Source: Gammaproteobacteria bacterium | GTDB taxonomy: Bacteria > Pseudomonadota > Gammaproteobacteria > VBWC01 | Length of the DNA stretch: 64,000 bases | Assembly (NCBI GenBank): GCA_023266115.1 | Contig: JAHFRU010000001.1 | Span: 124,001 to 188,000 of the forward strand | Reading direction: 5' to 3' | Shown here: positions 1 to 64,000 of the stretch, one piece after another | Layout: every line of letters begins with the position of its first letter | How positions within the stretch are numbered: the first letter of the stretch is position 1 | Translations under genes and position numbers: made by a program | The notes under the pieces: generated by a model | Databases searched by the model: none | What the model saw: only the letters and a program-made list of their open reading frames with translations | Told to the model about the DNA's origin: nothing

Positions 1-1
1 T

Positions 2-241
2 ACGCCGCAGGCGGGATGGGGGGTATTTTTACTGCGTGTTCTGGCGGCGACGGCGGTGATGACCGGTGTGTTGTACTGGGGCAGCGGCCATCTCGATCAA
101 TGGTTGGCGTGGTCATGGCACGAGCGTGCGATGTCGCTGTCGGTCTGGATTGTCGCCGGTGCCTGCGCCTTTTTCGCGAGCCTTTGGCTCAGCGGAATGA
201 GATGGCGTCACCTGCACATGGCGATACCCGGAAAGCCGTGA
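2..241 (+). CDS. murJ: MurJ lipid II flippase, C-terminal end (partial)
   Basis: The open frame enters from outside the window and ends at 241. It encodes about 79 residues with two hydrophobic stretches (near 13-24 and 47-66) and a short basic tail. This looks like the last membrane helices of the MurJ/MviN flippase, which moves lipid II across the inner membrane for peptidoglycan synthesis. The main support is position: in gammaproteobacteria murJ commonly lies directly upstream of ribF, which follows here after 62 bases. Too little of the protein is visible to check any functional residue, so the assignment rests on hydrophobicity and synteny. Confidence 0.7.
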   Translation, partial: TPQAGWGVFLLRVLAATAVMTGVLYWGSGHLDQWLAWSWHERAMSLSVWIVAGACAFFASLWLSGMRWRHLHMAIPGKP

Positions 242-303
242 CTTGGCAACACAGTGCTTTATAATGTCCCGCCTTTTAATGCCGGCGCGGACGGCAGGTG
301 ACG

Positions 304-1239
304 ATGGAACTGATACGCGGGCTGCATAATCTGCGTTCCCGCCATCGTGGCTGCGTGGCAACGATCGGTAACTGCGATGGCGTGCATCTCGGCCATCAGG
401 CGGTGCTGGGGCAGCTGGCCGAGCAGGCCGACGAACTCGGGGTGCCGTCCGTCGTCGTCACGTTCGAGCCGCAGCCGCAGGAATTTTTTGCATTGGGCGC
501 ACCGCCGCCGCGGCTGACGCGCCTGCGGGAGAAGTTGCAGGCATTACGCCGCTACGCCGTGGATCGTGTGTTGTGCGTACGCTTCGACGCCCGCTTCGCG
601 GCGATGTCGGCGGATAATTTTGTGCGCGAGGTGCTGTTGGACGGGCTGGGTGTGGAATATCTGGTGGTCGGCGATGACTTTCGCTATGGCCACCACCGGG
701 AGGGCGACTTCGCGGCATTACAAACAGCCGGCGAGCGCTCGGGATTCCGCGTCGTCAACATGCATACGTTCAGTGTCGACGGGGTGCGGGTCAGCAGTAC
801 GGCTATACGCGACGCGCTGGCGCGCGGCGATCTCGGCAGCGCCGAAAAGCTGCTCGGTCGCCCTTACCGGATGTCCGGGCGCATCGTGCACGGCGACCGG
901 CGCGGCAGGCAACTGGGGTTTCCGACCGCGAACATCCATCTGCACCGCCGGGCATCGCCGGTGTCAGGGGTGTTTGCCGTCAAGGTGTTCGGGCTGGATC
1001 GCGAACCGGTTACCGGTGTGGCGAACGTCGGTACGCGCCCGACCGTCAACGGCACGCGCAGTTTGCTGGAGATACATCTGTTCGATTTTAATGACGACAT
1101 CTACGGGCGTTACGTGCAGGTTGATTTTCTGAGCAAGCAGCGCGACGAGATGCGCTTCGATTCGCTCGACAAGCTGAGGCAAGCCATCGCCGCGGATGCT
1201 GCCGAGGCACGGCGCTATTTTTCTGGTACATTGGGATAG
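304..1239 (+). CDS. ribF: Bifunctional riboflavin kinase / FAD synthetase
   Basis: RibF makes FMN from riboflavin and FAD from FMN in the cytoplasm. The 311-residue protein opens with MELIRGLHNL, the usual family start, so I prefer the ATG at 304 over the in-frame GTG at 298; an AGG lies at 295-297. The N-terminal adenylyltransferase domain has the nucleotide-binding loop as GNCDGVHLGH, where most relatives have Phe instead of Cys. The C-terminal kinase domain contains GRQLGFPTANI and GVANVGTRPT, the riboflavin kinase signatures. It sits between murJ and ileS, the standard gammaproteobacterial order, and length is normal. Confidence 0.96.
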   Translation: MELIRGLHNLRSRHRGCVATIGNCDGVHLGHQAVLGQLAEQADELGVPSVVVTFEPQPQEFFALGAPPPRLTRLREKLQALRRYAVDRVLCVRFDARFAAMSADNFVREVLLDGLGVEYLVVGDDFRYGHHREGDFAALQTAGERSGFRVVNMHTFSVDGVRVSSTAIRDALARGDLGSAEKLLGRPYRMSGRIVHGDRRGRQLGFPTANIHLHRRASPVSGVFAVKVFGLDREPVTGVANVGTRPTVNGTRSLLEIHLFDFNDDIYGRYVQVDFLSKQRDEMRFDSLDKLRQAIAADAAEARRYFSGTLG

Positions 1240-1363
1240 TGTGCCGTTGAATAACATGTTACCGCTCCCTAGCGGAGAAGCTCAGGACAAGGAAATCCGG
1301 TCATTATGAGTGATTGATGATCGGTGGCTGCTATCTATTTCTCAAAATTTCTTGGGGGGTGTC

Positions 1364-1840
1364 ATGAGAGTCGGACTGGCCGCGACATTTTTGGTTGTAT
1401 CTATTGGTATTGCTTCGTGTACGACTCCAGTAACAATCAATGAAACGGAATGGATGAATCCCGATCCGGAAATCGAGCGTTTGCATGTCTCGGCCTATAA
1501 TCTCGATTTGGGAATTGGGGTAGCCCAAGACCGGATAAGGGCGAATGAACTGTATCTACAGGCGGCCAAGGCCGGCGATCCTCGTTCAATGATGAATTAC
1601 GCGATCAATCTCGCGAATGGTGAAGGAGCAGAGGCAGATTTGATCGACGCGTATTCATGGACAGAGACGGCCAGATTCCTTACGCAGAATATGCAAGATA
1701 AGAAAATCAAATGGCGAGTCCGTGGACTTAATGACGAGCTCCGGAAAGAGCTAAGTCCGGCGCAAATCGAGGATGGTCAACGCCGCGCCAAAATCAAGAT
1801 CGACGAAATCGCGCAGAGAAAATCGATCTCAGACCACTGA
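1364..1840 (+). CDS. Sel1-repeat-like lipoprotein
   Basis: The start at 1364 gives a short signal sequence ending in a lipobox-like IGIASC, predicting lipidation at Cys18; an upstream in-frame start at 1310 would bury this signal and is less likely. A GGGGGGT stretch just before 1364 could serve as the ribosome binding site. The middle part (LYLQAAKAGDPRSMMNYAINLANGEG) has the spacing of one to two Sel1/TPR-like helical repeats, a scaffold used for protein-protein contacts. It lies alone between ribF and ileS, two genes usually adjacent, and its base composition is more AT-rich than theirs, so it may be a later insertion. Function unknown. Confidence 0.6.
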   Translation: MRVGLAATFLVVSIGIASCTTPVTINETEWMNPDPEIERLHVSAYNLDLGIGVAQDRIRANELYLQAAKAGDPRSMMNYAINLANGEGAEADLIDAYSWTETARFLTQNMQDKKIKWRVRGLNDELRKELSPAQIEDGQRRAKIKIDEIAQRKSISDH

Positions 1841-1939
1841 TTAAGTTAAGGCATGCATGCGCTGATTACGGAAATTGAAATCTAAGTTCGCGGGCGCAAC
1901 ATTTTAATCGCTTGTCCGAGGGCGCGATTCAGAGATTTT

Positions 1940-4891
1940 ATGGCCGACTACAAAGACACACTCAATCTGCCTAAAACGGACTTCCCGATGAAGGCCAACC
2001 TGGCCAATCGCGAACCCGAGGTGCTAAAGCGCTGGGACGAAATGGATCTGTATGCGCGCATCCGCGAAACCTGCGCCGGTCGGCCGAAGTACGTGCTGCA
2101 TGACGGTCCGCCGTACGCCAATGGCGACATTCATATCGGTCACGCCGTCAACAAGGTGCTCAAGGACATCATCGTCAAGGCCAAAACGCTTGGCGGCTTC
2201 GATGCCGACTATGTGCCGGGCTGGGACTGCCACGGCCTGCCGATCGAGCTCAATGTCGAGAAAAAGGTTGGCAAGCCCGGCGTGAAGATCGACGCAAAGG
2301 CGTTTCGCAATGCGTGCCGCGACTACGTGCGCAAGCAGATCGACAGCCAGCGCCAGGATTTCATCCGGCTCGGTGTGACCGGCAACTGGTTCAATCCGTA
2401 CCAGACGATGGATTATACCTTCGAGGCCAACATCATCCGTGCGTTGGGGCGCATCCTGGCTGCAGGTCATGTCGTGCAGGGTTTCAAGCCGGTGCACTGG
2501 TGTATCGACTGCGGTTCGGCGCTGGCCGAGGCCGAGGTCGAATACGAAGAGCGCACCTCGCCGGCGATCGACGTGCGGTTTGCGGTGCTCGACGACGAGG
2601 CACTGATGGCGCGCTGTCGCCACGTGCCGGAACACGAGGGCAAGGGCCCGCTGTCGGTCGCGATCTGGACGACCACGCCGTGGACGTTGCCGGCGAACCA
2701 GGCGGTCGCGCTGAATCCGGAGATCGATTATGTCGTCGTGCAGATCAATCGCGACCATGGCCCGGAGCGCTTGATCCTGGCCGAGGCGTTGATGAAGGAC
2801 GCCATGCTACGTTACGAATGCAGCGACTATCGCGTCGTCGCCTATTGCCGTGGGGCCGAACTCGAAGGCCTCAAACTACAGCATCCCTTCTATGCGCGCG
2901 AGGTGCCAATAGTGCTGGGCGATCACGTGACGCTCGACGCCGGCACCGGCGCGGTGCACACGGCGCCCGGCCATGGTCAGGACGACTATGTGGTCGGCGC
3001 GCGCTATAAACTGCCCGTCGAAAATCCAGTCGGCGGCGACGGCAAGTTCATCGACGGCACCGAATTGTTCGCCGGTCAGCACGTGTTCAAGGCCAATGAC
3101 GCGGTGATCGAGGTGCTCAAGGCGCGCGGCGCGCTGCTGCACGAGGAGCGTTTGCGCCACAGCTACCCGCATTGCTGGCGCCACAAGACGCCGATTATTT
3201 TCCGCGCAACACCGCAGTGGTTTATTCGCATGGATGCGATGTATCCTGGCGCCGTCGGGAACGAGCGCCAGGGAATTCGCATGGACGCGATGTATCCTGG
3301 CGCCGCCGGGATCGAGCGCCAGGATGTAAGCATGGAAGATGGCGGACTGCGCGACGCCGCGCTAAAGGCGATCCGCCACGTATCATGGCAACCGGACTGG
3401 GGTCAGGCGCGCATCGAGGGCATGGTCGGCAACCGGCCGGACTGGTGCATCTCGCGCCAGCGCACCTGGGGTGTGCCGATCGCGCTATTCGTACACCAGC
3501 AAACCGGCAAGCCGCATCCTGATACGGCGAAACTGATCGAGCAGGTGGCGCAGCGTGTCGAAAAATCGGGCATCGATGCCTGGCACGACCTCGATCCCCG
3601 CGAGCTGCTCGGTGACGACGCGACGAATTACGCCAAGGTCACCGACACGCTGGACGTCTGGTTCGATTCCGGTGTGACGCACTACTGCGTGCTGGAAAAG
3701 GGGGCAGGCCTCGGCGTGCCGGCCGATCTCTATCTCGAAGGTTCGGACCAGCATCGCGGCTGGTTTCAGTCGTCGCTGTTGACGTCGGTCGCGATGCGCG
3801 GCACGGCGCCGTACAAGGCGGTGCTGACCCACGGTTTTACCGTCGACGCGAAGGGCATGAAGATGTCCAAGTCGCGCGGTAATGTCGTCGCACCGCAAAA
3901 GGTCGTCAATATGCTGGGCGCCGATGTCCTGCGGCTGTGGGTGGCGGCCACCGATTATCGCGGCGAGATGACGGTGTCCGACGAAATCCTGAAGCGCATG
4001 GCGGATGCCTATCGCCGCATGCGCAACACCGCGCGCTTTCTGCTCGCCAATCTCCACGGTTTCGATCCGGCAACGGACGCGGTCGAGCCGGCGGACATGC
4101 TCGCGCTGGATCGCTGGATTGTCGCGCGCACCGCCGAGTTGCAGGCGCGTGTGATCGAGGCCTATGACGCGTTCGAGTTTCACCAGATCTATCAGCGTGT
4201 CCATAATTTCTGCGCCAGCGATCTCGGCGGGTTCTATCTCGATATCATCAAGGATCGCCAGTACACGACCAGGGCCGACAGCCGCGCGCGCCGTTCGGCG
4301 CAAACGGCGATGTACCACGTGGTCGAGGCGCTAGTGCGCTGGCTGGCGCCGATCCTGAGTTTTACCGCCGACGAGATCTGGCAGCACATTCCCGGAGCGC
4401 GCGGCAAGTCCGTGTTTCTCGAGACATGGTATGTGTTGCCGGAGGTGCCGATGACCAAAGCGCCGTCCGGCACGACCATGGACCTGGAGTACTGGCAGCA
4501 AGTCATTGCCGTGCGCGAGCTGGTCAGCAAGGAACTGGAAAAGCTGCGCGTCGCGGGCAACATCGGTTCGTCGCTCGACGCCGAGGTCGATCTGTATTGC
4601 AATGGCAGCCTGCAGCAGGAATTGCTGGCCCTTGAAGATGAGCTGCGCTTTGTACTGATCACCTCGAACGCCCGCGTCCACGCGCTGACCGCAAAACCGG
4701 ATGACGCCGTGGCGGTGGATGTCGGCGACGGCAACCCGATGTGGATCAGGGTCGCAGCATCGCCGTTCACCAAGTGTGTGCGCTGCTGGCATTGGCGCGA
4801 GGATGTCGGCAGTCATGCCGACCATCCGGAATTGTGCGGCAGATGCGTGGCGAACGTCGCCGGTCCGGGCGAGCAGCGTCATTATGCGTGA
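1940..4891 (+). CDS. ileS: Isoleucyl-tRNA synthetase with internal insert
   Basis: Class I aminoacyl-tRNA synthetase that charges tRNA-Ile in the cytoplasm. Visible motifs: HIGH near residue 69 (DIHIGHAVN), the [13 protein letters not shown] editing-domain segment, KMSKS (MKMSKSRGN), and the C-terminal zinc-binding Cys pairs (CVRCWHW and CGRC). At 983 residues it is longer than the roughly 940 of the E. coli enzyme. Most of the excess is a 34-residue insert at residues 429-462, two tandem copies of a 17-residue unit, between ATPQWF and [15 protein letters not shown], which are contiguous in relatives. The frame is open throughout, so the insert appears tolerated. The lspA gene follows after a repeat-bearing spacer. 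Confidence 0.98.
3224..3325 (+). repeat. Tandem palindromic insert inside ileS (2 x 51 bp)
   Basis: Two direct copies of a 51-bp unit (3224-3274 and 3275-3325), differing at about five positions. Each copy carries the inverted repeat CCTGGCGC / GCGCCAGG with a 12-base spacer (3245-3272 and 3296-3323). The length is a multiple of three, so ileS stays in frame and gains 17 residues per copy ([10 protein letters not shown]...ERQ). It sits exactly where family members run from PQWF directly into a segment like [10 protein letters not shown]. Confidence 0.85.
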
Positions 4892-5005
4892 TGACCGGGG
4901 CTACACCGACAAAGTGCGCGTCCCTTTCAGCGCACGCGTAGGCAGGGTTTCAGATTGTTGCGGTAGCGATGAACGTGCGCAGCCTGGGCTCGTGAGCAGC
5001 GCGTT

Positions 5006-5104
5006 CCTTCTCCCGGAGGGAGAAGGACAGGATGAGGGGATAGTTGTATCGGGCGTGTATCTCTATTGCCCCCTCACCCCAGCCCTCTCCCTGAGGGAAA
5101 GGGC
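5006..5104. repeat. REP/BIME-like inverted repeat pair
   Basis: In the ileS-lspA spacer (4892-5157). The left unit is a near-perfect hairpin at 5006-5026 (CTTCTCCCGGAGGGAGAAG); the right unit at 5069-5104 carries CCCCTCACCCC and CTCTCCCTGAGGG. The two units are in opposite orientation. This sequence type is a familiar dispersed intergenic repeat of proteobacteria, probably transcribed as a stable stem between the two genes. Confidence 0.7.
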
Positions 5105-5157
5105 GTTTAGCAGGACCGTAGTGATACCGGATTATTCTTTACCCGGGATATCCGCCC

Positions 5158-5664
5158 ATGTCTAACAACAGCACATCAAAAAATTCCACGGCACTGACCT
5201 GGTTATGGCTCTCCGCCGTCGTAATCGTTGCCGATCAGATCACCAAGTATCTAGCCAGTACGTATCTGCATCTGTACGATCCGGTGGCCATCGGGCCGGG
5301 TTTCAACCTGACCCTGGTGCACAATACCGGTGTCGCGTTCAGTTTTATGAGCGATGGCAGCGACTGGACACGCTGGTTCCTGGTAACGCTCGCCGTCGCG
5401 GCCGGTGTTGCCATCGTCATCTGGCTGACACGGTTGCCCGCGGGGCAGACTCTGGCATCGGCCGCGCTTGCGCTGATACTGGGCGGCGCGGCCGGCAACG
5501 TCTGGGACCGTATCCAGTTTGGTTATGTGGTTGATTTCGTCGATGTCTACTATGGCGCGTGGCATTGGCCTGCGTTTAATGTGGCCGATTCCGCCATTAC
5601 CTTCGGCGCCGTGCTGCTGATCATCGATACGCTCCGGCCGCCACATCGCGAACGGTCGACGTAA
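5158..5664 (+). CDS. lspA: Lipoprotein signal peptidase (signal peptidase II)
   Basis: Inner-membrane aspartyl protease that removes the signal peptide from diacylglyceryl-modified prolipoproteins. The 168-residue protein has four hydrophobic segments and the family motifs NTGVAFS, GNVWDRI and FNVADSAI; the two catalytic Asp residues are those of the last two motifs. Length is normal. It lies between ileS and ispH, the usual gammaproteobacterial order, but the fkpB peptidyl-prolyl isomerase gene often found between lspA and ispH is absent. Confidence 0.97.
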   Translation: MSNNSTSKNSTALTWLWLSAVVIVADQITKYLASTYLHLYDPVAIGPGFNLTLVHNTGVAFSFMSDGSDWTRWFLVTLAVAAGVAIVIWLTRLPAGQTLASAALALILGGAAGNVWDRIQFGYVVDFVDVYYGAWHWPAFNVADSAITFGAVLLIIDTLRPPHRERST

Positions 5665-5715
5665 TTTCCGGCCTGAGCGTACAATCCAGCCAATATTACC
5701 CCGAGGTATTGCCCG

Positions 5716-6678
5716 ATGAACGTGATACTCGCCCGACCGCGAGGCTTCTGCGCCGGCGTTGACCGTGCGATCGAGATCGTCGAACGCGTGCTCGAGCTGT
5801 TCGGCGCACCGATCTTCGTGCGGCACGAGGTCGTGCATAACGTTTACGTCGTCGAAAACCTGCGCAACAAGGGCGCAGTGTTTGTCGACGAGCTCGACGA
5901 GGTGCCCGATGACGCGACCGTGATATTCAGTGCCCACGGCATTGCGTGTGCGGTGCGCGAGGAAGCAAACCGGCGCGGTCTGCGCGTGTTCGACGCGACC
6001 TGCCCGCTGGTCACCAAGGTGCATCTCGAGGTCGCGCGCCACGAGCAGGACGGCCGCGAGTGTATCCTGATCGGTCACGCCGGCCACCCGGAGGTCGAGG
6101 GCACGCTGGGGCAATATCGCAACACCGCCAATGGCGGCATCTATCTGGTCGAGAACGTCGCCGATGTCAAACGGTTGCAGGTCAGCGACCCGGACAATCT
6201 TGCGTTCGTCACCCAGACTACGCTGTCGGTGGACGATACCGCGACGATCATTGATGCATTGCGCGCGCGTTTCCCGCGCATTTCGGGTCCGCGCAAGGAC
6301 GACATCTGTTATGCGACACAGAACCGTCAGGACGCAGTAAAGGAACTCGCGAACCAGTGCGACGTGGTGCTGGTGGTCGGCTCGAAAACCAGCTCGAATT
6401 CCAACCGTCTGCGCGAACTCGCCGCCGCCAGAGGCGTGCCGGCGTATCTGATCGACGGCGCCGCCGATATCCGGCGCGACTGGCTCGATGGCAAACAGAC
6501 CGTCGGCATCACCGCTGGCGCGTCGGCGCCGGAACTGCTGGTCGAGCAGGTAATCGCGCAGCTGCGGCAGTGGGGCGCGGCATCGGTGCGTGAATCGCCC
6601 GGGATTATCGAGAACGTCGTATTTGCATTGCCGAAGGCATTGCAGGTGGGTGATGCGAAGCGCGGCAACATGCCATAG
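5716..6678 (+). CDS. ispH: 4-Hydroxy-3-methylbut-2-enyl diphosphate reductase
   Basis: Last enzyme of the MEP isoprenoid pathway; an iron-sulfur reductase that makes IPP and DMAPP. The 320-residue sequence begins [18 protein letters not shown], whose Cys is the first cluster ligand, and contains [22 protein letters not shown] (second Cys), [21 protein letters not shown] and CYATQNRQ (third Cys). All expected cluster ligands are present. The gene lies 51 bases after lspA and probably shares its transcript; it converges with the minor pilin operon. Confidence 0.97.
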
Positions 6679-6704
6679 CCTGCTCTACGGCCGACGGGCT
6701 TCGC

Positions 6705-7187
6705 TCAAGGAGGTGTAATCGGGGCGGCGTTGTTGGCCAGCATAAACCGGCCGCCAACGACCGGATCGCTGCGGCTGATTGTACTGGACAGCGTGATCGT
6801 CTGCGGTTCATTGTTCTGGTCGGTCCATGACACGACGGCCTGGATCTTTTTGTAGTATTTGTCCGAGCCGTCTACGGTCCAGTTGAGTGAATACTCCGTG
6901 TTTGATGGTGTCGTCTCGTCCGGTGTCGGCGCGGAGGCGATGGCGTTGTATCCGCCGATTGTCGTGAAGTTGCGCAGCTCCTCGATTTTCGCCTGGCCGA
7001 CGTTGACGGCTTCGGTGATTTGTTTGGCGCGGTCGGCGCCGAACAGCGCAGTCACCTGAAACTTCGCCAGCGCGAGCAGCCCAAAGCCGAGTATCGTCAG
7101 CGATACCAGCACCTCGACCATCGAGAAACCGCGCACATCTTTTGCCCGAGCATTCATCGTTTCGTTTTTCCCCTTGCGTTCACACAT
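6705..7187 (-). CDS. pilV: Type IV pilus minor pilin PilV
   Basis: A type IV prepilin with a basic leader ending in RGFSMVEVLVSLTILGF: PilD would cut after Gly and methylate Phe, leaving Glu at mature position 5. The rest is a small pseudopilin domain with the AKIEELRNF segment seen in PilV. It is last in the leftward operon fimT-pilW-pilX-pilV. The ATG at 7187 overlaps the pilX stop (TAATG), suggesting translational coupling; an internal ATG at 7157 with AAGGGG upstream would give a shorter leader and is a real alternative. PilV normally joins the priming complex at the pilus tip. Confidence 0.88.
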   Translation of the reverse strand: MCERKGKNETMNARAKDVRGFSMVEVLVSLTILGFGLLALAKFQVTALFGADRAKQITEAVNVGQAKIEELRNFTTIGGYNAIASAPTPDETTPSNTEYSLNWTVDGSDKYYKKIQAVVSWTDQNNEPQTITLSSTISRSDPVVGGRFMLANNAAPITPP

Positions 7188-8311
7188 TAGAAATCCCGCC
7201 AGCTACCCGGAATTCTCGCATAATCTCCAACATTTGGCAGCCGGTCAATGACTCCGCCGCTATCCGTATCATAATTAACAAGGAATCCACCGCCGATTTT
7301 TGCGTCGTCCTCGACGAGTGCGATACCGTTGATAGTGGCCGTATCGCCGACGTTGTCCCATTTGCCCGCGACATAGACGAGACCATGGATCGTCACATTA
7401 TCCTTGATCAGGAAGTCATCGAAGTTATCTATGATCAGCACCACCGGGTCGCCGGCGGTCCCCAGGTCGCCATGACTATTGTCGATGACGATGTCCTCGG
7501 TCTGGCCATCTATCCAGATTACCCGCGCGGAGTCAGTAGTGTAGGCATCATTGAGTTTTGCGCTGTAGTTCGTTCCGCCATTACTTGTCCGGTCGATGAC
7601 ACGCGACCGCGATTTAAAGCGCGTTTTCGACAGCAGAAAAAAATTAGTGAAAAAATTGTCTCGCGATGCATTCTCAAGGCCGGCATGGTCCTTATCCGTT
7701 TGGCAACCCGACGCCAGTGCCGGTGCGTTCTTGCCCGACCAGATACACTTTTGTGCAGAGGTATTCGGTGGGTTGGTGACGCTGGCGGTCCCGTTAAGTT
7801 TTACTTCTTTTCTTGTGACCACGGGATACGGTGGTAGATTGCCAACCAGCGGGACCCAGGCAACCTGCATCATCACCTTGCGTGACGCCGCAAGGTCGTC
7901 GCTAAAGCCCGTGGATTCTATATCTATAGTATTCGGGTTGCCCGCGGTAATCGCTTTCAAGGCGATCCTGGCCGTCGCATTACTGCCTGGCGTTGTAACG
8001 CTGCACGGCCCCTCTCCGGGCGCGTCGCCTGCAGTGCAGGCAAATTCTATCGCCGTGTCGTTATCAGTATCCGTCACATTCAGCGGTGTTTCCTTGTTGA
8101 TCCGGCCGATCGCGTACTCGATCCCCGCCTCGGCGGCTTCGAATGCCTGCTCGCTGCGATAGTCGTTGGCGGCGATGCGCTGTTCCATCAGATTGGTGCG
8201 CGCGATGAAAAATATCATGACCGTAATCGCGAGCAGCAGGCTGACGGAGATCACCAGCGTTGCGCTGCCGCGCTGTGACAGTTTGCCTGTGATGGACGAC
8301 CGGTTGCTCAT
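7187..8311 (-). CDS. pilX: Type IV pilus assembly protein PilX
   Basis: The N-terminus has the PilX pattern: a short basic segment, then GSATLVISVSLLLAITVMI, a hydrophobic helix without the usual prepilin Phe-Thr, followed by NLMEQRIAANDYRSEQAFEAAEAGIEYA, the typical PilX_N region. The C-terminal half contains a beta-rich segment (IHGLVYVAGKWDNVGD) found in large PilX proteins. I place the start at 8311, just after the pilW stop; an ATG at 8335 that overlaps pilW is possible but has no clear ribosome binding site. PilX is a minor pilin of the tip complex. About 374 residues, longer than the Pseudomonas protein. Confidence 0.85.
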   Translation of the reverse strand: MSNRSSITGKLSQRGSATLVISVSLLLAITVMIFFIARTNLMEQRIAANDYRSEQAFEAAEAGIEYAIGRINKETPLNVTDTDNDTAIEFACTAGDAPGEGPCSVTTPGSNATARIALKAITAGNPNTIDIESTGFSDDLAASRKVMMQVAWVPLVGNLPPYPVVTRKEVKLNGTASVTNPPNTSAQKCIWSGKNAPALASGCQTDKDHAGLENASRDNFFTNFFLLSKTRFKSRSRVIDRTSNGGTNYSAKLNDAYTTDSARVIWIDGQTEDIVIDNSHGDLGTAGDPVVLIIDNFDDFLIKDNVTIHGLVYVAGKWDNVGDTATINGIALVEDDAKIGGGFLVNYDTDSGGVIDRLPNVGDYARIPGSWRDF

Positions 8312-8315
8312 AACG

Positions 8316-8999
8316 CTAGGTTCCGAATTTGTCATTGCGGATACGCACTGTCTCGCTGAGTGTCCGGACGATGTTCGGGTCCGTTTTCAGGTTGCCGGTG
8401 ACGGTGATCATCACCGTGCGCACGTAAACGTCTTTTGGGCTCAGGCTGCCGTACGGATCGCTGATAGGCGAAGGTGTTTGCAGATCGAACTCGAGTTTGC
8501 TGATCTCGATATCGTCGATCATGTTGAACCAGGTGCCGTTATCACAGGTAAACGGGTTTTCATCGCCGCTCTGACGCATTTCAAGCCTCTTGTTGTTCAG
8601 GCGAAAACCAAATCGTTCCAGTGGCGAGCCGGTAGTCTGGATGGCGCCGTCCTTGCTGGCGTCGTAGGTAAACGTGATGCACGACTGTGCCGATTCGCCG
8701 CTTTTGTTGCCTTTTGCAATATCGTTACCGTTCAGCGTGAACGGATTGGTGACATAGCCACTGCTATTACGGTACTGGCTGGACGGGGCCGCCCAGTATC
8801 CGGCGCGGCGGATGTCGCTGACCATCAGGTCCATCGTTGCGCGCAGATACTGATTCAGCCGGGCAATCTTGAGTGACTCCGTACCGGTGCGCGTGGTCGA
8901 CAGGTAGAACGTTGTGACGCCGGCGATAACGATCAGTCCGATCGCTACCGACACCATCAGCTCCGTCAGCGTGAAGCCCCTGGATCGAAATGTGCTCAT
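8316..8999 (-). CDS. pilW: Type IV pilus assembly protein PilW
   Basis: Prepilin-like leader MSTFRSRG followed by FTLTELMVSVAIGLIVIAG, with the PilD cleavage site after Gly8 and Glu at mature position 5. Next comes RLNQYLRATMDLMVSDIRRAGYW, the characteristic PilW region. I chose the start at 8999 because its ATG overlaps the fimT stop and gives a leader of usual size; an upstream start at 9050 only adds residues read through fimT. About 227 residues. The protein is a minor pilin acting with FimT/FimU, PilV and PilX in pilus initiation. Confidence 0.88.
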   Translation of the reverse strand: MSTFRSRGFTLTELMVSVAIGLIVIAGVTTFYLSTTRTGTESLKIARLNQYLRATMDLMVSDIRRAGYWAAPSSQYRNSSGYVTNPFTLNGNDIAKGNKSGESAQSCITFTYDASKDGAIQTTGSPLERFGFRLNNKRLEMRQSGDENPFTCDNGTWFNMIDDIEISKLEFDLQTPSPISDPYGSLSPKDVYVRTVMITVTGNLKTDPNIVRTLSETVRIRNDKFGT

Positions 9000-9613
9000 C
9001 AGGTGCAGTCCGGGTAGTTGCCGATCTGTCCGGTGCCCGCCGGGGAGCAAATAATGACGCGGCCCAGCGGGCTGAGCACCACGCGGATTTCCTTGCCGCT
9101 TGCCGAACGAAATACCACCGTACCGGCATTGGCAGTTCCCCGCCGCGGCGTAAACGTAGTCACCGGATTGACGGCAAACGCGGCGCTGATCAGTTTTATA
9201 GTCGGGTACTCTGCCGCGCCGGTTCTTTTGAGCACATTCGTCGAGGAGCTGCCGTCCGCGGCGGCGTTCAATGCGCAGGCGCTGCTATCGGTCGCATCGG
9301 TAATCGTGCAATCGCAGGTAGTGGTTTCATCGGTGCCAAAACACCAGTTGGCCGCGCCATCGGTGGCAAAGCGAACCGAAATGTCGGTGTTACGCTTCAA
9401 CGACTCGGAGCGTGCATAGCCCAGGTCGTTGAACAGCGATTCGGCGGCGCCCTTGAGGCGGCTCTTTTCGAGAAAAGACCCCATCGCCGGAATTGCGCCG
9501 GCGGCCAGGATCGCGAGCACCAGCAGCGTTATCATCATTTCCACCAGCGTCAATCCGGACGGACGCCGTGCGAAGGACGGAGGTTGCTCTCGGGTCAATA
9601 GCGCCATATGCAA
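8999..9613 (-). CDS. fimT: Prepilin FimT/GspH-type minor pilin
   Basis: First gene of the leftward minor pilin operon. The leader ends in RRPSG and is followed by LTLVEMMITLLVLAILAAGA, a canonical type IV pilin N-terminus although with Leu instead of Phe at position 1. The body has the GspH/FimT layout with LFNDLGYARSESLKRN and a C-terminal half with several Cys residues (including TTTCDCT) that may form disulfides. Translation probably starts at 9613 or at the ATG two codons later. FimT/FimU proteins prime pilus assembly; some relatives bind DNA during uptake, which I cannot judge here. Confidence 0.85.
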   Translation of the reverse strand: MHMALLTREQPPSFARRPSGLTLVEMMITLLVLAILAAGAIPAMGSFLEKSRLKGAAESLFNDLGYARSESLKRNTDISVRFATDGAANWCFGTDETTTCDCTITDATDSSACALNAAADGSSSTNVLKRTGAAEYPTIKLISAAFAVNPVTTFTPRRGTANAGTVVFRSASGKEIRVVLSPLGRVIICSPAGTGQIGNYPDCT

Positions 9614-9713
9614 ATCCGGCGGAATTCGCTGTCTGACAGACGATGGTTGCGCCGGTAAACAACCCGGCGAAAGAGTAGTATTCTATCTATCCCGGCCACA
9701 CAGGTGGAGCGTC

Positions 9714-10175
9714 GTGTTTCGTTTCGAGTCATTATCAAGCCATTCCAAAGGGTTCACATTGCTGGAGCTGGTCATCGTCGTGACGATTATCGGTATTCTG
9801 CTCGTGATCGCCGTGCCCGCGTACCAGGAATACGGTAACCGGGGGCGGCGCACCGATGCGGTGAATTCCCTGCTGGCGGTGCAGGCCGAGCAGGAGCGGT
9901 ATCGCTCGACCTGCGTCAGCTACGCCACCCAGCTGAACGGTGCCCGCGTCTGTAATTCCGGTAGTTCGACTTTCGTTTTAGGTCGCGCGAACACCGACAG
10001 TGCCGACGGGTATTATACACTGGGCATCGAGAGCGCCACGGCGTCCACCTATCGGGCGACGGCGGCGCCCAAGGCCGGTGGGCCCCAGTCCGGCGATTCC
10101 TGCGCTACCTTTGCCATCACCCAGAACGGACCTGACCATACCGGTTACGCCAGCGCACAATGCTGGGGCCGCTGA
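9714..10175 (+). CDS. pilE: Type IV pilin, PilE-like
   Basis: Transcribed divergently from fimT. The GTG at 9714 is preceded by AGGTGGAG at 9702-9709 and gives a 13-residue leader ending in SKG, then FTLLELVIVVTIIGILLVIA, a classical type IV pilin N-terminus with Glu5. The 153-residue protein continues with AYQEYGNRGRRTDAVNSLL, the PilE pattern, and two C-terminal Cys residues. In other gammaproteobacteria a pilE-like minor pilin closes the same operon; here it is on the opposite strand. It may be a minor rather than major pilin. Confidence 0.85.
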   Translation: MFRFESLSSHSKGFTLLELVIVVTIIGILLVIAVPAYQEYGNRGRRTDAVNSLLAVQAEQERYRSTCVSYATQLNGARVCNSGSSTFVLGRANTDSADGYYTLGIESATASTYRATAAPKAGGPQSGDSCATFAITQNGPDHTGYASAQCWGR

Positions 10176-11335
10176 CGGGCGGAGGTGATGTCGACGTTAA
10201 CCGACAGGTCAGTGGATTGAGCGCGCGGGTTCCCCGGCCGGTAGATTATGTGGTTGTCGGCGGCGGTCTGATCGGTCTGCTCACCGCGCGCGAATTGCGG
10301 CTCGCCGGGCAAGGCGTCGCGCTGATCGAGCGTGGCGACATCGGCCGCGAGGCATCGTGGGCCGGTGGCGGCATCCTGTCGCCGCTCTATCCGTGGCGCT
10401 ATCCGGATTCAGTCAGCGCGCTGGCGGCCTGGAGCCAGCGCGCCTATCCAGCCCTGTGCGCGACACTGGCCGCCGAAACCGGTATCGATCCTGAGTGGAC
10501 ACAGAGCGGCCTGCTGGTGCTCGACGCCGCCGAAATCGTGCCAGCGACCGCATGGACGCGACGCCATGACGTAACGCTGCGGCAATGTAACGCCGCGACC
10601 CTGCGTAACCTCGAGCCGGCGCTGGGGACGGCCGCCGCTGACGTCATGCTGTTGCCGGACATCGCACAGGTGCGTAACCCGCGTCTGTTAAAGGCGCTGG
10701 TGACATCGCTTTTGCAACTCGGCGTCACCGTCGAAACCGGCGTCGACGTGGCGCGCGTGACAATGCATGCCGGGCGCGTTACCGGCGTCGATACGTCACA
10801 CGGACACCGGCCGGCGGTCAATGTTGTTATTGCCGGTGGCGCGTGGAGCAGCGCGCTAATTCAGCCGCTGGGCACGTTGCTGCCGGTGGAACCGGTGCGC
10901 GGCCAGATGCTGTTGTTGCGCGGCCGCCCCGGCGCGATCTCGCACATTATTCTCGCTGGCGAGCAGTATCTGATACCGCGGCGCGACGGCCGCATCCTGG
11001 TCGGCAGCACACTGGAATACGTTGGCTATGACCGCTCGACCACGGACGAGGCGCGCGAGGCGCTGCACCGGTTCGCGCTGTCTTGCGTGCCGGAGCTGGC
11101 CAGGTGTCCGATCGAGGCGCACTGGGCCGGACTGCGTCCCGGCTCGCCCGACGGCGTGCCGTTTATCGGCGCGGTGGCGCAAACCGCCGGTTTATTCATC
11201 AACACCGGACATTTCCGCAACGGTGTGGTGACCGGCCCGGCCTCGGCCCGCCTGCTCGCCGATATTGCGTTGCAGCGACGCAGTGCGATCGATCCGGCCT
11301 CTTACGCGATAAAACCGCGAAAAATCAGCGCATAA
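10160..11335 (+). CDS. thiO: Glycine oxidase ThiO (FAD-dependent)
   Basis: FAD-dependent amine oxidase of the DAO family; ThiO oxidises glycine to the imine used for thiazole formation in thiamine synthesis. The dinucleotide-binding motif is VVVGGGLIGLLTARELRLAG, followed by ASWAGGGILSPLYPWRYPD, a ThiO hallmark. The C-terminal part has GLRPGSPDGVPFIGA and TGHFRNGVVTGP. The true start is uncertain: ATG 10160 overlaps the pilE end and has no good ribosome site, whereas TTG 10217 is preceded by ACAGGTCAG. No other thiamine gene is nearby. Length of about 370-390 residues is normal. Confidence 0.9.
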   Translation: MLGPLTGGGDVDVNRQVSGLSARVPRPVDYVVVGGGLIGLLTARELRLAGQGVALIERGDIGREASWAGGGILSPLYPWRYPDSVSALAAWSQRAYPALCATLAAETGIDPEWTQSGLLVLDAAEIVPATAWTRRHDVTLRQCNAATLRNLEPALGTAAADVMLLPDIAQVRNPRLLKALVTSLLQLGVTVETGVDVARVTMHAGRVTGVDTSHGHRPAVNVVIAGGAWSSALIQPLGTLLPVEPVRGQMLLLRGRPGAISHIILAGEQYLIPRRDGRILVGSTLEYVGYDRSTTDEAREALHRFALSCVPELARCPIEAHWAGLRPGSPDGVPFIGAVAQTAGLFINTGHFRNGVVTGPASARLLADIALQRRSAIDPASYAIKPRKISA

Positions 11336-11387
11336 CCATCCGTTCCCGGTTGTTTTCGGCACGGTTCATTTCTATACTGCGCACGTC

Positions 11388-11463
<76 letters not shown>

Positions 11464-11508
11464 TACATTCAGGCACTTATACCGACGTAACCTTAGCCCG
11501 ATACCGTC

Positions 11509-11530
11509 GGTTCTACTGTGGTTCTACCTT
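11509..11530 (+). repeat. Left-end integrase arm-type site candidate
   Basis: Contains the core GGTTCTAC twice, separated by TGT, ending in CTT. The same 22 bases with one change occur at 21755-21776 near the right end, in the same orientation. Paired short repeats just inside both ends of an island are the expected layout for integrase arm-binding sites. The leader from 11464 to 11757 otherwise holds no gene. Confidence 0.5.
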
Positions 11531-11757
11531 CGGATGGGATTCTAGCCCTGAATAAGCACTAAGACTACCCCTAGGATTCCGTAAGAGGCTAGGCAAGGAT
11601 TACCCTCGGGATAACACCCCCACCCCCGGCGTATTGGGTCGGTAATCGCCATTGACCACTTTTCGTCCAACCACTTTCTAACACCGACTTTAAAACCGTC
11701 GCATTGTGTGGTCAGCGACGCACAATCGCGAATGCCTCGGCAAGCTAATGCAGTACC

Positions 11758-12141
11758 TTAGTCAGTGTACTTGATTGCAATGCCTCGAATTACCGGAACA
11801 GTGCCGCCACCGATGGACTGGTAGCCACCGAGCCATGGGTTATACATAAAGCCAGGTTGTTGTTGCTTGCTCGCATTCTCGGTAGGAATCACGGCATCTG
11901 CCCCAATTGCAGCCGCTTTTCTCCGCATGCTCTCAAGAAGTTCAGGTAAAGGTGTGTTAACGGGGCCGCTAGCTTCAAGCATGGCGATCTGTTTGAAATT
12001 GCGAGTTGGCAATTGAGATAAGATTTCAACATTCTGCGTTGGGGCATAAGTAACAACATCATCCAGCATGACGGCGCTTGTGGTCGCGCACCCCGAAAGA
12101 GTGAGTGTCGTAAGAAGTAGAATGACGTTTGTTGTTTTCAT
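11758..12141 (-). CDS. Predicted lipoprotein
   Basis: The start at 12141 gives MKTTNVILLLTTLTLSGC, a textbook lipoprotein signal with cleavage before Cys18, preceded by GGGAAAGAGA. An ORF extension to 12180 would hide this signal. The mature part is about 110 residues with a KAAAIGADAVIP segment, which recurs in small envelope proteins with a ferredoxin-like YbjQ/RcsF-like fold, and ends in a Gly/Pro-rich tail. It is last of three leftward cargo genes (96-aa protein, nuclease, this). Function unknown; most likely anchored to the outer membrane. Confidence 0.75.
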   Translation of the reverse strand: MKTTNVILLLTTLTLSGCATTSAVMLDDVVTYAPTQNVEILSQLPTRNFKQIAMLEASGPVNTPLPELLESMRRKAAAIGADAVIPTENASKQQQPGFMYNPWLGGYQSIGGGTVPVIRGIAIKYTD

Positions 12142-12187
12142 TTCTCTTTCCCAAGAGTCTTCACATTTGTTTATCAGCAATCCCGAG

Positions 12188-12655
12188 TTATTTTCTCTTC
12201 CGCCACTCCCACGGCGGTACTCTCTGATCTTCCTGTAGTGCCCATAATCCTAACCGCTGTTCGCGCGCCAACTTTTCCAGTTGGTAAAGGTTCTCATCCT
12301 TCGCGTATTTCGGATAGACCCAGGCATGTCCATTTCTGACCATTTCGGCGTTGACGTAGATACCTCCGACGTACACCTTGCCGACAATTCGCCCATATCG
12401 GTCGGTATCCACTTGCTCCACGTTCACGTATTTGCCAAAAACCCAATCAGATAACGCCTGCTTCGATTTCTGACCGTAGGGCTGTTTCTTCTCTGGTGCG
12501 TCGATTTCGGCTAGCCGGACTTTGTACTGTTTGCGGTCCTGTAGAACTGTGATGGTGTCGCCGTCTGCTATAGATACCACTTCGCCGATAATCACTGCGG
12601 CGTGACACTGCGATGTTAGCAGCAGAGAGAAGAAGAACAGGCTAAAACGTTTCAT
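12188..12655 (-). CDS. Exported thermonuclease (staphylococcal nuclease fold)
   Basis: The 155-residue protein has a cleavable signal peptide (about residues 1-19, ending CHA-A) followed by a complete SNase domain. Visible signatures: VVSIADGDTITVL, VRLAEIDAPE (catalytic Arg and metal-binding Asp), QPYGQKSKQAL, DTDRYGRIVGKV (second catalytic Arg region) and HAWVYPKYAK. Such enzymes cut DNA and RNA with calcium. Export puts the activity in the periplasm or outside the cell. It lies five bases after the 96-aa gene and 46 bases before the lipoprotein gene, probably in one leftward transcript. Confidence 0.93.
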   Translation of the reverse strand: MKRFSLFFFSLLLTSQCHAAVIIGEVVSIADGDTITVLQDRKQYKVRLAEIDAPEKKQPYGQKSKQALSDWVFGKYVNVEQVDTDRYGRIVGKVYVGGIYVNAEMVRNGHAWVYPKYAKDENLYQLEKLAREQRLGLWALQEDQRVPPWEWRKRK

Positions 12656-12660
12656 ATGTT

Positions 12661-12951
12661 CTAATGCAGTGGGTCGGTGGTGTCGGTGTTCCCGATTGTT
12701 ACTTGATTCAGCGCAGCAATCATTTCCAGCATGCCACTCGCTAAAAGATCGGCCAGTTCTGAGCTGATTTGATCAGTTTTCGCCATGTTCTTTTGTTCGG
12801 TAGGTGGGAGCTCGCCGTACTTGAGCTTGTAGTGCGCCAGATTCAACGCCAGTAGTCGCGCGCACTCAGCCACTTTCTCCTTGGTTGACTGTTCTAGTCT
12901 TGTATCCAGCGTATTGCTAGCCTCGACAAAGTCTCGTATCTGGTTTTCCAT
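12661..12951 (-). CDS. Hypothetical protein, 96 aa
   Basis: A small, mostly helical, acidic-to-neutral protein without signal peptide or membrane segment. It has a heptad-like N-terminal half (VEASNTLDTRLEQSTKEKVAECARLLAL) and a C-terminal amphipathic helix (ELADLLASGMLEMIAALNQV). I do not recognise a family. It is the first gene of the leftward trio that ends with the exported nuclease and a lipoprotein, five bases upstream of the nuclease. A cytoplasmic partner of the nuclease is conceivable, but nothing in the sequence proves it. Confidence 0.6.
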   Translation of the reverse strand: MENQIRDFVEASNTLDTRLEQSTKEKVAECARLLALNLAHYKLKYGELPPTEQKNMAKTDQISSELADLLASGMLEMIAALNQVTIGNTDTTDPLH

Positions 12952-13045
12952 GAATCGGCTCCGGGTATATAGTTTCCAGTAGAGAGTAGCGTATCAAACC
13001 GCGCGTCTGCGTGAGCTTACGTGCTGATGATCTGGGGAGGTAATC

Positions 13046-13489
13046 ATGCAATCTCATTCCTTTCATCTAAGGCTATTATCGTTTTTTGCACTGATCCTTT
13101 TTGCCAGCACGTCCTTTGCGGGGCATACGGTTCGTGGCTATCACCGTAAGGATGGTACTTACGTCGCGCCGCATTACAGTAGAAATAAGGGTGAAAGAAC
13201 GATCAGCCGAGAAACGAATTCTGGCGCGAAAATTCATCGAAGTAGAAGTCAGGGTATAGGAGCTACTAGTGGAAAAGGCAATTCTCACGGGAATGGTCAT
13301 CGTAGCGAAGCCGCTAAAAGCGCCTTCAAGAAGTCTCACCCTTGCCCTTCCACTGGTTCGTCAAGAGGTGCTTGTCCAGGCTATGTGATAGATCACATTA
13401 CGCCTTTGAAGCGCGGAGGGGCGGACGATCCACGCAATATGCAGTGGCAAACAGACAATCAAGCGAAGCAAAAGGATAAGTGGGAATAG
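13046..13489 (+). CDS. Exported HNH endonuclease
   Basis: Starts at the ATG at 13046 behind GGGGAGGT. Residues 1-25 form a signal peptide ending in TSFAG. The mature protein has a YHRKDGTYVAPHYSRNKG segment, a low-complexity Ser/Gly/His-rich linker (residues about 60-95), and a C-terminal HNH domain: CPGYVIDHITPLKRGG, then DDPRNMQWQTDNQAKQKDKWE split across the motif, giving the paired His, the Asn and the final His/Lys region. Such exported HNH proteins are annotated widely but rarely studied. It is divergent from the nuclease trio across 94 bases, so two exported nucleases share one promoter region. Confidence 0.87.
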   Translation: MQSHSFHLRLLSFFALILFASTSFAGHTVRGYHRKDGTYVAPHYSRNKGERTISRETNSGAKIHRSRSQGIGATSGKGNSHGNGHRSEAAKSAFKKSHPCPSTGSSRGACPGYVIDHITPLKRGGADDPRNMQWQTDNQAKQKDKWE

Positions 13490-13521
13490 GTAAATAGCCC
13501 TCTTGTCGGGAGTGAACCGAA

Positions 13522-14547
13522 ATGAAAAAATATTCCCTAACGCTATTGCTGGCCGCATTGTTGTGTTTTTCTACTGTCACCATTTCGGCAGCTGTCCTTT
13601 ATTCGGAAAATTTCAGCGATGGGGTAGCGAATAACTGGCGGGAGTTAAATGGCACTTGGTCGGTCACCGGTGGGGAATATGTACAAAGCGCGTTTACCGT
13701 TGATGCATGGGACGGAATAGCGGTAGTCGATTTAAACTTTGCTCCCGACTATGTCATTGAAGTCGATATTAAGAACACGTATCAGACCGGTCAGGGTTTT
13801 CAACCTGCGTTAGTCTTTGGTGTTGAGGATTACGGGGCTAACCCGCTTCATGCCTATTCTTTCGAGTATCGGCCGACATTACAGAAGTGGGCCTTGCTGA
13901 AGTTTAACGCAACTGGGCCAGATGTTACTTACGGGCAAGAGTCTGGTACGTCGTCGCCAGTTATAGGGCAGTGGTATCACATCAAGGTTGAGGTAATTGG
14001 CCTCCAGATTAAGTGTTATGTCGATGGTGTGTTGAAGATCGATGCGCTAGTACCGGCGATTGCGTCGGGGCCGGTGGGATTAATGACAGACGAAGGCGTA
14101 TGGGTGTTCGATAATTTCTTCGTATTATCTACAGCTTCTAAACAGGTGGCTGTTGACGTTATTCCGCACCACTGTCCGAACATCCTAAACATAAAAAAGA
14201 AAGGCCCTATAACAGCGGCGATTATGGGGTCTGCCGACATTGACGTAGGGAACATCGATACCGCATCAATACGCTTGGAAGGTGTAGCGCCAAACCGTTC
14301 TAAAATTAGGGATGTGGGTACGCCCTTCGAGCCATTCATCGGAAAAACCAACGAGTATAGCTGTAACGACTGGGGTACGGATGGGTTGCTTGATCTCGAA
14401 CTTCGTTTCGATGCTCAAGCACTGGTAGACGCCATTGGCCCGGCATCGAATACCGAAGTACGCGTATTGCATCTGACTGGCGAGATGCTTGATGGCACGC
14501 CAATCGAGGGGCAGGACGTTGTAATTATCAAGTATAAAGGGAAATAG
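13522..14547 (+). CDS. Exported concanavalin-like (LamG-type) protein
   Basis: The 341-residue protein has a signal peptide (1-24, ending TISAA). Residues about 25-200 form a jelly-roll-like region with YSENFSDGVANNWRELNG, EVDIKNTYQTG and YVDGVLKIDALVPAIASGPVGLMTDE, typical of LamG/laminarin-type carbohydrate-binding domains. The C-terminal 140 residues hold a separate module (VAVDVIPHHCPNILNIKKKG, ASIRLEGVAP, EGQDVVIIKYKGK) seen at the ends of many secreted proteins from diverse bacteria. It starts 32 bases after the HNH gene and is probably co-transcribed. A surface binding role is likely; no catalytic residues are evident. Confidence 0.75.
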   Translation: MKKYSLTLLLAALLCFSTVTISAAVLYSENFSDGVANNWRELNGTWSVTGGEYVQSAFTVDAWDGIAVVDLNFAPDYVIEVDIKNTYQTGQGFQPALVFGVEDYGANPLHAYSFEYRPTLQKWALLKFNATGPDVTYGQESGTSSPVIGQWYHIKVEVIGLQIKCYVDGVLKIDALVPAIASGPVGLMTDEGVWVFDNFFVLSTASKQVAVDVIPHHCPNILNIKKKGPITAAIMGSADIDVGNIDTASIRLEGVAPNRSKIRDVGTPFEPFIGKTNEYSCNDWGTDGLLDLELRFDAQALVDAIGPASNTEVRVLHLTGEMLDGTPIEGQDVVIIKYKGK

Positions 14548-14598
14548 AAACGCGCCGACCCAGCGCGAAGATATTCCATTCCTATTCCAGTGGCTGCC

Positions 14599-15258
14599 AT
14601 GTGTGGACGCTATAACATCGTCACTGACGCGGAAGCCCTAGCGGAGTTCTTTGAGATTGTTATTTTTGAACTCCAAGACTTCCACAGCAACTATAATGCC
14701 GCGCCGACGCAATACCTCCCTGTAGTGAGACTGACGGACGCGGGGCGTGAACTGATCGCGTTGCGCTGGGGGCTGGTGCCGTTCTGGGCCAAGGATACGA
14801 AGATCGGCTACAAGACCATAAACGCCAGAAGCGAAACCATTGCTACCAAGCCCGCCTTTCGGGCTGCGTATATAAAACGGCGTTGTCTGGTTCCCGCAAG
14901 TGGCTACTTTGAGTGGAAAGTGGAAGGAGGGGCAAAGCAGCCCTATAACATCTGCCTAGAAGAACGCGGTCTACTCGCGTTCGCAGGGCTATGGGAACAT
15001 TGGGAAGGAGAGAAGGAAACGCTCGATACTTTCACAATCGTTACTACCGCCGCGAGCGACCAAGTAAAACACATTCATGACCGAATGCCGGTAATACTGT
15101 CTGAGCAAGATTGTCGATTGTGGCTTACCAGCGACGATCAAGACACACTATCAAATTTACTGATTCCGCGAGATATACCGGGGCTGACTACCTACCCAGT
15201 TAACAAGCGAGTCAGTAATGCCCGTAACAACGATCCTGAGTGTATTCAACCGGCCTGA
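14599..15258 (+). CDS. SRAP-domain abasic-site-shielding protein (YedK/HMCES type)
   Basis: SRAP proteins cross-link through Cys2 to abasic sites in single-stranded DNA. The start at 14599 gives MCGRYNI, so Cys2 is exposed once Met is removed; the longer start at 14590 would block this. Other active-site elements are visible: KTINARSET (Asn), SGYFEWK (Glu) and HIHDRMPVIL (His). Length, 219 residues, is normal. Unlike most of the cargo it has no signal peptide and must act in the cytoplasm. It follows the LamG-type gene by 51 bases. Carriage on an island with two nucleases is notable. Confidence 0.93.
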   Translation: MCGRYNIVTDAEALAEFFEIVIFELQDFHSNYNAAPTQYLPVVRLTDAGRELIALRWGLVPFWAKDTKIGYKTINARSETIATKPAFRAAYIKRRCLVPASGYFEWKVEGGAKQPYNICLEERGLLAFAGLWEHWEGEKETLDTFTIVTTAASDQVKHIHDRMPVILSEQDCRLWLTSDDQDTLSNLLIPRDIPGLTTYPVNKRVSNARNNDPECIQPA

Positions 15259-15514
15259 GGTACGGGGTACGCCGGGCAAAAATTGGACTTATGGGACTCC
15301 TAGCAATCGCCCCCCGCCTGCCGAAGACCCACCTTCCCCCTCATTTGCCCGCTTGCTCCACAGTGACCGTATTAACGGGTCAGGCACGGTATGGTCAGAT
15401 TTTGTCATGTGAATATATTTGCTGGGCGAAAGCTCCTCATTGATAGTCACGGTTCCGGGTTTGAAAATATATTCGGACGGGAGTTAGAGGATCGGCGTTC
15501 AAGGAGGACGGGTC

Positions 15515-15655
15515 ATGAGAATATTAATCGTTGCATTAATGTTGATGTTTACCAGCAGCATGGTATTAGCTCATGGTGGAGGTTGTCGCAAAGACTCACC
15601 TCCAGGACAGTGCTGCCATATGGACCATAAAACCGGCATCGTTCACTGTCACTAA
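15515..15655 (+). CDS. Small exported His/Cys-rich protein (YHYH-like), 46 aa
   Basis: A short gene with an excellent ribosome binding site (AAGGAGGACGGG at 15500-15511) before ATG 15515. The product has a signal peptide of about 19 residues (MRILIVALMLMFTSSMVLA) and a 27-residue mature peptide beginning HGGGCRKD and ending CCHMDHKTGIVHCH. The tail resembles the small secreted YHYH-type proteins whose C-terminus reads like CHNNKKTGGYHCH. Four Cys and four His residues suggest metal binding or disulfide packing. The 256 bases upstream of it (15259-15514) hold no other gene. Confidence 0.7.
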   Translation: MRILIVALMLMFTSSMVLAHGGGCRKDSPPGQCCHMDHKTGIVHCH

Positions 15656-15738
15656 GCTTGGGCATAAACAAGTTGCCGCGCTGGGCGCACTGATGCGCTC
15701 CGGTGCGGCGGTGCGTGCTAGTAGAGGTCGGGGTTCAA

Positions 15739-16110
15739 ATGTGGTGGCAACATTGGGGACATATTCTTCTAGTTATTTTTATTGGAGGTTGCGCAACGCA
15801 ACAAGCCAGGTTGCAGTGGTACAATCCAAACATTGTTAATAGCATAGCTCAACAACAGTTCAATATTGATTCTGGTCAATGTAAGTCCGTTGCGCATCAA
15901 TCAGTTCCGGATAACATTACTCGGCTCGGTCCTGCCCCTCCAAAAAATACTGGTAAATTCCATTCCGGTGTTGATTATCAAGAGCAGCAAGCTTATATAC
16001 GGTCGATAGATTTATTTAACCAACAGCAACAGGCTAGGATTGACGCAATTAACAGTGCTTACGTTGGGTGTATGTTGCAGCGTGGTTGGTCTCAAATTCT
16101 CGAACAGTAG
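15739..16110 (+). CDS. Predicted lipoprotein, 123 aa
   Basis: The ATG at 15739 gives MWWQHWGHILLVIFIGGCATQ, a lipoprotein signal with Cys18; the ORF extends upstream to 15703 without a better start. The mature protein is rich in Gln and Asn (QQQFNIDSGQ, LFNQQQQARIDAIN), with two Cys residues and a Pro-rich patch (LGPAPPKNTGKF). The pattern of GQC...AYVGCMLQRGW resembles small phage- or island-borne lipoproteins of unknown role. It lies 83 bases after the small His-rich gene and 37 bases before the next exported protein. Confidence 0.65.
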   Translation: MWWQHWGHILLVIFIGGCATQQARLQWYNPNIVNSIAQQQFNIDSGQCKSVAHQSVPDNITRLGPAPPKNTGKFHSGVDYQEQQAYIRSIDLFNQQQQARIDAINSAYVGCMLQRGWSQILEQ

Positions 16111-16147
16111 GGTCCTACCTGCTGATATTTGTTATATGGAGGATCAA

Positions 16148-16984
16148 ATGAAAGCACAAACAGTCATTCTTGTCTTTGTTGCACTATTTGGGCCCTCAGA
16201 ACTCGCTTTTGCGAAGAAACCAATCAGCCCCGGACAGGACGTGAATTGTGTTAAATGTGTCGATACCACAGATATTGCCGATGGTGCCGTTACAAACCCC
16301 AAGCTCGGTGCCGACGTCGAGACCAGAATTGGCAACATTGAGACCGGTGTTACAGATAACGCGAATGATATTTCCCAGAATACTGCCAACGTGTCCAGTA
16401 ATTCGTCGAAGATTCTGGAGAACGAGCTAGATATTATGACCCTTCGAACTGACGTCGATTCGAATACTGCTGCGATAGCGGGTATAACTCAGGGGGTCCA
16501 GGTGCTAGCGAATGGGGTAAGTATCGGGAGTTTCCTGCAAAGCCGACCCCATGTCAGTGGTAGCGGTGACTTGATTCACCAGGCACTCAGTACCGCCAAC
16601 TACGTATTTGAAGTTTATGCCCATGGGCTTGCAAGCGACGGCAATCAGGCCGGTGACCTTACCACCTTGACGCTTTGGTATGAGGATGTGGGATGCTCGG
16701 GCCCCGCTTACGTAAGGATTCAAAATGAACTACGAAATCTCAATATGTCCGAGCAACAAGGTGGCGTATTTCGCGTCGCGACCGCATCTGGTTCCGTAGG
16801 TAATTACTATGTTCCAGCCGGTTCTCAGTCCACGATACGATCTTTTATCGCCGCCAATGGAGGAGAAGGCTGTGCCCCTAATTCTGTAAATAACGTGGAG
16901 TCGGTAAGGGTGTTCGCGAACGATTCCGCCATCACTGGTGTCCATAATGTGCGCTACGCTGCGCCAATTACGCTGGGGCGGTAA
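16148..16984 (+). CDS. Exported coiled-coil protein, 278 aa
   Basis: ATG 16148 follows TGGAGGATCAA, a strong ribosome site. Residues 1-22 are a signal peptide (ending AFA). Then comes CVKCVDTTDIADGAVTNPKL, a motif common before trimeric stalks of fibre-like proteins, and a heptad coiled coil (about residues 60-120: IGNIETGVTDNANDISQNT, LENELDIMTLRTDVDSNTA). The C-terminal 150 residues form a beta-rich domain with two Cys residues. It may be a trimeric surface stalk-and-head protein. No enzyme motif. Last gene of the cargo. Confidence 0.65.
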   Translation: MKAQTVILVFVALFGPSELAFAKKPISPGQDVNCVKCVDTTDIADGAVTNPKLGADVETRIGNIETGVTDNANDISQNTANVSSNSSKILENELDIMTLRTDVDSNTAAIAGITQGVQVLANGVSIGSFLQSRPHVSGSGDLIHQALSTANYVFEVYAHGLASDGNQAGDLTTLTLWYEDVGCSGPAYVRIQNELRNLNMSEQQGGVFRVATASGSVGNYYVPAGSQSTIRSFIAANGGEGCAPNSVNNVESVRVFANDSAITGVHNVRYAAPITLGR

Positions 16985-17617
16985 AGCATAATGAATTGGT
17001 TCAAGCGGGTTAATTTCGGCATTAATTCTGTGATCAAAACAAGTGAAAGCTTTCAACACCGGAGAGTAGGCAAAATCGGGGAGTCGCTGGATGTATTTGG
17101 GGAATACTCTTAGGATTCGGAATCCAGGGGGCTCCTTTGCAGCCGTAGCAGTTCCGAAAGGGTTCCTATGTCAATTCTCTCAGGGCTGGAATTTTCCCCC
17201 TACCCCTTGGCTATAACGGGACTTTTCCACCCCAAAAAACACCTATGCGCTACCTATTCACACCATGCCTGGATAGATAACGCCGCAAGTACCTGTAATA
17301 ACGTCCCAATAACGAAAAGGACTACCTGATAGCGTATCAGCGGGCCGGCATTAATCCATTCGCCGGGCGGATACTAAGGTTAGCGTAAGGTGAACCTAAG
17401 GTTTGTTAAGGTTCTGCTGTGGCCCCCACCCCCGTGTAATGGGTCGGCAATCGCTATTCCCAGCGATTCGTCCAGCCGAATTCAAACGGGGTCTTTCTGC
17501 GCTTTGATTGTTTATGAAATCAAAATTTGCAAGAGCGGGTACTCGCGGGGAGTGCATAGGGTGGGGAGGGGGAACCCCCTCCGTGGGGGCGGGCCAGTAG
17601 GGCGACAAGCTCACTGG
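16985..17617. other. Gene-free stretch between cargo and core
   Basis: No convincing gene on either strand. The right part (17410-17475) carries the degenerate copy of the island left end. Just before it is a cluster of short AAGGTT/AACCTA motifs at 17376-17411 that could be protein-binding repeats. A CCCCACCCCC run and a GGGGAGGGGG run (17564-17573) flank the boundary to the core genes. Confidence 0.5.
17410..17475 (+). repeat. Internal copy of the island left-end sequence
   Basis: The stretch begins with GGTTCTGCTGTGG (17410-17422), one change from the left-end GGTTCTACTGTGG at 11509. It continues with CCCCCACCCCC and a segment containing ATGGGTCGGCAATCG that matches 11617-11671 (CCCCCACCCCC, then TTGGGTCGGTAATCG) at most positions, including a shared TTCGTCCA. 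It lies between the cargo genes and the core genes, and so looks like an older or secondary element end. Confidence 0.6.
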
Positions 17618-18097
17618 TCACTCGATCCGCTCGCCTTCGACCGTTTTACCGGCCAGAGCTTGAAACTGATCTTGCAACTTCTTGAGTTCGTCCTTGCTGT
17701 TGCCGCTTATGCTCGTCGGCTGATTCCGGCCAAGGGCGCGCTTGTCAAAGCTGATCGCTTGCACAAGAGCTAAATCTCTAGCACCGACTGGCTTCCGCTT
17801 AAGGGCGCCGTCCTTGCTCACCAAGTAGTCCCCATCGGTAAGCCGGTCCTTGATTTGTTCCCCGGCCAAATGGATATTTTCGGTAAGCATCGCGTCCAGT
17901 TCGTCGGCTTTTTCGTCGCGGATTCTCGTTAACAAAGTTTCCCACCATTCGCATTTTCGCCAGCCGTATAAAGTTGATACCGGGATATTTACCAGTTCTG
18001 CAACCCGCGTCATTACCCCGGTTGTGGCATAGGCAGCGATCGCCTCTCGGCGCTTCTCGTCGGAATAGAGGCTGGTGTGTGATTCGATTGCGTCCAT
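17618..18097 (-). CDS. Terminase small-subunit-like HTH protein
   Basis: 159 residues. The N-terminal third is a helix-turn-helix (EKRREAIAAYATTGVMTRVAE, then LVNIPVSTLYGWRKCEWW), followed by a helical region (KADELDAMLTENIHLAGEQI) and a short strand-rich part (GDYLVSKDGALKRKPVGARD). This order is that of phage small terminase subunits, which choose the packaging site; phage satellites use their own copy to redirect packaging. A transposase-like or other HTH regulator is the alternative. The ATG at 18097 has GAGGGATG upstream. It is last in the leftward core, 13 bases after the ribbon-helix-helix-like gene. Confidence 0.55.
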   Translation of the reverse strand: MDAIESHTSLYSDEKRREAIAAYATTGVMTRVAELVNIPVSTLYGWRKCEWWETLLTRIRDEKADELDAMLTENIHLAGEQIKDRLTDGDYLVSKDGALKRKPVGARDLALVQAISFDKRALGRNQPTSISGNSKDELKKLQDQFQALAGKTVEGERIE

Positions 18098-18110
18098 CAC
18101 TCATCCCTCT

Positions 18111-18329
18111 TTACGATGTCGGTAAATTCCGGTCACGCGCCCACTCTGAAACAATACGATTCAAGATCGATGAGGCATCGTGACCAACATATGGCCGCCT
18201 GAGTTGGTCGATGATTGTTCCGGCCTGAGTGCCTACGTAGTAATCCAGCCGCCGTTTACCTTCACGCCGTCGCCGTTGGCGCATGCGGGCCATGTATCGC
18301 TGCCGCTCCATCCAGTGGTGATCTTCCAT
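18111..18329 (-). CDS. Small ribbon-helix-helix-like DNA-binding protein
   Basis: 72 residues starting at 18329 behind TAGGAGG; the ORF continues upstream to 18425 but without a better start. The N-terminal third is strongly basic (ARMRQRRRREGKRRLD). Then RLDYYVGTQAGTIIDQLRR and a helix DASSILNRIVSEWARD, which fit a beta strand plus two helices as in Arc/MetJ-type repressors. The gene stands directly downstream of an array of five palindromes; one lies at its ribosome site. It is therefore a natural candidate for the protein that binds them and controls its own transcription. Confidence 0.6.
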   Translation of the reverse strand: MEDHHWMERQRYMARMRQRRRREGKRRLDYYVGTQAGTIIDQLRRPYVGHDASSILNRIVSEWARDRNLPTS

Positions 18330-18345
18330 GCAGTATCGCCTCCTA

Positions 18346-18503
18346 ATACGTACTGCGTATGGTATATCTAAGAAGGTACACGGTATGCGTGTCAATTCAA
18401 TAGCAGAAAATGGCCTGATAAACACGGTATGCGTGTCAAAGAGCTTGGCGTTGGCCCGTAATTAACACGGTATGCGTGCTAGATTGACACGGTAGGCGTG
18501 TTA
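18346..18503. promoter_or_regulatory. Array of five phased palindromic sites
   Basis: Sites with the form ACACG-N5-CGTGT: 18378-18392 and 18422-18436 (perfect arms), 18465-18479 (last base changed), 18487-18501 (perfect arms, spacer GTAGG), plus ATACG-N5-CGTAT at 18346-18360 with symmetric changes. Start-to-start distances are 32, 44, 43 and 22 bp, all close to multiples of a helical turn. They span the control region of the 72-aa gene and the 3' end of the 153-aa gene. Two copies end in TGTCAA, giving leftward TTGACA hexamers, though no well-spaced leftward -10 is obvious. They are operators or replication iterons. Confidence 0.75.
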
Positions 18504-18897
18504 CCAAATTATTTCTCCATCGGTTGGACGGCACAGTGGTTGGTGGTACGTCAAGCTTGCCGTCGCACTCATCGATGCCAAGCCAGGTCAGCGCAAAGAG
18601 ATTGGCCTTGTGTCTTCCGCCTTGGCGCGTGCGGATAATCCACCCGCTAGATTCCAATTCGGTTTGTGCTCTGTTCAATGTGTCCCGAGACTTCCATCCA
18701 CGTTTCTTCATCCACCCCCACGCGGCGCAGAGGTCGCCATTGTTGCTGCCCCTAAACTGGCTACCCAGATCGACCAAGAGCTTGACCGCGATGGAGCTTA
18801 ATTGGGCGTACTCCTCGCTTTCGAGTATGTGTTTCGGGAGTCGAAGAAACGGGGCGCTATCTTTTCTGCCCTTTGTTTTTTGCCGTGTTCGTGCCAT
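18436..18897 (-). CDS. HTH protein, possible replication initiator
   Basis: 153 residues. After a basic N-terminus (MARTRQKTKGRKD) it has APFLRLPKHILESEEYAQLS, a winged-helix-like region (VKLLVDLGSQFRGSNNGD, AAWGWMKKRGWKSRDTLNRA) and ELESSGWIIRTRQGGRHKAN. Proteins of this type occur in phages and integrative elements near their replication region. Placement next to an iteron-like array supports an initiator or ori-binding role; a plain transcription regulator is the alternative. The last 20 or so codons overlap two and a half palindromes, so coding and control sequences are superimposed. No helicase or primase motif is present. Confidence 0.6.
   Translation of the reverse strand: MARTRQKTKGRKDSAPFLRLPKHILESEEYAQLSSIAVKLLVDLGSQFRGSNNGDLCAAWGWMKKRGWKSRDTLNRAQTELESSGWIIRTRQGGRHKANLFALTWLGIDECDGKLDVPPTTVPSNRWRNNLVTRLPCQSSTHTVLITGQRQAL
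18484..18512 (+). promoter_or_regulatory. Rightward promoter candidate in the palindrome array
   Basis: TTGACA at 18484-18489, a 17-base spacer, and AATTAT at 18507-18512 (four of six matches to TATAAT). It overlaps the last palindrome (18487-18501), so a protein bound there would block it. A transcript would start near 18519 and run antisense to the 153-aa gene towards the rightward terminator at 18937-18974. Confidence 0.5.
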
Positions 18898-18932
18898 AAT
18901 CCCTCTGCAATAGTACGAATAGACGTGAACGT

Positions 18933-19142
18933 TTAGGGCCGGGAATCTTCATTGGTTTCCGGCCTTTTTCTTTTGCGCAGCGATTGGTAAAGGCACCACG
19001 CTTCTATTCGGTCGATGTGGGCCAGATCAGGTTCAACACCCAATTCCGGGTAACGGTTGACCAATTCCTCCAGCTCGATAAGCCACTCAAATGACAGAAC
19101 CTCGATAGCTGGCGGATTTCCGCAGTGTTCGCAGCGCCTCAT
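18933..19142 (-). CDS. Small zinc-ribbon-like protein, 69 aa
   Basis: Begins MRRCEHCGNPP, a CxxC knuckle, followed by a helical acidic region (LIELEELVNRYPEL) and a basic C-terminus (SLRKRKRPE). Its ATG overlaps the stop of the 98-aa gene (ATGA), so the two are translationally coupled. The last dozen codons lie in the stem and T-run of the rightward terminator. I recognise no named family; small CxxC proteins of this size are common in phages and satellites. Confidence 0.55.
   Translation of the reverse strand: MRRCEHCGNPPAIEVLSFEWLIELEELVNRYPELGVEPDLAHIDRIEAWCLYQSLRKRKRPETNEDSRP
18937..18974 (+). terminator. Rightward intrinsic terminator
   Basis: Stem GGCCGGGAA (18937-18945) pairs with TTTCCGGCC (18956-18964) with one G-U pair and a 10-base loop, followed by TTTTTCTTTT (18965-18974). 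On the leftward strand no T-run follows, so it ends rightward transcription only. All island core genes are leftward; it also lies inside the 3' end of the 69-aa gene. Confidence 0.75.
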
Positions 19143-19435
19143 GACGCATCACCCCTGCGATTCACCTCGAAATAGGGCGCGAGAGCGTGGGAGAGGGCGG
19201 CCACGACGCTTTCGATATCTCGCATCGCCTCGGCTATCGTTTCGGCCTCCGATGCCCTCACCATTCTGTCCCGTAGACCGTTAACGGCTTGTTCAGCGGA
19301 TGCGTACCACGCGATGGATTCCCAGGCGGTTACAGGTTCGCCGGTCTTGCGGTCTTTGCGCTGCCGCCGTCGCTGGATCATCCAGGAGTATTGATCGGTC
19401 GCGAGGGCGAATTGGTCATTGATTGGAATTAACAT
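19139..19435 (-). CDS. Hypothetical phage-type protein, 98 aa
   Basis: Contains NDQFALATDQYSWMIQRRR, a basic patch (RRRQRKDRKTGE), then AWESIAWYASAEQAVNGLRD and a long C-terminal helix. The pattern of a short beta sheet, an RKTGE turn and a WxxxxWY-AEQA helix recurs in small unnamed proteins of integrative elements, next to excisionase-type genes. It sits between the AlpA-like gene (11 bases upstream) and the coupled 69-aa gene. No function can be assigned. Confidence 0.55.
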   Translation of the reverse strand: MLIPINDQFALATDQYSWMIQRRRQRKDRKTGEPVTAWESIAWYASAEQAVNGLRDRMVRASEAETIAEAMRDIESVVAALSHALAPYFEVNRRGDAS

Positions 19436-19446
19436 GCTTGGCCCCC

Positions 19447-19662
19447 TTATTCCGGCTGGGCTGTGGTGCGGCGGTCAATGAAAGCCTGGACATCCTCCGG
19501 GCGGTACATGATCTTGCGGCCTACGCGGACGAAGGGGAGGTTATAGCGTCCGACGCAGCGCCAGACCGTCAATGTGCCAGTCGATACGCCTAAGACTTTT
19601 GCGGTGTCACGGGGAGATAGGAGATTTCTTGGTCCAGAAGAATGAATGGACTGATTGTTCAT
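19447..19662 (-). CDS. alpA: AlpA/excisionase-type HTH regulator
   Basis: 71 residues from ATG 19662, preceded by AGAGGTAAT. The core NLLSPRDTAKVLGVSTGTL, TVWRCVGRYNLPFVRVGRKI and MYRPEDVQAFIDRR is the MerR-like winged HTH of AlpA and excisionase proteins. In P4-like and PICI satellites AlpA activates or controls excision and integrase expression. It is downstream of the 222-aa gene in the leftward array. Its ribosome binding site lies in one arm of a 13-bp perfect inverted repeat, which may control its translation. Confidence 0.85.
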   Translation of the reverse strand: MNNQSIHSSGPRNLLSPRDTAKVLGVSTGTLTVWRCVGRYNLPFVRVGRKIMYRPEDVQAFIDRRTTAQPE

Positions 19663-19667
19663 GATTA

Positions 19668-19699
19668 GATTACCTCTGTTATAAGCAACAGAGGTAATC
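19668..19699 (-). promoter_or_regulatory. Perfect 13-bp inverted repeat covering the alpA ribosome site
   Basis: Arms GATTACCTCTGTT (19668-19680) and AACAGAGGTAATC (19687-19699) around a 6-base spacer, six bases upstream of the alpA ATG. Read leftward, the 3' arm holds the AGAGGT ribosome site, so a transcript that includes both arms would hide it. As DNA it could instead be an operator. A second palindrome, TTTTTGCA-AC-TGCAAAAA, lies at 19721-19738. Confidence 0.7.
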
Positions 19700-19759
19700 A
19701 TCCGTTATCAAATCCTCAACTTTTTGCAACTGCAAAAACAAAATCGCAGCTGCAAAAAA

Positions 19760-20428
19760 TCATTCCGTGTGCTGCTTGTTATTCAGGATGCCAATGGCAG
19801 TAGAAATTCTATCCTCAATAGAGCGTTTGCTCATTCCAGTGGGATCGATTCCTTTTTTAGCGAGATGGTTAACAATCGCGCTCGAAACTTGACTTACATT
19901 TATTGATTCCGGTTTTTTGAATTTATTCCCCTTCGCATCGGAAAAGAGTTCCGCAAGTGCGCCAATTGTCTTAAGTAGAGAGTCTCGCTCATTGTTGTGG
20001 AGCGGATGCTCTTGGCAGGTATTAATTTGATGTTCTTCTTCAAATCTTAATAGTTCCGCTGCGGTTACCACGCATGTGCTGTAGTTGTTGGCTCTTGCTT
20101 GGACTAACTGTTCCGGGCTCAACTCGATATAGTCGCCCATAACGGTGTTTATCGGTGAATCATCAAACGGCGTATGGTTTTCTGAGCTATTAAGCAAATA
20201 CAAATCGTGTTTTTTCACAAGTTCCAGCATCTTTTTTGACGTATCATCGGAAAGCTCCACGATTGAAATTTCGAAGTCGCAAGATTCACTTTTGTAAGTT
20301 ACCAATAATTTACGGGCAAAAAGTTTTAGCCTTCTTCCTTCGGCGTAACTTTCTACTTGACGCTGTGGGCACTTCCATCTTTCAGCCAAGTCGGACAACG
20401 TGTATCCGTCTTTTGGCGGTAACGGCAT
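19760..20428 (-). CDS. Hypothetical HTH protein, 222 aa
   Basis: The N-terminus GYTLSDLAERWKCPQRQVES is a helix-turn-helix of the type found in excisionase-like proteins. The middle contains VVTAAELLRFEEEHQ, and the C-terminus NVSQVSSAIVNHLAKKGIDP then RSIEDRISTAIGIL is a helical module shared by several island-borne proteins of unknown role. It stands between the integrase and alpA, all leftward. A regulator of integration or excision is plausible. No catalytic motif. Confidence 0.6.
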   Translation of the reverse strand: MPLPPKDGYTLSDLAERWKCPQRQVESYAEGRRLKLFARKLLVTYKSESCDFEISIVELSDDTSKKMLELVKKHDLYLLNSSENHTPFDDSPINTVMGDYIELSPEQLVQARANNYSTCVVTAAELLRFEEEHQINTCQEHPLHNNERDSLLKTIGALAELFSDAKGNKFKKPESINVSQVSSAIVNHLAKKGIDPTGMSKRSIEDRISTAIGILNNKQHTE

Positions 20429-20524
20429 TGTTGGCCTCCTTCAGGGCTCCCTTCATGCTGAAACCAAGCCAAACCGGTGAAGGTTCCGGCGGTTCGGGAG
20501 CTACCCTAGGCTTGGTGTAAACAG

Positions 20525-21718
20525 TTAGCCGATTTTTCTGATTTTTACAACATCCCCGCCCTTCAGAACACCTCCCGCTTGCAGCATCGCATCCGTCGCC
20601 TTATTCATAGCGTCGCGTACTGGATCAAGGCTCAGGCGGGCATATATGGCCGTGGTGCTCACGTTCTTGTGGGCAAGGGTCTTGCCGATGATCGATAGAT
20701 TTGCGCCGGTTGAGGCTTGCCAGCTACCAAGCGAGCGCCTTAGATCGTGAAGGCGCAAGTCCTGAATCCCGGCCCGTTCCAGAATCCGCTCCCAAGGGCG
20801 TTTGGGGTCCATGAGGTGGCCGGACTGGCTCTTGCTCGGAAGTACCCATGGGCTAGTGGAAGCCTCCGTTCTGTCCCGTAGTATCGAAACCGCTTGGGAA
20901 ACCAGTGGCACGGTATGGGGGTCACCGTTTTTCGTCTTGGGAATGGTCCAGGTTGCCCGTTCGATATTCACTTGCTCCCAGCGCATGGCAAGTACATTCG
21001 ATTGGCGAGCGCCGGTTAACAGGCTCAATAGGACGTAGTCGCGTGCCGCCTCGTTCGGTTCTTCTGCGACCGCTTCGAAGAAGCGGGGGAGTTCGTCAGG
21101 CTGTAGAAACCGTTCCCGCGACTGCTCACGGAACTTTTTTACTCTGTGCGCCGGGTTCGGCCCGCTCCATCCCCATTCCATGGCCTTGTTGAACACGGTA
21201 TGGAGCAAGGCGAGTAGCCGATTAGCGGCGTAATGCCCCCGTTCCTTCCCGAGTTCGGCGTGGAGAGTATGTATTTGTTTTCTGTTTATCTGCGAGAGCT
21301 TACGGCTCTTCCAATGGGCCAGATAGCGCCTAAACTGTGCCGCGTCCTCTCGCCACTTGATCTTGTGTACCTTGGCGTGGCGTTCGAGGTATTCATCGAA
21401 CAGCTCTCCCAGCGTGATTTCGGCGCTAATCGCCCGTTTCTCGTCCTGGGGGTTTTTACCATCGGCTATATCGGCGTTGAGCTTCGAGGCTGCCCCTCGT
21501 GCGCGCTCGATTGACATGTCAGGGAAAGCTGCTATGCGTATCCGTTCGGCCCTGCCGTGGATTTTGCGGTACAAGTAGAACGTCTTGGTGCCGGAGGAGG
21601 TGACACAGAGCGTCAGGCCGCGTGTATGGGTGTCGTAGTGGTAGGCCCGCTTCCCCTTGGGTGGCGTCGGAAGGTTGAGAAGTTCTTTCTTGGTGAAGTT
21701 GAATCGTTTGTCCGCCAT
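20525..21718 (-). CDS. int: Tyrosine integrase (P4 type)
   Basis: 397 residues with the P4-integrase layout: an N-terminal arm-binding domain (YHYDTHTRGLTLCVTSSGTK), a core-binding domain and a C-terminal catalytic domain. Catalytic residues are visible: Arg238 (LLTGARQSNV), His324-x-x-Arg327 (HDLRRS), His350 (LAHKN) and Tyr359 (AIYARL), with a Lys near 261-263. It would recombine the tRNA-Thr 3' end. The gene reads inward from attR; its promoter region contains the right arm-type site. It looks complete, so the island may still be able to excise, with the AlpA-like protein as helper. Confidence 0.96.
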   Translation of the reverse strand: MADKRFNFTKKELLNLPTPPKGKRAYHYDTHTRGLTLCVTSSGTKTFYLYRKIHGRAERIRIAAFPDMSIERARGAASKLNADIADGKNPQDEKRAISAEITLGELFDEYLERHAKVHKIKWREDAAQFRRYLAHWKSRKLSQINRKQIHTLHAELGKERGHYAANRLLALLHTVFNKAMEWGWSGPNPAHRVKKFREQSRERFLQPDELPRFFEAVAEEPNEAARDYVLLSLLTGARQSNVLAMRWEQVNIERATWTIPKTKNGDPHTVPLVSQAVSILRDRTEASTSPWVLPSKSQSGHLMDPKRPWERILERAGIQDLRLHDLRRSLGSWQASTGANLSIIGKTLAHKNVSTTAIYARLSLDPVRDAMNKATDAMLQAGGVLKGGDVVKIRKIG

Positions 21719-21754
21719 GTCTGTACCCTCGCGCGTATTGGTCCTATAACGTTT

Positions 21755-21776
21755 GGTTCTACCGTGGTTCTACCTT
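21755..21776 (+). repeat. Right-end integrase arm-type site candidate
   Basis: Near-identical copy (one change, T to C) of the sequence at 11509-11530, lying between the integrase start codon (21718) and attR. It contains two GGTTCTACC half-sites. Binding by the integrase is inferred from position, not shown. The remaining bases between 21719 and 22057 hold only this site and attR. Confidence 0.5.
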
Positions 21777-21902
21777 TGGCAGTAAGAATCGGTAGTCTTC
21801 AGGTAGGACCGTTAAACCAAAGGTACGGGTAACAGGCTGATACTTAAACAGGTGTTAAGGTTGGATAAATACAAATAATCTCGGTATATTTGCCTGAGGA
21901 GC

Positions 21903-21949
21903 GATTCGTAATCAGTAGGTCGGAGGTTCGATTCCTCTCTCCGGCACCA
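21903..21949 (+). repeat. attR (tRNA-Thr 3' half copy)
   Basis: Right copy of the 47-bp direct repeat, identical to 11417-11463. It is not a functional tRNA gene, because the 5' half is missing. It lies 184 bases upstream of the integrase start codon and marks the right border of the island; the ampD gene begins 108 bases further on. Confidence 0.92.
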
Positions 21950-22057
21950 AGCGTTATCGAAATGCTGACGTTGGTACATTTTTTCGCAACAGGTTTCGCG
22001 ATATCCGCCACATGCACGCCAGTCCGTTATCGTCGTTTGTTGAGCGGGTGCGCCCGC

Positions 22058-22642
22058 ATGACCGTGCGTCTCGATCCCGATAATAACTGGTTGACCGGTG
22101 TCCGACGCGTGGCATCGGACAACTGCGATGACCGGCCCGCAGACGCGGCGGTCGACGCGATCGTCATCCATGGCATCAGCCTGCCGCCCGGTGAATTCGG
22201 CGGGGCGTGGATAGCGGCGCTGTTTACCAACACGCTTGATGCGAACGCGCATCCCTATTTTCAGGAAATCTGCCATCTGCGCGTTTCCTCGCACGTGTTG
22301 ATAAACCGTGCCGGCGACGTGGTGCAGTTCGTGCCGTTTTCGCGCCGCGCCTGGCACGCCGGTGTGTCGTCGCTGGCGGGCCGGAGCTGCTGTAACGATT
22401 TCTCCATCGGCATCGAGCTGGAAGGAAGTGATGACCGGCCGTATAACGATGTACAATACGCCAGGCTTGCGGAGCTGATTACAGCGCTGATGAGCGCGTA
22501 TCCCGCGATTACGTCTGACAGGATTGTTGGCCATAGCGATATCGCGCCGGGCAGGAAGACCGACCCCGGACCGTCGTTTGACTGGCTGAAGCTGCGGCGC
22601 CTGCTGGAAATACGCAGCATCGCCCGGAGAATTGCCCCATGA
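22058..22642 (+). CDS. ampD: 1,6-Anhydro-N-acetylmuramyl-L-alanine amidase
   Basis: Cytoplasmic zinc amidase that trims recycled anhydromuropeptides. The start at 22058 gives a 194-residue protein of normal length; the ORF extends left through attR but that part is not conserved. Zinc ligands are visible in VIHGISLP (His) and VGHSDIAPGRKTDPGP (His and Asp), plus GIELEG with the catalytic Glu. It overlaps ampE by four bases (ATGA), so both are translated together. In bacteria with AmpC its loss raises beta-lactamase; no ampC is visible here. Confidence 0.95.
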   Translation: MTVRLDPDNNWLTGVRRVASDNCDDRPADAAVDAIVIHGISLPPGEFGGAWIAALFTNTLDANAHPYFQEICHLRVSSHVLINRAGDVVQFVPFSRRAWHAGVSSLAGRSCCNDFSIGIELEGSDDRPYNDVQYARLAELITALMSAYPAITSDRIVGHSDIAPGRKTDPGPSFDWLKLRRLLEIRSIARRIAP

Positions 22643-23538
22643 CTTTGATAGCGATTCTGATAAGCCTGGCGATCAGCCGAATGATCGAGGCGGTGCACGG
22701 CTGGCGTCGCCTGGACTGGCTGGCGAATTACGCCGACTGGGCGCGCAGCCGCATGGCAGGCGAGTCGGTCTGGAACGGACCGCTGGGCGTGTTCGTGATC
22801 GTTGCGCCGGTAGTGTTCGTTACCGGCTGGCTGCACGCGACGTTGTCGGATTGGCTGGGGCTGTTCGGTTTCGCGTTCGCGGTGGTGGTTCTGGTGGCAA
22901 GCATCGGGCCGCGCGATGTCGACAAGCAGGTCGAGCACCTGCTCGATGCCTGGGGCCGCAACGATGCCGACGCCGTAAACGACCAGCTTGCCGGGCTGGC
23001 CGGCGATAGCCATGCGCCCGGCCTGCCGCGCGAGCCTGCCGTCATTCACAATATTCTTGCCGGTACCCATACGCAGCTGCTGGGCATCATTTTCTGGTTC
23101 GTGGTACTCGGGCCAATCGGCGCGGTGGCCTACCGTCTTTCCGTCATGGTGGCGCAGGCCGCGCGACACTATTCCGATGACTGGCGCTCGTTTACCAACG
23201 CCGCCGAGGTGCTCCATGGCGTACTCGACTGGATCCCGTCGCGACTGACGGCGCTGGGCTATGGCATCACCGGCAGTTTTGTCGATGCGCTGCATAGTTG
23301 GCGCAACGTCGCCGAGGCCGGTAACGGGGACTGGGTGGCGAACAACCGCACCGTCGTCATCGCCAGCGGCACTGGCGCGCTGCAGCTGGAGGCGTCGCTT
23401 GCCGGGATTACCGATGACGAGCCACCTCGGGAATTCTGGTTTGACCAGATCAGCGCGGCGCAGGCGTTGTCACGCCGTACCATCGTGCTGTGGCTGGCGA
23501 TGATCGCGATCCTGACGCTGGCAGGCTGGACCCGCTGA
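22639..23538 (+). CDS. ampE: AmpE-like inner-membrane protein
   Basis: 299 residues with several hydrophobic helices (near 48-66, 70-90, 145-170 and at the C-terminus 280-295). The sequence follows the AmpE/CobD-like pattern: DWLANYADWAR, HNILAGTHTQLLGIIFWFVV and GPIGAVAYRLSVMVAQ. It is coupled to ampD through an ATGA overlap. AmpE is described as a sensory or signalling membrane partner of AmpD, although the biochemical role is unclear. Confidence 0.88.
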   Translation: MTLIAILISLAISRMIEAVHGWRRLDWLANYADWARSRMAGESVWNGPLGVFVIVAPVVFVTGWLHATLSDWLGLFGFAFAVVVLVASIGPRDVDKQVEHLLDAWGRNDADAVNDQLAGLAGDSHAPGLPREPAVIHNILAGTHTQLLGIIFWFVVLGPIGAVAYRLSVMVAQAARHYSDDWRSFTNAAEVLHGVLDWIPSRLTALGYGITGSFVDALHSWRNVAEAGNGDWVANNRTVVIASGTGALQLEASLAGITDDEPPREFWFDQISAAQALSRRTIVLWLAMIAILTLAGWTR

Positions 23539-23549
23539 GCGTAATCCCT

Positions 23550-24155
23550 GTGGTTAACAGCGGTCGCGACACGCTGGTCGATCTGATCCGGCACGGCGAG
23601 CCCGAGGGCGGCCGGCGCTACCGCGGTCAAAGTGACGATCCACTCAATGAAGAAGGCTGGCGGCAGATGTGGTCCGCCGTCGGCGATCGCGCGCCCTGGC
23701 AACATATCGTGACGTCACCGCTGCGACGCTGCGCTGAATTTGCGACAGTGCTGGGTGCGAGACTCGCGGTGCCGGTCACAACGGATGCGCGTTTCAAGGA
23801 AATCGGTTTCGGCGCATGGGAGGGCCGCACGCCGGACGAGCTGCGTCGGCAGGACCCGGATATCCTGCGGCGGTTTTATAACGATCCGGTCGGCCATTGC
23901 CCGGACGGCGCCGAACCGGTCGAGCAGTTCGTCGCGCGTATCGCGGCAGCATGGCGCGCGTTGCTGGACGGCCATGCCGGCAGGCACGTACTGGTGGTCG
24001 GTCACGCCGGCGTGACCCGCGCGGTCACCAGTCTGGTGCTGGGATTTTCGGCGCAGCACATGTTCCGCGTCAACGTCGGCTATGCGGGCATTACGCGTAT
24101 CCGGATCGAGCCGGGCATGCCGCCCGGCCTGGTGTTTCATAACTCCCGCCTCTAG
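23550..24155 (+). CDS. cobC: Histidine phosphatase, CobC-like (alpha-ribazole phosphatase)
   Basis: The catalytic LIRHGEPEGG motif near the N-terminus, TSPLRRCAEFA and VVGHAGVTRAV (second catalytic His) define a histidine phosphatase of about 200 residues. Next to btuF, the CobC role is likely: removal of phosphate from alpha-ribazole-5'-phosphate during cobalamin nucleotide loop assembly. I place the start at GTG 23550, just after the ampE stop; a longer version would overlap ampE by 48 bases. Its stop is followed directly by the btuF ATG. Without other cob genes in the window, a general phosphatase cannot be ruled out. Confidence 0.8.
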   Translation: MVNSGRDTLVDLIRHGEPEGGRRYRGQSDDPLNEEGWRQMWSAVGDRAPWQHIVTSPLRRCAEFATVLGARLAVPVTTDARFKEIGFGAWEGRTPDELRRQDPDILRRFYNDPVGHCPDGAEPVEQFVARIAAAWRALLDGHAGRHVLVVGHAGVTRAVTSLVLGFSAQHMFRVNVGYAGITRIRIEPGMPPGLVFHNSRL

Positions 24156-25031
24156 ATGCGACGCGCCGCCGCCTTGTTCTGCGCCTTCGGTTTGCTGGTG
24201 TTGTCACCGGCAGTCGCGGCGATCAAGGTGATCGATAGCCGCGGCCAGACGCTTGAACTCGAGGCACCGGCGGCGCGCATCGTCAGCCTTGCCCCACATG
24301 TCACCGAGTTGCTGTTTTACGCTGGCGCCGGCGATCGTGTTATCGCTGCCTCCGAGTACAGCGACTATCCGGACGAGGCGCGCCGCATACCCGGTATCGG
24401 CAACGCTTCGCGGATCGATGTGGAGCGGTTAATCGCGCTGGCGCCGGATCTGGTGATCGCGTGGCAAAGTGGAAATTCGCCGGGCGACATACGCCGTATC
24501 GAGTCGCTGGGCATCCGCGTATTTACCACCGAGCCGCGCACGCTGGAATCCATCGGCGAGCTCGTCGCCGTGCTGGGCGAGCTCTCCGGGACCGCTGTGC
24601 GTGCCGGGCCGGCCGCGCGGGAATATGTGGACCGTCTGGCCGAATTGCGCGCGCGCTATGCCGGTCGCGCGCCGGTCACGGTGTTTTTCCAGATTTGGGA
24701 ACGTCCTTTCATGACGGTGAACGACCGGCACATCATCAGTGACGTGCTCCATCTGTGCGGCGGGCGGAATATTTTCGCGGATAACGAGGCGCTGGCGCCG
24801 ACGGTATCGGAGGAGTCGGTCATCGCGCGCAATCCCGACGTGATTATTGCGCCGCGCGCCGCCGGTCAACCCAGCGATCCCTTTGTGCGGTGGCGGAAAT
24901 GGCCGCAGCTGAAGGCCGTCAGCCGCCGGCAGCTGGTGACGATCGATGCCGACGTGATTTCCCGTCACACACCGCGGTTACTCGCCGGCATCGGGCAAGT
25001 GTGCGAATCGCTTGATGCCGCGCGACATTAA
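24156..25031 (+). CDS. btuF: Vitamin B12 periplasmic binding protein
   Basis: 291 residues with a signal peptide (1-21, ending AVA). It has the class III solute-binding layout: ARIVSLAPHVTELLFYAGAG, SEYSDYPDEARRIPGIG, LIALAPDLVIAWQSG, FQIWERPFMTVNDRHI and a C-terminal half with HTPRLLAGIG. These match BtuF, which hands cobalamin to the BtuCD ABC transporter. The ATG follows the cobC stop without gap. No btuC or btuD gene is in the window, so the transporter must be elsewhere or the protein serves another permease. Confidence 0.9.
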   Translation: MRRAAALFCAFGLLVLSPAVAAIKVIDSRGQTLELEAPAARIVSLAPHVTELLFYAGAGDRVIAASEYSDYPDEARRIPGIGNASRIDVERLIALAPDLVIAWQSGNSPGDIRRIESLGIRVFTTEPRTLESIGELVAVLGELSGTAVRAGPAAREYVDRLAELRARYAGRAPVTVFFQIWERPFMTVNDRHIISDVLHLCGGRNIFADNEALAPTVSEESVIARNPDVIIAPRAAGQPSDPFVRWRKWPQLKAVSRRQLVTIDADVISRHTPRLLAGIGQVCESLDAARH

Positions 25032-25046
25032 CCGCACCCGACAGGG

Positions 25047-25589
25047 TCAGTGATGATCCCATATCACCTCGGGCTGGCCGGTATCCCGTGACAGAATCCG
25101 CGCGATGACGAACAGCAGATCCGACAGCCGGTTCAGATAGCCTATCGAGTGATTGTTGACGTCCGAGTCATGGCGCAACGCGACCAGGCGGCGCTCGGCG
25201 CGCCGGCACACCGCACGCGCCAGATGACAGGTCGCCGATGACCGGCCGCCACCTGGCAGGATGAACTCCTTCAGCGCCGGCAATTCCGTATTGAAGGCAT
25301 CGATCAGCTTCTCGATGTTCTTGACGTCGTCGGCATCGACCAGCGTATGGCCGGGCATGCTCACCTCGGCACCCAGATCAAACAGGCGATGCTGGATGCG
25401 GGCGAGGTTATCGCGCACGACGACCGGAATATGTTCGCCGAGTACCATGCCGATGGCGCAGTTGAGTTCGTCGATGGTACCCATGGCCTCGACGCGCGCG
25501 CTGTCTTTCGCCGTGCGCTTGCCGTCGCCGAGGCCGGTCGTGCCGTCATCGCCGGTGCGCGTATAGATTCTGGTTAACCGATGACCCAT
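25047..25589 (-). CDS. pduO: ATP:cob(I)alamin adenosyltransferase (PduO type)
   Basis: 180 residues opening with IYTRTGDDGTTGLGDG, the ATP-binding signature of PduO/MMAB adenosyltransferases. It continues with VEAMGTIDELNCAIG and FILPGGGRSSATCHLARAVC then RRAERR, the family's second signature. The enzyme attaches the adenosyl group to cobalamin, making coenzyme B12 after uptake. It is last in the leftward group btuB-tonB-pduO behind the cobalamin riboswitch, eight bases after tonB, and so is probably B12-repressed with them. Convergent with btuF. Confidence 0.95.
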   Translation of the reverse strand: MGHRLTRIYTRTGDDGTTGLGDGKRTAKDSARVEAMGTIDELNCAIGMVLGEHIPVVVRDNLARIQHRLFDLGAEVSMPGHTLVDADDVKNIEKLIDAFNTELPALKEFILPGGGRSSATCHLARAVCRRAERRLVALRHDSDVNNHSIGYLNRLSDLLFVIARILSRDTGQPEVIWDHH

Positions 25590-25597
25590 AACACTCC

Positions 25598-26236
25598 TTA
25601 ACCGTCGACGAGGCGATATTCCACCGGCACGACCATATCAAAGCCCCGCATGATCTGCCAGTTGGAGACCGCCGGCAACCACGCGACCTTCTGCAGACTG
25701 AGAAGCGCGGCGTGGTCGAGCACGCGGTAACCGGAACTGTGCAGAACCTCGATCTGCCGCAGGGAGCCATCGGGCGCGACATGGACGCCCAGCCTGACCA
25801 TGCCTTGCCAGCCGCGCTGACGCGCGACTCCCGGGTAGTCAAACTGGCCGGCAAGCGCATCGACAAGTTCCGCGTATACCCGCGCCCCGGTAGTTGCGCT
25901 GACCGTGTCGGCTTCTGAAACGAGTGTTGCCGGGTACGCGTCGCCGCGATCAGGGCGGGGCGGGGTGTTGGCGGGAACTGCCCGGTCCGGTGGTGCCGGG
26001 CCAATCTCCGCAAGCGGTGGTGTCGGGCGGGCGGATGTCCGGCGGGTGTCGACCGGTCCGGCCGGCGGCGGCGTTGCCACAACGCTATCGGGCTGCGCCG
26101 TGGTCATCGATATCGCCAGCGGTGTCGCATGGCCGATTTCCTCCAGTGGCAGCGCATCCGGCCGCCATAGCAGCGCCATCACCACGCCGTGCGTGGCGAG
26201 CGAGACGAGCAGAAAAACCGGCAATCGCCGTTTCAT
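25598..26236 (-). CDS. tonB: TonB energy transducer (B12 uptake)
   Basis: 212 residues: a single N-terminal membrane helix (LPVFLLVSLATHGVVMALLW), a Pro-rich periplasmic spacer (about 50-110) and a C-terminal TonB domain with DYPGVARQRGWQGMVRLGVH and SGYRVLDHAALLSLQKVAWLP. TonB transmits the proton-motive force from ExbBD to outer-membrane receptors. It starts five bases after btuB, which makes it the dedicated partner of that receptor. A second, distinct TonB lies at 48608-49492. Confidence 0.9.
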   Translation of the reverse strand: MKRRLPVFLLVSLATHGVVMALLWRPDALPLEEIGHATPLAISMTTAQPDSVVATPPPAGPVDTRRTSARPTPPLAEIGPAPPDRAVPANTPPRPDRGDAYPATLVSEADTVSATTGARVYAELVDALAGQFDYPGVARQRGWQGMVRLGVHVAPDGSLRQIEVLHSSGYRVLDHAALLSLQKVAWLPAVSNWQIMRGFDMVVPVEYRLVDG

Positions 26237-26241
26237 TGCAA

Positions 26242-28056
26242 CTATTTCGCCTGGTAGTTCAATTCAACATAAGCGGAGCGTTCGGCGGTGTTGAAGCCGG
26301 ACGCCAGCTCGTAGGTCTTGTCGAGGACGTTCTCCATGCGTGCCGAGATTTTCAGCTCGTCGCTGATCCGGTGGCCGACACTGAGATTCAGCAGTCCGTA
26401 ACCGGGCAAGGTCACGTTGCCGATGTCCTGGCGCTCGGAATTGGCGGCGAGTTCGGCGCTGAGGTAGGTTTTTGCACCGAGGTCGCGGCTGGCGCGCACG
26501 GCAAGCTTGCGATCCGGCCGGCGCAACAACGGCGCATCGGTGGCCTGGTCCCGTGCCTGCTGCAGCGTCACGCCGGTGTAGAGCATCCACGGTCCGCCGG
26601 TGAATCGATAGGCCGCCTCCGCGCCGGTGATATTCGCCTGATCAAGGTTGATCGCCTGCGAGTTGGTGCCATGAAACACGATCAGGTCGTCGACGTCGGT
26701 CCGGTACAGGCTCAGCTCGACCTGCGACGAAGGCGTGACCGCGAGCCGTGCTCCTGCCTCTGCCGTTGCCGAGCTTTCCGGTTTCAGGCTCGGATTGCCG
26801 GCGAAAAAGCCGCCGTATCCCGGGTGAAAGAGTTCGTTGATCGTCGGGCTGCGAAACGCGGTGCCGTAGGAGGCGAACACACGCAGGTCATCGGTCAGCA
26901 ACCGGCCCCAGGCAATATTGCCGGTGGTCTTGTTGCCGGCATTCAGATGATCGTCGGCACGCAGGCTGAGCTGGTAATCGTTCTTGCCGAACGCGGATTG
27001 CCAGCCCGCGAATACCGCGCGGTCCGAGGTGAACTCGTCAAATACATTCGTCGCGGAGACGACATCAAGGTTCACTGCCGTATCGCGTACCAGACTCAGG
27101 CCCAGCGTGAGCAGTGCCGTGTCGCCGACGCTGATATCGTTCTGCCATTCGATCATGCGGCGGTGGGTATCGGTTTTGGACGGAAACGCGGAGCGGGTAT
27201 CCAGGTCGTCCTGGATGAAGCCAATCCGCACCGTGTGCGACCAGATGTCGGTCGCGCGTGTCTTGATCGCCAGCGAGAAGGTCTGATTCAGGCTGTCGAG
27301 CACGCCGTCATCGAATTCGGTCTTGCCCTTGCTGGACCATGCGCCGAAGTCGAATTCGAGATCGTCGCCGATCGGGTAAACAATGCCGGCCGTGATGCTG
27401 CTGTTATCGTAACCGTCGTTGTCCGGGTCGAACGAAAAGCCGTTGCTGTTCTGCGATGAATAGCCGTCGGTATGGCGGTTTTCCAGATTGACCGTGAGGC
27501 GCCGCTTGTCGCCGATCGCCAGCGCGGTACCGAAATTGCGCGTGCCGAAACTGCCGGCTTCGGCGGTCGCGCTCCACGTGTCCGGTTTGCGGGTGAAGAT
27601 ATGGATGACACCGCCGATCGCGTCCGAGCCGTACAGGCTGGCGCGCGGGCCGCGCACGATCTCGATACGCTCGATCTGCGACGCCGACAGATGCGTCCAC
27701 GCGAACGCGCCCGTGGTCGCGGACGCCGCCCGCACGCCATCGATCAGCACCAGCACGTGATTCGAATTGGTGCCGCGCAGGAACACGCTGGTCTGTTGGC
27801 CCGGTCCGCCGCCACGCGCGACGTCGACACCGTTTTCCAGACGCAGCAGTTCCATCACGTCGTGTGCGCCGCTGCGCTCGATCTGGCTGCGGGTAATCAC
27901 CGATACCGCGGCAAGCGATTCATCGACAGCTTGTGCGGTGCGGGTGGCGGTGACCACGACCGGAGAGGTTTGCTGAACGTCTGCCCATGCCGCTGAACCA
28001 TACAACAGGACCAGCGCCGGGATGGCGCTCCCGACACGACCGATAAACGTATGCAT
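26242..28056 (-). CDS. btuB: TonB-dependent cobalamin receptor
   Basis: 604 residues from ATG 28056, which is preceded by AAGGAAG and followed by a signal peptide (ending AAWA). The TonB box region reads SPVVVTATRT. A plug domain (SVITRSQIERSG, VDVARGGGPGQQTSVFLRG, RIEIVRGPRASLYGSDAIGG) and a 22-strand-type barrel ending in the aromatic-rich C-terminus (AYVELNYQAK) follow. Size and plug match BtuB. The cobalamin riboswitch upstream confirms the substrate. The longer ORF start at 28263 would run through the riboswitch and is not used. Confidence 0.95.
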   Translation of the reverse strand: MHTFIGRVGSAIPALVLLYGSAAWADVQQTSPVVVTATRTAQAVDESLAAVSVITRSQIERSGAHDVMELLRLENGVDVARGGGPGQQTSVFLRGTNSNHVLVLIDGVRAASATTGAFAWTHLSASQIERIEIVRGPRASLYGSDAIGGVIHIFTRKPDTWSATAEAGSFGTRNFGTALAIGDKRRLTVNLENRHTDGYSSQNSNGFSFDPDNDGYDNSSITAGIVYPIGDDLEFDFGAWSSKGKTEFDDGVLDSLNQTFSLAIKTRATDIWSHTVRIGFIQDDLDTRSAFPSKTDTHRRMIEWQNDISVGDTALLTLGLSLVRDTAVNLDVVSATNVFDEFTSDRAVFAGWQSAFGKNDYQLSLRADDHLNAGNKTTGNIAWGRLLTDDLRVFASYGTAFRSPTINELFHPGYGGFFAGNPSLKPESSATAEAGARLAVTPSSQVELSLYRTDVDDLIVFHGTNSQAINLDQANITGAEAAYRFTGGPWMLYTGVTLQQARDQATDAPLLRRPDRKLAVRASRDLGAKTYLSAELAANSERQDIGNVTLPGYGLLNLSVGHRISDELKISARMENVLDKTYELASGFNTAERSAYVELNYQAK

Positions 28057-28182
28057 TTTTTTCTTCCTTGCCCAGCAGGCACACACCCGTGCCGAATGAA
28101 AAACTGAGTAGCGCGGAAGGAAGACAAAGGTCAGGAAGTGAATGATTCCTGCCGTGTCGCCCGCCGCAACACTCGCCGTCGC

Positions 28183-28385
28183 TGTGTCAGGCCGGTCTCC
28201 GGGCTCACGAGCAGGGATCACTCCCCTGGTTGGCGCCTTCCCGTGCCTATGGCACAGTGGCATTTCGCCAGCCAGTATCTCGTCTACCGTTGCGGGGGCA
28301 GCGTCGGGTTTGCCAGTGTTGAATCACTGGCGCACCGACTTCCCGTTTCATTCCGTGGACGGGGGTATGTCCGTGGAACACCTGA
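28183..28385 (-). ncRNA. Cobalamin riboswitch
   Basis: Read leftward, the region contains GGGAAGTCGGTG, CGCTGCCCCCGCAACGGT, GCCACTGTGCC and, near the end, the B12 box as AGCCCGGAGACCGGC (28192-28206). Order and spacing are those of the cobalamin riboswitch family. It ends about 130 bases before the btuB start, so it should switch off btuB-tonB-pduO when adenosylcobalamin is plentiful. Exact ends are approximate. The remaining bases of 28057-28630 hold no gene. Confidence 0.93.
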
Positions 28386-28630
28386 CACGCATGGTCGTAA
28401 ACGGGGGTGAATCTACGGGCATGGCGCCGGCCGTGTCAAGGCCGGAAATTTTTCTCTTGACGAAGCAGTGGGTTGCTGTGATCCGCAGACAGCCGAAGAA
28501 CTATTTCCCATGTAACTTTAATTTCACCTACCATGGAACGCGTACCAAGCCTCCGCGCCGTCGCTGTTCAGACGACGCACAGTTAAGCAGCGATAAACAA
28601 AGCGACATATCCGGGAGAGCGCACTTTCTG

Positions 28631-29038
28631 ATGAATGCGCGGATTTCACGCATCGTCTGTTATATCAATGCACACTATCGCGACCCGGTCACGCAGGCCA
28701 GTGTCGCTGCGCGCTTCAGGATGCACCCGGATTATCTAAGCCGCCGTTTCAAGATCGAAGTCGGTATGCGGTTTCATCAATACCTGTTGTGGAAGCGTCT
28801 GGAATACGCGAAGGGCTTGTTGACCAATACCTCAAGCAGCATCAAACAGGTCGGTTACGATTCAGGATTCAGCTGCCCGGAAACGTTTTCCAAGACGTTC
28901 CGTCGCACCATAGGCTGCTCGCCGCGTGCGTATCGCAACCGCAGCGGCATGGTCTGTCTGCAACCGCGTGCGGCCGACGCCGGCCATTTGGCAGAGGCGC
29001 GATCCGCGCGGAATCGGCGTGGGCCACTCGCGGTATAG
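28631..29038 (+). CDS. AraC-family HTH-only regulator
   Basis: 135 residues from ATG 28631. Nearly the whole protein is an AraC double helix-turn-helix: RIVCYINAHYRDPVTQASVA, HPDYLSRRFKIEVGMRFHQY and VGYDSGFSCPETFSKTFRR then GCSPRAYR. There is no N-terminal sensor domain, and the long ORF to the left runs over the riboswitch on the other strand, so a longer protein is unlikely. It is divergent from btuB. Target genes are unknown. The C-terminal tail after GMVCLQPRA is not conserved-looking. Confidence 0.75.
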   Translation: MNARISRIVCYINAHYRDPVTQASVAARFRMHPDYLSRRFKIEVGMRFHQYLLWKRLEYAKGLLTNTSSSIKQVGYDSGFSCPETFSKTFRRTIGCSPRAYRNRSGMVCLQPRAADAGHLAEARSARNRRGPLAV

Positions 29039-29375
29039 TGTTTTTAAACGTCGGAAATGGCCAGCCCCCGGTCATTTTTCGGCAGCGGGTTCCGTTAGCA
29101 ATACGGCCGTGGCGGCCGGACGCACGCACGCGTATCTCTGGACAATGTCACTGTCACCTGATCGGCCTGGACGGAATACCCGGCGCATCGCTGTTTTTCA
29201 TGCGCACGTTACGGAGGGGAGGCTTGATCCGCCGGTCCACGTCACGACCGACGCGCTGGAGCTGACTGGCCGCGATACGGTAGCGACACTGACTGGTAAG
29301 ACGTTTGGCGATGCCAATTCAGGGGGCGGATGCTATTCGCGTCGTGCCGTAAACAGCAAAGCGCAGTCGCGTGCG
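29039..29375. other. Gene-free stretch
   Basis: No gene, RNA or clear repeat recognised. Long ORFs cross it in several frames but none has a plausible start, ribosome site or conserved protein pattern. It may hold the end of the AraC-type transcript and the tail of the convergent glycosyltransferase gene's transcript. Confidence 0.5.
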
Positions 29376-30020
29376 TCAGAGCGGGGTCCGAACCGTACCG
29401 GGCCAGAGCGCGGCCAAGTCGAGTTTGTCGAGGTCGGCCGGGCGGTCGAGGTCCCATTTCTCGTCGAGCTCCGTCCAGCGCCAGCCGAGGCGTTTGAGCC
29501 GTGCGCGGGTTTCATGCAGCACGGCCCAGGTGCTCCAGCCGATGTCGCTAAACAGTTCGGCGGCTGGTCGACGCAGGCCGATCAGTACGTAACCGCCGTC
29601 GCTGGCCGGGCCCAGCACCGCATCATTGCCGTTATGCAAACCCGCCAGTGCGACGCGGAGGTCATCCGCCGCTAATGCGGGACAGTCCGTGCCAATCAGG
29701 ACCGCGCACGGGTTGGTTTGCAGCGCAATGGCAAATGCATTGTGCATACGCCGGCCGAGATCGGCGCCTTCCTGGTCGTGCAGCGTAACGCCGTACCGTT
29801 TCCGGCAGGATTCAAAGAGCGCGTGGTGACGTGACGGCGTACACCACAATTCAACCGGACTGAGTGTTGCGCCGGTCGCCATAGCCAGCGTGCGATGCAC
29901 CAGGCGCGTGTGTAACTCAGCGGCTTGCTGATGCGTCAATGGCGGGACGAGGCGCGTTTTGACCTCGCCGGCGACCGGCGCCTTGGTGAAAACAATGATC
30001 CGGGCGTCGGGATACTGCAT
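29376..30020 (-). CDS. TIGR04282-type glycosyltransferase (DUF2064)
   Basis: 214 residues with a compact nucleotide-sugar transferase fold: IIVFTKAPVAGEVKTRLVPP at the N-terminus, QEGADLGRRMHNAF, VLIGTDCPAL (the DxD-like metal site region) and VLGPASDGGYVLIGL. These are the signatures of the family once called rSAM/selenodomain-associated transferase 1. In many genomes it lies with ArsM and ArsS in arsenosugar clusters, as here. It would supply or transfer a sugar moiety; the exact step is unproven. Ten bases separate it from the next upstream gene. Confidence 0.88.
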   Translation of the reverse strand: MQYPDARIIVFTKAPVAGEVKTRLVPPLTHQQAAELHTRLVHRTLAMATGATLSPVELWCTPSRHHALFESCRKRYGVTLHDQEGADLGRRMHNAFAIALQTNPCAVLIGTDCPALAADDLRVALAGLHNGNDAVLGPASDGGYVLIGLRRPAAELFSDIGWSTWAVLHETRARLKRLGWRWTELDEKWDLDRPADLDKLDLAALWPGTVRTPL

Positions 30021-30030
30021 CAGCGGCGCG

Positions 30031-30711
30031 TCAGGATCGCTGGTAAATGCGCGCCAGCCGTTGCGGGCTGGCGCCGAAGAAATAGGCGAGCCGCAGCCGC
30101 CACATCATCAGGATCGTGCGCAGTATGCCGCGTTTTTCCCAGCGGCGGCTTGAGGTCACGACCGGCGTGTGTATCAGCGCCGGCGGACTACGACGCTTCA
30201 ATGTCCGGCTCAACGCAACGTCTTCCATCAGTGCAATATCCGGAAAACCACCGACCTGGTTAAACGCTTCACGCGTAACAAACATCGCCTGATCGCCGGT
30301 CGCGATGCCGGTCAGGCGCGACCGCCAGTTCATGAAAAATCCGACGACGCGCAACGCTGGTCGCGAGCCGGACAGCCGTACGTCAAACCGCCCCCAGCGG
30401 TGCCCGGTGTTGGCAAGCGCCGTGGTCAGCAGCAGGTCCGCTCCTGCCGGCAGGCGGGTGTCGGCATGCAGAAACAGCAGTACGTCACCGTCGGCAACGT
30501 TGGCGCCGGCGTTCATTTGCACCGCGCGGCCGCGCGGCGTGGTGATGATGCGGTCAACCAGCGGCCTCGCCAGCTCGATTGTTTGATCGCTGCTGTCGCC
30601 ATCGACGAGGATGACGTCGTGTCCCCGCGCGCGTAACCCCTGCACTTTCGACAGGCTTTTTTCGATCGCCTCCGCCTCATTCAGGCTGGGCATAATGACG
30701 GTGATCTTCAT
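30031..30711 (-). CDS. TIGR04283-type glycosyltransferase (GT2 family)
   Basis: 226 residues from ATG 30711 (the ORF continues to 30789 without need). A GT2 fold is visible: ITVIMPSLNEAEAIEKSL, VILVDGDSSDQT, FLHADTRLP (DxD-like) and GDQAMFVTREAFNQVGGFPD. This is the rSAM/selenodomain-associated transferase 2 pattern, a partner of TIGR04282 and arsenic methylation genes. Probably cytoplasmic and active on a nucleotide sugar. It lies between the ArsM-like gene and the TIGR04282 gene in the same leftward group. Confidence 0.88.
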   Translation of the reverse strand: MKITVIMPSLNEAEAIEKSLSKVQGLRARGHDVILVDGDSSDQTIELARPLVDRIITTPRGRAVQMNAGANVADGDVLLFLHADTRLPAGADLLLTTALANTGHRWGRFDVRLSGSRPALRVVGFFMNWRSRLTGIATGDQAMFVTREAFNQVGGFPDIALMEDVALSRTLKRRSPPALIHTPVVTSSRRWEKRGILRTILMMWRLRLAYFFGASPQRLARIYQRS

Positions 30712-30739
30712 GTGACGTTGCGCATGATCAAGCCGGTGG

Positions 30740-31864
30740 TTAACAGCAACCCGACTCGTCGTCACAGGCCGCGGTGCTGTAGATCGCACCCCTGGTTGCC
30801 GCTGCCGGGCGCCGCGTGCCGGCTGGCGCGCACCACGTCACCGGTTCACGCGCATCGGCCGGCGTAATGCCGATGAAGTTGTCGCGACAGGGGCCTTCGA
30901 TCAGGAATTCGTAGGTGCGTTCGCACACCGCCATGCGCTCGCCGCGTGGAAACACGTGGCCTTCATCGTCGGTGACTGATGCGTACGGGCCACGATAGAT
31001 GACTGCCTGACCGATATCGAGGCATGGCCGATCATCGCCTTTTGTCGCGGTCAGTGTCGCCGACCGAAACTCGATGTCAGCGACGACCCGCCAGGGCTGC
31101 GTGTCCCATTTGTCGTAAGCGATGGCAAGAAAACCGGCATTGCCAAACGCCTCCAGGAAGCCCTGCTCGGTGAACGCGCCGGATATGCAGCCGCTCCATA
31201 ATTCGGCATTCGCCTTCAAATGATCCGGCGCCGGCTCGTCGCTGACGATATCCGAAATAGCAACGCGGCCGCCGGGCTTCAGCACGCGGAATATCTCGTT
31301 GACCAGTTGCTGCTTGTCGGCATCGCCGACGAGATTCAACACGCAGTTCGATATCACCAGATCGACGGACTTGTCGCGGATCAGCGGTTGCGCGGTGCGC
31401 TGCTGTTGTTGCCAGGCCTGCAGTGCCGCCAGATCGGCGGCGTTACGCACCGGATGCCCGGCCAGATACTGTTCCATCGCGGCGACATCCAGTGCGAGAT
31501 CCTGGATATACCCTTTGACAAAGCGGACACGGTCGCCACCGAGTTTCTGCGCCATCTCACGCTGATACTTGCGCGCCAGCGCGAGCATGTCATCGTTCAT
31601 GTCGACGCCGATAACCCGTCCGTTCTCGCCGACGATCTGCGCGGCCATGTAGCAGATCTTGCCGCCGCCGGAGCCGAGATCGAGCACAGTATCGCCCGGG
31701 CGCACATAGCGCGATGGATCACCGCAGCCGTAATCCTTCCGGATGATCTCGTCCGGCAGCAGCCGCAGCAGGTCCTTGTCGTAGTCGATCGGGCAACACA
31801 GCGCCGCTTGCACGTCCTGCGCACCTTCGGAGTATCTTGCCAACACGGCGGACGGTACGTTCAT
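30740..31864 (-). CDS. arsM: ArsM-like arsenite methyltransferase
   Basis: 374 residues. The SAM-binding Rossmann fold shows VLDLGSGGGKICYMAA and VIGVDMNDDMLALAR, then LVISNCVLNLVGDADKQQ and RVLKPGGRVAISDIVSDE, typical of ArsM. Cys residues in ALCCPIDYD, SNCVLNL and WSGCISGAF are candidates for arsenite binding. A C-terminal extension ends in DDESGCC, as in the versions linked to arsenosugar synthesis. Likely reaction: SAM-dependent methylation of As(III), giving dimethylated arsenic for the ArsS step. It sits at the head of the two glycosyltransferase genes. Confidence 0.88.
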   Translation of the reverse strand: MNVPSAVLARYSEGAQDVQAALCCPIDYDKDLLRLLPDEIIRKDYGCGDPSRYVRPGDTVLDLGSGGGKICYMAAQIVGENGRVIGVDMNDDMLALARKYQREMAQKLGGDRVRFVKGYIQDLALDVAAMEQYLAGHPVRNAADLAALQAWQQQQRTAQPLIRDKSVDLVISNCVLNLVGDADKQQLVNEIFRVLKPGGRVAISDIVSDEPAPDHLKANAELWSGCISGAFTEQGFLEAFGNAGFLAIAYDKWDTQPWRVVADIEFRSATLTATKGDDRPCLDIGQAVIYRGPYASVTDDEGHVFPRGERMAVCERTYEFLIEGPCRDNFIGITPADAREPVTWCAPAGTRRPAAATRGAIYSTAACDDESGCC

Positions 31865-31910
31865 GGTTACTGTCTCTCCTGCTGTTCTGCTATGGGAGCT
31901 GTGAATAATC

Positions 31911-31997
31911 CGTCATATCGGGTCTCCGCTACGCTACGCCCGGAATCCCGCGGCAGCAATTCAGCCGCTACTGGATTCCGGCTTTCGCCGGAATGAC
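31911..31997. repeat. Dispersed intergenic repeat (copy 1)
   Basis: Between arsM and arsS. It begins CGTCAT and ends with CTGGATTCCGGCTTTCGCCGGAATGAC split around a hairpin, a widespread proteobacterial repeat type. A related copy occurs at 48400-48492. No coding function. Confidence 0.6.
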
Positions 31998-32041
31998 ATT
32001 AATGAAATCAATCGAGCCATCATTAGTATGATCGCTTGGGA

Positions 32042-33007
32042 TCATGAATTCAGAGCGCCGCCACAACTGCTGCCCTGGCCGGCGGTGCAGCCGTAGCAGT
32101 GGTCCTTGACGTATACCGGCCGGCCGGCCAGATCGACATCCATCAATTCGCTCAGGTGCACCCGCGGCAGGCCGTCGACCAGTACAGGCAGGCCGAGCAT
32201 CTGGTTGAAATCGCAATCGTAGATGTAACCCTGCCAGTCGATGCTGATCAATGACCGGCACATGACGGTGGCGAGATTCGCTTCATTGTAAGAATCGCGC
32301 AGCAGCTGCATGTAATCGCCGAACCGGCCTTTGGAAATCAGCGTGCTGCCGAAGCGCTGGATAGGCATGTTGGTGAGCGTGAATAGCTTGTTGAAGCTGA
32401 CGCCGAACGACCCGGCAAGATGCCGGCGGTAGTCGGCCTCGAGTTTTTCCTGTGGCGGCGGCAGCGTCGGCCCCTGCGGGTTGTAGACCAGGTTCAGCGC
32501 CAGACCGGAATCGGATTCACCATAGCCAAGCCGGTTTAACAGGCGCAATGCCTCGACGCTCTTGCCGAACACGCCTTTGCCGCGCTGCCGGTCGACGTTG
32601 TCTTCCAGATAGCAGGGCAGCGAGGCGATGATCTCGACACGGTGTGCGGCGAGGAATTCAGCAAGGTCTTCCTGTCCCGGCTCCAGCAGTATGGTCAGGT
32701 TGCAGCGGTCGATTACCCGCTTGCCGGACGTTGTCGCGCGCTCGACGAGGTAACGAAAGTGCGGGTTCAGTTCCGGCGCGCCGCCGGTGATGTCCAGCGT
32801 CGCGGCGCCGGACGTGGACAGATAGGCGAGCACCTGATCGATGGTATCCCGGTCCATTGATTCGGTGCGGTCCGGGCTCGCATTGACGTGGCAGTGCAGA
32901 CAACGCTGATTGCAGCGATAGCCGAGGTTGACCTGTACGGTCTCGAGTTTGCCGCGCGATAGCACCGGGAAGTCGCTGTCTGCGAGTAACGGAAGTGTTG
33001 CGTGCAT
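32042..33007 (-). CDS. arsS: ArsS-like radical SAM protein (arsenosugar biosynthesis)
   Basis: 321 residues. The radical SAM cluster motif is CNQRCLHC (Cys32, Cys36, Cys39) after VQVNLGYR, followed by TLDITGGAPELNPHFRYLV. The C-terminal half belongs to the DUF3641 type, ending HCYGCTAGQGSSCGGAL with extra Cys ligands. Such proteins act with ArsM to couple dimethylarsinous acid to 5'-deoxyadenosine on the way to arsenosugars. The neighbouring arsM and two glycosyltransferases support this. It precedes arsM in the leftward direction but is separated from it by the repeat. Confidence 0.9.
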   Translation of the reverse strand: MHATLPLLADSDFPVLSRGKLETVQVNLGYRCNQRCLHCHVNASPDRTESMDRDTIDQVLAYLSTSGAATLDITGGAPELNPHFRYLVERATTSGKRVIDRCNLTILLEPGQEDLAEFLAAHRVEIIASLPCYLEDNVDRQRGKGVFGKSVEALRLLNRLGYGESDSGLALNLVYNPQGPTLPPPQEKLEADYRRHLAGSFGVSFNKLFTLTNMPIQRFGSTLISKGRFGDYMQLLRDSYNEANLATVMCRSLISIDWQGYIYDCDFNQMLGLPVLVDGLPRVHLSELMDVDLAGRPVYVKDHCYGCTAGQGSSCGGALNS

Positions 33008-33021
33008 GCGGTGTTCCTTGC

Positions 33022-34110
33022 CTATATATGGTTAAGTGACCAGCTCGCGAGTGCCGCTATTGCCGCCGCCACCGGTAGTGTAACGATCCAGCCGAACAGG
33101 ATCATCTTTAACGCATCGGCGTGATCAGGGCGCGTTTTCTGCAGCCAGCGGATACCCATCAATGATCCCGCGGCTACATGGGTCGTCGACACCGGCAGCC
33201 CCAATGGCGAGGCCGCCAGTACCAACATCGATGTGGCGAGGTTGGCGACCAGACCGCTGCTCGCGTCCAGCGGCGTGACGCGATGCGCCAGCACGTTCAG
33301 GATACGGAATCCGCCCCACAGGCAACCGCAGGCCATGGCCAACGCGACCGCGACGATGGCCCATGTCGCGTTGAACTGCCCGGCAATCCGCTCGGCCCCC
33401 GGGACTGTAACGACAGCGATGACAAGAAACGCCGCGATCTTCGGTACATCGTTCAAGCCTCTGGCGAAGCTGATGGCGGCGCCGGACAGCCAGTGTAGTG
33501 CCGTCCAAACACGCTCGGCGCTGGCGAGTTCAGCGCGTGTCCGTGACGGAGTGGCGCAGACGTACGGGTTCTTGCGCCATTCCTGCGGATCGCAGCAGCC
33601 GGGCGCCCATGCCGGAACCTTTTTTGCCACGACGCGGGCGGCCAGCAGCAGCAAGACGCACAACGCGACGGCGATCAGCGGGCTGAGCAGCAACGGCAGC
33701 AGTGCCTTGTTCGTCACCGCCGCGGTATGCAGTGCCTGCGGGCCGGCGGCGACCAGCGCTGCGCCAACGATGCCGCCCAGCAATGCGTGCGTGGTCGACA
33801 CCGGCAGACCGAGGCGCGTCGCGGCCAGCACCCAGCATGCCGCGCCCGCCAGCGTGCCGACGAGAAAGGTGGTGTCGACGCTAAACCCCGGGCTGAGGTA
33901 GCCGGTGCTGAACGTTTTCAGCAGCGCCGCTCCCCAGATGATAGCGGTCAGACCGCCGATCAGCGTCCAAAGGGTGCCCCAGAGGACGGCGCGGCGCGCA
34001 CCAGTGGTGCCGTTGCCGACCAGCGTCGCGACACCCTTGGCAATGTCGTTGGCACCATTGGCCCAGGCCAGCATCATCACCAGTATAAACACGGCGGCGG
34101 CGGTCAACAT
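33022..34110 (-). CDS. pit: PiT-family inorganic phosphate transporter
   Basis: 362 residues with about ten hydrophobic helices and the duplicated PiT signature: AWANGANDIAKGVATLVGN at the N-terminus and SFARGLNDVPKIAAFLVIA in the second half, each followed by a GLPVSTTHA/GLPVSTTHV segment. PiT permeases import phosphate with protons or metal and also take up arsenate. Its position next to the arsenosugar genes (15 bases from arsS, same strand) suggests either phosphate supply under arsenate stress or arsenate handling; that link is inference. Confidence 0.93.
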   Translation of the reverse strand: MLTAAAVFILVMMLAWANGANDIAKGVATLVGNGTTGARRAVLWGTLWTLIGGLTAIIWGAALLKTFSTGYLSPGFSVDTTFLVGTLAGAACWVLAATRLGLPVSTTHALLGGIVGAALVAAGPQALHTAAVTNKALLPLLLSPLIAVALCVLLLLAARVVAKKVPAWAPGCCDPQEWRKNPYVCATPSRTRAELASAERVWTALHWLSGAAISFARGLNDVPKIAAFLVIAVVTVPGAERIAGQFNATWAIVAVALAMACGCLWGGFRILNVLAHRVTPLDASSGLVANLATSMLVLAASPLGLPVSTTHVAAGSLMGIRWLQKTRPDHADALKMILFGWIVTLPVAAAIAALASWSLNHI

Positions 34111-34182
34111 GCGGATGTTGTTTCCGATAGTGGTGCCGGAGGGGCTTGCGACGGCCAGTAACGATGCATGGTGATCCCCCGG

Positions 34183-34755
34183 TTACGGTCCTGCGTTGAA
34201 AACTTCGGTTGCCGGGTGGAAGGTATACCACGCGAACCAGTCCGCCATGATGCCCGGTAACGCCTGGCCTTGCGCGTCCACTGCCGTCGCGCTTTGGTGC
34301 TGCTCTTGATAACGGACCCGCAGCGTCTGGCCCGCCACTGTGCCGGTCACGTCACCGCTGTTTTTCGCCAGCTCGCTGAACGGGCAGGCCTTGAATGTCC
34401 CGTTGACGGCGATGTCCAACACCCATTCCTTCTCGTGGTCACGGTTGTCCCGTTTGGCTTCCGGGAAGAACAACCGGTTCGAGCTTGCGTAACCGAGATA
34501 CGGATCGCGGTCGTAGTCGCGGTGGAAGCCGGTAGCTGTGGATAGCGCCAGCGTGTCCGGATATTGCGTGCGCCAGTCTTCCCACGAAGTATGCGCCAGC
34601 CCGATCATCGTCAGCGGCGGTATCAGGGCGCCATCGACAGCGAAACCGTTTTTTGACAGCGCATGGACTGCGGTGAATGTTGCCGCCATGGCCAACCCCG
34701 TGGCCGGGAAAGCCAATCTTCCGGCGCGTGTTTTCATGACAGGAATGCGCATCAA
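34183..34755 (-). pseudogene. Truncated DUF3179-type protein
   Basis: 190 residues that match only the C-terminal part of DUF3179 proteins: HTSWEDWRTQYPDTLALSTA, then GFHRDYDRDPYLGYASSN and VNGTFKACPFSELAKN. The usual N-terminal domain with its CPLCNS motif is absent, and no frame upstream supplies it. The first 40 residues look unrelated. It is upstream of the PiT gene, same strand, 72 bases apart. It may be a decayed gene or a short paralogue; a functional short protein cannot be excluded. Confidence 0.5.
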
Positions 34756-35114
34756 CCGGGCTATCTATGGGTTCTCCCGGGTAGTCGGGCCGCGACCGTA
34801 TCTCCTTACAACGCCGACACATTTCCGCAGGGCGCCGGAAGGTTGCCCCTGGTGGCCGCGTCCGATATGATGCCGGGTTTCCGCGGGCCGGGGTGGCTAT
34901 CTGCCGGTTTTGTGTCTCAAAATCCGTGGATCGCCGCGTGACGCCCGGCCGGTTTCGCAGTGCCGCCGGCGGTCAGTCTCCGGAGTGCCAGAACAACAAC
35001 ACGGGTCCAGTGTTTCCGCCGCTTGCCCGTTTTAGTAGGTCCAGTGTTCTGGTATCGCTGTGTCCCGCCGCCGCAGTTCAGTAGCTTGGGCAGGAGATTG
35101 GGAGAGAAATAAGC
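34756..35114. other. Gene-free stretch upstream of pntAA
   Basis: No gene on either strand. It separates the leftward DUF3179 remnant from the rightward pnt operon and must contain the pnt promoter; I see no convincing -35/-10 pair. A good ribosome site (GGGAGAGAAATAAGC) ends at the pntAA ATG. Confidence 0.5.
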
Positions 35115-36257
35115 ATGCCGATACGCTTGGGAGTTCCCAAAGAAATCACCTTGGGAGAGCGCCGTGTGGCGCTGGTGCCTGACGTTGTCGCGCGTCTGGT
35201 CAAAAAAGGGTTTCACGTGGTGGTGGAAAAAGACGCGGGCAAAACCGCGTTTTTCACTGACGACGTCTATCGGAGCGCCGGAGCGGAAATTGTCGGTAAC
35301 GCCAGCGCTGTCTATGCCGCAGCGGATATCGTCCTGCGTGTGCAGCCGCCTTCGCTGGAGGAAATCAGTGCGCTGAAGGCTTCGTCGATGGTCATTGGGC
35401 TGATGGCCGCTCATGCCAACATCGATCGCGTCCGCCGCATGCAGGAAAAAGGCGTGACCAGTTTTTCACTGGAACTGGTGCCGCGTATCACGCGTGCCCA
35501 GGCGATGGACGTGTTGTCGTCGCAGGCGACCGTCGCCGGCTACAAGGCGGCGCTGCTGGCGGCCAACATGACCGGCCGCTTTTTGCCGATGCTGACCACC
35601 GCCGCCGGCACGATCCGCCCGGCGAGGGTGTTGATCATGGGGGCCGGCGTCGCCGGTCTGCAGGCGATTGCGACGGCGCGCCGGCTCGGCGCGATCGTCG
35701 AGGCGTACGACGTGCGCCGTGCCGCCGGCGAGCAGGTGCTGTCGCTCGGCGCGAAGTTCCTGGCGCTCGAGATCAATGCCGAGGGTTCCGGCGGTTATGC
35801 GCGTGAACTGACGGCCGAGGAGAAGGTCCAGGAGCAGGAGATGCTGGCACGTCATGTCGGCGAGGCGGATGCCGTGATCACCACCGCGCAGATCCCGGGC
35901 CGGGCAGCGCCGCGGCTGATCAGCCGGGCGATGGTTGAACGCATGAAGCCCGGGTCGGTGGTGATCGATCTGGCGGCCGAGAGCGGTGGCAACTGCGAGC
36001 TGACAAAGGCCGGCGAAGTCCTTGACCATCACGGCGTGTCGGTTGTCGGCCCGGTAAATATCGCGGCCACGCTGCCGGTGCATGCCAGCGAAATGTACGC
36101 AAAGAATATGATGAGCTTTCTCGGACTGTTCAGTGACGACGGCAGTGCGCTGACCATCGACTGGAACGACGAGATTATCAAGGGCAGCCTGTTGACCCGT
36201 GAGGGGCAGATTATGAATGAGGCCGTGCGCAAGCTGGCAGAAGGAGGGTCGTCATGA
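35115..36257 (+). CDS. pntAA: NAD(P) transhydrogenase subunit alpha, part 1
   Basis: 380 residues forming the NAD(H)-binding domain I of the proton-pumping transhydrogenase. It begins MPIRLGVPKEITLGERRVAL, contains VAGYKAALLAANMTGRFLPM and the Rossmann loop VLIMGAGVAGLQAIATARRL, and has the mobile-loop region LTAEEKVQEQEM. The alpha subunit is split in two genes, as in Rhodospirillum and many environmental proteobacteria, unlike E. coli. The next gene overlaps by four bases (ATGA). With pntAB and pntB it makes NADPH from NADH using the proton gradient. Confidence 0.96.
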   Translation: MPIRLGVPKEITLGERRVALVPDVVARLVKKGFHVVVEKDAGKTAFFTDDVYRSAGAEIVGNASAVYAAADIVLRVQPPSLEEISALKASSMVIGLMAAHANIDRVRRMQEKGVTSFSLELVPRITRAQAMDVLSSQATVAGYKAALLAANMTGRFLPMLTTAAGTIRPARVLIMGAGVAGLQAIATARRLGAIVEAYDVRRAAGEQVLSLGAKFLALEINAEGSGGYARELTAEEKVQEQEMLARHVGEADAVITTAQIPGRAAPRLISRAMVERMKPGSVVIDLAAESGGNCELTKAGEVLDHHGVSVVGPVNIAATLPVHASEMYAKNMMSFLGLFSDDGSALTIDWNDEIIKGSLLTREGQIMNEAVRKLAEGGSS

Positions 36258-36556
36258 TCGAAGGCATCTGGGCCGCGCTCTTTATATTTATGCTGGCCGG
36301 GTTTACCGGCTATGAGGTGATCAGCCGGGTGCCGGTGATTCTGCACACGCCGCTGATGTCGGGCTCGAATTTCGTGCATGGTATCGTGCTGGTGGGGGCG
36401 ATGGTGGCGCTGGGCCATGCCGAGACACCGGTCGAGCAGGCGGTTGGATTTATCGGCGTATTGCTCGGCGCGATGAACGCGGCCGGTGGCTACGTGGTGA
36501 CCGAGCGCATGCTCGAGATGTTTGAAAAGAAGAAGCAAGGCAAGGGGGGCAGCTAG
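36254..36556 (+). CDS. pntAB: NAD(P) transhydrogenase subunit alpha, part 2
   Basis: 100 residues with three hydrophobic helices: the membrane part of the split alpha subunit. It starts in an ATGA overlap with pntAA and its stop overlaps the pntB GTG by one base. The segment MSGSNFVHGIVLVGAM is typical. It contributes helices to the proton channel of domain II. Length is normal for the three-gene version. Confidence 0.94.
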   Translation: MIEGIWAALFIFMLAGFTGYEVISRVPVILHTPLMSGSNFVHGIVLVGAMVALGHAETPVEQAVGFIGVLLGAMNAAGGYVVTERMLEMFEKKKQGKGGS

Positions 36557-37926
36557 TGGTGGAGCACTTAATTCAGGCCGCCTATTTTGTCACGGCGTTG
36601 TTATTTATTCTCGGTCTGAAGCGAATGAGCCGGCCGCACACCGCGCGCAGCGGTATCGTCTGGGCCGGTGCCGCGATGGGGATCGCGGTGCTGGTGACGT
36701 TGTTATCGCCGGGATTGCATAACTTCGGCTTGATGATCGCGGCGATCGTCGTCGGCGGCGCGCTGGCGTGGATATCCGGCCGCAAGGTGCCGATGACGGC
36801 AATGCCGCAGATGGTCGCGATCTACAACGGCATGGGCGGCGGCGCCGCCGGCGCTATTGCCGCCGTTGAGCTGCTGCGCGGGCAGATCGAGAGCACCGGG
36901 CTGATCGCACTGGCCGTGATCGGCGGTCTGATCGGCGCGATAGCGTTCAGCGGCAGCATGGTAGCGTTCGCCAAACTTCAGGGCCTGATCAGTGAGCGCC
37001 CGATGGTTTTTCCGCTGCAACAGGTCGTCAATTTTATTGTGCTTGGCGCATCCGTGGTGTTGGGCGTGATGTTGCTGACGACCAGCGATAACGTCACGTT
37101 TATTGCGGCGTTCTTTGTCGCAACCCTGTTGTTTGGCATTCTGATGACATTGCCGATCGGCGGCGCCGATATGCCGGTGGTAATTTCACTGTATAACGCG
37201 CTGACCGGCATGGCGGTCGCTTTCGAGGGCTTTGCACTGGGCAATGCAGCGATGATCGTCGCCGGTACGGTGGTCGGCGCGGCCGGTACCTTGCTTACCC
37301 AGCTGATGGCCAGGGCGATGAACCGTCCGCTGTCGAACGTGTTGTTCAGCGGTTTCGGTCAGGAGTCTGCCGCGGCGGCCGGTGAGGTCAAGGGCAGCAT
37401 GAAGGCGATTGAAATCGACGATGCCGCGATCATGATGGGTTACGCGAACAAGGTGATCATCGTGCCCGGCTACGGTATGGCGATGGCGCAGGCGCAGCAC
37501 AAGGTCTATGAGCTGATGAAGCAGCTGGAAGAGCGCGGCGTGACGGTCAAGTTTGCGATACATCCGGTGGCGGGGCGCATGCCCGGCCATATGAATGTGT
37601 TGCTGGCCGAGGCGGGTGTGCCGTATGAAAAGCTGTTCGATCTCGAGGAGATCAACGCCGAGTTCCAGACGGCCGGCGTATCCATTGTCATCGGTGCCAA
37701 CGACGTGGTGAATCCGGCCGCCAAGACCAGCCCGGGCAGCCCGATCTTCGGCATGCCGATACTGGATGTCGAGGCCTCCGAGAACGTGCTGGTGATCAAG
37801 CGCGGCAAGGGTAAAGGTTTCGCCGGTATCGAGAACGAGCTGTTCTACCGTGACAATACGCGTATGGTCTATGGCGACGCGCAGGGCGTGGTCAATGATC
37901 TGGTGCAGGCGCTGAAGAAGCTGTAA
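36556..37926 (+). CDS. pntB: NAD(P) transhydrogenase subunit beta
   Basis: 456 residues: an N-terminal membrane domain of about nine helices and the C-terminal NADP(H)-binding domain III. Motifs include MPQMVAIYNGMGGGAAG, PIGGADMPVVISLYNALTGM, VIIVPGYGMAMAQAQHKVYE, HPVAGRMPGHMNVLLAEA, IGANDVVNPAAKTSPGSPI and IKRGKGKGFAGIENELF. The GTG at 36556 (or the next GTG at 36559) starts translation in overlap with pntAB. Operon with pntAA-pntAB. Balances NADPH, useful in autotrophic or biosynthetic growth. Confidence 0.96.
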   Translation: MVEHLIQAAYFVTALLFILGLKRMSRPHTARSGIVWAGAAMGIAVLVTLLSPGLHNFGLMIAAIVVGGALAWISGRKVPMTAMPQMVAIYNGMGGGAAGAIAAVELLRGQIESTGLIALAVIGGLIGAIAFSGSMVAFAKLQGLISERPMVFPLQQVVNFIVLGASVVLGVMLLTTSDNVTFIAAFFVATLLFGILMTLPIGGADMPVVISLYNALTGMAVAFEGFALGNAAMIVAGTVVGAAGTLLTQLMARAMNRPLSNVLFSGFGQESAAAAGEVKGSMKAIEIDDAAIMMGYANKVIIVPGYGMAMAQAQHKVYELMKQLEERGVTVKFAIHPVAGRMPGHMNVLLAEAGVPYEKLFDLEEINAEFQTAGVSIVIGANDVVNPAAKTSPGSPIFGMPILDVEASENVLVIKRGKGKGFAGIENELFYRDNTRMVYGDAQGVVNDLVQALKKL

Positions 37927-37943
37927 CGGGCGTGCCGCCCCGG

Positions 37944-38198
37944 CTACCGGGATTCCCTGATCTTCTGCGTTAACCGTTGTGCGGCGTCGGCTGTGAGTAC
38001 CACCCCCGCGTCGCCCGGTCGCGGGGCGCGCTCGGTGTACATCGTGGCGGCCCGATGCAGGAATTTCAGCTGCTGTTGGTAACGCGAGCACATCTTGCAG
38101 AGCAGCAGGTGAAACCGCAGGCCGATCCGCCGGGAGACCGGCAGGCGTGTATCCAGTGATGTCGACAGCAGGTCGCTGACTTCTTTGCACGACGTCAT
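37944..38198 (-). CDS. Zinc-finger anti-sigma factor candidate
   Basis: 84 residues with the ZAS-type zinc motif HLLLCKMC (His-x3-Cys-x2-Cys) near the middle and an upstream MTSCKEVSDLLSTSLD, the typical start of zf-HC2 anti-sigma proteins. The ATG at 38198 overlaps the stop of the sigma-factor gene (TGATG), so the two are made in a fixed ratio. It has no membrane helix and is likely a soluble, redox- or zinc-sensitive anti-sigma factor. Convergent with pntB, 17 bases apart. Confidence 0.75.
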   Translation of the reverse strand: MTSCKEVSDLLSTSLDTRLPVSRRIGLRFHLLLCKMCSRYQQQLKFLHRAATMYTERAPRPGDAGVVLTADAAQRLTQKIRESR

Positions 38199-38776
38199 CA
38201 CGTTTCTCCACTACCCCGCCCGGTAAACCAGTTTGCCTCGAGACAGTCTCGCAGGCGCAGGCGGGCGCGGGACAGCATTACCCATACGTTGTTGGTCGTC
38301 GAGATATCCAGCGCCTTACACAGCTCCTCGCCGCTCAGGCCGTCCATCTCCTTCAGCAGAAACAGCCGGGCCATCTTGGGTGGGAGTCGTTCTACGCACG
38401 CTTCGAACACCCGCCAGAACTCGTCCTTTTCCAGCGCCAGATCGGGGTCGCTCCACTGGGCGATTTCGGCCCGCCAATGTCCCGATTCATCAAACCTGTC
38501 GGCAAAATTATCAGCGATCAACGCGATATCCTCGACCTGCATCCCGTTGCGGGCCCGGTACACCTGATCGATGAGCTTGTGTTTCAGAATGCCAACCAGC
38601 CAGGTCTTTTCGCTGGACTTGCCGGAAAAACTCCCCTGAGCCTTCAGCGCAGCGAGAAATGTTTCCTGCACAAGATCCTCGGCGACCGCCGGGTCACGAA
38701 CGCGCATCATCGCGTAGCGATACAAGTAGTCGCCGTGCTCCGCTACCCAGTTATCCGGATCTGACAATGCCGTCAT
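38198..38776 (-). CDS. ECF-type RNA polymerase sigma factor
   Basis: 192 residues. Region 2 is visible as YRYAMMRVRDPAVAEDLVQE, TFLAAL and TWLVGILKHKLIDQVYRAR; region 4 as LPPKMARLFLLKEMDGLSGE and ALDISTTNNVWVMLSRAR, RLRDCLE. The pattern fits the TIGR02943-type sigma-70 family paired with a small zinc-finger protein. It would direct RNA polymerase to a stress regulon; the target promoters are not evident. Its gene is upstream of and coupled to the anti-sigma candidate. Confidence 0.9.
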   Translation of the reverse strand: MTALSDPDNWVAEHGDYLYRYAMMRVRDPAVAEDLVQETFLAALKAQGSFSGKSSEKTWLVGILKHKLIDQVYRARNGMQVEDIALIADNFADRFDESGHWRAEIAQWSDPDLALEKDEFWRVFEACVERLPPKMARLFLLKEMDGLSGEELCKALDISTTNNVWVMLSRARLRLRDCLEANWFTGRGSGET

Positions 38777-39069
38777 ATTCCCAGTGTCTGTCTTCGTGGC
38801 GCCAATTATTAATTATTGTTTTCAGTAAATTATATGCGTATGTCGGGTATCTCGGTGCCGCCGGGCGTGTTCTCAAGCACCCGGCATGGTAGCCGCTATA
38901 TTTCTTAATTCTTGGCGGCGCCTGTCATGCGCCGGCTATTGTATGGGAAATTCTGAATAAATTCGCCGAGCGACACGCGGCCGGACACAGGCTGGCATGC
39001 CCGATCGCGGCGACCGGCGGACCGGCTGGGCCTGATCGGAAAATCCTGCAGGGAGGGAATGCGCGGAAA

Positions 39070-40248
39070 ATGGATGGGCAAGCTCAACACAACACGGACG
39101 TTCACGCCCTCCTCAGGTCAATGGTCGAGAAGAGCGCATCCGATTTGTTCGTCACGGCCGGGGTGTCGCCCAGTCTCAGAATTCACGGCCGGGTTGTGCC
39201 GGCCAGCCAGCACGTACCGACGCCGGAGCAGGTGCGCGGTATGGTCTACAGCCTGATGTCGGACGAGCAGCGCGATATCTTTGAAACGACACATGAATGC
39301 AATTTCGCCGTTAATCCCCCGGGCGTCGGCCGGTTCCGTGTTAACGTGTTTCAGCAGCAATATAACGTCGGCATGGTGGTGCGGCTGATCGCAACAATTA
39401 TACCGACGATCGACCAGCTCAAGGTCCCGTCCATTCTGAAAGATATCGTGATGGCCGAGCGCGGGCTGGTGTTGCTGGTGGGGGCTACCGGTTCAGGAAA
39501 ATCCTCAACGCTTGCCGCGATGATCGGTCATAGAAACCGGCACGGCACGGGTCACATTATCAGTATCGAGGACCCGATCGAATTTGTTCACCAGCCGGAA
39601 GGCTGCATTATCACGCAACGCGAGATCGGTGCCGATACCGATTCCTACGAGGACGGATTAAAGAATGCGCTGCGTCAGGCGCCGGACGTCGTTTATATCG
39701 GTGAGATTCGCAGCCGCGAGACGATGGCACATGCGCTGACGTTTGCCGACACCGGCCACCTGTGCCTGTCGACGTTGCACGCGAAGAATGCGAGTCAGGC
39801 GCTGGACAGGATCGCCAACCTGTTTCCGCGTGACCGCCGTGATCAGCTGTTGATGGATCTCTCGCTTAACCTCAAGGCAATTATTGCGCAGCGACTCGTT
39901 CCGGTCGGCGAGGGCGGTGGCCGCCGTGTGGCGATCGAGATACTGATCAATACGCCGCTCGTGGCTGATCTGATCCTGCGCGGTGAAATTCATTTGTTGC
40001 GGGACGTCATCAAGAATTCCGGTCACTATGGCATGAAGACCTTTGATCAGGCCGTCTACGATCTTTACCGGGACGGGCTTATAAGCCTCGAGGATGCGCT
40101 GCAGTATTCGGACTCTGCGACCGACGTGCGGCTCATGATAAAACTCGGTCCGGATGCCAATATCGACGACCTGAATGCATCGATCGCCGATTACACGCTG
40201 GTGGAGCCCGAGCTGCAAACCGGCATCAACGTGCGCCAGAAATTCTGA
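39070..40248 (+). CDS. pilU: Type IV pilus retraction ATPase PilU
   Basis: 392 residues, a hexameric PilT/PilU-type ATPase of the pilus motor. It starts with MVEKSASDLFVTAGVSPSLR after a short lead. Walker A is GATGSGKSS; Asp-box region ISIEDPIEFVH; Walker B VYIGEIRSRETMAHAL; His-box HLCLSTLHAKNA. Length and the C-terminal extension beyond the PilT core fit PilU, which helps PilT in retraction under load. The usual upstream pilT is missing; a sigma-factor pair lies there instead. pilT may be elsewhere. Confidence 0.9.
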   Translation: MDGQAQHNTDVHALLRSMVEKSASDLFVTAGVSPSLRIHGRVVPASQHVPTPEQVRGMVYSLMSDEQRDIFETTHECNFAVNPPGVGRFRVNVFQQQYNVGMVVRLIATIIPTIDQLKVPSILKDIVMAERGLVLLVGATGSGKSSTLAAMIGHRNRHGTGHIISIEDPIEFVHQPEGCIITQREIGADTDSYEDGLKNALRQAPDVVYIGEIRSRETMAHALTFADTGHLCLSTLHAKNASQALDRIANLFPRDRRDQLLMDLSLNLKAIIAQRLVPVGEGGGRRVAIEILINTPLVADLILRGEIHLLRDVIKNSGHYGMKTFDQAVYDLYRDGLISLEDALQYSDSATDVRLMIKLGPDANIDDLNASIADYTLVEPELQTGINVRQKF

Positions 40249-40266
40249 TCGCGGCACGCTTGCCGG

Positions 40267-40740
40267 TTATGACCGGTGCGGTTTTGCGTCCGGCACATCC
40301 ATTGCCCGTCTGACCAGTCCACAAGTCTGCGTTAAATCATTGCTGTGAATGCTGTAACAGCGGCTATGCTTCGCAATGGCGATCGCCGCATCGATACCGC
40401 CCTGCGGGTGGGCGAGAAGATTCAATGTATTCGCATAGAGGCGCGCGCCGGCCTCGGCGGTATTGAGGGCGAGGATCGTCGAGCGGTCCTGGTCAGGCGT
40501 ATATCGGAGAAAAAATATTGCGAAAAGCGGAACGGCGTGCGGTACAGGGGCGGCCGGAAGCGCGTCGACCGGCACGTGCAGGGTGCCGGAGGTTCTGAGC
40601 GTTGATTCCGGCAGTTGGTACGGTGGTGGGGGATCGCATTTTAGATTGAGCGCATGGGGGTGCGGCTCGATCTCCATGGTATTCAGATCCACCAGCGCCA
40701 GTTCGTTGGAAAGCTGCATACGGCCAGTGTCTGAGCGCAA
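40267..40740 (-). pseudogene. Remnant of an HPr kinase-like protein (C-terminal part)
   Basis: Up to 157 residues. The segment QLSNELALVDLNTMEIEPHP, followed by ALNLK, and the end IAIAKHSRCYSIHSNDLTQT, resembles the second half of HprK-related proteins, where SDELALVD follows the P-loop region. No P-loop is found upstream: a stop lies about nine codons before. No ATG fits the expected start, only TTG 40740 or internal ATGs. It is likely a 5'-truncated gene between pilU and pyrK. The family assignment is tentative. Confidence 0.4.
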
Positions 40741-40857
40741 TTCCCTGCGGGCGCTTTTTAATAGTTAGACGAGCAGTATGCAAATGATTCGCCGTCGCTG
40801 GCAACCCCGCGCCGGCAGAATCTCTGCGACGCTAACGGCGTATGGAAAGATACACGG

Positions 40858-41784
40858 TTAAAAAAACACGCTGGTTGCGTCGAACACCGGCCCATCGACG
40901 CAGACGCGCTTCATCGCCGGACCGGCAGGCGTGTTGACCGGCACTACGCAGCCGGCGCAGCCGCCGACCGCGCAGGCCATGAATTCCTCCAGCGACACCT
41001 GACAGGCGAGGCCATACCGTTGTGCGAGTTTCGCCGTCGCCGCCAGCATCGGGTGCGGGCCGCAGGCGAAAATCTCGACATCCCGGCGTTGCGCCGGTGT
41101 CAGCGTGTCCAGCCAATGCGCCGCCAGTTGCGTGACATAGCCCTGATAACAACCGGCAAACTTCTGCTGGCTCGCCAGACGGCTGGCGATGTGCCATTGC
41201 TCCAGCAACGGCATCGCCGTACTGGCCTCGGCGGGAACGCCGGCGACGTCGATGGCGGAGCGCTGCGGCGTGAACGGAAACGGCGTCTCCGATCCCATCA
41301 ATACCAGTGGTTGCTTGTGCGGCTGGTGTCGATGTAACCATTCGGCGAGAAAAACCATCGGTGGTATGCCCACGCCGCCGCCGATCAGCAGCGGTCGCGA
41401 TCGGGCTTTGTCCGGAGCGAAATGACGGCCGATCGGCCCAAGCAGGCCGATATCCTCGCCGACTGTTCGCTGCGCCAGCAGTTGGGTGCCGGTGCCCACT
41501 GCGCGATACAGAAACTCGACCCAGCCGTCGGCGCCACTCGTACGCATGATCGACAGTGGCCGCCGCATGGGCAACTGCGGGTCGCATTGCAGATGCGCGA
41601 AACTGCCCGGGGTGGCATGTTGCGCGCAACGCGGCGCTTGCACGCGCAAAATATACTGATCGCCCGCGTACGCGTCATGGGCGAGTACGCGCGCGGCTTC
41701 CACAAAGATCGTGTTGCGATGCGTCGTTTTAGCGGTTTTCACGGCGATGACTACGGTTTCTGTTGGTGCGCTGGAGCCGCACAC
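40858..41784 (-). CDS. pyrK: Dihydroorotate dehydrogenase electron transfer subunit-like
   Basis: 308 residues with an FAD-binding RRPLSIMR motif, an NAD-binding region LLIGGGVGIPPMVFLAEWL and GCYQGYVTQL, and a C-terminal [2Fe-2S] site with Cys in EEFMACAVGGCAGCVVPV and KRVCVDGP. This is the PyrK layout: it passes electrons from a type 1B dihydroorotate dehydrogenase to NAD. Translation probably starts at GTG 41784, six bases after the pyrX stop. No pyrD is visible here, so the catalytic partner must lie elsewhere. Confidence 0.85.
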   Translation of the reverse strand: MCGSSAPTETVVIAVKTAKTTHRNTIFVEAARVLAHDAYAGDQYILRVQAPRCAQHATPGSFAHLQCDPQLPMRRPLSIMRTSGADGWVEFLYRAVGTGTQLLAQRTVGEDIGLLGPIGRHFAPDKARSRPLLIGGGVGIPPMVFLAEWLHRHQPHKQPLVLMGSETPFPFTPQRSAIDVAGVPAEASTAMPLLEQWHIASRLASQQKFAGCYQGYVTQLAAHWLDTLTPAQRRDVEIFACGPHPMLAATAKLAQRYGLACQVSLEEFMACAVGGCAGCVVPVNTPAGPAMKRVCVDGPVFDATSVFF

Positions 41785-41790
41785 AGCGGC

Positions 41791-43086
41791 TCAGCTAACC
41801 GCCTTCGGGCCGAAGACGATTTTACCATCGAGCAGCGTATGCGTGACCTTGCCGGTGAATTCCCAGCCGGTGAATGGCGTATTGCGCCCGCGGCTCACCA
41901 TCCTGTCGGCCGACAGCATCCAGGTCTCGGCGGGGTCGAAGATGCATATGTCCGCCGCGTCACCGACCGCCAGCCGGCCGGCCTTGATGCCGAGTATGTC
42001 GGCCGGCATGAAGGTCAAGCGCGCGAGCATTTCGTTGAGTGACAGCACTTCGTCCTCCACCAGCCGCAGGCTTAGCGGCAGCAGGGTCTCGAGCGCCGAT
42101 ATGCCGGGTTCGGTTTCCGAGTACGGTGCGAGCTTGGCGTCGGATTCGTGCGGATAGTGATCGGAGCACACGGCGGATATCGTGCTGTTCACCACGCCCG
42201 CGCGCAGGCCGTCGCGGTCACGTTGTGTCCTGAGCGGCGGGCGGACGTGGCTCATGCTGTTGAACAGGCCAAAATCCATTTCGGTCAGATGCAGGTGATG
42301 CGCCGTCACGTCGGCGGTAACCGCCAGACCGTCATACTGTGCGCGTCCCAGCATGCGCACCGCGCGCGCCGTCGACAGGTGGCAGAAATGCGCCTGTATG
42401 CCGAGCTCCTCGATCAGTGCCACGTGCTGCGCAAACGCGACGCTCTCGGCGGCGGCGGGGTTGCCGTACAAGCCGTAGCGCGTGCTGATAACGCCCTCAT
42501 GCACGCAGGCGTTATTGCGCAGCCACGGGTCCTCGGCATGTATGAATACTGTCAGATCGTGGGTCGCGGCGTACTCCATCGCCCGGCGCATGATCAAGGT
42601 GTTGGATATCGGCAGCAGCGCATTGCTGACGCCGACGCAACCTATCTCTTTCAGCGCGCTCATTTCGCTTAGCTGATCACCGGCGAGACCGCGCGTCAGC
42701 GCGCCGAGGGTGTAGATCTTGGCCTTGCCGGCCTGGCGCGCCCGTTCGTGAATCAGCGTCGCCACCGCCGGCGTGTCGATCACCGGAGTCGTGTCCGGCA
42801 GGCAGCATAACGAAGTGATACCGGCGCTGGCCGCCGCCGCGGTCTCGCTCGCGATCGTCGCCTTGTGCTCCTCGCCCGGTTCGGTCAGATGCACGCGCAG
42901 GTCGACGAGCCCCGGACAAACAATCCGGTTGGTGGCGTCGATCTCGCCGTCGACAACAAAGCCGTCCGGCGCCTTGCCGAGCGCGACGATCTTGCCCTTG
43001 GCGATGTAAATATCCTGGATGCTGTCGATGTTATTCGCCGGGTCCATGACCCGGCCGTTACGTATTCTCAGCTTGAGCTTCTTCAT
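41791..43086 (-). CDS. pyrX: Noncatalytic dihydroorotase-like protein (PyrC'/PyrX)
   Basis: 431 residues, amidohydrolase fold. In active dihydroorotases the first metal motif is D-x-H-x-H; here it reads [11 protein letters not shown] (Asp62-Leu-Arg64-Val-His66), so one zinc ligand is Arg. Later His and Asp positions ([25 protein letters not shown]) remain. The sequence follows the Pseudomonas pyrC' type, which lacks activity and instead forms the scaffold of a dodecamer with aspartate carbamoyltransferase. It lies directly downstream of pyrB with a four-base overlap, as in Pseudomonas. A true pyrC must be elsewhere. Confidence 0.9.
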
Positions 43087-44066
43087 TTCTCACCCGCTGC
43101 GGCGCCGACCGGATGGCGCTGCATCGCCATCGACATCACCGCCATGCGCACGGCGATGCCATGCGTCACCTGCTGCAGGATGACGGACCGCTGGCCGTCG
43201 GCGACGGCGGAATCCATCTCGACGCCGCGGTTGATCGGTCCCGGATGCATCACGATCGCGTCCGGCTTCGTCACCGCGAGTTTTTCCTCGGTCAGCCCGT
43301 ATAACCGGAAGTACTCGTGCTCGCTCGGCAGCATCGCGCCGAGCATGCGCTCCTTCTGCAGGCGCAGCATGATGACAACGTCGACACCGCGCAAACCGTC
43401 GCGCAGGTCATGATAGACATGCACGCCGAGCGACTCCGGCTTGACCGGTATCAGCGTCTGCGGCCCGATCACGCGGATTTCCGGCACACCCAGCGTAGTC
43501 ATCGCATGTATCTGTGAGCGCGCGACCCGCGAATGCAGGATGTCGCCGACGATGGCGACTGTCAGCCGCGTGAAGTCGAGCTTGTGGCGGCGGATCGTGA
43601 ACATGTCGAGCAGCGCCTGCGTCGGATGCGCGTGCTGGCCGTCGCCGGCGTTGATGACGCTGGTATGCGGCGATACATGCTGGGCGATAAAATGCGCGGC
43701 ACCGCTTTCGGAGTGCCTGACGATAAACATATCGCAGTGCATCGCCTCGAGATTATGCAGCGTGTCGAGCAGCGTTTCGCCCTTGCTGGTGGCCGATGTC
43801 GACAGGCTGAGATTCAGCACGTCCGCCGACAGGCGCTTGGCCGCGAGTTCGAAGGTGGTGCGCGTGCGGGTGCTGGCTTCGAAAAACAGATTGACGATGG
43901 TCTTGCCGCGTAGCAGCGGGACTTTCTTGACGGATTGCGCGGTTACGCCGGAAAAGGACTCGGCAGTATCGAGGATTTCGGTGAGCAGTGCGCGGTTCAG
44001 GCCTTCAATAGTCAGGAAATGGCGCAGCCGCCCGTTTTCGTCCAGCTGGATATCCTGATGTATCAT
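43083..44066 (-). CDS. pyrB: Aspartate carbamoyltransferase catalytic subunit
   Basis: 327 residues. Joins carbamoyl phosphate and aspartate in the second step of pyrimidine synthesis. Motifs: [18 protein letters not shown] (carbamoyl phosphate site), [46 protein letters not shown] and [12 protein letters not shown]. Coupled to pyrX by overlap. There is no pyrI regulatory gene; in this class the pyrX product takes the structural role. Operon: yqgE-ruvX-pyrR-pyrB-pyrX-pyrK. Confidence 0.97.
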
Positions 44067-44154
44067 GCCTCGTCTGAAGAATCGCGACCGGTCACCGCAT
44101 TGTGGCGGCCCATTGTAGCGGTTCGTACCGAAGTTTTCACAGGGTTTTTACCGG

Positions 44155-44667
44155 CTATTTTTCCGGCGCCGCGCTGATGCTGAGCGCGAGCCCGTCGGGA
44201 CCGGCAAGCTTGATGTGCTGGTCCGGCCGGAGAGCGATGCGCTTACCGGTGATATCCGCCTGAACCGGCAGTTCACGGCCGCCGCGGTCGACCAGCACGG
44301 CGAGCATGACCGCCGCCGGCCGGCCGTAATCGAAGATTTCATTCAGCGCCGCGCGTATCGTCCGGCCGGTATAGAGCACGTCATCGACCAGCACGATATG
44401 GCGGTCGTCGATGCTCAGTGGCAGGTTGGAGGGCTTTACCTGCGGGTTCATGCCGATGCGGGTGAAGTCGTCGCGGTAAAACGAGATATCCAGCGTACCC
44501 AGCGGTTCGTCCAGGGCGAGCAGGCGATGCAGTCGCTCTGCCACCCATACGCCGCCGCTGTGTACGCCGATCATGATCGGCTTGTCGATGTGTTGTTCGC
44601 GAAGACGCGCGCCCAGCGCGTCCGCCATGCCGGAAATCAGCTGCTCGACATCGTTCGGTATCGTCAT
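44155..44667 (-). CDS. pyrR: PyrR-type uracil phosphoribosyltransferase/regulator
   Basis: 170 residues with the phosphoribosyltransferase signature HIVLVDDVLYTGRTIRAALN (PRPP binding) and the flexible-loop region DISFYRDDFTRIG. In Bacillus PyrR binds pyr mRNA and controls attenuation; in Pseudomonas-type operons the role is less clear and may be mainly regulatory or UPRT-like. It precedes pyrB by 88 bases. I see no obvious PyrR RNA target in that gap. Confidence 0.93.
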   Translation of the reverse strand: MTIPNDVEQLISGMADALGARLREQHIDKPIMIGVHSGGVWVAERLHRLLALDEPLGTLDISFYRDDFTRIGMNPQVKPSNLPLSIDDRHIVLVDDVLYTGRTIRAALNEIFDYGRPAAVMLAVLVDRGGRELPVQADITGKRIALRPDQHIKLAGPDGLALSISAAPEK

Positions 44668-44670
44668 CGG

Positions 44671-45165
44671 TCAATCCTGGTGCCGGTCGTCGGCGCTGTC
44701 ATCGGTCGCGCGCAACGACGGCTCGTTGTGCGGGTCGGTCAGCCACGTTTGCAAAATCAGCTGCGCGGCGACCATGTTAACCTGATCCCGGTAATCGACG
44801 CGATCCTCGGCCGATCGGCCCTCGGCGGCGCGCAAGCGGTACTTCGCCTCCACCGACGACAATCGCTCGTCGGCGGTATGCACGGGCAACCGAAAACGCT
44901 CATGCAGCTGGTTGGCGAAGCGTTGCGCGGCGCGGGACATGCCCTGGACGGTGCCGTCCATATTTAATGGAATACCCACAACCAGTGCATCCGGGCGCCA
45001 GGTCTGTACCAGTTTTTCGATCGCACCCCAGTCCGGTTTGCCGCTCTGCATTGTCGCAACCGTGGCCAAAGGGGAGGCGGTGCCGGTGAGTTCCTGGGCA
45101 ACGGCCACCCCGATTCTGCGCCGGCCGTAATCGAACCCGAGCAGGGTTCGATGGCCGCGCGTCAT
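44671..45165 (-). CDS. ruvX: RuvX/YqgF, putative Holliday junction resolvase-like / pre-16S nuclease
   Basis: 164 residues from ATG 45165, which overlaps the yqgE stop (ATGA); the longer ORF to 45450 lies inside yqgE. The RNase H-like fold has TLLGFDYGRRRIGVAVAQ (first catalytic Asp), ALVVGIPLNMDGTVQG and HTADERLSS (Glu). YqgF processes the 5' end of 16S rRNA in E. coli. Its C-terminal tail is longer and acidic (DDSADDRHQD). It is two to six bases from pyrR. Confidence 0.93.
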   Translation of the reverse strand: MTRGHRTLLGFDYGRRRIGVAVAQELTGTASPLATVATMQSGKPDWGAIEKLVQTWRPDALVVGIPLNMDGTVQGMSRAAQRFANQLHERFRLPVHTADERLSSVEAKYRLRAAEGRSAEDRVDYRDQVNMVAAQLILQTWLTDPHNEPSLRATDDSADDRHQD

Positions 45166-45725
45166 GCGTGCCCGACCTCCCCGGAAAGCCGGGTCAGGTC
45201 CACACCGACCAGCGCCGCCGCCGCCGACCAGCGCTTGTTGGTCGGCAGGTCGAACAGAATCTCGGCATTGGCCGGGCCGCTCAGCCACGCGTTCTCGGCG
45301 ATCTCCTTTTCCAGCTGTCCCGGCCCCCAGCCGGCGTAGCCCAGCGCAATCAGCGATCGCTTCGGGCCATCGCCAACGGAGATCGCCGCGAGGATATCGC
45401 GTGAGGTCGTCAGGCCAACCGTCGGGCTGATCTCCATCATCGCGTCCCAATCCCCGGGTAGTTCATGGATGACAAAGCCCCGTTCCGGCTGCACCGGTCC
45501 GCCGAGGTAGACCGGGCGGCTGGCGATTTCCACGTCGCGGACCTTGATATCCATCTGCTCCATCACGTCGCCGAGCGCCAGCTCCATCGGATTGGTGATG
45601 ACAATGCCCATCGCGCCTTCCTCATTGTGCTGACAGATATAGGTCACGCTGTGGAAGAAGTTGGGGTCCGGCAGCGCCGGCATCGCGATCAGAAAATGAT
45701 TCGTCAGTGTGAGCGTTTCCTTCAT
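45162..45725 (-). CDS. yqgE: UPF0301/DUF179 protein YqgE
   Basis: 187 residues with the family pattern: NHFLIAMPALPDPNFFHSVT, GAMGIVITNPMELALGDV, VYLGGPVQPERGFVIH and ALGYAGWGPGQLEKEIAENA. Function is unknown though it is widely conserved next to ruvX. First gene of the leftward pyr group. Upstream, the expected tonB-gshB neighbours are displaced by the inserted block 45.7-48.6 kb. Confidence 0.95.
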   Translation of the reverse strand: MKETLTLTNHFLIAMPALPDPNFFHSVTYICQHNEEGAMGIVITNPMELALGDVMEQMDIKVRDVEIASRPVYLGGPVQPERGFVIHELPGDWDAMMEISPTVGLTTSRDILAAISVGDGPKRSLIALGYAGWGPGQLEKEIAENAWLSGPANAEILFDLPTNKRWSAAAALVGVDLTRLSGEVGHA

Positions 45726-46226
45726 GTCGAATAGTATGTTGGGTTATCCCGCCAGCCGCAACCGGGTGTGGATAAAAGGCGCAGCGAAACAACCGTGTTG
45801 TGCGCGCTGCCGTCCGGCAAATCTCTTTTCCCATCAATGGGCATGGCGGCGCGCCCCAAAACCGGACCGACCGAGCAGGATGATCGGTCGATGGAGGTCG
45901 CGCGTTGAACGGCAAACGAATCAGCTCGGAGAGCATCATCGGCATGCCGAAAGCGCATGGAGCGGGGTGACGGAAACCGGGTACGGCGGCGTGGTGAAAA
46001 TGGTGCCACCCACCGCACCACTGCAATAATAAAGTGTCTTGCATGACGACATTCTGTCGACGCCGGTTGAGTCGGCCATTGCGACACCTAAACCGCGGAT
46101 TACGAGGGCCTCGTCGGGTGCGCTCCGTGTATCCTTCTCTCTCTGGGAGGAGCGCTTGGCTCCCGCACCGTTGGCCCGCAAGAGACCACCAGAAAACGAC
46201 GATGATTGCGTAGAGGACAGGTGCCC
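45726..46226. other. Gene-free stretch at left edge of inserted block
   Basis: No supported gene. It must contain the yqgE promoter. A short inverted repeat (CGACCGA / TCGGTCG at 45868-45890) is visible. Long ORFs on the minus strand are antisense to the hsdM fragment and carry no recognised domain. Confidence 0.45.
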
Positions 46227-46661
46227 ATGTTCGAACAAGCCTTCAAAAACATCGACGACATCCTCCGCAAAGAGGCCGGTTGCGCCAGCGAACTCGATTA
46301 CACCGAGCAGACCTCGTGGCTGCTCTTCCTGAAATACCTCGACGCCCTGGAGCACGACAAGGCCACCGAAGCCGCCCTCGACGACAAGAAATACACCCCC
46401 ATTCTCGACAAGCCCTACCGCTGGGAATCGTGGGCCGCGCCCAAAGGCAAGGACGGCCAGATCGACCACAACACCGCTCAGACCGGTGACGACCTCCGCG
46501 ATTTCGTCAATCAGAAGCTCTTCCCCTGCCTGCACGGCTTCAAGGCCAAGGCCACCGGCCCCAACACCATCGAATACAAGATCGGCGAAATCTTCGGCGA
46601 GATAAAGAACCGCATCCTGAGCGGCTACAACCTGCGCGAGATCATCGACCACGCAGCATAA
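46227..46661 (+). pseudogene. hsdM: Truncated type I DNA methyltransferase (HsdM N-terminus)
   Basis: 144 residues from ATG 46227, preceded by GAGGACAGG. It matches only the N-terminal helical domain of HsdM: MFEQAFKNIDDILRKEAG, LDYTEQTSWLLFLKYLDALE and LSGYNLREIIDHA. In full-length proteins of about 500 residues this is followed by the SAM-binding methylase domain (NPPF motif); here a stop comes right after IIDHAA and no methylase, hsdS or hsdR follows. It is the stub of a lost restriction-modification system. Confidence 0.85.
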
Positions 46662-46882
46662 CAACGCCATCAACACGGACAGTGAGCTCGGCTGTTGCGC
46701 TTCCTGAAACAGTAAGTTAAAGCATCTCCGCAAACGAGCGCGTGTAGTCTGAGAGGAACGCGGCGCACCCTGCCGATCGAGTCCTTCATGTTCGCCGCAT
46801 GCGGACTCTTCCGCTCACGAGCTTGGACAGCCGCGTGAGCAACCGCTACGCTAGCGTTCAACAAGGAACGGAGGACTGAACT

Positions 46883-47809
46883 GTGGAATACGATAATTTT
46901 GCGGATGGTATTACCCCAAAGGCAATGGACTCGCTGAGGCTTCCGGCGGCGTTCGATGAGGTGGCCCATGCGACGGCGCTGGACATCGATGCCTTCCTCA
47001 AACAGGACGGGCGACCCGCTGCCGCGCTGGATGCCAGGGTAGCGGCACATCGAGACGTCACGCTGACACACCTCCTGTCGCACCACGGGAAGCAGTCTTT
47101 CGACACCAACCTGTTTCGTTGGCCGCCGTCCCTCTACATTCCCAAAAGCGCCAAGGCCAGTGACTACTGGATCAGTCCCGCGCCTGACGATCACCGCTAT
47201 GGCCTCGACTGGACGTCACCGGCAAGTGCCACGGCCAACCGGGCGTCGCGTAACGACGGAACGCTGTTCAGCTTCAGTCAGCTGGACAACGGCAATGCAC
47301 GTAGCGCCCAGTCTTCCGAGTCGGGCCTCGGGATTTTCTATCAACCGCCAATGACGTTGGGCGTCATCGACTTCCAGCCGCAGGTGGACTGCTCGGGGAC
47401 GTTGCGCACCTTGCTGGAGTTTTTTCCGGAGCTGGCCGCTGGCTACGTCGAGGTTAAAGCCCAATTGCTGCTCGCTGCTTGGCAGCAGATCCCCGGCGGC
47501 TTTGATCTGCTGGGGTTCAGGCAATTCGACGTGGCGACTTCCGGTCGACGCGACCAGACCTTCGGCCCCGAGTTGCGTCCGTTCAAGACCTCATTCAGCG
47601 GCCCGAGCCTGTCGGCGCCCTTCGTCGTACAGCGTGGCCGTACTTATTTGCTTGGCGTGGTGAACCGCGTCAGTGTCATATCGACGCTGATATCCAACAC
47701 CGGTAAATCGCTGCCGGCGATCAGCAACACGCTGCTGCGCGTCTGGGGTTCGATGAACTGCGTGGTACCGCAGATCGACGTTGTGACGAAGCGGGTTGAT
47801 ATCCCCTAG
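46883..47809 (+). CDS. Hypothetical protein, 308 aa
   Basis: Starts at GTG 46883 with GGAGGAC upstream. No signal peptide, no membrane helix and no motif I recognise. The N-terminal part contains EVAHATALDIDAFLKQDGRP and a HLLSHHGKQSF stretch; the C-terminal half is beta-rich (FSGPSLSAPFVVQRGRTYLL, GVVNRVSVI) and ends VDVVTKRVDIP. Codon use is that of a GC-rich coding sequence and the frame is long and open, so it is likely a real gene. Part of the block inserted between yqgE and tonB; function unknown. Confidence 0.65.
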   Translation: MEYDNFADGITPKAMDSLRLPAAFDEVAHATALDIDAFLKQDGRPAAALDARVAAHRDVTLTHLLSHHGKQSFDTNLFRWPPSLYIPKSAKASDYWISPAPDDHRYGLDWTSPASATANRASRNDGTLFSFSQLDNGNARSAQSSESGLGIFYQPPMTLGVIDFQPQVDCSGTLRTLLEFFPELAAGYVEVKAQLLLAAWQQIPGGFDLLGFRQFDVATSGRRDQTFGPELRPFKTSFSGPSLSAPFVVQRGRTYLLGVVNRVSVISTLISNTGKSLPAISNTLLRVWGSMNCVVPQIDVVTKRVDIP

Positions 47810-47859
47810 GCCGCGCGGGGCGTGTGACGACCGGCGGCACAACGACAGAAAAACTTGCA

Positions 47860-48066
47860 ATGGAAGGTACGTCGCTGCTGGTTTGGGGAATGATCTTCGG
47901 CTCTATCGGCGTCGGATTTTTTATCTATGGAAAAAAGCAACGGGCAGTAGTGCCATTCGTGACGGGTATCGCGCTGTGTGTCTTTCCTTATTTTATCTCG
48001 AACGTATACGTGCTGGTAATGGTCGGCTGTGCTTTGGTGGCGCTACCGTATTTTGTGAGGATATGA
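47860..48066 (+). CDS. Small inner-membrane protein, 68 aa
   Basis: Two strongly hydrophobic segments: SLLVWGMIFGSIGVGFFIYG and FVTGIALCVFPYFISN then VLVMVGCALVALPYFV, separated by KKQRAVVP. This looks like a widespread small membrane protein family with the core GSIGxGFFIYGKKQ, whose function is not known. I choose ATG 47860; a GTG at 47824 would add 12 polar residues. It lies at the right end of the inserted block, 50 bases after the 308-aa gene. Confidence 0.75.
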   Translation: MEGTSLLVWGMIFGSIGVGFFIYGKKQRAVVPFVTGIALCVFPYFISNVYVLVMVGCALVALPYFVRI

Positions 48067-48092
48067 CGCTGGCTGAGGCGCGGGAAAAAATT

Positions 48093-48315
48093 GGGTCAGT
48101 GTCGAATGGCACTTACTTCAGCGGTTTCACAATCGATGTAGGGTGGGTTAGGCGCGTTGCGCGCCGTAACCCACCAACCGTGCCGTTGAGGCTGTAGAAA
48201 AAGCCAATCTTCCCTAAAAAACAGTTTGTGTGCTTCGCACGCTTGGTGGGTTACGCAAAAAACGCTCACCCACCCTACATTTGGCTTAAGTAAGTGCCAT
48301 TCGGGTCAGTGTCGA
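48093..48315. mobile_element. MITE-like element with terminal inverted repeats and target duplication
   Basis: A 197-bp unit (48106-48302) with inverted ends ATGGCACTTACTT / AAGTAAGTGCCAT, flanked by a 13-bp direct repeat GGGTCAGTGTCGA (48093-48105 and 48303-48315). Inside are long complementary arms (TGTAGGGTGGGTTAGG near 48139; CACCCACCCTACA near 48268) forming a nested hairpin. It is too short to encode a transposase. Confidence 0.7.
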
Positions 48316-48399
48316 TTTTCTTTTGGTGATCGTGGCAAGTAGTCTTGATAAAAGTAACATTCAACTCTCACGCTATTTATTCCTATCAAGCAAGACTGC

Positions 48400-48492
48400 G
48401 TCATGCCGGAAACGGCGTAGCCGTTATCCGGCATCCAGCGCGTTGAAAAATCCTGGATTCCGGCTCTTCACTACGCTTCGGCCGGAATGACG
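48400..48492. repeat. Dispersed intergenic repeat (copy 2)
   Basis: Begins GTCATGCCGG and ends CGGCCGGAATGACG with an internal CTGGATTCCGGCT, as in the related copy at 31911-31997. Together with the MITE-like unit it fills the gap 48067-48607, in which no gene is seen. Confidence 0.6.
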
Positions 48493-48607
48493 TTGTGATT
48501 TTGTTAAGTCTCATGTCGCGTTTCTAAAAAAATCCGGGATACTCGTGAGGCCGCCTTTTTACCATGAACAATCCTGCGTTTACGGACCGTAGCCGGCTAG
48601 AATAAAC

Positions 48608-49492
48608 CTACTCCCCGCTGAAGCGATTCCCCGCCTGGAACTGCCAGGTGCGCGTGATGTGCAGCACGTCGGTGTCTTTTCTCATCTCGTCCGAAAACGC
48701 GGCATAGGGCGCGGCCAGCTGGACGATGCGTTTGGCGGCGTCGTCGAGGATCTTGGAGCCCGACGAGCGCCGGATGTCGATGGTGATCGGCGTGCCGTCG
48801 GCGCGGATCGCGACGTGCAGGATCAGGCTGCCGGACAGGTTGCGGCGTCTGGCCTCTTCGGGGTAATTGAGATTGCCGATCTGTTCGACCTTCTTGCGCC
48901 AGCCATCGAGATAGGCGGCGTCGCGGTATTCGCGCGTGTTGGATGAGATGTAGCGATGACGCGGGTTTTTGGAATAGGACTCGTGCGATTCGTTGTTTTC
49001 GGCGGTGAGATTGGCCATCTCCATGCTGCGCTGCATCAGCTCGGCCGCCGTCACGGCGGTCTCGTGGTCGGGTACCGGCAGCTCCTCCAGCGCGATGGCC
49101 CGTTCCGCTTCCTGCCGGGTCAGCACCGGCACCAGCGGCGATTTTACCGGTCGCGGTGCCGCGGACTGAAGCTGGATTTCCGCCGTGTCGCCGGGCGTCG
49201 ATTTCAGCAGCGGCGCGTTCGCCGGGCTGGAGGAGCGGTCGCGCGCCTGCCTGTCGCCGCCGCCCTGTTGATTGGTCTGCGCCAGCAGATCGGCATCGTC
49301 GGGCGCCTTATCGCTGCGATCCTGCGCGAGCGTGATGTCGAGCGTCGCGGTGATCGGCGGGGATTTGTTGTCGAGCGGTCCGAAGGTAATGCCGAGAATC
49401 ACCACCGCGTGCACGACCACCGCGCCGAACAGCGCGAGGCCGAGCCGGTCGGCCGGCCTAATCTGCGGCGGCAGCGGCTGGATGGCGGCCAT
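48608..49492 (-). CDS. tonB: TonB-family energy transducer
   Basis: 294 residues from ATG 49492. One N-terminal membrane helix (LGLALFGAVVVHAVVILGIT), a long polar spacer and a C-terminal TonB domain (YPEEARRRNLSGSLILHVAI, IRRSSGSKILDDAAKRIVQL). It is clearly different from the btuB-linked TonB. It is the last gene of the leftward array gshA-gshB-apbE-NusG_II-Gx-tonB and overlaps the Gx gene by about 35 bases. In Pseudomonas a TonB-like gene (tonB3, linked to twitching motility) lies at the same place between gshB and yqgE. Confidence 0.85.
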   Translation of the reverse strand: MAAIQPLPPQIRPADRLGLALFGAVVVHAVVILGITFGPLDNKSPPITATLDITLAQDRSDKAPDDADLLAQTNQQGGGDRQARDRSSSPANAPLLKSTPGDTAEIQLQSAAPRPVKSPLVPVLTRQEAERAIALEELPVPDHETAVTAAELMQRSMEMANLTAENNESHESYSKNPRHRYISSNTREYRDAAYLDGWRKKVEQIGNLNYPEEARRRNLSGSLILHVAIRADGTPITIDIRRSSGSKILDDAAKRIVQLAAPYAAFSDEMRKDTDVLHITRTWQFQAGNRFSGE

Positions 49493-50006
49493 AATCCGTA
49501 TCACTCAAACGATCCAGAACGGCGTGGGCGATGACGCCGGTGACCAGGCCGGCGATCACCGCGGCGGTCATCAGCACCGGCAGCAGGTGAAACAGCGCAT
49601 CGTGCGGAATGAACAGCCAGTAGGCGATCCAGAATTGCGCGGCGATATGCGTCATCGCCGCGAGCACGCAGTAACCGACCGGACCGACGCCACGGCCGGG
49701 CAAGCGGCTGGCGACGCCGAGCACAGCCAGACTGGCGACGGCGCCGCCCAGACTCAACATAAACGTCGGCGACAGAAAGGTGCCGACCAGCAGGCTGCCG
49801 ACGACGACGCGCAACAGTGCCACCCAGACCGCCGTCGTCCAGCCAAACTGCATCAGCACGATGATCGTGACGATATTGGCGAGCCCCGGTTTGATGCCGG
49901 GGATCGGGCTTGGCAGCGCGCTCTCCGCGATATGGATCGTGATCGCCAGTGCCGCGAGCCAGGCGATGCGGTGGTCTTCGCGCGTGGTCTGCAGGGTCAG
50001 CTGCAT
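49458..50006 (-). CDS. Gx transporter family protein (heptaprenyl diphosphate synthase component I-like)
   Basis: 182 residues with five or six hydrophobic helices. Recognised by SPIPGIKPGLANIVTIIVLM and LSPTFMLSLGGAVASLAVLG, the pattern of the Gx/HepT-I-like membrane family that resembles ECF-type S components. The substrate is unknown. Genes of this family often travel with a NusG domain II protein and ApbE, as they do here, which suggests a link to membrane flavoproteins or cofactor uptake. Overlaps tonB at its end. Confidence 0.85.
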   Translation of the reverse strand: MQLTLQTTREDHRIAWLAALAITIHIAESALPSPIPGIKPGLANIVTIIVLMQFGWTTAVWVALLRVVVGSLLVGTFLSPTFMLSLGGAVASLAVLGVASRLPGRGVGPVGYCVLAAMTHIAAQFWIAYWLFIPHDALFHLLPVLMTAAVIAGLVTGVIAHAVLDRLSDTDYGRHPAAAAAD

Positions 50007-50008
50007 AT

Positions 50009-50368
50009 TCAGAAATTAATCGTATCGTAACGATTGTTCAGGCCGGACACCACGAGGCTGACGCGGTTCGGCAGGCAGGCGGCGAATTCGCCACCATGGT
50101 GCAGCCAGCCGGTGTGTACGCACAGTTTATTGGCGCACGGCGAATCGGTGAAGCGGACCTGGCCGCCGTGGACCTTGATATGACTGGTGCCGAGAGGGCC
50201 GTCGACAGCGAATTCCTGGTCAGTGGCCAACGACGCCGCCAGAACCTCCTTGCCGTTGACCAGTACCAGCACCCGGTCGCCGGGCGCCGCGTTTCCCCAG
50301 TACAGCGCATACAGAAATGGCAGCAGCGCGACCGCAGAGATCACGATCACCCAATCGGCGCGCGTCAC
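50009..50368 (-). CDS. NusG domain II-containing protein
   Basis: 119 residues: one N-terminal membrane helix (WVIVISAVALLPFLYALYWG) and a small beta domain ending SPCANKLCVHTGWLHHGGEF with AACLPNRVSLVV, the NusG_II (DUF1312) pattern with three Cys residues. Likely a membrane-anchored periplasmic protein. Its ATG overlaps the apbE stop. The link of this family with ApbE and the Gx protein points to flavinylated electron-transfer systems; the direct role is not known. Confidence 0.88.
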   Translation of the reverse strand: MTRADWVIVISAVALLPFLYALYWGNAAPGDRVLVLVNGKEVLAASLATDQEFAVDGPLGTSHIKVHGGQVRFTDSPCANKLCVHTGWLHHGGEFAACLPNRVSLVVSGLNNRYDTINF

Positions 50369-51447
50369 GGCGGGTCCGCCACAATGACTACGGACGGCGC
50401 TTCGCCTTCGAATTGGACGCGCTGGGCCATTTTCAGCGTCATATGAATATTGTTGCCCTTATCCACCAGCATAACGTTTTCGATACCCATTTGCCGGGCG
50501 ACGTTGGCCCAGTGTTCGGGACCGGCGACGAGCAACGCGGTAGCCGCGGCATCTGCCGTCGCGCCGTTGGTGTGAATCACCGTCACCGAAGTGGCTCCGT
50601 CGGCGGGATAGCCGCTGCGCGGATCGATAATGTGACTATAGCGCGTGCCTTCGTAATCAAAATACCGCTCGTAAGTGCCCGAGGTAAACACGCTTTCGTC
50701 ACCCGTGACCTCGACCGAGGCCAGGATGCCCGGGCCGCCGGGGTTGCGGATGCCGATGCGCCATGGCCGCCCGCCATGGTGGCCGATCGCGCGCAGATCA
50801 CCGCCGGCGTTGACGATGGCATTCTCGATGCCGGCGGCGCGTACGATCCCGATCGCGCGGTCCACCGCGTAGCCCTTGGCGAATGCCCCCAGATCGAGTT
50901 GCACGTCAGGGTTGCTGCTCGTTACGGCGGTGTCGCTGAATGTCAGGTCCGACATCTGCGGGTTTTTGGCGACCAGTTCGGCAACCACTTCGGCTGGCGG
51001 CGGCGGACCCTTCGGCGCATCGTCCTGGTGGAATCCCCAGAGCTCGATCAGTTTGCCGACGGCGGGATTGAACAGCCCGCCACTGGCGATCGACAATTCC
51101 TGCGCGCGGCGCAATATCCGCATGCCCTCGGCATCGACTATCGCGCCTTCGCCGTGCGCGAATCTATCGTTGATTGCGGTGAGCGTGCTGGTTTCCCACG
51201 CGTGCCATGTACGGTGGAGCCGGTTCAAATCGGCGGTGATGCCGGCGCTGGCCCTGGCGATACTTTCGTCGTCGGCGTCGAATATGGTGATATCGACCAG
51301 TGTGCCGAACACGACCAGTTGTTCGTGATGCTCGTGCGGTCGGTGGCTGCAGGCGGTGACGATCAGGGCAGCGGCGAGCAAACTTACGGCGCAACGAAAC
51401 ACTTGCGTCACACGGTTGGCGGTCATCGGTGAGGTGCCCGTGGTCAT
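50365..51447 (-). CDS. apbE: FAD:protein FMN transferase
   Basis: 360 residues from ATG 51447, which overlaps the gshB stop (ATGA). A lipoprotein signal ends at LIVTAC, so the enzyme is anchored to the periplasmic side of a membrane. Motifs: GGLFNPAVGKLIELWGF, LDLGAFAKGYAVDRA, VNAGGDLRAIGHHGG and YSHIIDPRSGYPA. ApbE attaches FMN to Thr residues of Rnf, Nqr and other extracytoplasmic flavoproteins. Its target is not in the window. The upstream ORF extension runs over gshB and is not used. Confidence 0.93.
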   Translation of the reverse strand: MTTGTSPMTANRVTQVFRCAVSLLAAALIVTACSHRPHEHHEQLVVFGTLVDITIFDADDESIARASAGITADLNRLHRTWHAWETSTLTAINDRFAHGEGAIVDAEGMRILRRAQELSIASGGLFNPAVGKLIELWGFHQDDAPKGPPPPAEVVAELVAKNPQMSDLTFSDTAVTSSNPDVQLDLGAFAKGYAVDRAIGIVRAAGIENAIVNAGGDLRAIGHHGGRPWRIGIRNPGGPGILASVEVTGDESVFTSGTYERYFDYEGTRYSHIIDPRSGYPADGATSVTVIHTNGATADAAATALLVAGPEHWANVARQMGIENVMLVDKGNNIHMTLKMAQRVQFEGEAPSVVIVADPP

Positions 51448-52394
51448 TGCGCCAGCTTTCTGGCGATGCAGTCCATCAGCTGTCCGGCGATGTCGAGCCC
51501 ATGGAGTTTGTCCAGCTCGCGTATGCAGGTGGGACTGGTGATATTGATCTCGGTGAGGAAATCGCCGATCACGTCGAGCCCGACGAACATCAGACCTTTC
51601 TGCCGTAACAGTGGGCCGACCTGCGCGCAGATCCAGCGGTCGCGCTCGCCGAGCGGCCGGCCGATGCCCGTGCCGCCGGCGGCCAGATTGCCGCGCGTCT
51701 CGCCGGCCTGCGGCACGCGCGCCAGCATATAGGGCACGGGTTCGCCGTCGATCAGCAGGATACGTTTGTCGCCATCGACGATCTCCGGGATGTAGCGCTG
51801 CGCCATCACCAGCTGCGTGCCGTAATGCGTGATGGTCTCGATGACGACGCTGATGTTCGGGTCGCCGGGCCGCAGGCGGAAGATCGAATGGCCGCCCATG
51901 GTATCCAGCGGTTTGAGGATGACGTCTTCGTGTTCGCGTAGAAAATCGCGCAGGCGGCGCGCATCGCGCGTCACCAGTGTCGGCGCGGCGCATTGCGGAA
52001 ACCACGCCGTCGCCAGTTTCTCGTTGGCGTCACGCAGCGTCTGCGGCTTGTTGACGATCAGTACGCCGGCCGTTTCGGCCAGCTCGAGTATCTGTGTCGT
52101 ATAGATGTATTCGATATTGAACGGCGGGTCCTTGCGCATCAGGATCACGTCGAGACTGTCCAGGGCGATATCGGCGGCATCGTGAAAGGTGTGCCAGCGC
52201 CCCAGGTCATCGAAGACTTCCACCTGCCGCGCCCGGGCGCCGGCGCGACCGTCGCGCAGGAACAAATCGCCCTGTTCCATATAAGAGAGCGACCAACCAC
52301 GCCGTTGCGCGGCGAGCAGCATGGCCAGCGTGCTGTCTTTTTTCGGCTTGATGGACGCGATCGGGTCCATGACCACACCGAGTCTGATGGTCAT
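51444..52394 (-). CDS. gshB: Glutathione synthetase
   Basis: 316 residues, ATP-grasp fold. It joins gamma-glutamylcysteine and glycine. Typical motifs: MDPIASIKPKKDSTLAMLLA, MRKDPPFNIEYIYTTQILE, NKPQTLRDANEKLATAWF, KPLDTMGGHSIFRL and GLDVIGDFLTEINITSPT. Normal length. It follows gshA in the same direction, so both steps of glutathione synthesis are together. Glutathione would also serve arsenic reduction before ArsM. Confidence 0.97.
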   Translation of the reverse strand: MTIRLGVVMDPIASIKPKKDSTLAMLLAAQRRGWSLSYMEQGDLFLRDGRAGARARQVEVFDDLGRWHTFHDAADIALDSLDVILMRKDPPFNIEYIYTTQILELAETAGVLIVNKPQTLRDANEKLATAWFPQCAAPTLVTRDARRLRDFLREHEDVILKPLDTMGGHSIFRLRPGDPNISVVIETITHYGTQLVMAQRYIPEIVDGDKRILLIDGEPVPYMLARVPQAGETRGNLAAGGTGIGRPLGERDRWICAQVGPLLRQKGLMFVGLDVIGDFLTEINITSPTCIRELDKLHGLDIAGQLMDCIARKLAQ

Positions 52395-52455
52395 GGGCGG
52401 GTTCTCGATTGTTGGCCGCGGTCGCGCACGTATCGTAAAGGCACTAACGGCGGGT

Positions 52456-53763
52456 TCAGGGTGAGCGGGGCTTGCGGTCCGCCAGTTCGCGGGCGGCGGC
52501 GACCAGCGCCAGCCGGCCGATCACGCCGTAGGCATAAAACCGGTTCGGGCTGGCATCCGGCGCCTTGCGCTGGTCGGGATTGCTGCAGGTTTCGGCAAAC
52601 GACAGCGGCTCGAAGTGCATGCCTGGCGCGTTGAGATTTTCCTTCGGTCCGCGCTTGGTATGCACGCGGTAGAAACCGCCGACGACGAAGTGGTCGATCA
52701 TGTAGACCACGGGTTCGGCGACCGCGCGTTCCGTGCCCCAGGTCTCGAACGTCGGCACACCCTCCTGCAGGATGACCTTGGTGACGCCCTGGCCGCCCTT
52801 GCTTGCCGCCATTTTGGTGCGTTGCTTGCGGTTCAGTTCGCGGATCTCGTCGGCGCTCTGTACCGTCATGATGCCCATGCCGTAGGTGCCGGCGTCGGCC
52901 TTGATCACGACGTACGGCGCGGCATCGAGCTGGTACTCATCGTATTTACGTTGTATTCCTGCCAGCAAGGTCGTGACGTTTTTTGCCAGGCAATCCTCGC
53001 CCTCGCGTTTCATGAAATCGATCTCGCCGCATTGCCGAAACAGCGGTTCGAGCAGCCATGGGTCAATGTCGAGCTGGCTGACGAATTCGTTCACCACCTC
53101 GTGGTAGTGCTGGAAATGCGCCGATTTCAGACGCGTCGACCAGCCGAGTTCCAGCGACGGCACAACCGGCTGATCCAGGCCCTGCAATAGCGGCGGGCGG
53201 CCGTCGGACAGATCGTTGTTCAGTAACACCACGCACGGATCGAAATCGTCCAGCCCGACGCGGTTGCCATCGCGGATCATCGATTCGAGGCGAATGCGCC
53301 GGCCGGAGGGTAGTTCGATATCCTGCGCGGTGGTGATTTCCTCGATCAGCGTACCGATACGCACGTCGTAGCCGGCGCGCATGACGATGTCCTGCAGCGT
53401 CGCGAGACTTTCGAAGTACGGCATGTTACGCGTGTGATTTTCCGGCACCAGCAGCACGTGGCAGGCGGTGGGGCAGAGGCGCTCGAACGCCGACTGGATT
53501 GCGTGTATGCACAGCGGCAGAAACGATGGATTCAGATTGTTGTACCCGGCGGGAAACAGATTGGTGTCGACCGGCGCGACCTTGAAGCCGGCGTTGCGCA
53601 GGTCGACGGACGAGTAGAACGGCGCCGGCGTTTCCAGCCACTGCGCCCGCAGCCACGCCTCGATCATGGACTGGTGGTCGAGGAAGTGGCGTTCGATTTT
53701 CTGCAGCGGGCCGGTCAGCACCGTCGTCAGGTGCGGCACGGCATGAAGTTGTTCTACGCCCAT
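52456..53763 (-). CDS. gshA: Glutamate-cysteine ligase (Acidithiobacillus-type GshA)
   Basis: 435 residues, with FPAGYNNLNPSFLPLCIHAI, LLVPENHTRNMPYFESL, SLELGWSTRLKSAHFQHY, VVIKADAGTYGMGIMTVQ and GFYRVHTKRGPKENLNAPG. This matches the group of ligases first defined in Acidithiobacillus and related proteobacteria (TIGR02049 type), not the E. coli type. First step of glutathione synthesis. First gene of the leftward array that ends with tonB; its promoter shares the 272-base gap with the divergent pilG-like gene. Confidence 0.92.
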   Translation of the reverse strand: MGVEQLHAVPHLTTVLTGPLQKIERHFLDHQSMIEAWLRAQWLETPAPFYSSVDLRNAGFKVAPVDTNLFPAGYNNLNPSFLPLCIHAIQSAFERLCPTACHVLLVPENHTRNMPYFESLATLQDIVMRAGYDVRIGTLIEEITTAQDIELPSGRRIRLESMIRDGNRVGLDDFDPCVVLLNNDLSDGRPPLLQGLDQPVVPSLELGWSTRLKSAHFQHYHEVVNEFVSQLDIDPWLLEPLFRQCGEIDFMKREGEDCLAKNVTTLLAGIQRKYDEYQLDAAPYVVIKADAGTYGMGIMTVQSADEIRELNRKQRTKMAASKGGQGVTKVILQEGVPTFETWGTERAVAEPVVYMIDHFVVGGFYRVHTKRGPKENLNAPGMHFEPLSFAETCSNPDQRKAPDASPNRFYAYGVIGRLALVAAARELADRKPRSP

Positions 53764-54035
53764 AATTCGATGAAATCCTTGCCGTTATGGTGCGTCACTA
53801 TAACGCAGTTCAGTGCCGAAAGCGTAATGGTTACGCGGTCGATGCGCCGTTATCTCCGGCGGGTAGCGCTACCGCTTGCGTCGGTAGGCGCGCACGCGGC
53901 GGTCGCTGGAGTTTAAGTGCCTGACCTGCAAGATGATACTCGCCTGACCGCTGGTGCTGTTGACTTTTCAAGTCACGCTGCAACATAGTCGGGGGATCGC
54001 GGACAGTCGCCAACGGGTCGAGGTGGAGGGAGTCT

Positions 54036-54470
54036 GTGGACACGGAGTCAGCCATTGTTCTGTCGGGAATCAAGGCGGTCGTGGTGGACGACAATCCGGT
54101 GATGTGCCGTGTCATGGCGGCGATACTCGAGGGCGTCGGCTGCGACGTGGTGACCGCGTCGGACGGATTTTCGGCGCTGGGCAAGATTGTCGATCACACG
54201 CCCGACGTCATCGTGCTTGATACCAGCCTGCCCCGGCTGGACGGGTATCAGGTCTGCGCGGTGATCAAGCAGAACCCCAAGTTTCGTCAGTGTCCTGTGG
54301 TGTTGGTGTCCGTATCCGGCAGCCTGATAGATCGCGCGCAGGCCCAGGCCGTCGGCGCCGACCGGGTGCTGGTCAAGCCGTTGGTGCGCGAGGAGTTGCT
54401 CGCCGTCGTGGGGCAGCTGACGGCGCCGGTGCATCTTGAGGAAACGCTCGCGATCCGGCATGGCGGTTGA
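54036..54470 (+). CDS. pilG: PilG-like single-domain response regulator
   Basis: 144 residues from GTG 54036 behind GGAGGGAG. A stand-alone receiver domain: VVVDDN (Asp18, Asp19), the acceptor Asp62 in VLDTSLPRLDGYQVC, and Lys114 in RVLVKPL. The segment GCDVVTASDGFSALGKI closely resembles PilG of the Pseudomonas twitching chemosensory system, also by position next to gshAB. However, the genes for the usual CheW (pilI), receptor (pilJ) and PilH are missing after it. The phosphodonor is therefore unclear. Confidence 0.82.
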   Translation: MDTESAIVLSGIKAVVVDDNPVMCRVMAAILEGVGCDVVTASDGFSALGKIVDHTPDVIVLDTSLPRLDGYQVCAVIKQNPKFRQCPVVLVSVSGSLIDRAQAQAVGADRVLVKPLVREELLAVVGQLTAPVHLEETLAIRHGG

Positions 54471-55608
54471 TTCGGTATTGACTGCCTGGACCGGGGAACC
54501 GCGCGCAAGCCCGCTGTATTCAACCGTCGCCGACGTCATGCTCGGCGAGCTTGCCGACGTGCAAAAGACGCTTGGCGGACTGGAGTCCCGGACGGCGCTG
54601 GTTCCGGGCGCGTTGCAGGATATCGAGCGGCGGTTGGTGCAGCTCGCCGGTGTTTTCGAGTTGCTGGGCTGGGAATCGATCCGCCAGGCGATGACGGTGC
54701 AGGCCGAGCGCGTCGTTCGTCTGGGCTCAGCCGAAGCGGCCGAGCGCCGCGGATTATTCGAGGGTATCCTCGCGGGACTGCTCGACATCAATGTGCGCCT
54801 TGGTGACGCGGGCGCGGCGGCCGCGTCACATCCGCACCGCGCGGACGAGACGCTCGCCGGCCGGTTGCGCGGCAGCGTCATCGCGCAAACTCGCAACGAA
54901 CTCGATGTTCTCGCAACTCTCCTCGACGACGGGCCGACCGGGCGGTCGCCGGCGGATCGCGCAGATCTCGGCAACCGGGTGACCTGCATTGCCGGCAGCC
55001 TGTCGTTACTCGATATGCCAAGAGCGGCGCTGATGATCGACCGTTGCCGCCGGCTGGTTGATGCGACCGCCGATGCTCCGGCGGCGCAGGCGCCGGACGC
55101 GATAGTGAACCAGGTGACCGGGTCGCTGGCGACGGTGCAGCGGTATTTGCGCGCGTATATCGTGGATCCGGCGGCGGCGGACCTGTGGCTCGCTGCGGTC
55201 GAGGTGCCTTGGCAGGACGCCGTGTCCACCGCTCCCGCGGCGTCGGCCGACGCGACGACCGGCATGCGTGCGGCCGCCGCCGGTCATGCCGCGGATGACC
55301 GGGAAACCGTGTTTGCGCAAGCCGCCGCAGATCTGATCGCCAGCGCCGCGGATTTTGCAGGGCAATGGCGCAGCGGATCGGCCGCGGCCTTTCCCGCCAC
55401 GCGGCTGGTAGCGCTGCTGCGAGGCTTGTCGGTGGCCGCCGATCACGCCGGCAAAGACGATATTCACTATCTCAGTCAGGATGTCGCGATGGTCGTCGAT
55501 GCAGCGGCGAGCGGCGACCGTGAGTTGTCGCCGCAGTTGTATGAAACGATCGAGCATTCGCTGTCGACCCTGGCCGGCAAGCTGGCGGCAACGAAATACC
55601 GTCATTAG
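54460..55608 (+). CDS. FimL/ChpA N-terminus-like protein
   Basis: 382 residues from ATG 54460, overlapping the pilG-like gene by 11 bases. Almost entirely helical with Hpt-like segments (ELADVQKTLGGLESRTALVP, LAGVFELLGWESIRQAM, NRVTCIAGSLSLLDMPRAAL) but I see no clear phosphorylatable His motif and no histidine kinase, dimerisation or CheW domains. Position corresponds to chpA, whose N-terminal part is related to FimL, a non-phosphorylated partner of PilG. So this is either a much-shortened ChpA or a FimL equivalent. The assignment is by context and helical pattern. Confidence 0.6.
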   Translation: MAVDSVLTAWTGEPRASPLYSTVADVMLGELADVQKTLGGLESRTALVPGALQDIERRLVQLAGVFELLGWESIRQAMTVQAERVVRLGSAEAAERRGLFEGILAGLLDINVRLGDAGAAAASHPHRADETLAGRLRGSVIAQTRNELDVLATLLDDGPTGRSPADRADLGNRVTCIAGSLSLLDMPRAALMIDRCRRLVDATADAPAAQAPDAIVNQVTGSLATVQRYLRAYIVDPAAADLWLAAVEVPWQDAVSTAPAASADATTGMRAAAAGHAADDRETVFAQAAADLIASAADFAGQWRSGSAAAFPATRLVALLRGLSVAADHAGKDDIHYLSQDVAMVVDAAASGDRELSPQLYETIEHSLSTLAGKLAATKYRH

Positions 55609-55835
55609 CGGTCGCACGGCTGCGCCGGGTGCACGCCGTTAACGGAAGTATAAACGCAGCGGAATCAACGCAAGGTTATCGCGGTTTGCACCGGCGACTT
55701 ACCTGTCCCGGGGGGATGTGTTATCGTCGGCTATCCAAAACGTTCTTGTCTGATTGCCGTTGAGCGTTCCGCGAGTGTTTCCGCCTGAGGCGGTGTGCTC
55801 GTTGCGGCGATAATTTACGATCGGGTCCCCGGATA

Positions 55836-57050
55836 ATGAATGCATCTCCCAGTCGATCTGCCCGCGTAGCGATATCCGCCTGTTCGGTGGAGCAGCGCTT
55901 CCGTCTGGAAGCGATGCTCGAGCGCAACGGCTGGTATGTCATTATCAATGCGCCATTGAAAACCGCGATACTGAGCCGGTTGAACGATGTGCGGCCCGAC
56001 GCGCTGGTGGTTGATCTGGAAAATGCCTCCGACCACGACCTGGAAGTGCTCAAGTTCTTGCTGCCACGCTGTACGATACCGGTGCTGATTACCGACGACG
56101 AGATCCATCAGGCATTGACCAGCGAAACAGAGCTTGGCGAACGTTTCAACGAGAAGCTCGAGGCCGCGATCGAACGGCGCTTTGTGCCGGATGCATTCGA
56201 CCGGAAAAGTCCCGCGACGGAGCGAGCGGAAGCAGTAACCGCGGCGTTGCGTCTGTCCGTCGAGCCATCACCCGCCGCGATGCCGGAGCCGGTCGGCGTT
56301 CCCCCGGTACCCGCACTTTCGCAGGCCACGGAGATTCCTCCCGTGGTGCCGAGTAACGTGATTGAAACTCCTTACTTTACCGTCGGCGCCATGGCGCGTG
56401 CCGAGCCGGAACCGGCCAGGGCGGTCGCCGATACCAAGCGGGCCGGCACGGGCCGCCCGGGCAGCGTCTGGGTATTAGGGGCATCGCTGGGCGGGCCGCA
56501 GGCGGTTGCGCGTTTCCTGAGCGGTATTCCGCCGGAACTGGATGTTGCCTTCGTGCTGGTGCAGCGCATCGGGCCGCAGTACGTGCCTATCCTCGTCAAG
56601 CAGCTTAACAACAGTTGCGCATTCGATGTGTTGCCGGCGGCGGACGGTCATATCATCCGCAGCGGTGATGTGATCGTCGCACCGGTCGATCAGCGCGTTT
56701 CACTCGGCGAGGACGGCAAGGTGAAATTACTGCCCGCAGCGCAGGCGGTTGGCGTGAGCGCGCTGGACCACGCCATGCAGGCAATCGCCAGGCGCTATCG
56801 CGCCCATGCCGGCGCCATTGTCTTCAGTGGCATGGGCGACGACGGCATCAAGGGATGTCATGCGGTGCTGGATCACGGCGGTACGGTCTGGACGCAGGAC
56901 CCCGACAGCTGCGTGATCGACAGCATGCCCAAGCATGTCCGGCACGCGTGCAAGATCGAGATCAGCGCCGACCCGGAATCGTTGGCCGCTCATCTGGTGG
57001 AAAAACTGTCGGTGCAGAATTATGTCCGCGCCGGCGGTGCCAGCGGCTGA
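55836..57050 (+). CDS. chpB: ChpB-like chemotaxis methylesterase, catalytic His replaced
   Basis: 404 residues: an N-terminal degenerate receiver-like domain (about 9-110), a Pro/Ala-rich linker (140-210) and a CheB methylesterase domain (211-404). The catalytic Ser217 is in LGASLGGPQAV and the Asp336 in SGMGDDGIKG. The His of the usual VQHM motif is Arg244 (FVLVQRIGPQYV). If the alignment is right, methylesterase activity should be lost or strongly reduced. It lies at the chpB position, before rsmE and bioA, as in Pseudomonas. No methyltransferase (pilK) or receptor (pilJ) is present. Confidence 0.82.
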   Translation: MNASPSRSARVAISACSVEQRFRLEAMLERNGWYVIINAPLKTAILSRLNDVRPDALVVDLENASDHDLEVLKFLLPRCTIPVLITDDEIHQALTSETELGERFNEKLEAAIERRFVPDAFDRKSPATERAEAVTAALRLSVEPSPAAMPEPVGVPPVPALSQATEIPPVVPSNVIETPYFTVGAMARAEPEPARAVADTKRAGTGRPGSVWVLGASLGGPQAVARFLSGIPPELDVAFVLVQRIGPQYVPILVKQLNNSCAFDVLPAADGHIIRSGDVIVAPVDQRVSLGEDGKVKLLPAAQAVGVSALDHAMQAIARRYRAHAGAIVFSGMGDDGIKGCHAVLDHGGTVWTQDPDSCVIDSMPKHVRHACKIEISADPESLAAHLVEKLSVQNYVRAGGASG

Positions 57051-57095
57051 CGCCGGCAGCCCGTTCGCTCTGTTCGAGCGGCCGGACCGGTCGGC

Positions 57096-57857
57096 CTATC
57101 CCAGGTCTCCCCACCAGCTCTGCAACACCGCCAGTACCGCGACCGGAGCGGTCTCGGTGCGCAGCACGCGCGGCCCGAGGCGCAGGCGCACAAAGCCGCG
57201 CTCTTCGGTACGCCGGATTTCTGCATCGCTCAAGCCGCCTTCAGGACCGATCAGCAGCACGACCGGCGTGCCTCGCGCGGGCGAGGCGAGATCCGACAGC
57301 GACTGTGTCGCATCGGGATCGAGCACCAGCTTGAGCGGCTTGTCCGGCGCATCGGCGCCGGGGGCCGGATCGTTATGCAGCCAGTCCGCGAATGTCGTCG
57401 GGCGGCGGATCGCCGGCACCGCGGTGCGGCCGCTCTGCTCGCAGGCGCTCGCGATCAACGCCTGCCAGTGCTCGACGCGCCTGGCCAGACGCTCATCGCG
57501 CAAACGCACTTCGCAGCGTTCGGTAAACAACGGCACGATATCGGCCACGCCCAGCTCGACCGCCTTCTGCAGCGTGTAATCCATGCGCTCACCGCGTGAG
57601 ATACCCTGACACAGCGTAATCCGCAGCGGCGATTCCCGATTACAATCAACAAAGGCGTTCACGTCGACGGTGGCGAGCTTGCCGGCCGGCGCACCCAGGA
57701 CGCCATCGTATTCGCCGCCGCGGCCATTGAATACTGTCAGCAATACGCCGGGCGGCAGCCGCAACACGCGTAAAAGGTGCTGGCTGGCTTGTGTATCCAG
57801 CGTGATGTGCTCACCTTCGTGGAGCGGTCCGGGGAAATAGATACGTGGTTTGTGCAT
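57096..57857 (-). CDS. rsmE: 16S rRNA (uracil-1498-N3)-methyltransferase
   Basis: 253 residues with a PUA-like N-terminal domain (ASQHLLRVLRLPPGVLLTVF) and a SPOUT methylase domain with a knot: CQGISRGERMDYTLQKAVEL, PLFTERCEVRL, LLIGPEGGLSDAEI and RLRLGPRVLRTETAP. Methylates the ribosomal decoding region. Convergent with chpB, upstream bioA runs in the same direction, 12 bases away. Confidence 0.96.
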   Translation of the reverse strand: MHKPRIYFPGPLHEGEHITLDTQASQHLLRVLRLPPGVLLTVFNGRGGEYDGVLGAPAGKLATVDVNAFVDCNRESPLRITLCQGISRGERMDYTLQKAVELGVADIVPLFTERCEVRLRDERLARRVEHWQALIASACEQSGRTAVPAIRRPTTFADWLHNDPAPGADAPDKPLKLVLDPDATQSLSDLASPARGTPVVLLIGPEGGLSDAEIRRTEERGFVRLRLGPRVLRTETAPVAVLAVLQSWWGDLG

Positions 57858-57869
57858 CGGCGTTCGATA

Positions 57870-59219
57870 TCAGTCTGCGGTCGCGATGTCGATGCCTGCA
57901 CGCGCGATCTCGGCCAGAAAACCGATCTCGCCCTCGGTGATCACGTACGGCGGCATGAAATAGACGACGTTGCCGAGCGGTCGCAACAGCGCGCCGCGGC
58001 GTAACGCATGCTGGTAGACACGCAGGCCGCGGCGTTCCTGCCATGGATACGGCACACGTGCGTTTTTGTCCCGGCACATTTCCAGCGCGACGATCATTCC
58101 GGTCTGTCGGACCTCGGCGACATGGGGGTGATCGCAAAACGGTTGCGTGGCCGTATGTAATGCTGCGATCAATCTAGCGTTGTTTTGGATAACGTCATCC
58201 CCGGCAAAGATATCCAGCGTGGCGAGCGCGGCACGGCATGCCAGCGCGTTGCCGGTGTAACTGTGCGAATGCAGGAACGCCTTCAGTGTCGCGTAATCAT
58301 CATAGAACGCCGCATAGACGGTGTCAGTGGTGAGCACCGCCGACAGCGGCAGATAGCCACCGGTCAGGCCCTTGGCGAGACACAGGAAATCGGGCGTGAT
58401 GCCGGCCTGTTCGCAGGCGAACATCGTGCCGGTTCGGCCGAAACCGACTGCGACCTCGTCGGCGATTAGGTGTATGCCGGCGCTGTCACAGGCCTCGCGC
58501 AGCAACTTGAGATAGACAGCATCGTACATGCGCATGCCGCCGGCGCACTGTACCAGAGGCTCAACGATGACCGCACAGACCTCGTCGGTGTGTTGCTCGA
58601 TAGCTGCCCGCATCGGCTCAAACCGCCGCTCGGAGTATGCGTGCCATGATTCGCCTTGCTCGCGATGGAAACAGTCCGGCGACGCGACGGTGATGACGTC
58701 CATCAGCAGCGGGCGATAGGTTTCCGTGTACAAGGCGACGTTGCCGACCGCCAGTGCGCCGAGTGTTTCGCCGTGATAACTGTTGTCCAGCGTGATGAAC
58801 TTTGTCTTTGTTGATCTGCCACGGTTGCGCCAGTAGTGATAGCTCATCTTCAACGCAACCTCGATGGCGGACGAACCGCTGTCGGCATAGAAGCAGCGCG
58901 TCAGGCCATTGGGTGCCAGAGCGACCAGTCGCTCGGCCAGTTCAATCGCGGGTTGATGCGAGCAGCCAGCGAGCAATACGTGTTCCAGCGTATCGAGCTG
59001 GTCGCGCAGCGCGGCATTGATGCGCGGGTTGGCGTGGCCGAACAGGTTCACCCACCAGGAACTGATCGCATCCAGATAGCGCTTGCCGTCGAAGTCCTCG
59101 AGCCAGACGCCGTCGCCGCGTCGCATCGGTATCATGGGCAGCAACTCGTGATCTTTCATTTGCGTGCACGGGTGCCACAGCACGGCGAGGTCGCGTTCGA
59201 TCAGATCACGGTTGTTCAT
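57870..59219 (-). CDS. bioA: Adenosylmethionine-8-amino-7-oxononanoate aminotransferase
   Basis: 449 residues from ATG 59219 (the ORF to 59438 is longer without a conserved start). PLP-dependent class III aminotransferase of biotin synthesis, using SAM as amino donor. Features: LWHPCTQMKDHELLPMIPM, ISSWWVNLFGHANPRIN, YADSGSSAIEVALKMSYHYW, LIADEVAVGFGRTGTMFAC (PLP Asp) and CLAKGLTGGYLPLSAVLTT (PLP Lys), SHSYTGNALACRAALATLD. Placement next to rsmE agrees with Pseudomonas. Confidence 0.96.
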   Translation of the reverse strand: MNNRDLIERDLAVLWHPCTQMKDHELLPMIPMRRGDGVWLEDFDGKRYLDAISSWWVNLFGHANPRINAALRDQLDTLEHVLLAGCSHQPAIELAERLVALAPNGLTRCFYADSGSSAIEVALKMSYHYWRNRGRSTKTKFITLDNSYHGETLGALAVGNVALYTETYRPLLMDVITVASPDCFHREQGESWHAYSERRFEPMRAAIEQHTDEVCAVIVEPLVQCAGGMRMYDAVYLKLLREACDSAGIHLIADEVAVGFGRTGTMFACEQAGITPDFLCLAKGLTGGYLPLSAVLTTDTVYAAFYDDYATLKAFLHSHSYTGNALACRAALATLDIFAGDDVIQNNARLIAALHTATQPFCDHPHVAEVRQTGMIVALEMCRDKNARVPYPWQERRGLRVYQHALRRGALLRPLGNVVYFMPPYVITEGEIGFLAEIARAGIDIATAD

Positions 59220-59311
59220 CGATGGCCGGCTCCCGGCGCGGTGGAATTGTCGAGGTACGAGCGTACCCGCTGGCCAGGCGGGGCTCAATAGTGCGGTAGT
59301 GCCTGCCGGAT

Positions 59312-60187
59312 TTAACGGGTGCGGCTTTTCTTGAACTCGCCTAGGTTCAGGTTGTTCCAGATAGCGAGTGTCGCTTCGCTGCTGTTCATCGTGTAGAAAT
59401 GCAGGCCGGGTGCGCCGCCGTCGAGAAGCTGGCGGCACAGCTCTGTAGTGACGTCCAGGCCGAAAGCACGGATGGCGTCGATGTCGTCGCCGTAGCCCTC
59501 GAGGCGCTTGCGTATCCAGCGCGGGATCTCGGCGCCGCAGGCATCCGAAAAGCGCGCCAGCTGCGTGTGATTGGTGATCGGCATGATGCCGGGCACGATC
59601 GGCAGATCGAGGCCGAGCTTTTCACAGCTGTCGACGAAGCGGAAATAGGCATCGGCATTGTAGAAATATTGTGTCAACGCGGCGTCCGCGCCGGCTTCAA
59701 CCTTGCGTTTGAAATTCAGCAGGTCGGCCTGCGCCGACGGCGCCTGCGGATGAAACTCCGGATAGGCGGCGACCTCGATGAAGAAATGGTCGCCGGTCTC
59801 GGCGCGTATGAATTTGACCAGTTCATTGGCATGGCTGAACGCGCCGGGATCGCGCAGTCCGGACGGCATATCACCGCGCAGCGCCACCAGATGGCGTATG
59901 CCCTGGTCCATATAATTTTGCAGAATCTCGCGAATACTTTCTTGCGTCGACGCCACGCATGAGAGATGCGGTGCGACATCGATGCCAGTGTGCTGCTTGA
60001 TATCGACGACTGCCTTGAAGGTTCTTTCCCGAGTGGTGCCACCCGCGCCGAAGGTTACCGAAAAAAAACACGGGTCCAGTTTGGCGAGTTTCGCCCCGAC
60101 CGCGCGCAGCTTGCTGGCGCCGTCGTCTGATTTGGGCGGAAAGAATTCGAAACTGAACGCCGCGGGAAAGTTTTTCTGGGATTGCAT
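59312..60187 (-). CDS. metF: 5,10-Methylenetetrahydrofolate reductase
   Basis: 291 residues, TIM barrel with FAD. It makes 5-methyl-THF for methionine synthesis. Visible motifs: FSFEFFPPKSDDG, FSVTFGAGGTTRERT, HLSCVASTQESIREIL, IRHLVALRGDMPSG and ALTQYFYNADAYFRFV. Downstream of ahcY with a terminator between, so it may be only partly co-transcribed with metK-ahcY. Confidence 0.96.
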   Translation of the reverse strand: MQSQKNFPAAFSFEFFPPKSDDGASKLRAVGAKLAKLDPCFFSVTFGAGGTTRERTFKAVVDIKQHTGIDVAPHLSCVASTQESIREILQNYMDQGIRHLVALRGDMPSGLRDPGAFSHANELVKFIRAETGDHFFIEVAAYPEFHPQAPSAQADLLNFKRKVEAGADAALTQYFYNADAYFRFVDSCEKLGLDLPIVPGIMPITNHTQLARFSDACGAEIPRWIRKRLEGYGDDIDAIRAFGLDVTTELCRQLLDGGAPGLHFYTMNSSEATLAIWNNLNLGEFKKSRTR

Positions 60188-60212
60188 TGTTGTCCTGCGT
60201 GGCGGGTTAGCG

Positions 60213-60240
60213 GAAAAGCCGCTGCCGACTGGCAGCGGCT
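60213..60240 (-). terminator. Intrinsic terminator after ahcY
   Basis: Read leftward: stem AGCCGCTGCC (60240-60231) and GGCAGCGGCT (60226-60217) with a 4-base loop, a perfect 10-bp hairpin, then TTTT (60216-60213). It starts eight bases after the ahcY stop. The T-run is short, so partial read-through into metF is likely. Confidence 0.7.
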
Positions 60241-60247
60241 CCAGCCA

Positions 60248-61666
60248 TCAATACCGGTAATGATCGGGCTTGTAAGGCCCCGCGGCGGCGACGCCGATAT
60301 ATTTGGCCTGTTCCGGCGTCAGCATCGTCAGGTCTGCGCCGACCTTCTTGAGGTGTGCGCGTGCCACCTTTTCATCAAGGTGCTTGGGCAGAACGTAGAC
60401 CTTGTTCTGGTACTTGCTGCGGTATTTGAACAGCTCGATCTGCGCGAGTACCTGGTTGGTGAACGAGTTGGACATGACGAAACTCGGATGGCCGGTGGCG
60501 CAGCCGAGATTCACAAGGCGGCCTTCCGCCAGCAGAATGATGCGCTTGCCATTTGGCAGCTCGATATGGTCCACCTGCGGTTTGATATTGTCCCAAGTGT
60601 ACTTGCGCATGCCGGCGACGTCGATTTCCGAGTCGAAATGCCCGATGTTGCAGACGATGGCGTTATGGCGCATGCGTACCATGTGATCGTGAGTGATGAC
60701 GTCGACATTGCCGGTCGCTGTGACAAAGATGTCGGCCTTGTCGGCCGCATAGTCCATCGTGACAACGCGATAGCCTTCCATCGCTGCCTGCAGCGCGCAG
60801 ATCGGATCGATTTCGGTGACCCACACGGTCGCGCCGAAGCCGCGGAACGCGTGCGCGCAACCCTTGCCGACATCGCCATAACCGAGCACCAGTGCGACCT
60901 TGCCGGCGATCATCACGTCGGTCGCGCGCTTGATGCCATCCAGCAGCGACTCGCGGCAGCCGTACAGATTGTCGAACTTGCTCTTGGTGACGGAGTCATT
61001 GACGTTAATCGCCGGAAACGGCAGGCGGCCGTCCTTCTCCATCTGGTAAAGCCGGTGCACGCCGGTGGTGGTTTCTTCCGTCACGCCCAGGATGTTGGCC
61101 AGCACCTTGCTGTACCAGCCGGGCTTGCTCTCGATCCGGCGCCGGATCGCCGCGTACAGTACGGTTTCTTCCTCGTTGGCCGGTTTGTCGAGCAGCGACA
61201 GGTCTTTTTCCGCGCGTGCGCCGAGCGTGATCAGTACGGTGGCGTCGCCGCCGTCATCGAGAATCATGTTCGGCGTACCACCGTCGTGCCACTCGAAGAT
61301 CCGGTGTGTGTAATCCCAGTATTCCTCCAGTGACTCGCCCTTGTAGGCGAACACCGGTATACCGCTTTTAGCTATCGCAGCGGCCGCGTGATCCTGGGTC
61401 GAAAAAATATTGCACGAGGCCCAACGTACCTCTGCGCCCAGCGCCGCAAGGGTTTCGATCAGCACCGCGGTCTGGATCGTCATATGCAGCGAACCGGCGA
61501 CGCGTGCGCCTTTCAGTGGCTTTTGTCCGGCATATTCCTCGCGCAGTGCCATCAGGCCCGGCATTTCGGTTTCCGCGATGGCGATTTCCTTGCGACCCCA
61601 GGCGGCCAGCGTGATATCCGCGACCTTGTAGTCGGCTTTGAGGTTTTTTACTGGCTGCGTGCTCAT
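60248..61666 (-). CDS. ahcY: S-adenosylhomocysteine hydrolase
   Basis: 472 residues, tightly matching the family: [67 protein letters not shown] (Lys/Asp active site), [20 protein letters not shown] (NAD binding), [11 protein letters not shown] and a C-terminus ending PDHYRY. Cleaves SAH to homocysteine and adenosine, relieving inhibition of methyltransferases such as ArsM and RsmE. Lies 58 bases downstream of metK in the same direction. Confidence 0.98.
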
Positions 61667-61724
61667 TAAATACTCTCCTTGACTGAATTCCCGGTGTTGG
61701 CTGCGGATTGTTTATGACGCGCGA

Positions 61725-62897
61725 TCAGGCCGCGGACGACAGGCCGGCGTCGGACCGCAGTACGTTAACCTTGTCGGTCCGTTCCCAGCTGAACTCCGGT
61801 TCTTCGCGGCCGAAATGGCCGTAGGCAGCGGTGTTGCGGTAGATAGGCCGCAATAGATCCAGCATCTTGACCAGGCCTTTCGGGCGCAAATCGAAGTGTT
61901 CGCGGACCAGCGCGATAATCTGGTCGTCATCGATCTTGCCGGTGCCGAACGTGTTGATGCTGATCGATGTCGGTTCCGCGACGCCGATTGCGTAAGACAC
62001 CTGGATTTCGCATCGGTCCGCCAGGTCGGCCGCGACGATATTCTTGGCGACGTAACGTCCCGCGTAGGCGGCGGAACGATCGACCTTGGATGGATCCTTG
62101 CCGGAAAACGCGCCACCGCCGTGCCGGGCCATGCCGCCGTAGGTGTCGACGATGATTTTCCGGCCGGTGAGACCGCAATCGCCCATCGGGCCGCCAATGA
62201 CGAAGCGGCCGGTGGGATTGATGAAAAACCGCGTATGTTTGCTGATCCATTCCTTCGGCAGTACCGGCAGGATAATCTCGTCCATGACGGCTTCCTTCAG
62301 CGCCTTGAGCTCGATGTCCGGGTTGTGCTGGGTCGACAATACGACGGCGTCGATGCCGACCGGCTGGTCGTCTTCATAGCGGAACGTTATCTGGCTCTTG
62401 GCGTCGGGGCGCAGCCACGGCAGCGTACGGTTCTTGCGTACCTCGGCCTGGCGCTTGACCAGGCGATGCGCATAGGTGATCGGCGCGGGCATGAATACGT
62501 CGGTTTCGTTGGTGGCGTAACCGAACATCAGACCCTGATCGCCGGCGCCCTGCTCGTGTCCCGCGGATTCGTTGACGCCCATCGCGATATCGGGCGACTG
62601 TTTGCCTATTGCGTTCAGTACCGCGCAGGATTCCCAGTCGAAGCCCATGTCCGAACTGTTATAGCCGATTTCGCGGATGGTCTGGCGCACCAGTTCCTCG
62701 ATGTCCACCCATGCGCTGGTCGTCACTTCGCCGGCAACCATCACCATGCCGGTCTTGACCAGGGTCTCGCAGGCGACGCGTGCCGGCGGATCCTGAGCGA
62801 GTATCGCGTCAAGTATCGCATCGGAGATCTGGTCCGCGATCTTGTCGGGGTGGCCTTCGGCAACCGATTCCGATGTAAATAGGTAACTGTTCGACAT
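61725..62897 (-). CDS. metK: S-adenosylmethionine synthetase
   Basis: 390 residues beginning [23 protein letters not shown] split across the ATP-binding start. Signatures [12 protein letters not shown] and [19 protein letters not shown] are complete. Makes SAM from methionine and ATP. The ATG is preceded by GGGGGATC. First gene of metK-ahcY-metF; no SAM or SAH riboswitch that I can recognise lies in its leader. Confidence 0.98.
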
Positions 62898-63626
62898 TTA
62901 CTGATCCCCCGTAATTCGTAATGCACCGTTATGTTGAAAATGATAGAAACCGGCGTTGCCATACAATAAATCAGCTCGTACGCCCGTTTCGGCGCGGCAA
63001 ATTCTTCGGCTTGCGCTTGCAGTCCCCGGAAACTCTGCCGCCGCGTCCGGGATGCCTCATGTTGCAGTTCGGGCCGCGGGTATTTCGTCTATTGTTCCAT
63101 CGATTCGGATATAAAGCGGCGCATTTTAACGTATCCACCACCGTGATCGCCAGCCGCCGTTGTCGCTGCCGTCGTGCGGGCAGTTTTGGCAGCCCGTTAC
63201 GGCGGGCGAATACCGCCCTCTCTGGCACTTCGCGGTTCATCGAGTATAATGGCCGCCCGCTGACATCCGATCGCCAGTGCTATATATAAAGGGATAGTAA
63301 AACAGGCGGTTATACCGACGCACTATTGCTGAATGGTGTGGGCGGGGTAGAATATATCGTTTGGCTCCGCGATTTTGGGGTGGTTTGCCGGTCGGTTTGG
63401 TTGGGGAACAACAACATTCGAGGATTCGCCGGATCAAGTCTGCAATCGCGCGGTCTTCCACTGGTTTAGCAAGATAAACGCGCCAGCACTATTCACGCGG
63501 ATTCCTTGAGCGCAGGTGTGGTTTTCGGGGCCGGTCGGATCGGGTCGCCGGTGTTTGGGATTTTAACGAGAACATTCCGGGAGTGTCGTTTGTATGGGTT
63601 TATCGATTTCACTTAAGGAGAGAAAC
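62898..63626. other. Divergent metK-tkt control region
   Basis: 729 bases without a supported gene between metK (leftward) and tkt (rightward). It contains one good rightward promoter (63222-63250). The tkt half is GT-rich and carries a purine-rich ribosome site (AAGGAGAG) before the tkt ATG. Short ORFs in both directions have no ribosome sites or recognisable domains. Confidence 0.5.
63222..63250 (+). promoter_or_regulatory. Rightward promoter candidate upstream of tkt
   Basis: CTGGCA (63222-63227), 17-base spacer, TATAAT (63245-63250, perfect). Transcription would start near 63257, giving a leader of about 370 bases before the tkt ATG at 63627. Confidence 0.5.
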
Positions 63627-64000
63627 ATGCCCTCTCGCAGAGATTTAGCCAACGCTATTCGCGCGCTCAGCATGGATGCTGTGCAGAAGGCCAATTCGGG
63701 CCATCCGGGTATGCCGATGGGGATGGCGGACATTGCGGAAGTCCTCTGGAACGATTTCCTGACGCACAACCCGGCTAATCCGCACTGGGCGAACCGTGAT
63801 CGATTTATTCTCTCCAACGGCCACGGCTCGATGTTGCAGTACGCGCTGCTGCATTTGTCCGGCTACGATCTTTCGATAGACGATATCAAGAATTTCCGCC
63901 AGTTCCATTCGAAAACACCCGGTCATCCGGAGATCCATTACACGCCCGGCATAGAGACCACCACTGGTCCGCTGGGTCAGGGCGTCACGAATGGCGTCGG
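63627..64000 (+). CDS. tkt: Transketolase, N-terminal part (runs off window)
   Basis: 124 codons are visible. ATG 63627 follows AAGGAGAG. The start reads [20 protein letters not shown], then [40 protein letters not shown] and [14 protein letters not shown], the thiamine diphosphate-binding first domain of transketolase. It transfers two-carbon units in the pentose phosphate and Calvin pathways. In many autotrophic gammaproteobacteria tkt is followed by gap and pgk; that lies beyond this window. Confidence 0.97.

What the first reader, a model, noticed from the sequence alone, without database searches (positions are those of the whole stretch)
18484..18974. Predicted antisense RNA across the island's replication-like gene
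All island core genes are leftward, yet a strong rightward terminator (stem 18937-18964, T-run to 18974) lies in this region. The only good rightward promoter I can see upstream is TTGACA-17-AATTAT at 18484-18512, inside the last palindrome of an operator array. Together they frame a transcript of about 450 bases fully antisense to the 153-aa initiator-like gene (18436-18897). Antisense RNAs control initiators in plasmids; here the promoter would also be blocked by whatever binds the palindromes, giving a two-layer switch.
Basis: partly seen in the sequence, partly recalled or inferred. Interest (0 to 1): 0.75.

Follow-up and report, generated by a model that had tools for sequence, protein, structure and literature searches.

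The report
Lambda-like origin with short antisense RNA
A 10.5-kb mobile DNA island carries a replication origin built like phage lambda's (four short repeats at the end of the initiator gene plus an AT-rich box), and just upstream of that gene a predicted roughly 66-base RNA made in the opposite direction, placed as in lambda's OOP RNA; a fair share of related islands in other bacteria show a similar layout.

Summary
The sequence features are real: the rightward terminator (18937-18964) is the strongest intrinsic terminator in the 64 kb, and TTGACA-17-AATTAT (18484-18512) is the best rightward promoter match in its surroundings. The interpretation needs changing in two ways. (1) The 'operator array' is almost certainly the island's replication origin: four iterons plus an AT-rich box (18360-18376). 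In 46 of 64 homologous loci an array and AT box lie at the 3' end of the same initiator gene, with near-constant spacing but differing iteron sequences (38 distinct units). The TTGACA is an iteron half-site; the iteron promoter does not recur. (2) A second rightward promoter was missed: TG-c-CATAAT (18892-18900) over the initiator's start codon, 70 nt before the terminator. It predicts a ~66-nt RNA (~18907-18973) antisense to the 3' end of the upstream 69-aa gene, not to the initiator. Phage lambda's pO/tO has the same extended -10 at the same place. In 81 related loci antisense terminators cluster upstream of the initiator (18 antisense, 1 sense), with promoters 40-85 nt before them. Best reading: a lambda OOP-like antisense unit tuning an iteron origin. 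Untested by RNA data; most homologs lack a detectable unit.

The parts
18436..18897 (-). 153-aa O-like (winged-helix) replication initiator gene
18462..18482 (.). iteron 2 (core ACACGGTATGCGTGCTAG at 18465-18482)
18419..18439 (.). iteron 3, spans the initiator stop codon
18375..18395 (.). iteron 4, abuts the AT-rich box
18360..18376 (-). conserved AT-rich origin box CCTTCTTAGATATACCA (family consensus about CCTTTATATATCTACCA), candidate DNA-unwinding element
18873..18900 (+). pO-like promoter TTGTTT-16-CATAAT with extended -10 TG at 18892-18893; -10 overlaps the initiator start codon
18907..18973 (+). predicted ~66-nt OOP-like antisense RNA (ends inferred, not mapped)
18937..18974 (+). tO-like intrinsic terminator (stem 18937-18964, T-run to 18974), overlapping the 3' codons of the 69-aa gene
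18933..19142 (-). 69-aa gene upstream of the initiator; its 3' end is the antisense target (positional counterpart of lambda cII)

Best explanation
The region is a lambda-type replication module of an integrated island. The 153-aa O-like protein binds four iterons spread over the last part of its own gene and beyond its stop codon, and opens the adjacent AT-rich box to start replication. Opposite to the leftward operon, an extended -10 promoter over the initiator's start codon (pO-like) makes a ~66-nt RNA that stops at the strong terminator in the 3' end of the 69-aa gene (tO-like). As in lambda, this unit would act (i) as antisense RNA on the 69-aa gene's end of the operon mRNA, probably through RNase III, and (ii) by convergent transcription, limiting how much operon transcription reaches initiator and origin. 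Shown here: array geometry, AT box, terminator strength, promoter match, recurrence in homologs, same register as lambda. Inferred: that the promoter fires, iteron binding by the 153-aa protein, and the regulatory effect.
For: Origin: iterons at near-fixed distances from a conserved AT-rich box in 46 of 64 loci; 32 have exactly four, median centres -122/-99.5/-52.5/-10, 38 distinct iteron units. Antisense unit: strongest terminator of the window. In the 400 nt upstream of the initiator, antisense terminators with d>0 are 0.56 per kb against 0.14 per kb upstream of other sense ORFs in the same loci (P about 7e-6 without this window), 18 antisense to 1 sense; with d>15, 0.28 against 0.09 per kb (P about 0.01). 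Promoters 40-85 nt before the strong ones: mean score 7.0 against 2.57 +/- 0.83 in shuffles, 0 of 1000, this window excluded; other distances show no excess. Joint promoter+terminator units at score 8 or more: 14 of 81 antisense, 0 of 81 sense, 2% of control windows. Positive control: the same scan on lambda finds pO (TG-t-CATAAT, -10 at +2 of the O start codon) and tO at -80; here TG-c-CATAAT at +2 and terminator at -67. Of 132 ATG ORFs in the window, this is the only one with such an antisense -10. Lambda biology: PMC3985674.
Against: No RNA data. The -35 is poor (TTGTTT, 3 of 6). The RNA sequence is not conserved (median pairwise identity 53%, unrelated level). Most homologs (about 60 of 81) show no detectable unit, including several near ones (L005, L006, L008, L011). 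In most positive loci the unit lies about 90-290 nt upstream of the start codon rather than on it, and in five weaker ones (L042, L085, L086, L090, L092) the T-run coincides with the ATGAAAA-type start of a small ORF. The terminator score was trained on E. coli. Enrichment of the strongest terminators alone is modest (P about 0.01).
Confidence: 0.6

Rival explanations
1. One reading: a ~455-nt RNA from the iteron promoter (18484-18512) runs antisense through most of the initiator gene to the same terminator, and is shut off when the palindromes are occupied.
For: Best rightward promoter match in 10.0-22.5 kb, 10 of 12; weaker matches at the same place in two homologs with the same iteron family, L008 (TTGACA-16-GATTTT) and L022 (GTGACA-17-AATTTT). 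It could use the same terminator as the short RNA, so both may exist.
Against: TTGACA is the iteron half-site (TTGACACG-N5-CGTGTCAA), present because the iteron is; the -10 has only 4 of 6. Across 46 loci antisense promoters in the arrays are no better than controls; in loci with antisense terminators the promoter signal lies 40-85 nt before the terminator and not further.
Confidence: 0.2
2. The terminator is only a roadblock: it stops stray rightward transcription (read-through from the rightward cargo genes or the origin) from entering the leftward operon, with no dedicated antisense RNA.
For: Cargo genes at 13046-16984 run rightward; a terminator can act without a nearby promoter; L079 has a strong antisense terminator with no promoter before it.
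Against: Promoters are strongly enriched at 40-85 nt before such terminators in other loci, and this window has one in lambda's register.
Confidence: 0.2
3. The palindromes are operators of a repressor (for instance the basic 72-aa ribbon-helix-helix-like protein encoded just downstream, 18111-18329), not origin iterons.
For: Palindromic, lies between the initiator gene and a small basic protein gene, contains TTGACA half-sites.
Against: The 72-aa protein has no detectable relative in the homologous loci, while array geometry and AT box stay with the initiator gene in dozens of loci with many iteron sequences.
Confidence: 0.06
4. The rightward transcript encodes a protein (a 129-aa TTG-start ORF, 18524-18913, lies between iteron promoter and terminator).
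For: Frame is open for 129 codons.
Against: The same antisense frame is open in only 7 of 79 homologs, mean 2.8 stops.
Confidence: 0.02

Closest known systems
Bacteriophage lambda OOP RNA unit (pO promoter, tO terminator)
   Same: Antisense to the replication operon; -10 is TG-n-CATAAT at +2 of the initiator start codon in both; terminator at -80 (lambda) or -67 (here), near the 3' end of the gene before the initiator (PMC3985674).
   Different: RNA sequence unrelated; upstream gene is a 69-aa protein, not cII; weaker -35; no experiment.
Lambda-type origin (ori-lambda with O protein)
   Same: Four short imperfect palindromes overlapping the initiator gene, AT-rich stretch beside them, O-like initiator.
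   Different: Iterons are at and beyond the 3' end of a half-length gene, wider spacing (22, 43, 44 bp against 20, 24, 23 in lambda), and a sequence-conserved AT box; no counterpart of the O C-terminal half and no P gene recognised in the core.
PICI (phage-inducible chromosomal island) replicons, SaPI and Gram-negative types
   Same: Small integrase/AlpA-type island with the origin just 3' of the initiator gene (PMC6092414).
   Different: PICI origins are described as two iteron sets flanking the AT-rich region; here all four iterons lie on one side, and there is no pri-rep fusion.
Plasmid antisense control of initiators (CopA, RNAI types; from general knowledge)
   Same: Antisense transcript next to an initiator gene.
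   Different: Predicted RNA targets the upstream gene's 3' end, not the initiator leader, and starts at the initiator's ribosome-binding site.
RepA_N plasmid initiators (RepA N-terminal domain, 4pql/4pt7/5kbj)
   Same: Best, weak, sequence and fold matches among solved structures.
   Different: Only the winged-helix domain; E about 0.01, low TM-score.

Membership tests
Lambda OOP-type antisense unit | Promoter opposite to the initiator gene with -10 at or beside its start codon | tested here: met
   TG-c-CATAAT at +2, as in lambda; -35 weak
Lambda OOP-type antisense unit | Intrinsic terminator within ~100 nt, at the 3' end of the preceding gene | tested here: met
   stem ends at -67, overlaps last codons of the 69-aa gene, d 35.5
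Lambda OOP-type antisense unit | Short RNA is made and pairs with the upstream gene's mRNA | not testable with these tools
   needs RNA mapping
Lambda OOP-type antisense unit | Sequence relationship to lambda oop | tested here: not met
   58% global identity, like unrelated RNAs; so 'works like', not shown to be homologous
Lambda-type iteron origin | About four iterons overlapping the initiator gene | tested here: met
Lambda-type iteron origin | AT-rich element beside the iterons | tested here: met
   CCTTCTTAGATATACCA, conserved
Lambda-type iteron origin | O-family initiator | tested here: inconclusive
   window protein matches O-like and related PHROGs only at E 0.003-0.015; 9 of 20 scanned family members match phrog_18020 O-like, best 2e-6
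Lambda-type iteron origin | Initiator binds the iterons and drives replication | not testable with these tools
   needs EMSA and a replication assay
PICI | Origin with two iteron sets flanking an AT-rich region | tested here: not met
   no copy of the 21-mer on the far side of the AT box within 3 mismatches
PICI | Induction and packaging by a helper phage | not testable with these tools
   needs experiment
Plasmid CopA/RNAI-type initiator antisense control | Antisense RNA complementary to the initiator leader or primer | tested here: not met

The most novel reading that the evidence does not exclude
A widespread family of small integrative islands (the O-like initiator was found in about 6% of the sampled Gammaproteobacteria species) shares an undescribed origin design: initiator gene, four iterons at fixed spacing whose sequence changes freely between islands, and a near-invariant AT box. 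A sizeable minority independently carry an OOP-like antisense RNA unit upstream of the initiator, with unrelated sequences, implying repeated selection for a convergent promoter-terminator pair at iteron origins.
Probability: 0.4. Interest if true: 0.68.

Novelty: new variant of a known kind. Interest (0 to 1): 0.52.

Why it matters
In lambda the role of pO/OOP in replication is still debated; Olszewski et al. 2014 (PMC3985674) argue that convergent transcription itself tunes the origin. If the same promoter-terminator arrangement recurs, with unrelated RNA sequences, beside iteron origins of unrelated islands, that favours selection on convergent transcription at the origin over any particular RNA sequence. 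It also gives a recognisable origin signature for finding and typing these islands, and many natural iteron/initiator pairs for studying specificity.

Tried and rejected
Operator-array reading: rejected because geometry and AT box track the initiator gene across loci while the iteron sequence varies and the 72-aa neighbour does not co-occur. Conservation of the iteron promoter: none beyond chance. Protein-coding antisense ORF: not conserved. Terminator as a dispersed genomic repeat: single copy in the genome. Known RNA family: no Rfam match over this site or, at gathering threshold, over the antisense units of 13 homologous loci; only int-alpA (RF02996), tRNA and cobalamin riboswitch in the window. 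Close relatives of the island: none in 94 relatives, viral contigs or plasmid/phage records, so conservation at nucleotide level and covariation could not be tested. The first automatic motif placement was wrong in a few loci (L005, L020, L021, L024) and was corrected. The direct pattern search for the AT box in viral contigs gave three further loci that were not studied.

Full report
What was claimed.

Observation. The terminator is real and outstanding: with a d'Aubenton-Carafa-type score it ranks first in the 64-kb window (35.5; next 19.9; only five sites above zero) and it is single-copy in the genome. The promoter match is present (10 of 12) and is the best rightward site in 10.0-22.5 kb by weight matrix. 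The island is bounded by a 47-bp duplication of the tRNA-Thr 3' end (11417-11463 and 21903-21949); its core (integrase, 222 aa, AlpA-type, 98 aa, 69 aa, 153 aa, 72 aa, 160 aa) is leftward and its cargo largely rightward.

The array is an origin. Homologs of the 153-aa protein were collected from phage and plasmid records, viral contigs and genomes. Most carry an array of about four iterons at the 3' end of this gene, followed directly by an AT-rich box, CCTTCTTAGATATACCA here and roughly CCTTTATATATCTACCA across the family. By an automatic scan both are convincing in 46 of 64 loci; 32 of these have exactly four copies, with median centres at -122, -99.5, -52.5 and -10 from the box. The iteron sequences differ between loci (38 distinct best units), as expected when initiator and iterons change together. 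Shuffled arrays score 8.4 on average (13 at most), against 15-29 in the accepted loci. This is the anatomy of an iteron origin with an unwinding element; in lambda four iterons lie inside gene O. The TTGACA used as the -35 is the iteron half-site. Profile matches (PHROGs O-like and helicase-loader families) and a fold model (winged helix; best though weak PDB matches are RepA N-terminal domains) agree with a replication initiator.

The iteron promoter does not recur. In the 46 loci the best antisense promoter in the array is distributed as in control windows. L008 and L022, which share the iteron family, have weaker matches at the same place. L005 and L011, which keep the 69-aa neighbour, lack the terminator: it sits in a C-terminal extension of the 69-aa protein seen only here.

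But antisense terminators upstream of the initiator do recur. Binning terminators along 46 loci showed a peak of antisense-oriented ones in the 400 nt before the initiator (10, against none in the two neighbouring upstream bins). With 82 loci and a gene-matched control (81 loci, one near-duplicate dropped), the density is 0.56 per kb against 0.14 per kb upstream of other sense ORFs in the same loci (P about 7e-6 without this window), and 18 antisense against 1 sense; for strong ones 0.28 against 0.09 per kb (P about 0.01). Their sequences are unrelated. A sigma-70-like promoter tends to lie 40-85 nt before them: mean best score 7.2 against 2.0-3.4 at all other distances and 7.0 against 2.57 +/- 0.83 in shuffles for the strong ones without this window, 0 of 1000. 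Joint units of score 8 or more occur in 14 of 81 loci on the antisense strand, 0 of 81 on the sense strand, and in 2% of control windows.

The lambda parallel. In this window the promoter at that distance is TTGTTT-16-TGc-CATAAT (18873-18900), its -10 overlapping the initiator's start codon; it is the only one of 132 ATG ORFs in the window with such an antisense -10. Run on phage lambda as a positive control, the same scan returns pO as the best antisense promoter (TTGAGT-17-TGt-CATAAT, -10 at the same +2 position over the O start codon) and tO as the only strong terminator, at -80 against -67 here. Lambda pO makes the short OOP RNA, antisense to the cII transcript; loss of pO raises transcription into the origin and impairs lambda replication (PMC3985674). 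By analogy the island would make a ~66-nt RNA (about 18907-18973) covering the initiator-proximal intergenic stretch and the last codons of the 69-aa gene.

What is shown and what is inferred. Shown by sequence: array geometry, AT box, terminator, promoter match, recurrence, lambda register. Inferred: promoter activity, RNA ends, target, regulation. Caveats: most homologs have no detectable unit; in five weaker positives the T-run coincides with the ATGAAAA-type start of a small ORF; in most other positives the unit lies 90-290 nt upstream rather than at the start codon; a simple roadblock terminator remains possible. The promoter and terminator scans were my own, developed while looking at these loci, so the P values are descriptive; the tests that leave this window out, the sense strand, and the lambda control are the safeguards. 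The longer RNA from the iteron promoter is not excluded and would use the same terminator.

Verdict. A lambda-like iteron origin (confidence about 0.9) with a probable OOP-like antisense unit (about 0.6). New variant of a known kind. In seven library searches no description of OOP-like units in satellite islands turned up, but the library holds only openly licensed papers.

Noticed in passing
11417-11463 and 21903-21949: 47-bp direct repeat of the tRNA-Thr(CGT) 3' end: attL and attR of a 10.5-kb integrated island.
   Followed up: yes
20449-20516 (-): int-alpA RNA (RF02996), a ~68-nt candidate sRNA between the integrase and the next core gene; also present in homologous loci L024 (2715-2785) and L068 (99-167).
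   Followed up: partly
18111-18329 (-): 72-aa very basic, ribbon-helix-helix-like protein (by inspection) just downstream of the origin, with no relative in the homologous loci.
   Followed up: partly
17618-18100 (-): 160-aa protein with an N-terminal helix-turn-helix and weak similarity to terminase small subunits; possible packaging or regulatory gene of a satellite.
   Followed up: no
12188-15258: Island cargo includes a thermonuclease-like secreted protein (12188-12655 -), an HNH-type protein (13046-13489 +) and a SRAP/YedK-like protein (14590-15258 +), by inspection of the translations only.
   Followed up: no
28173-28400 (-): Cobalamin riboswitch upstream of a TonB-dependent BtuB-like receptor gene, outside the island.
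   Followed up: no
L008 7948-8430: Initiator gene of the Thiohalobacter island appears frameshifted (two tblastn pieces) although its origin array is intact.
   Followed up: no
L026 2632-2826: C4 antisense RNA with its a1/b1 targets and an isrK match (Rfam) upstream of the initiator in a Pseudomonas-type island: a second kind of antisense control in the same family.
   Followed up: no

Follow-up and report, generated by a model that had tools for sequence, protein, structure and literature searches.

Near the control region of a small genomic island, positions 18346–18503 of a 64-kb window (the whole stretch of DNA analysed, 64,000 nucleotides) carry a run of short palindromes. The sequence-only reading took these to be repressor operators, replication iterons or both, bound by the product of either of two adjacent genes, of 72 and 153 amino acids. 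Here we ask which sites belong together, which protein would recognise them, and for what function.

Four phased palindromes in an integrated island

The island measures 10,486 bp and is bounded by perfect 47-bp direct repeats on the plus strand, attL (11417–11463), which is the 3′ end of a tRNA-Thr gene (11388–11463), and attR (21903–21949). Its GC content is about 50%, against about 60% outside. In a genome of the same genus (G001) the site is empty: the left flank and att join right-flank-like sequence directly, with identities of 93.8% and 95.5%, and there is no island. Both the integrated and the empty att states are demonstrated.

Along the minus strand, the gene order is a tyrosine integrase (397 aa, 20525–21718; Pfam PF00589 at 1.3e-26, Arm-DNA-bind_3 at 9.6e-14), a 222-aa ORF, an AlpA/excisionase-like HTH_17 protein (84 aa, 19447–19701; PF12728 at 2.2e-8, phrog_66 excisionase at 2.2e-7), two small ORFs, the 153-aa protein (18436–18897), the palindromes, the 72-aa ORF (18111–18329) and an HTH protein of 160 aa (17618–18100). 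The last is called TerS-like because its phage homologues, at 27% (coverage 98% and 90%), are encoded shortly before a terminase gene; its own PHROG TerS matches are weak. No primase was matched among the eight window proteins from 17618 to 21718 in PHROGs, Pfam or NCBIfam, and a search of plasmid DNA with the right part of the island returned no match. The island also holds an SRAP (SOS-associated peptidase) gene (14590–15258) and, near its tRNA end, a staphylococcal-nuclease-like ORF (12188–12655) and an HNH-like ORF (13046–13489); in one relative (L034), an SRAP-like stretch is read through downstream of the initiator. Just within both island ends lies a 25-nt near-repeat, GGTTCTACTGTGGTTCTACCTTCGG (11509–11533 and 21755–21779, 92%), which holds a tandem GGTTCTAC and may provide integrase arm sites.

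The five 15-mers start exactly where the sequence-only reading had placed them, at 18346, 18378, 18422, 18465 and 18487, giving spacings of 32, 44, 43 and 22 bp. On the minus strand, palindrome 1 (AACACGCCTACCGTGTC, 18486–18502) and palindrome 2 (AGCACGCATACCGTGTT, 18464–18480) fall within the last codons of the 153-aa ORF, as had been claimed, followed by palindrome 3 (GACACGCATACCGTGTT, 18421–18437) and palindrome 4 (GACACGCATACCGTGTA, 18377–18393). The form ACACG-N5-CGTGT, claimed for four sites, is perfect at three of them, the site at 18465 ending in CGTGC with one mismatch. Nor is the N5 a free spacer: it reads GTATG at three sites and GTAGG at one.

The remaining site, earlier described as a symmetric variant, is a palindrome (ATACGTACTGCGTAT, 18346–18360), but 5 of its 15 bases do not match the others, and its place is outside the array, beyond the conserved element that closes it and before the Shine-Dalgarno sequence of the 72-aa gene. 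We therefore rejected it as an array member. Inverted repeats with arms of at least 5 are mildly commoner at this place in relatives (14 of 64) than in control stretches (19 of 256), in a comparison where the best place was chosen per locus and several of the 14 relatives are closely related.

With two mismatches allowed, ACACG-N5-CGTGT is no commoner in the whole window (41 occurrences) than in shuffles (mean 39.6), so the signal lies in the clustering; the only three perfect copies in 64 kb are all inside 124 bp. The cluster is not due to chance, since relatives show the same spacing, 22/43/44 along the gene in the window and again 22/43/44 at one relative (L013). The four palindromes are one family, and the array that they form where the 153-aa gene ends is real.

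The 72-aa gene, on the minus strand with a good Shine-Dalgarno sequence, had been thought to encode a ribbon-helix-helix-like protein. This description finds no support: no relative of the protein turned up in the 142 other genomes of the 143 searched or in phage records, it has no family match in PHROGs, Pfam or NCBIfam, and its AlphaFold model, built from a single sequence, comprises two helices and no strand. With neither relatives nor a modelled strand, it was rejected as the palindrome binder.

The array and its closing element in relatives

Relatives of the 153-aa protein were found with a four-row alignment, earlier single-sequence scans having given none. The family comprises 55 loci in genome contigs and 12 in viral contigs, and within the class 18 of 369 genomes have a match, counting the one from which the window comes. 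A set of 91 loci reduced to 87 distinct ones, of which 85, related among themselves and grouped in coarse protein clusters, were long enough for array counts. When the 3′ ends of the homologous genes were scanned de novo for repeats, near-palindromes at a common spacing emerged. By a strict rule, 51 of the 85 non-redundant loci have three copies or more. That number was reached by 1 of 84 control regions taken 0.9 kb downstream, by 0 of 79 taken upstream and by none of the 255 shuffles; the other 34 relatives, some of them distant or truncated, fall below three copies. Among 51 further regions, the array is present in 42.

The spacings in relatives cluster at 22, 33, 43–44 and 54 bp. With each of 28 clusters represented by one locus, there are 69 spacings below 60 bp; their resultant length is 0.83 at a period of 10.65 bp, and none of 5000 random sets was as strong. 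The commonest patterns are 22/43/44 (7 of 62 loci), 33/43/44 (5) and 22/54/35 (4). Site number, spacing, orientation and the flanking element are kept across relatives. The sequence-only reading had proposed a check for conserved arms and variable spacers; for the arms the opposite holds, as they vary between elements yet track the protein. In one larger homologue of 334 aa (L082), the array is located inside the gene.

Directly after the last palindrome, relatives carry an 18-nt ACCTTTATATATnTACCA-like element. The window copy, ACCTTCTTAGATATACCA (18360–18377, minus strand), adjoins palindrome 4. An earlier scan with a position weight matrix had picked the best place per locus; it was followed by a cross-validated version with controls, in which the matrix was trained on one half of the loci and tested on the other. 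A score of at least 12 was reached at 55 of 85 loci, but in only one of 83 downstream controls and two of 85 shuffles, and in 40 of 46 loci the element starts −1 to +2 bases from the independently found palindrome. Its AT content is 67% over a short stretch of 20 nt, against about 50% around it, and we infer that it is a candidate unwinding element. DnaA boxes are not enriched (3 in 35,200 nt versus 1 in 17,600 nt). The 27-nt linker between palindromes 3 and 4 (18394–18420, minus strand), with TCAGGCCATTTT, is similar in several relatives, and its TCAGGnC-n-TTTT motif recurs in many.

The surroundings of the array also recur, with an integrase cluster at 61 of 87 loci, mostly on the same strand, and one AlpA-like cluster at 40 of 87. 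At three loci (L039, L041 and L072) neighbouring genes have matches to families of major head, protease or portal proteins, and at least some of the elements are therefore capsid-forming satellites or phage-derived. One 16-kb record deposited as Pseudomonas phage vB_Pae_U1 (PP003913.1; L011) is island-like, with the satellite-like content of integrase, Cox/AlpA, initiator and array, followed by Rhs genes.

The winged-helix protein and its recognition helix

AlphaFold predicts a winged helix for the 153-aa protein (mean pLDDT 85.7), with the recognition helix at residues 71–84. The protein ends soon after this domain and lacks a C-terminal domain; residues past about 130 are modelled with lower confidence. 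A profile search of solved structures placed PDB 4pta first (0.0054), ahead of 4pql, 5kbj and 4pt7, while Foldseek gave 4pql at 0.0034 and VIA-align gave 4pql with Z 8.1. All of these matches are weak, and they suggest that the closest solved structures are the N-terminal domains of plasmid RepA initiators. PHROG matches of 36 relatives were mostly to ‘DnaD-like helicase loader’ (16) and ‘replication initiation O-like’ (9 and 8) families, and the 334-aa homologue matched DnaD-like/replication initiation families at 4.8e-13. Together with the covariation described below, the fold and its matches make the 153-aa protein a predicted replication initiator.

TubR (4asn) is also among the fold matches, as it might be if a TubR/ParR-like winged-helix protein used the array as a centromere-like partition site. 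It ranked below RepA, however, no partner filament gene occurs among the recurrent neighbours (families named by eye), and integrated islands do not need partition; we find this reading barely credible.

A winged helix is likewise common to many repressors, and the 153-aa protein could be a transcriptional regulator acting on an operator array to control a promoter at the conserved element, which would drive a downstream operon. In the window, the TTGACA hexamers noted earlier are present, TTGACA overlaps palindrome 4, and a co-directional gene with a Shine-Dalgarno sequence follows. A promoter scan, however, found no leftward promoter, its single promoter-like site being rightward (18484–18512; shuffles give a mean of 1.3). 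In two relatives (L057 and L062) the next long ORFs point towards the array, so that no obvious target of control lies downstream; autoregulation needs less than four phased sites over about 120 bp that end at a fixed element; and RepA initiators rank first by both profile and fold. An operator array is thus unlikely. Between the two functions first proposed for the sites, iterons are favoured by the 3′-end arrays in most relatives, by the RepA domains being nearest in structure and by the covariation of the arms, and repressor operators have gained no positive support.

Across elements, the arms read ACACG, GTACA, GGCCG, CCCCG, CGCA, TTCG and others. This variation was compared with the protein at 56 loci, drawn from 62 with arrays under a laxer rule after six were removed for poor symmetry (L018, L025, L050, L066, L072 and L092), and thinned to 25 protein clusters with 7 same-dipeptide pairs. 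Elements with the same residues 71–72 share 3.86 of 5 half-site bases, versus 1.96 otherwise, a difference reached in 0 of 2000 permutations, and residue 72 has the highest z of all alignment columns (4.45).

The 42 arrays from the 51 new regions served as a held-out set, in which 17 loci had a same-dipeptide training locus below 70% identity. The half-site agreed with the predicted direction in 16 and ran against it in 1, the independent cases being fewer than 17 because several loci are near-duplicates; for loci with symmetry of at least 3.5, 14 were for and 0 against. For example, SRDTL goes with ACACG in L118, SKSTL with GTACG in L175 (45% identity) and SDNTL with CGCA in L180 (44%). The code has exceptions, as L098 combines the helix start of the window, SRDTL, with a TACCG half-site, and L120 contradicts it. 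This covariation between arm and helix argues for the 153-aa family as the binder and leaves the 72-aa protein without a role.

The same result bears on packaging. Lambda cosB also has repeated sites that are bound by a winged-helix protein, and this parallel, the capsid, protease and portal genes among relatives and the TerS-like gene within the window island would all suit a cosB- or pac-like array for a satellite-encoded terminase small subunit. The arms, however, covary with the 153-aa winged-helix protein and not with the TerS-like protein, and the PHROG matches indicate replication, which leaves a packaging site highly improbable.

A predicted origin and its known counterparts

In our preferred reading, to which we give a probability of about three in four, the 153-aa initiator binds the four palindromes, and these together with the ACCTTCTTAGATATACCA element serve as the replication origin of an integrative, phage-satellite-like island of 10.5 kb. 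As in iteron-type origins, several phased repeats have an AT-rich element alongside and an initiator gene next door, here immediately upstream and overlapping the first two sites. A dimer of the 153-aa protein would bind each palindrome, contacting it with the N-terminal end of the recognition helix. As the sites are separated by whole helical turns, we propose that the dimers line up along a single face of the DNA, over about 120 bp, from where they would act on the adjacent AT-richer element; once the integrase and AlpA have excised the island, the strands would open there. The protein lacks a C-terminal domain, and neither a primase nor a helicase was recognised next to its gene, so that the host or a helper phage would have to supply the replisome.

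More broadly, we lean towards a widespread and previously undescribed replicon family, in which a winged-helix-only initiator is paired with about four phased palindromes and a ACCTTTATATATnTACCA element at the 3′ end of its own gene. Put more colloquially, the origin ‘passwords’ would have changed again and again in step with two residues of the recognition helix while the geometry stayed fixed, forming a readable initiator–origin code. One genome carries two initiator–array loci about 30 kb apart (L012 and L013, G137 contig 7) with GGCCG-like and AACCG-like palindromes, as expected if different origins coexist. In Microbulbifer thermotolerans, two elements (L049 and L051) share the same half-site, which counts against strict incompatibility.

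At ori lambda, four inverted-repeat iterons lie at the O initiator gene, beside an AT-rich element, and the window has the same arrangement of four inverted repeats at a predicted initiator gene near an AT-rich element. The 153-aa protein differs in having no O-like C-terminal domain, and Phage_rep_O was matched weakly in 1 of 36 members. The RepA_N plasmid initiators, whose structures are the nearest though weak fold and profile matches, have dimeric N-terminal domains that bind semi-palindromic iterons (PMC7145576). Here, Pfam RepA_N (PF06970) matched none of the 36 members scanned at E 0.1, the C-terminal domain is absent, and the arrays are not poly-A centred.

Gram-negative PICIs (PMC6092414) share with the window an integrase and AlpA upstream in one direction of transcription, an origin immediately 3′ of the initiator gene (predicted here) and iterons beside an AT-rich stretch. 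They have two iteron sets flanking the AT-rich region and a primase/rep gene, whereas here the repeats lie on one side only and no primase was recognised. The available parts of the papers on PICMI (PMC10803314) and helper-embedded PICI (PMC10111431) describe no such array, nor did searches of an open-access library, without subscription journals, list a paper whose title and opening of the abstract point to one.

The closest in kind are the PLEs, phage satellites of Vibrio cholerae, whose RepA is a RepA_N-type initiator with semi-palindromic iterons and whose DNA-binding domain covaries with the origin (PMC7145576, PMC8263062). Both systems have a winged-helix protein with no primase or helicase domain together with semi-palindromic repeats, the RepA type of the fold, the satellite lifestyle and the binding being predicted here. 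In PLEs, RepA also has a conserved C-terminal domain, and the iterons, three of about 30 bp, lie in a non-coding region (PMC7145576, PMC8263062); in contrast, the present family has the winged helix only, with about four 17-bp palindromes at fixed spacing at the 3′ end of its own gene. In the PLE–ICP1 conflict, a phage nuclease imitates the initiator (PMC7145576, PMC8263062, PMC10448857), and by analogy password switching here would perhaps be driven by anti-satellite nucleases, or by incompatibility. A tblastn search of phage records with three members for a phage nuclease fused to this winged helix gave no annotated fusion, the matches being only vB_Pae_U1 and one Helicobacter prophage.

The layout recurs in related islands from many other bacteria, each with DNA passwords that differ from those of the window yet match its own protein. 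If the origin reading is right, the array is a sequence signature for locating satellite-like islands, along with their origins, across many Proteobacteria. It would also supply natural orthogonal initiator–origin pairs whose specificity follows a simple code, and a way to test how DNA is opened by an initiator that has neither helicase nor primase domains. An initiator–origin covariation known from a few Vibrio cholerae PLEs would thereby extend to many elements.
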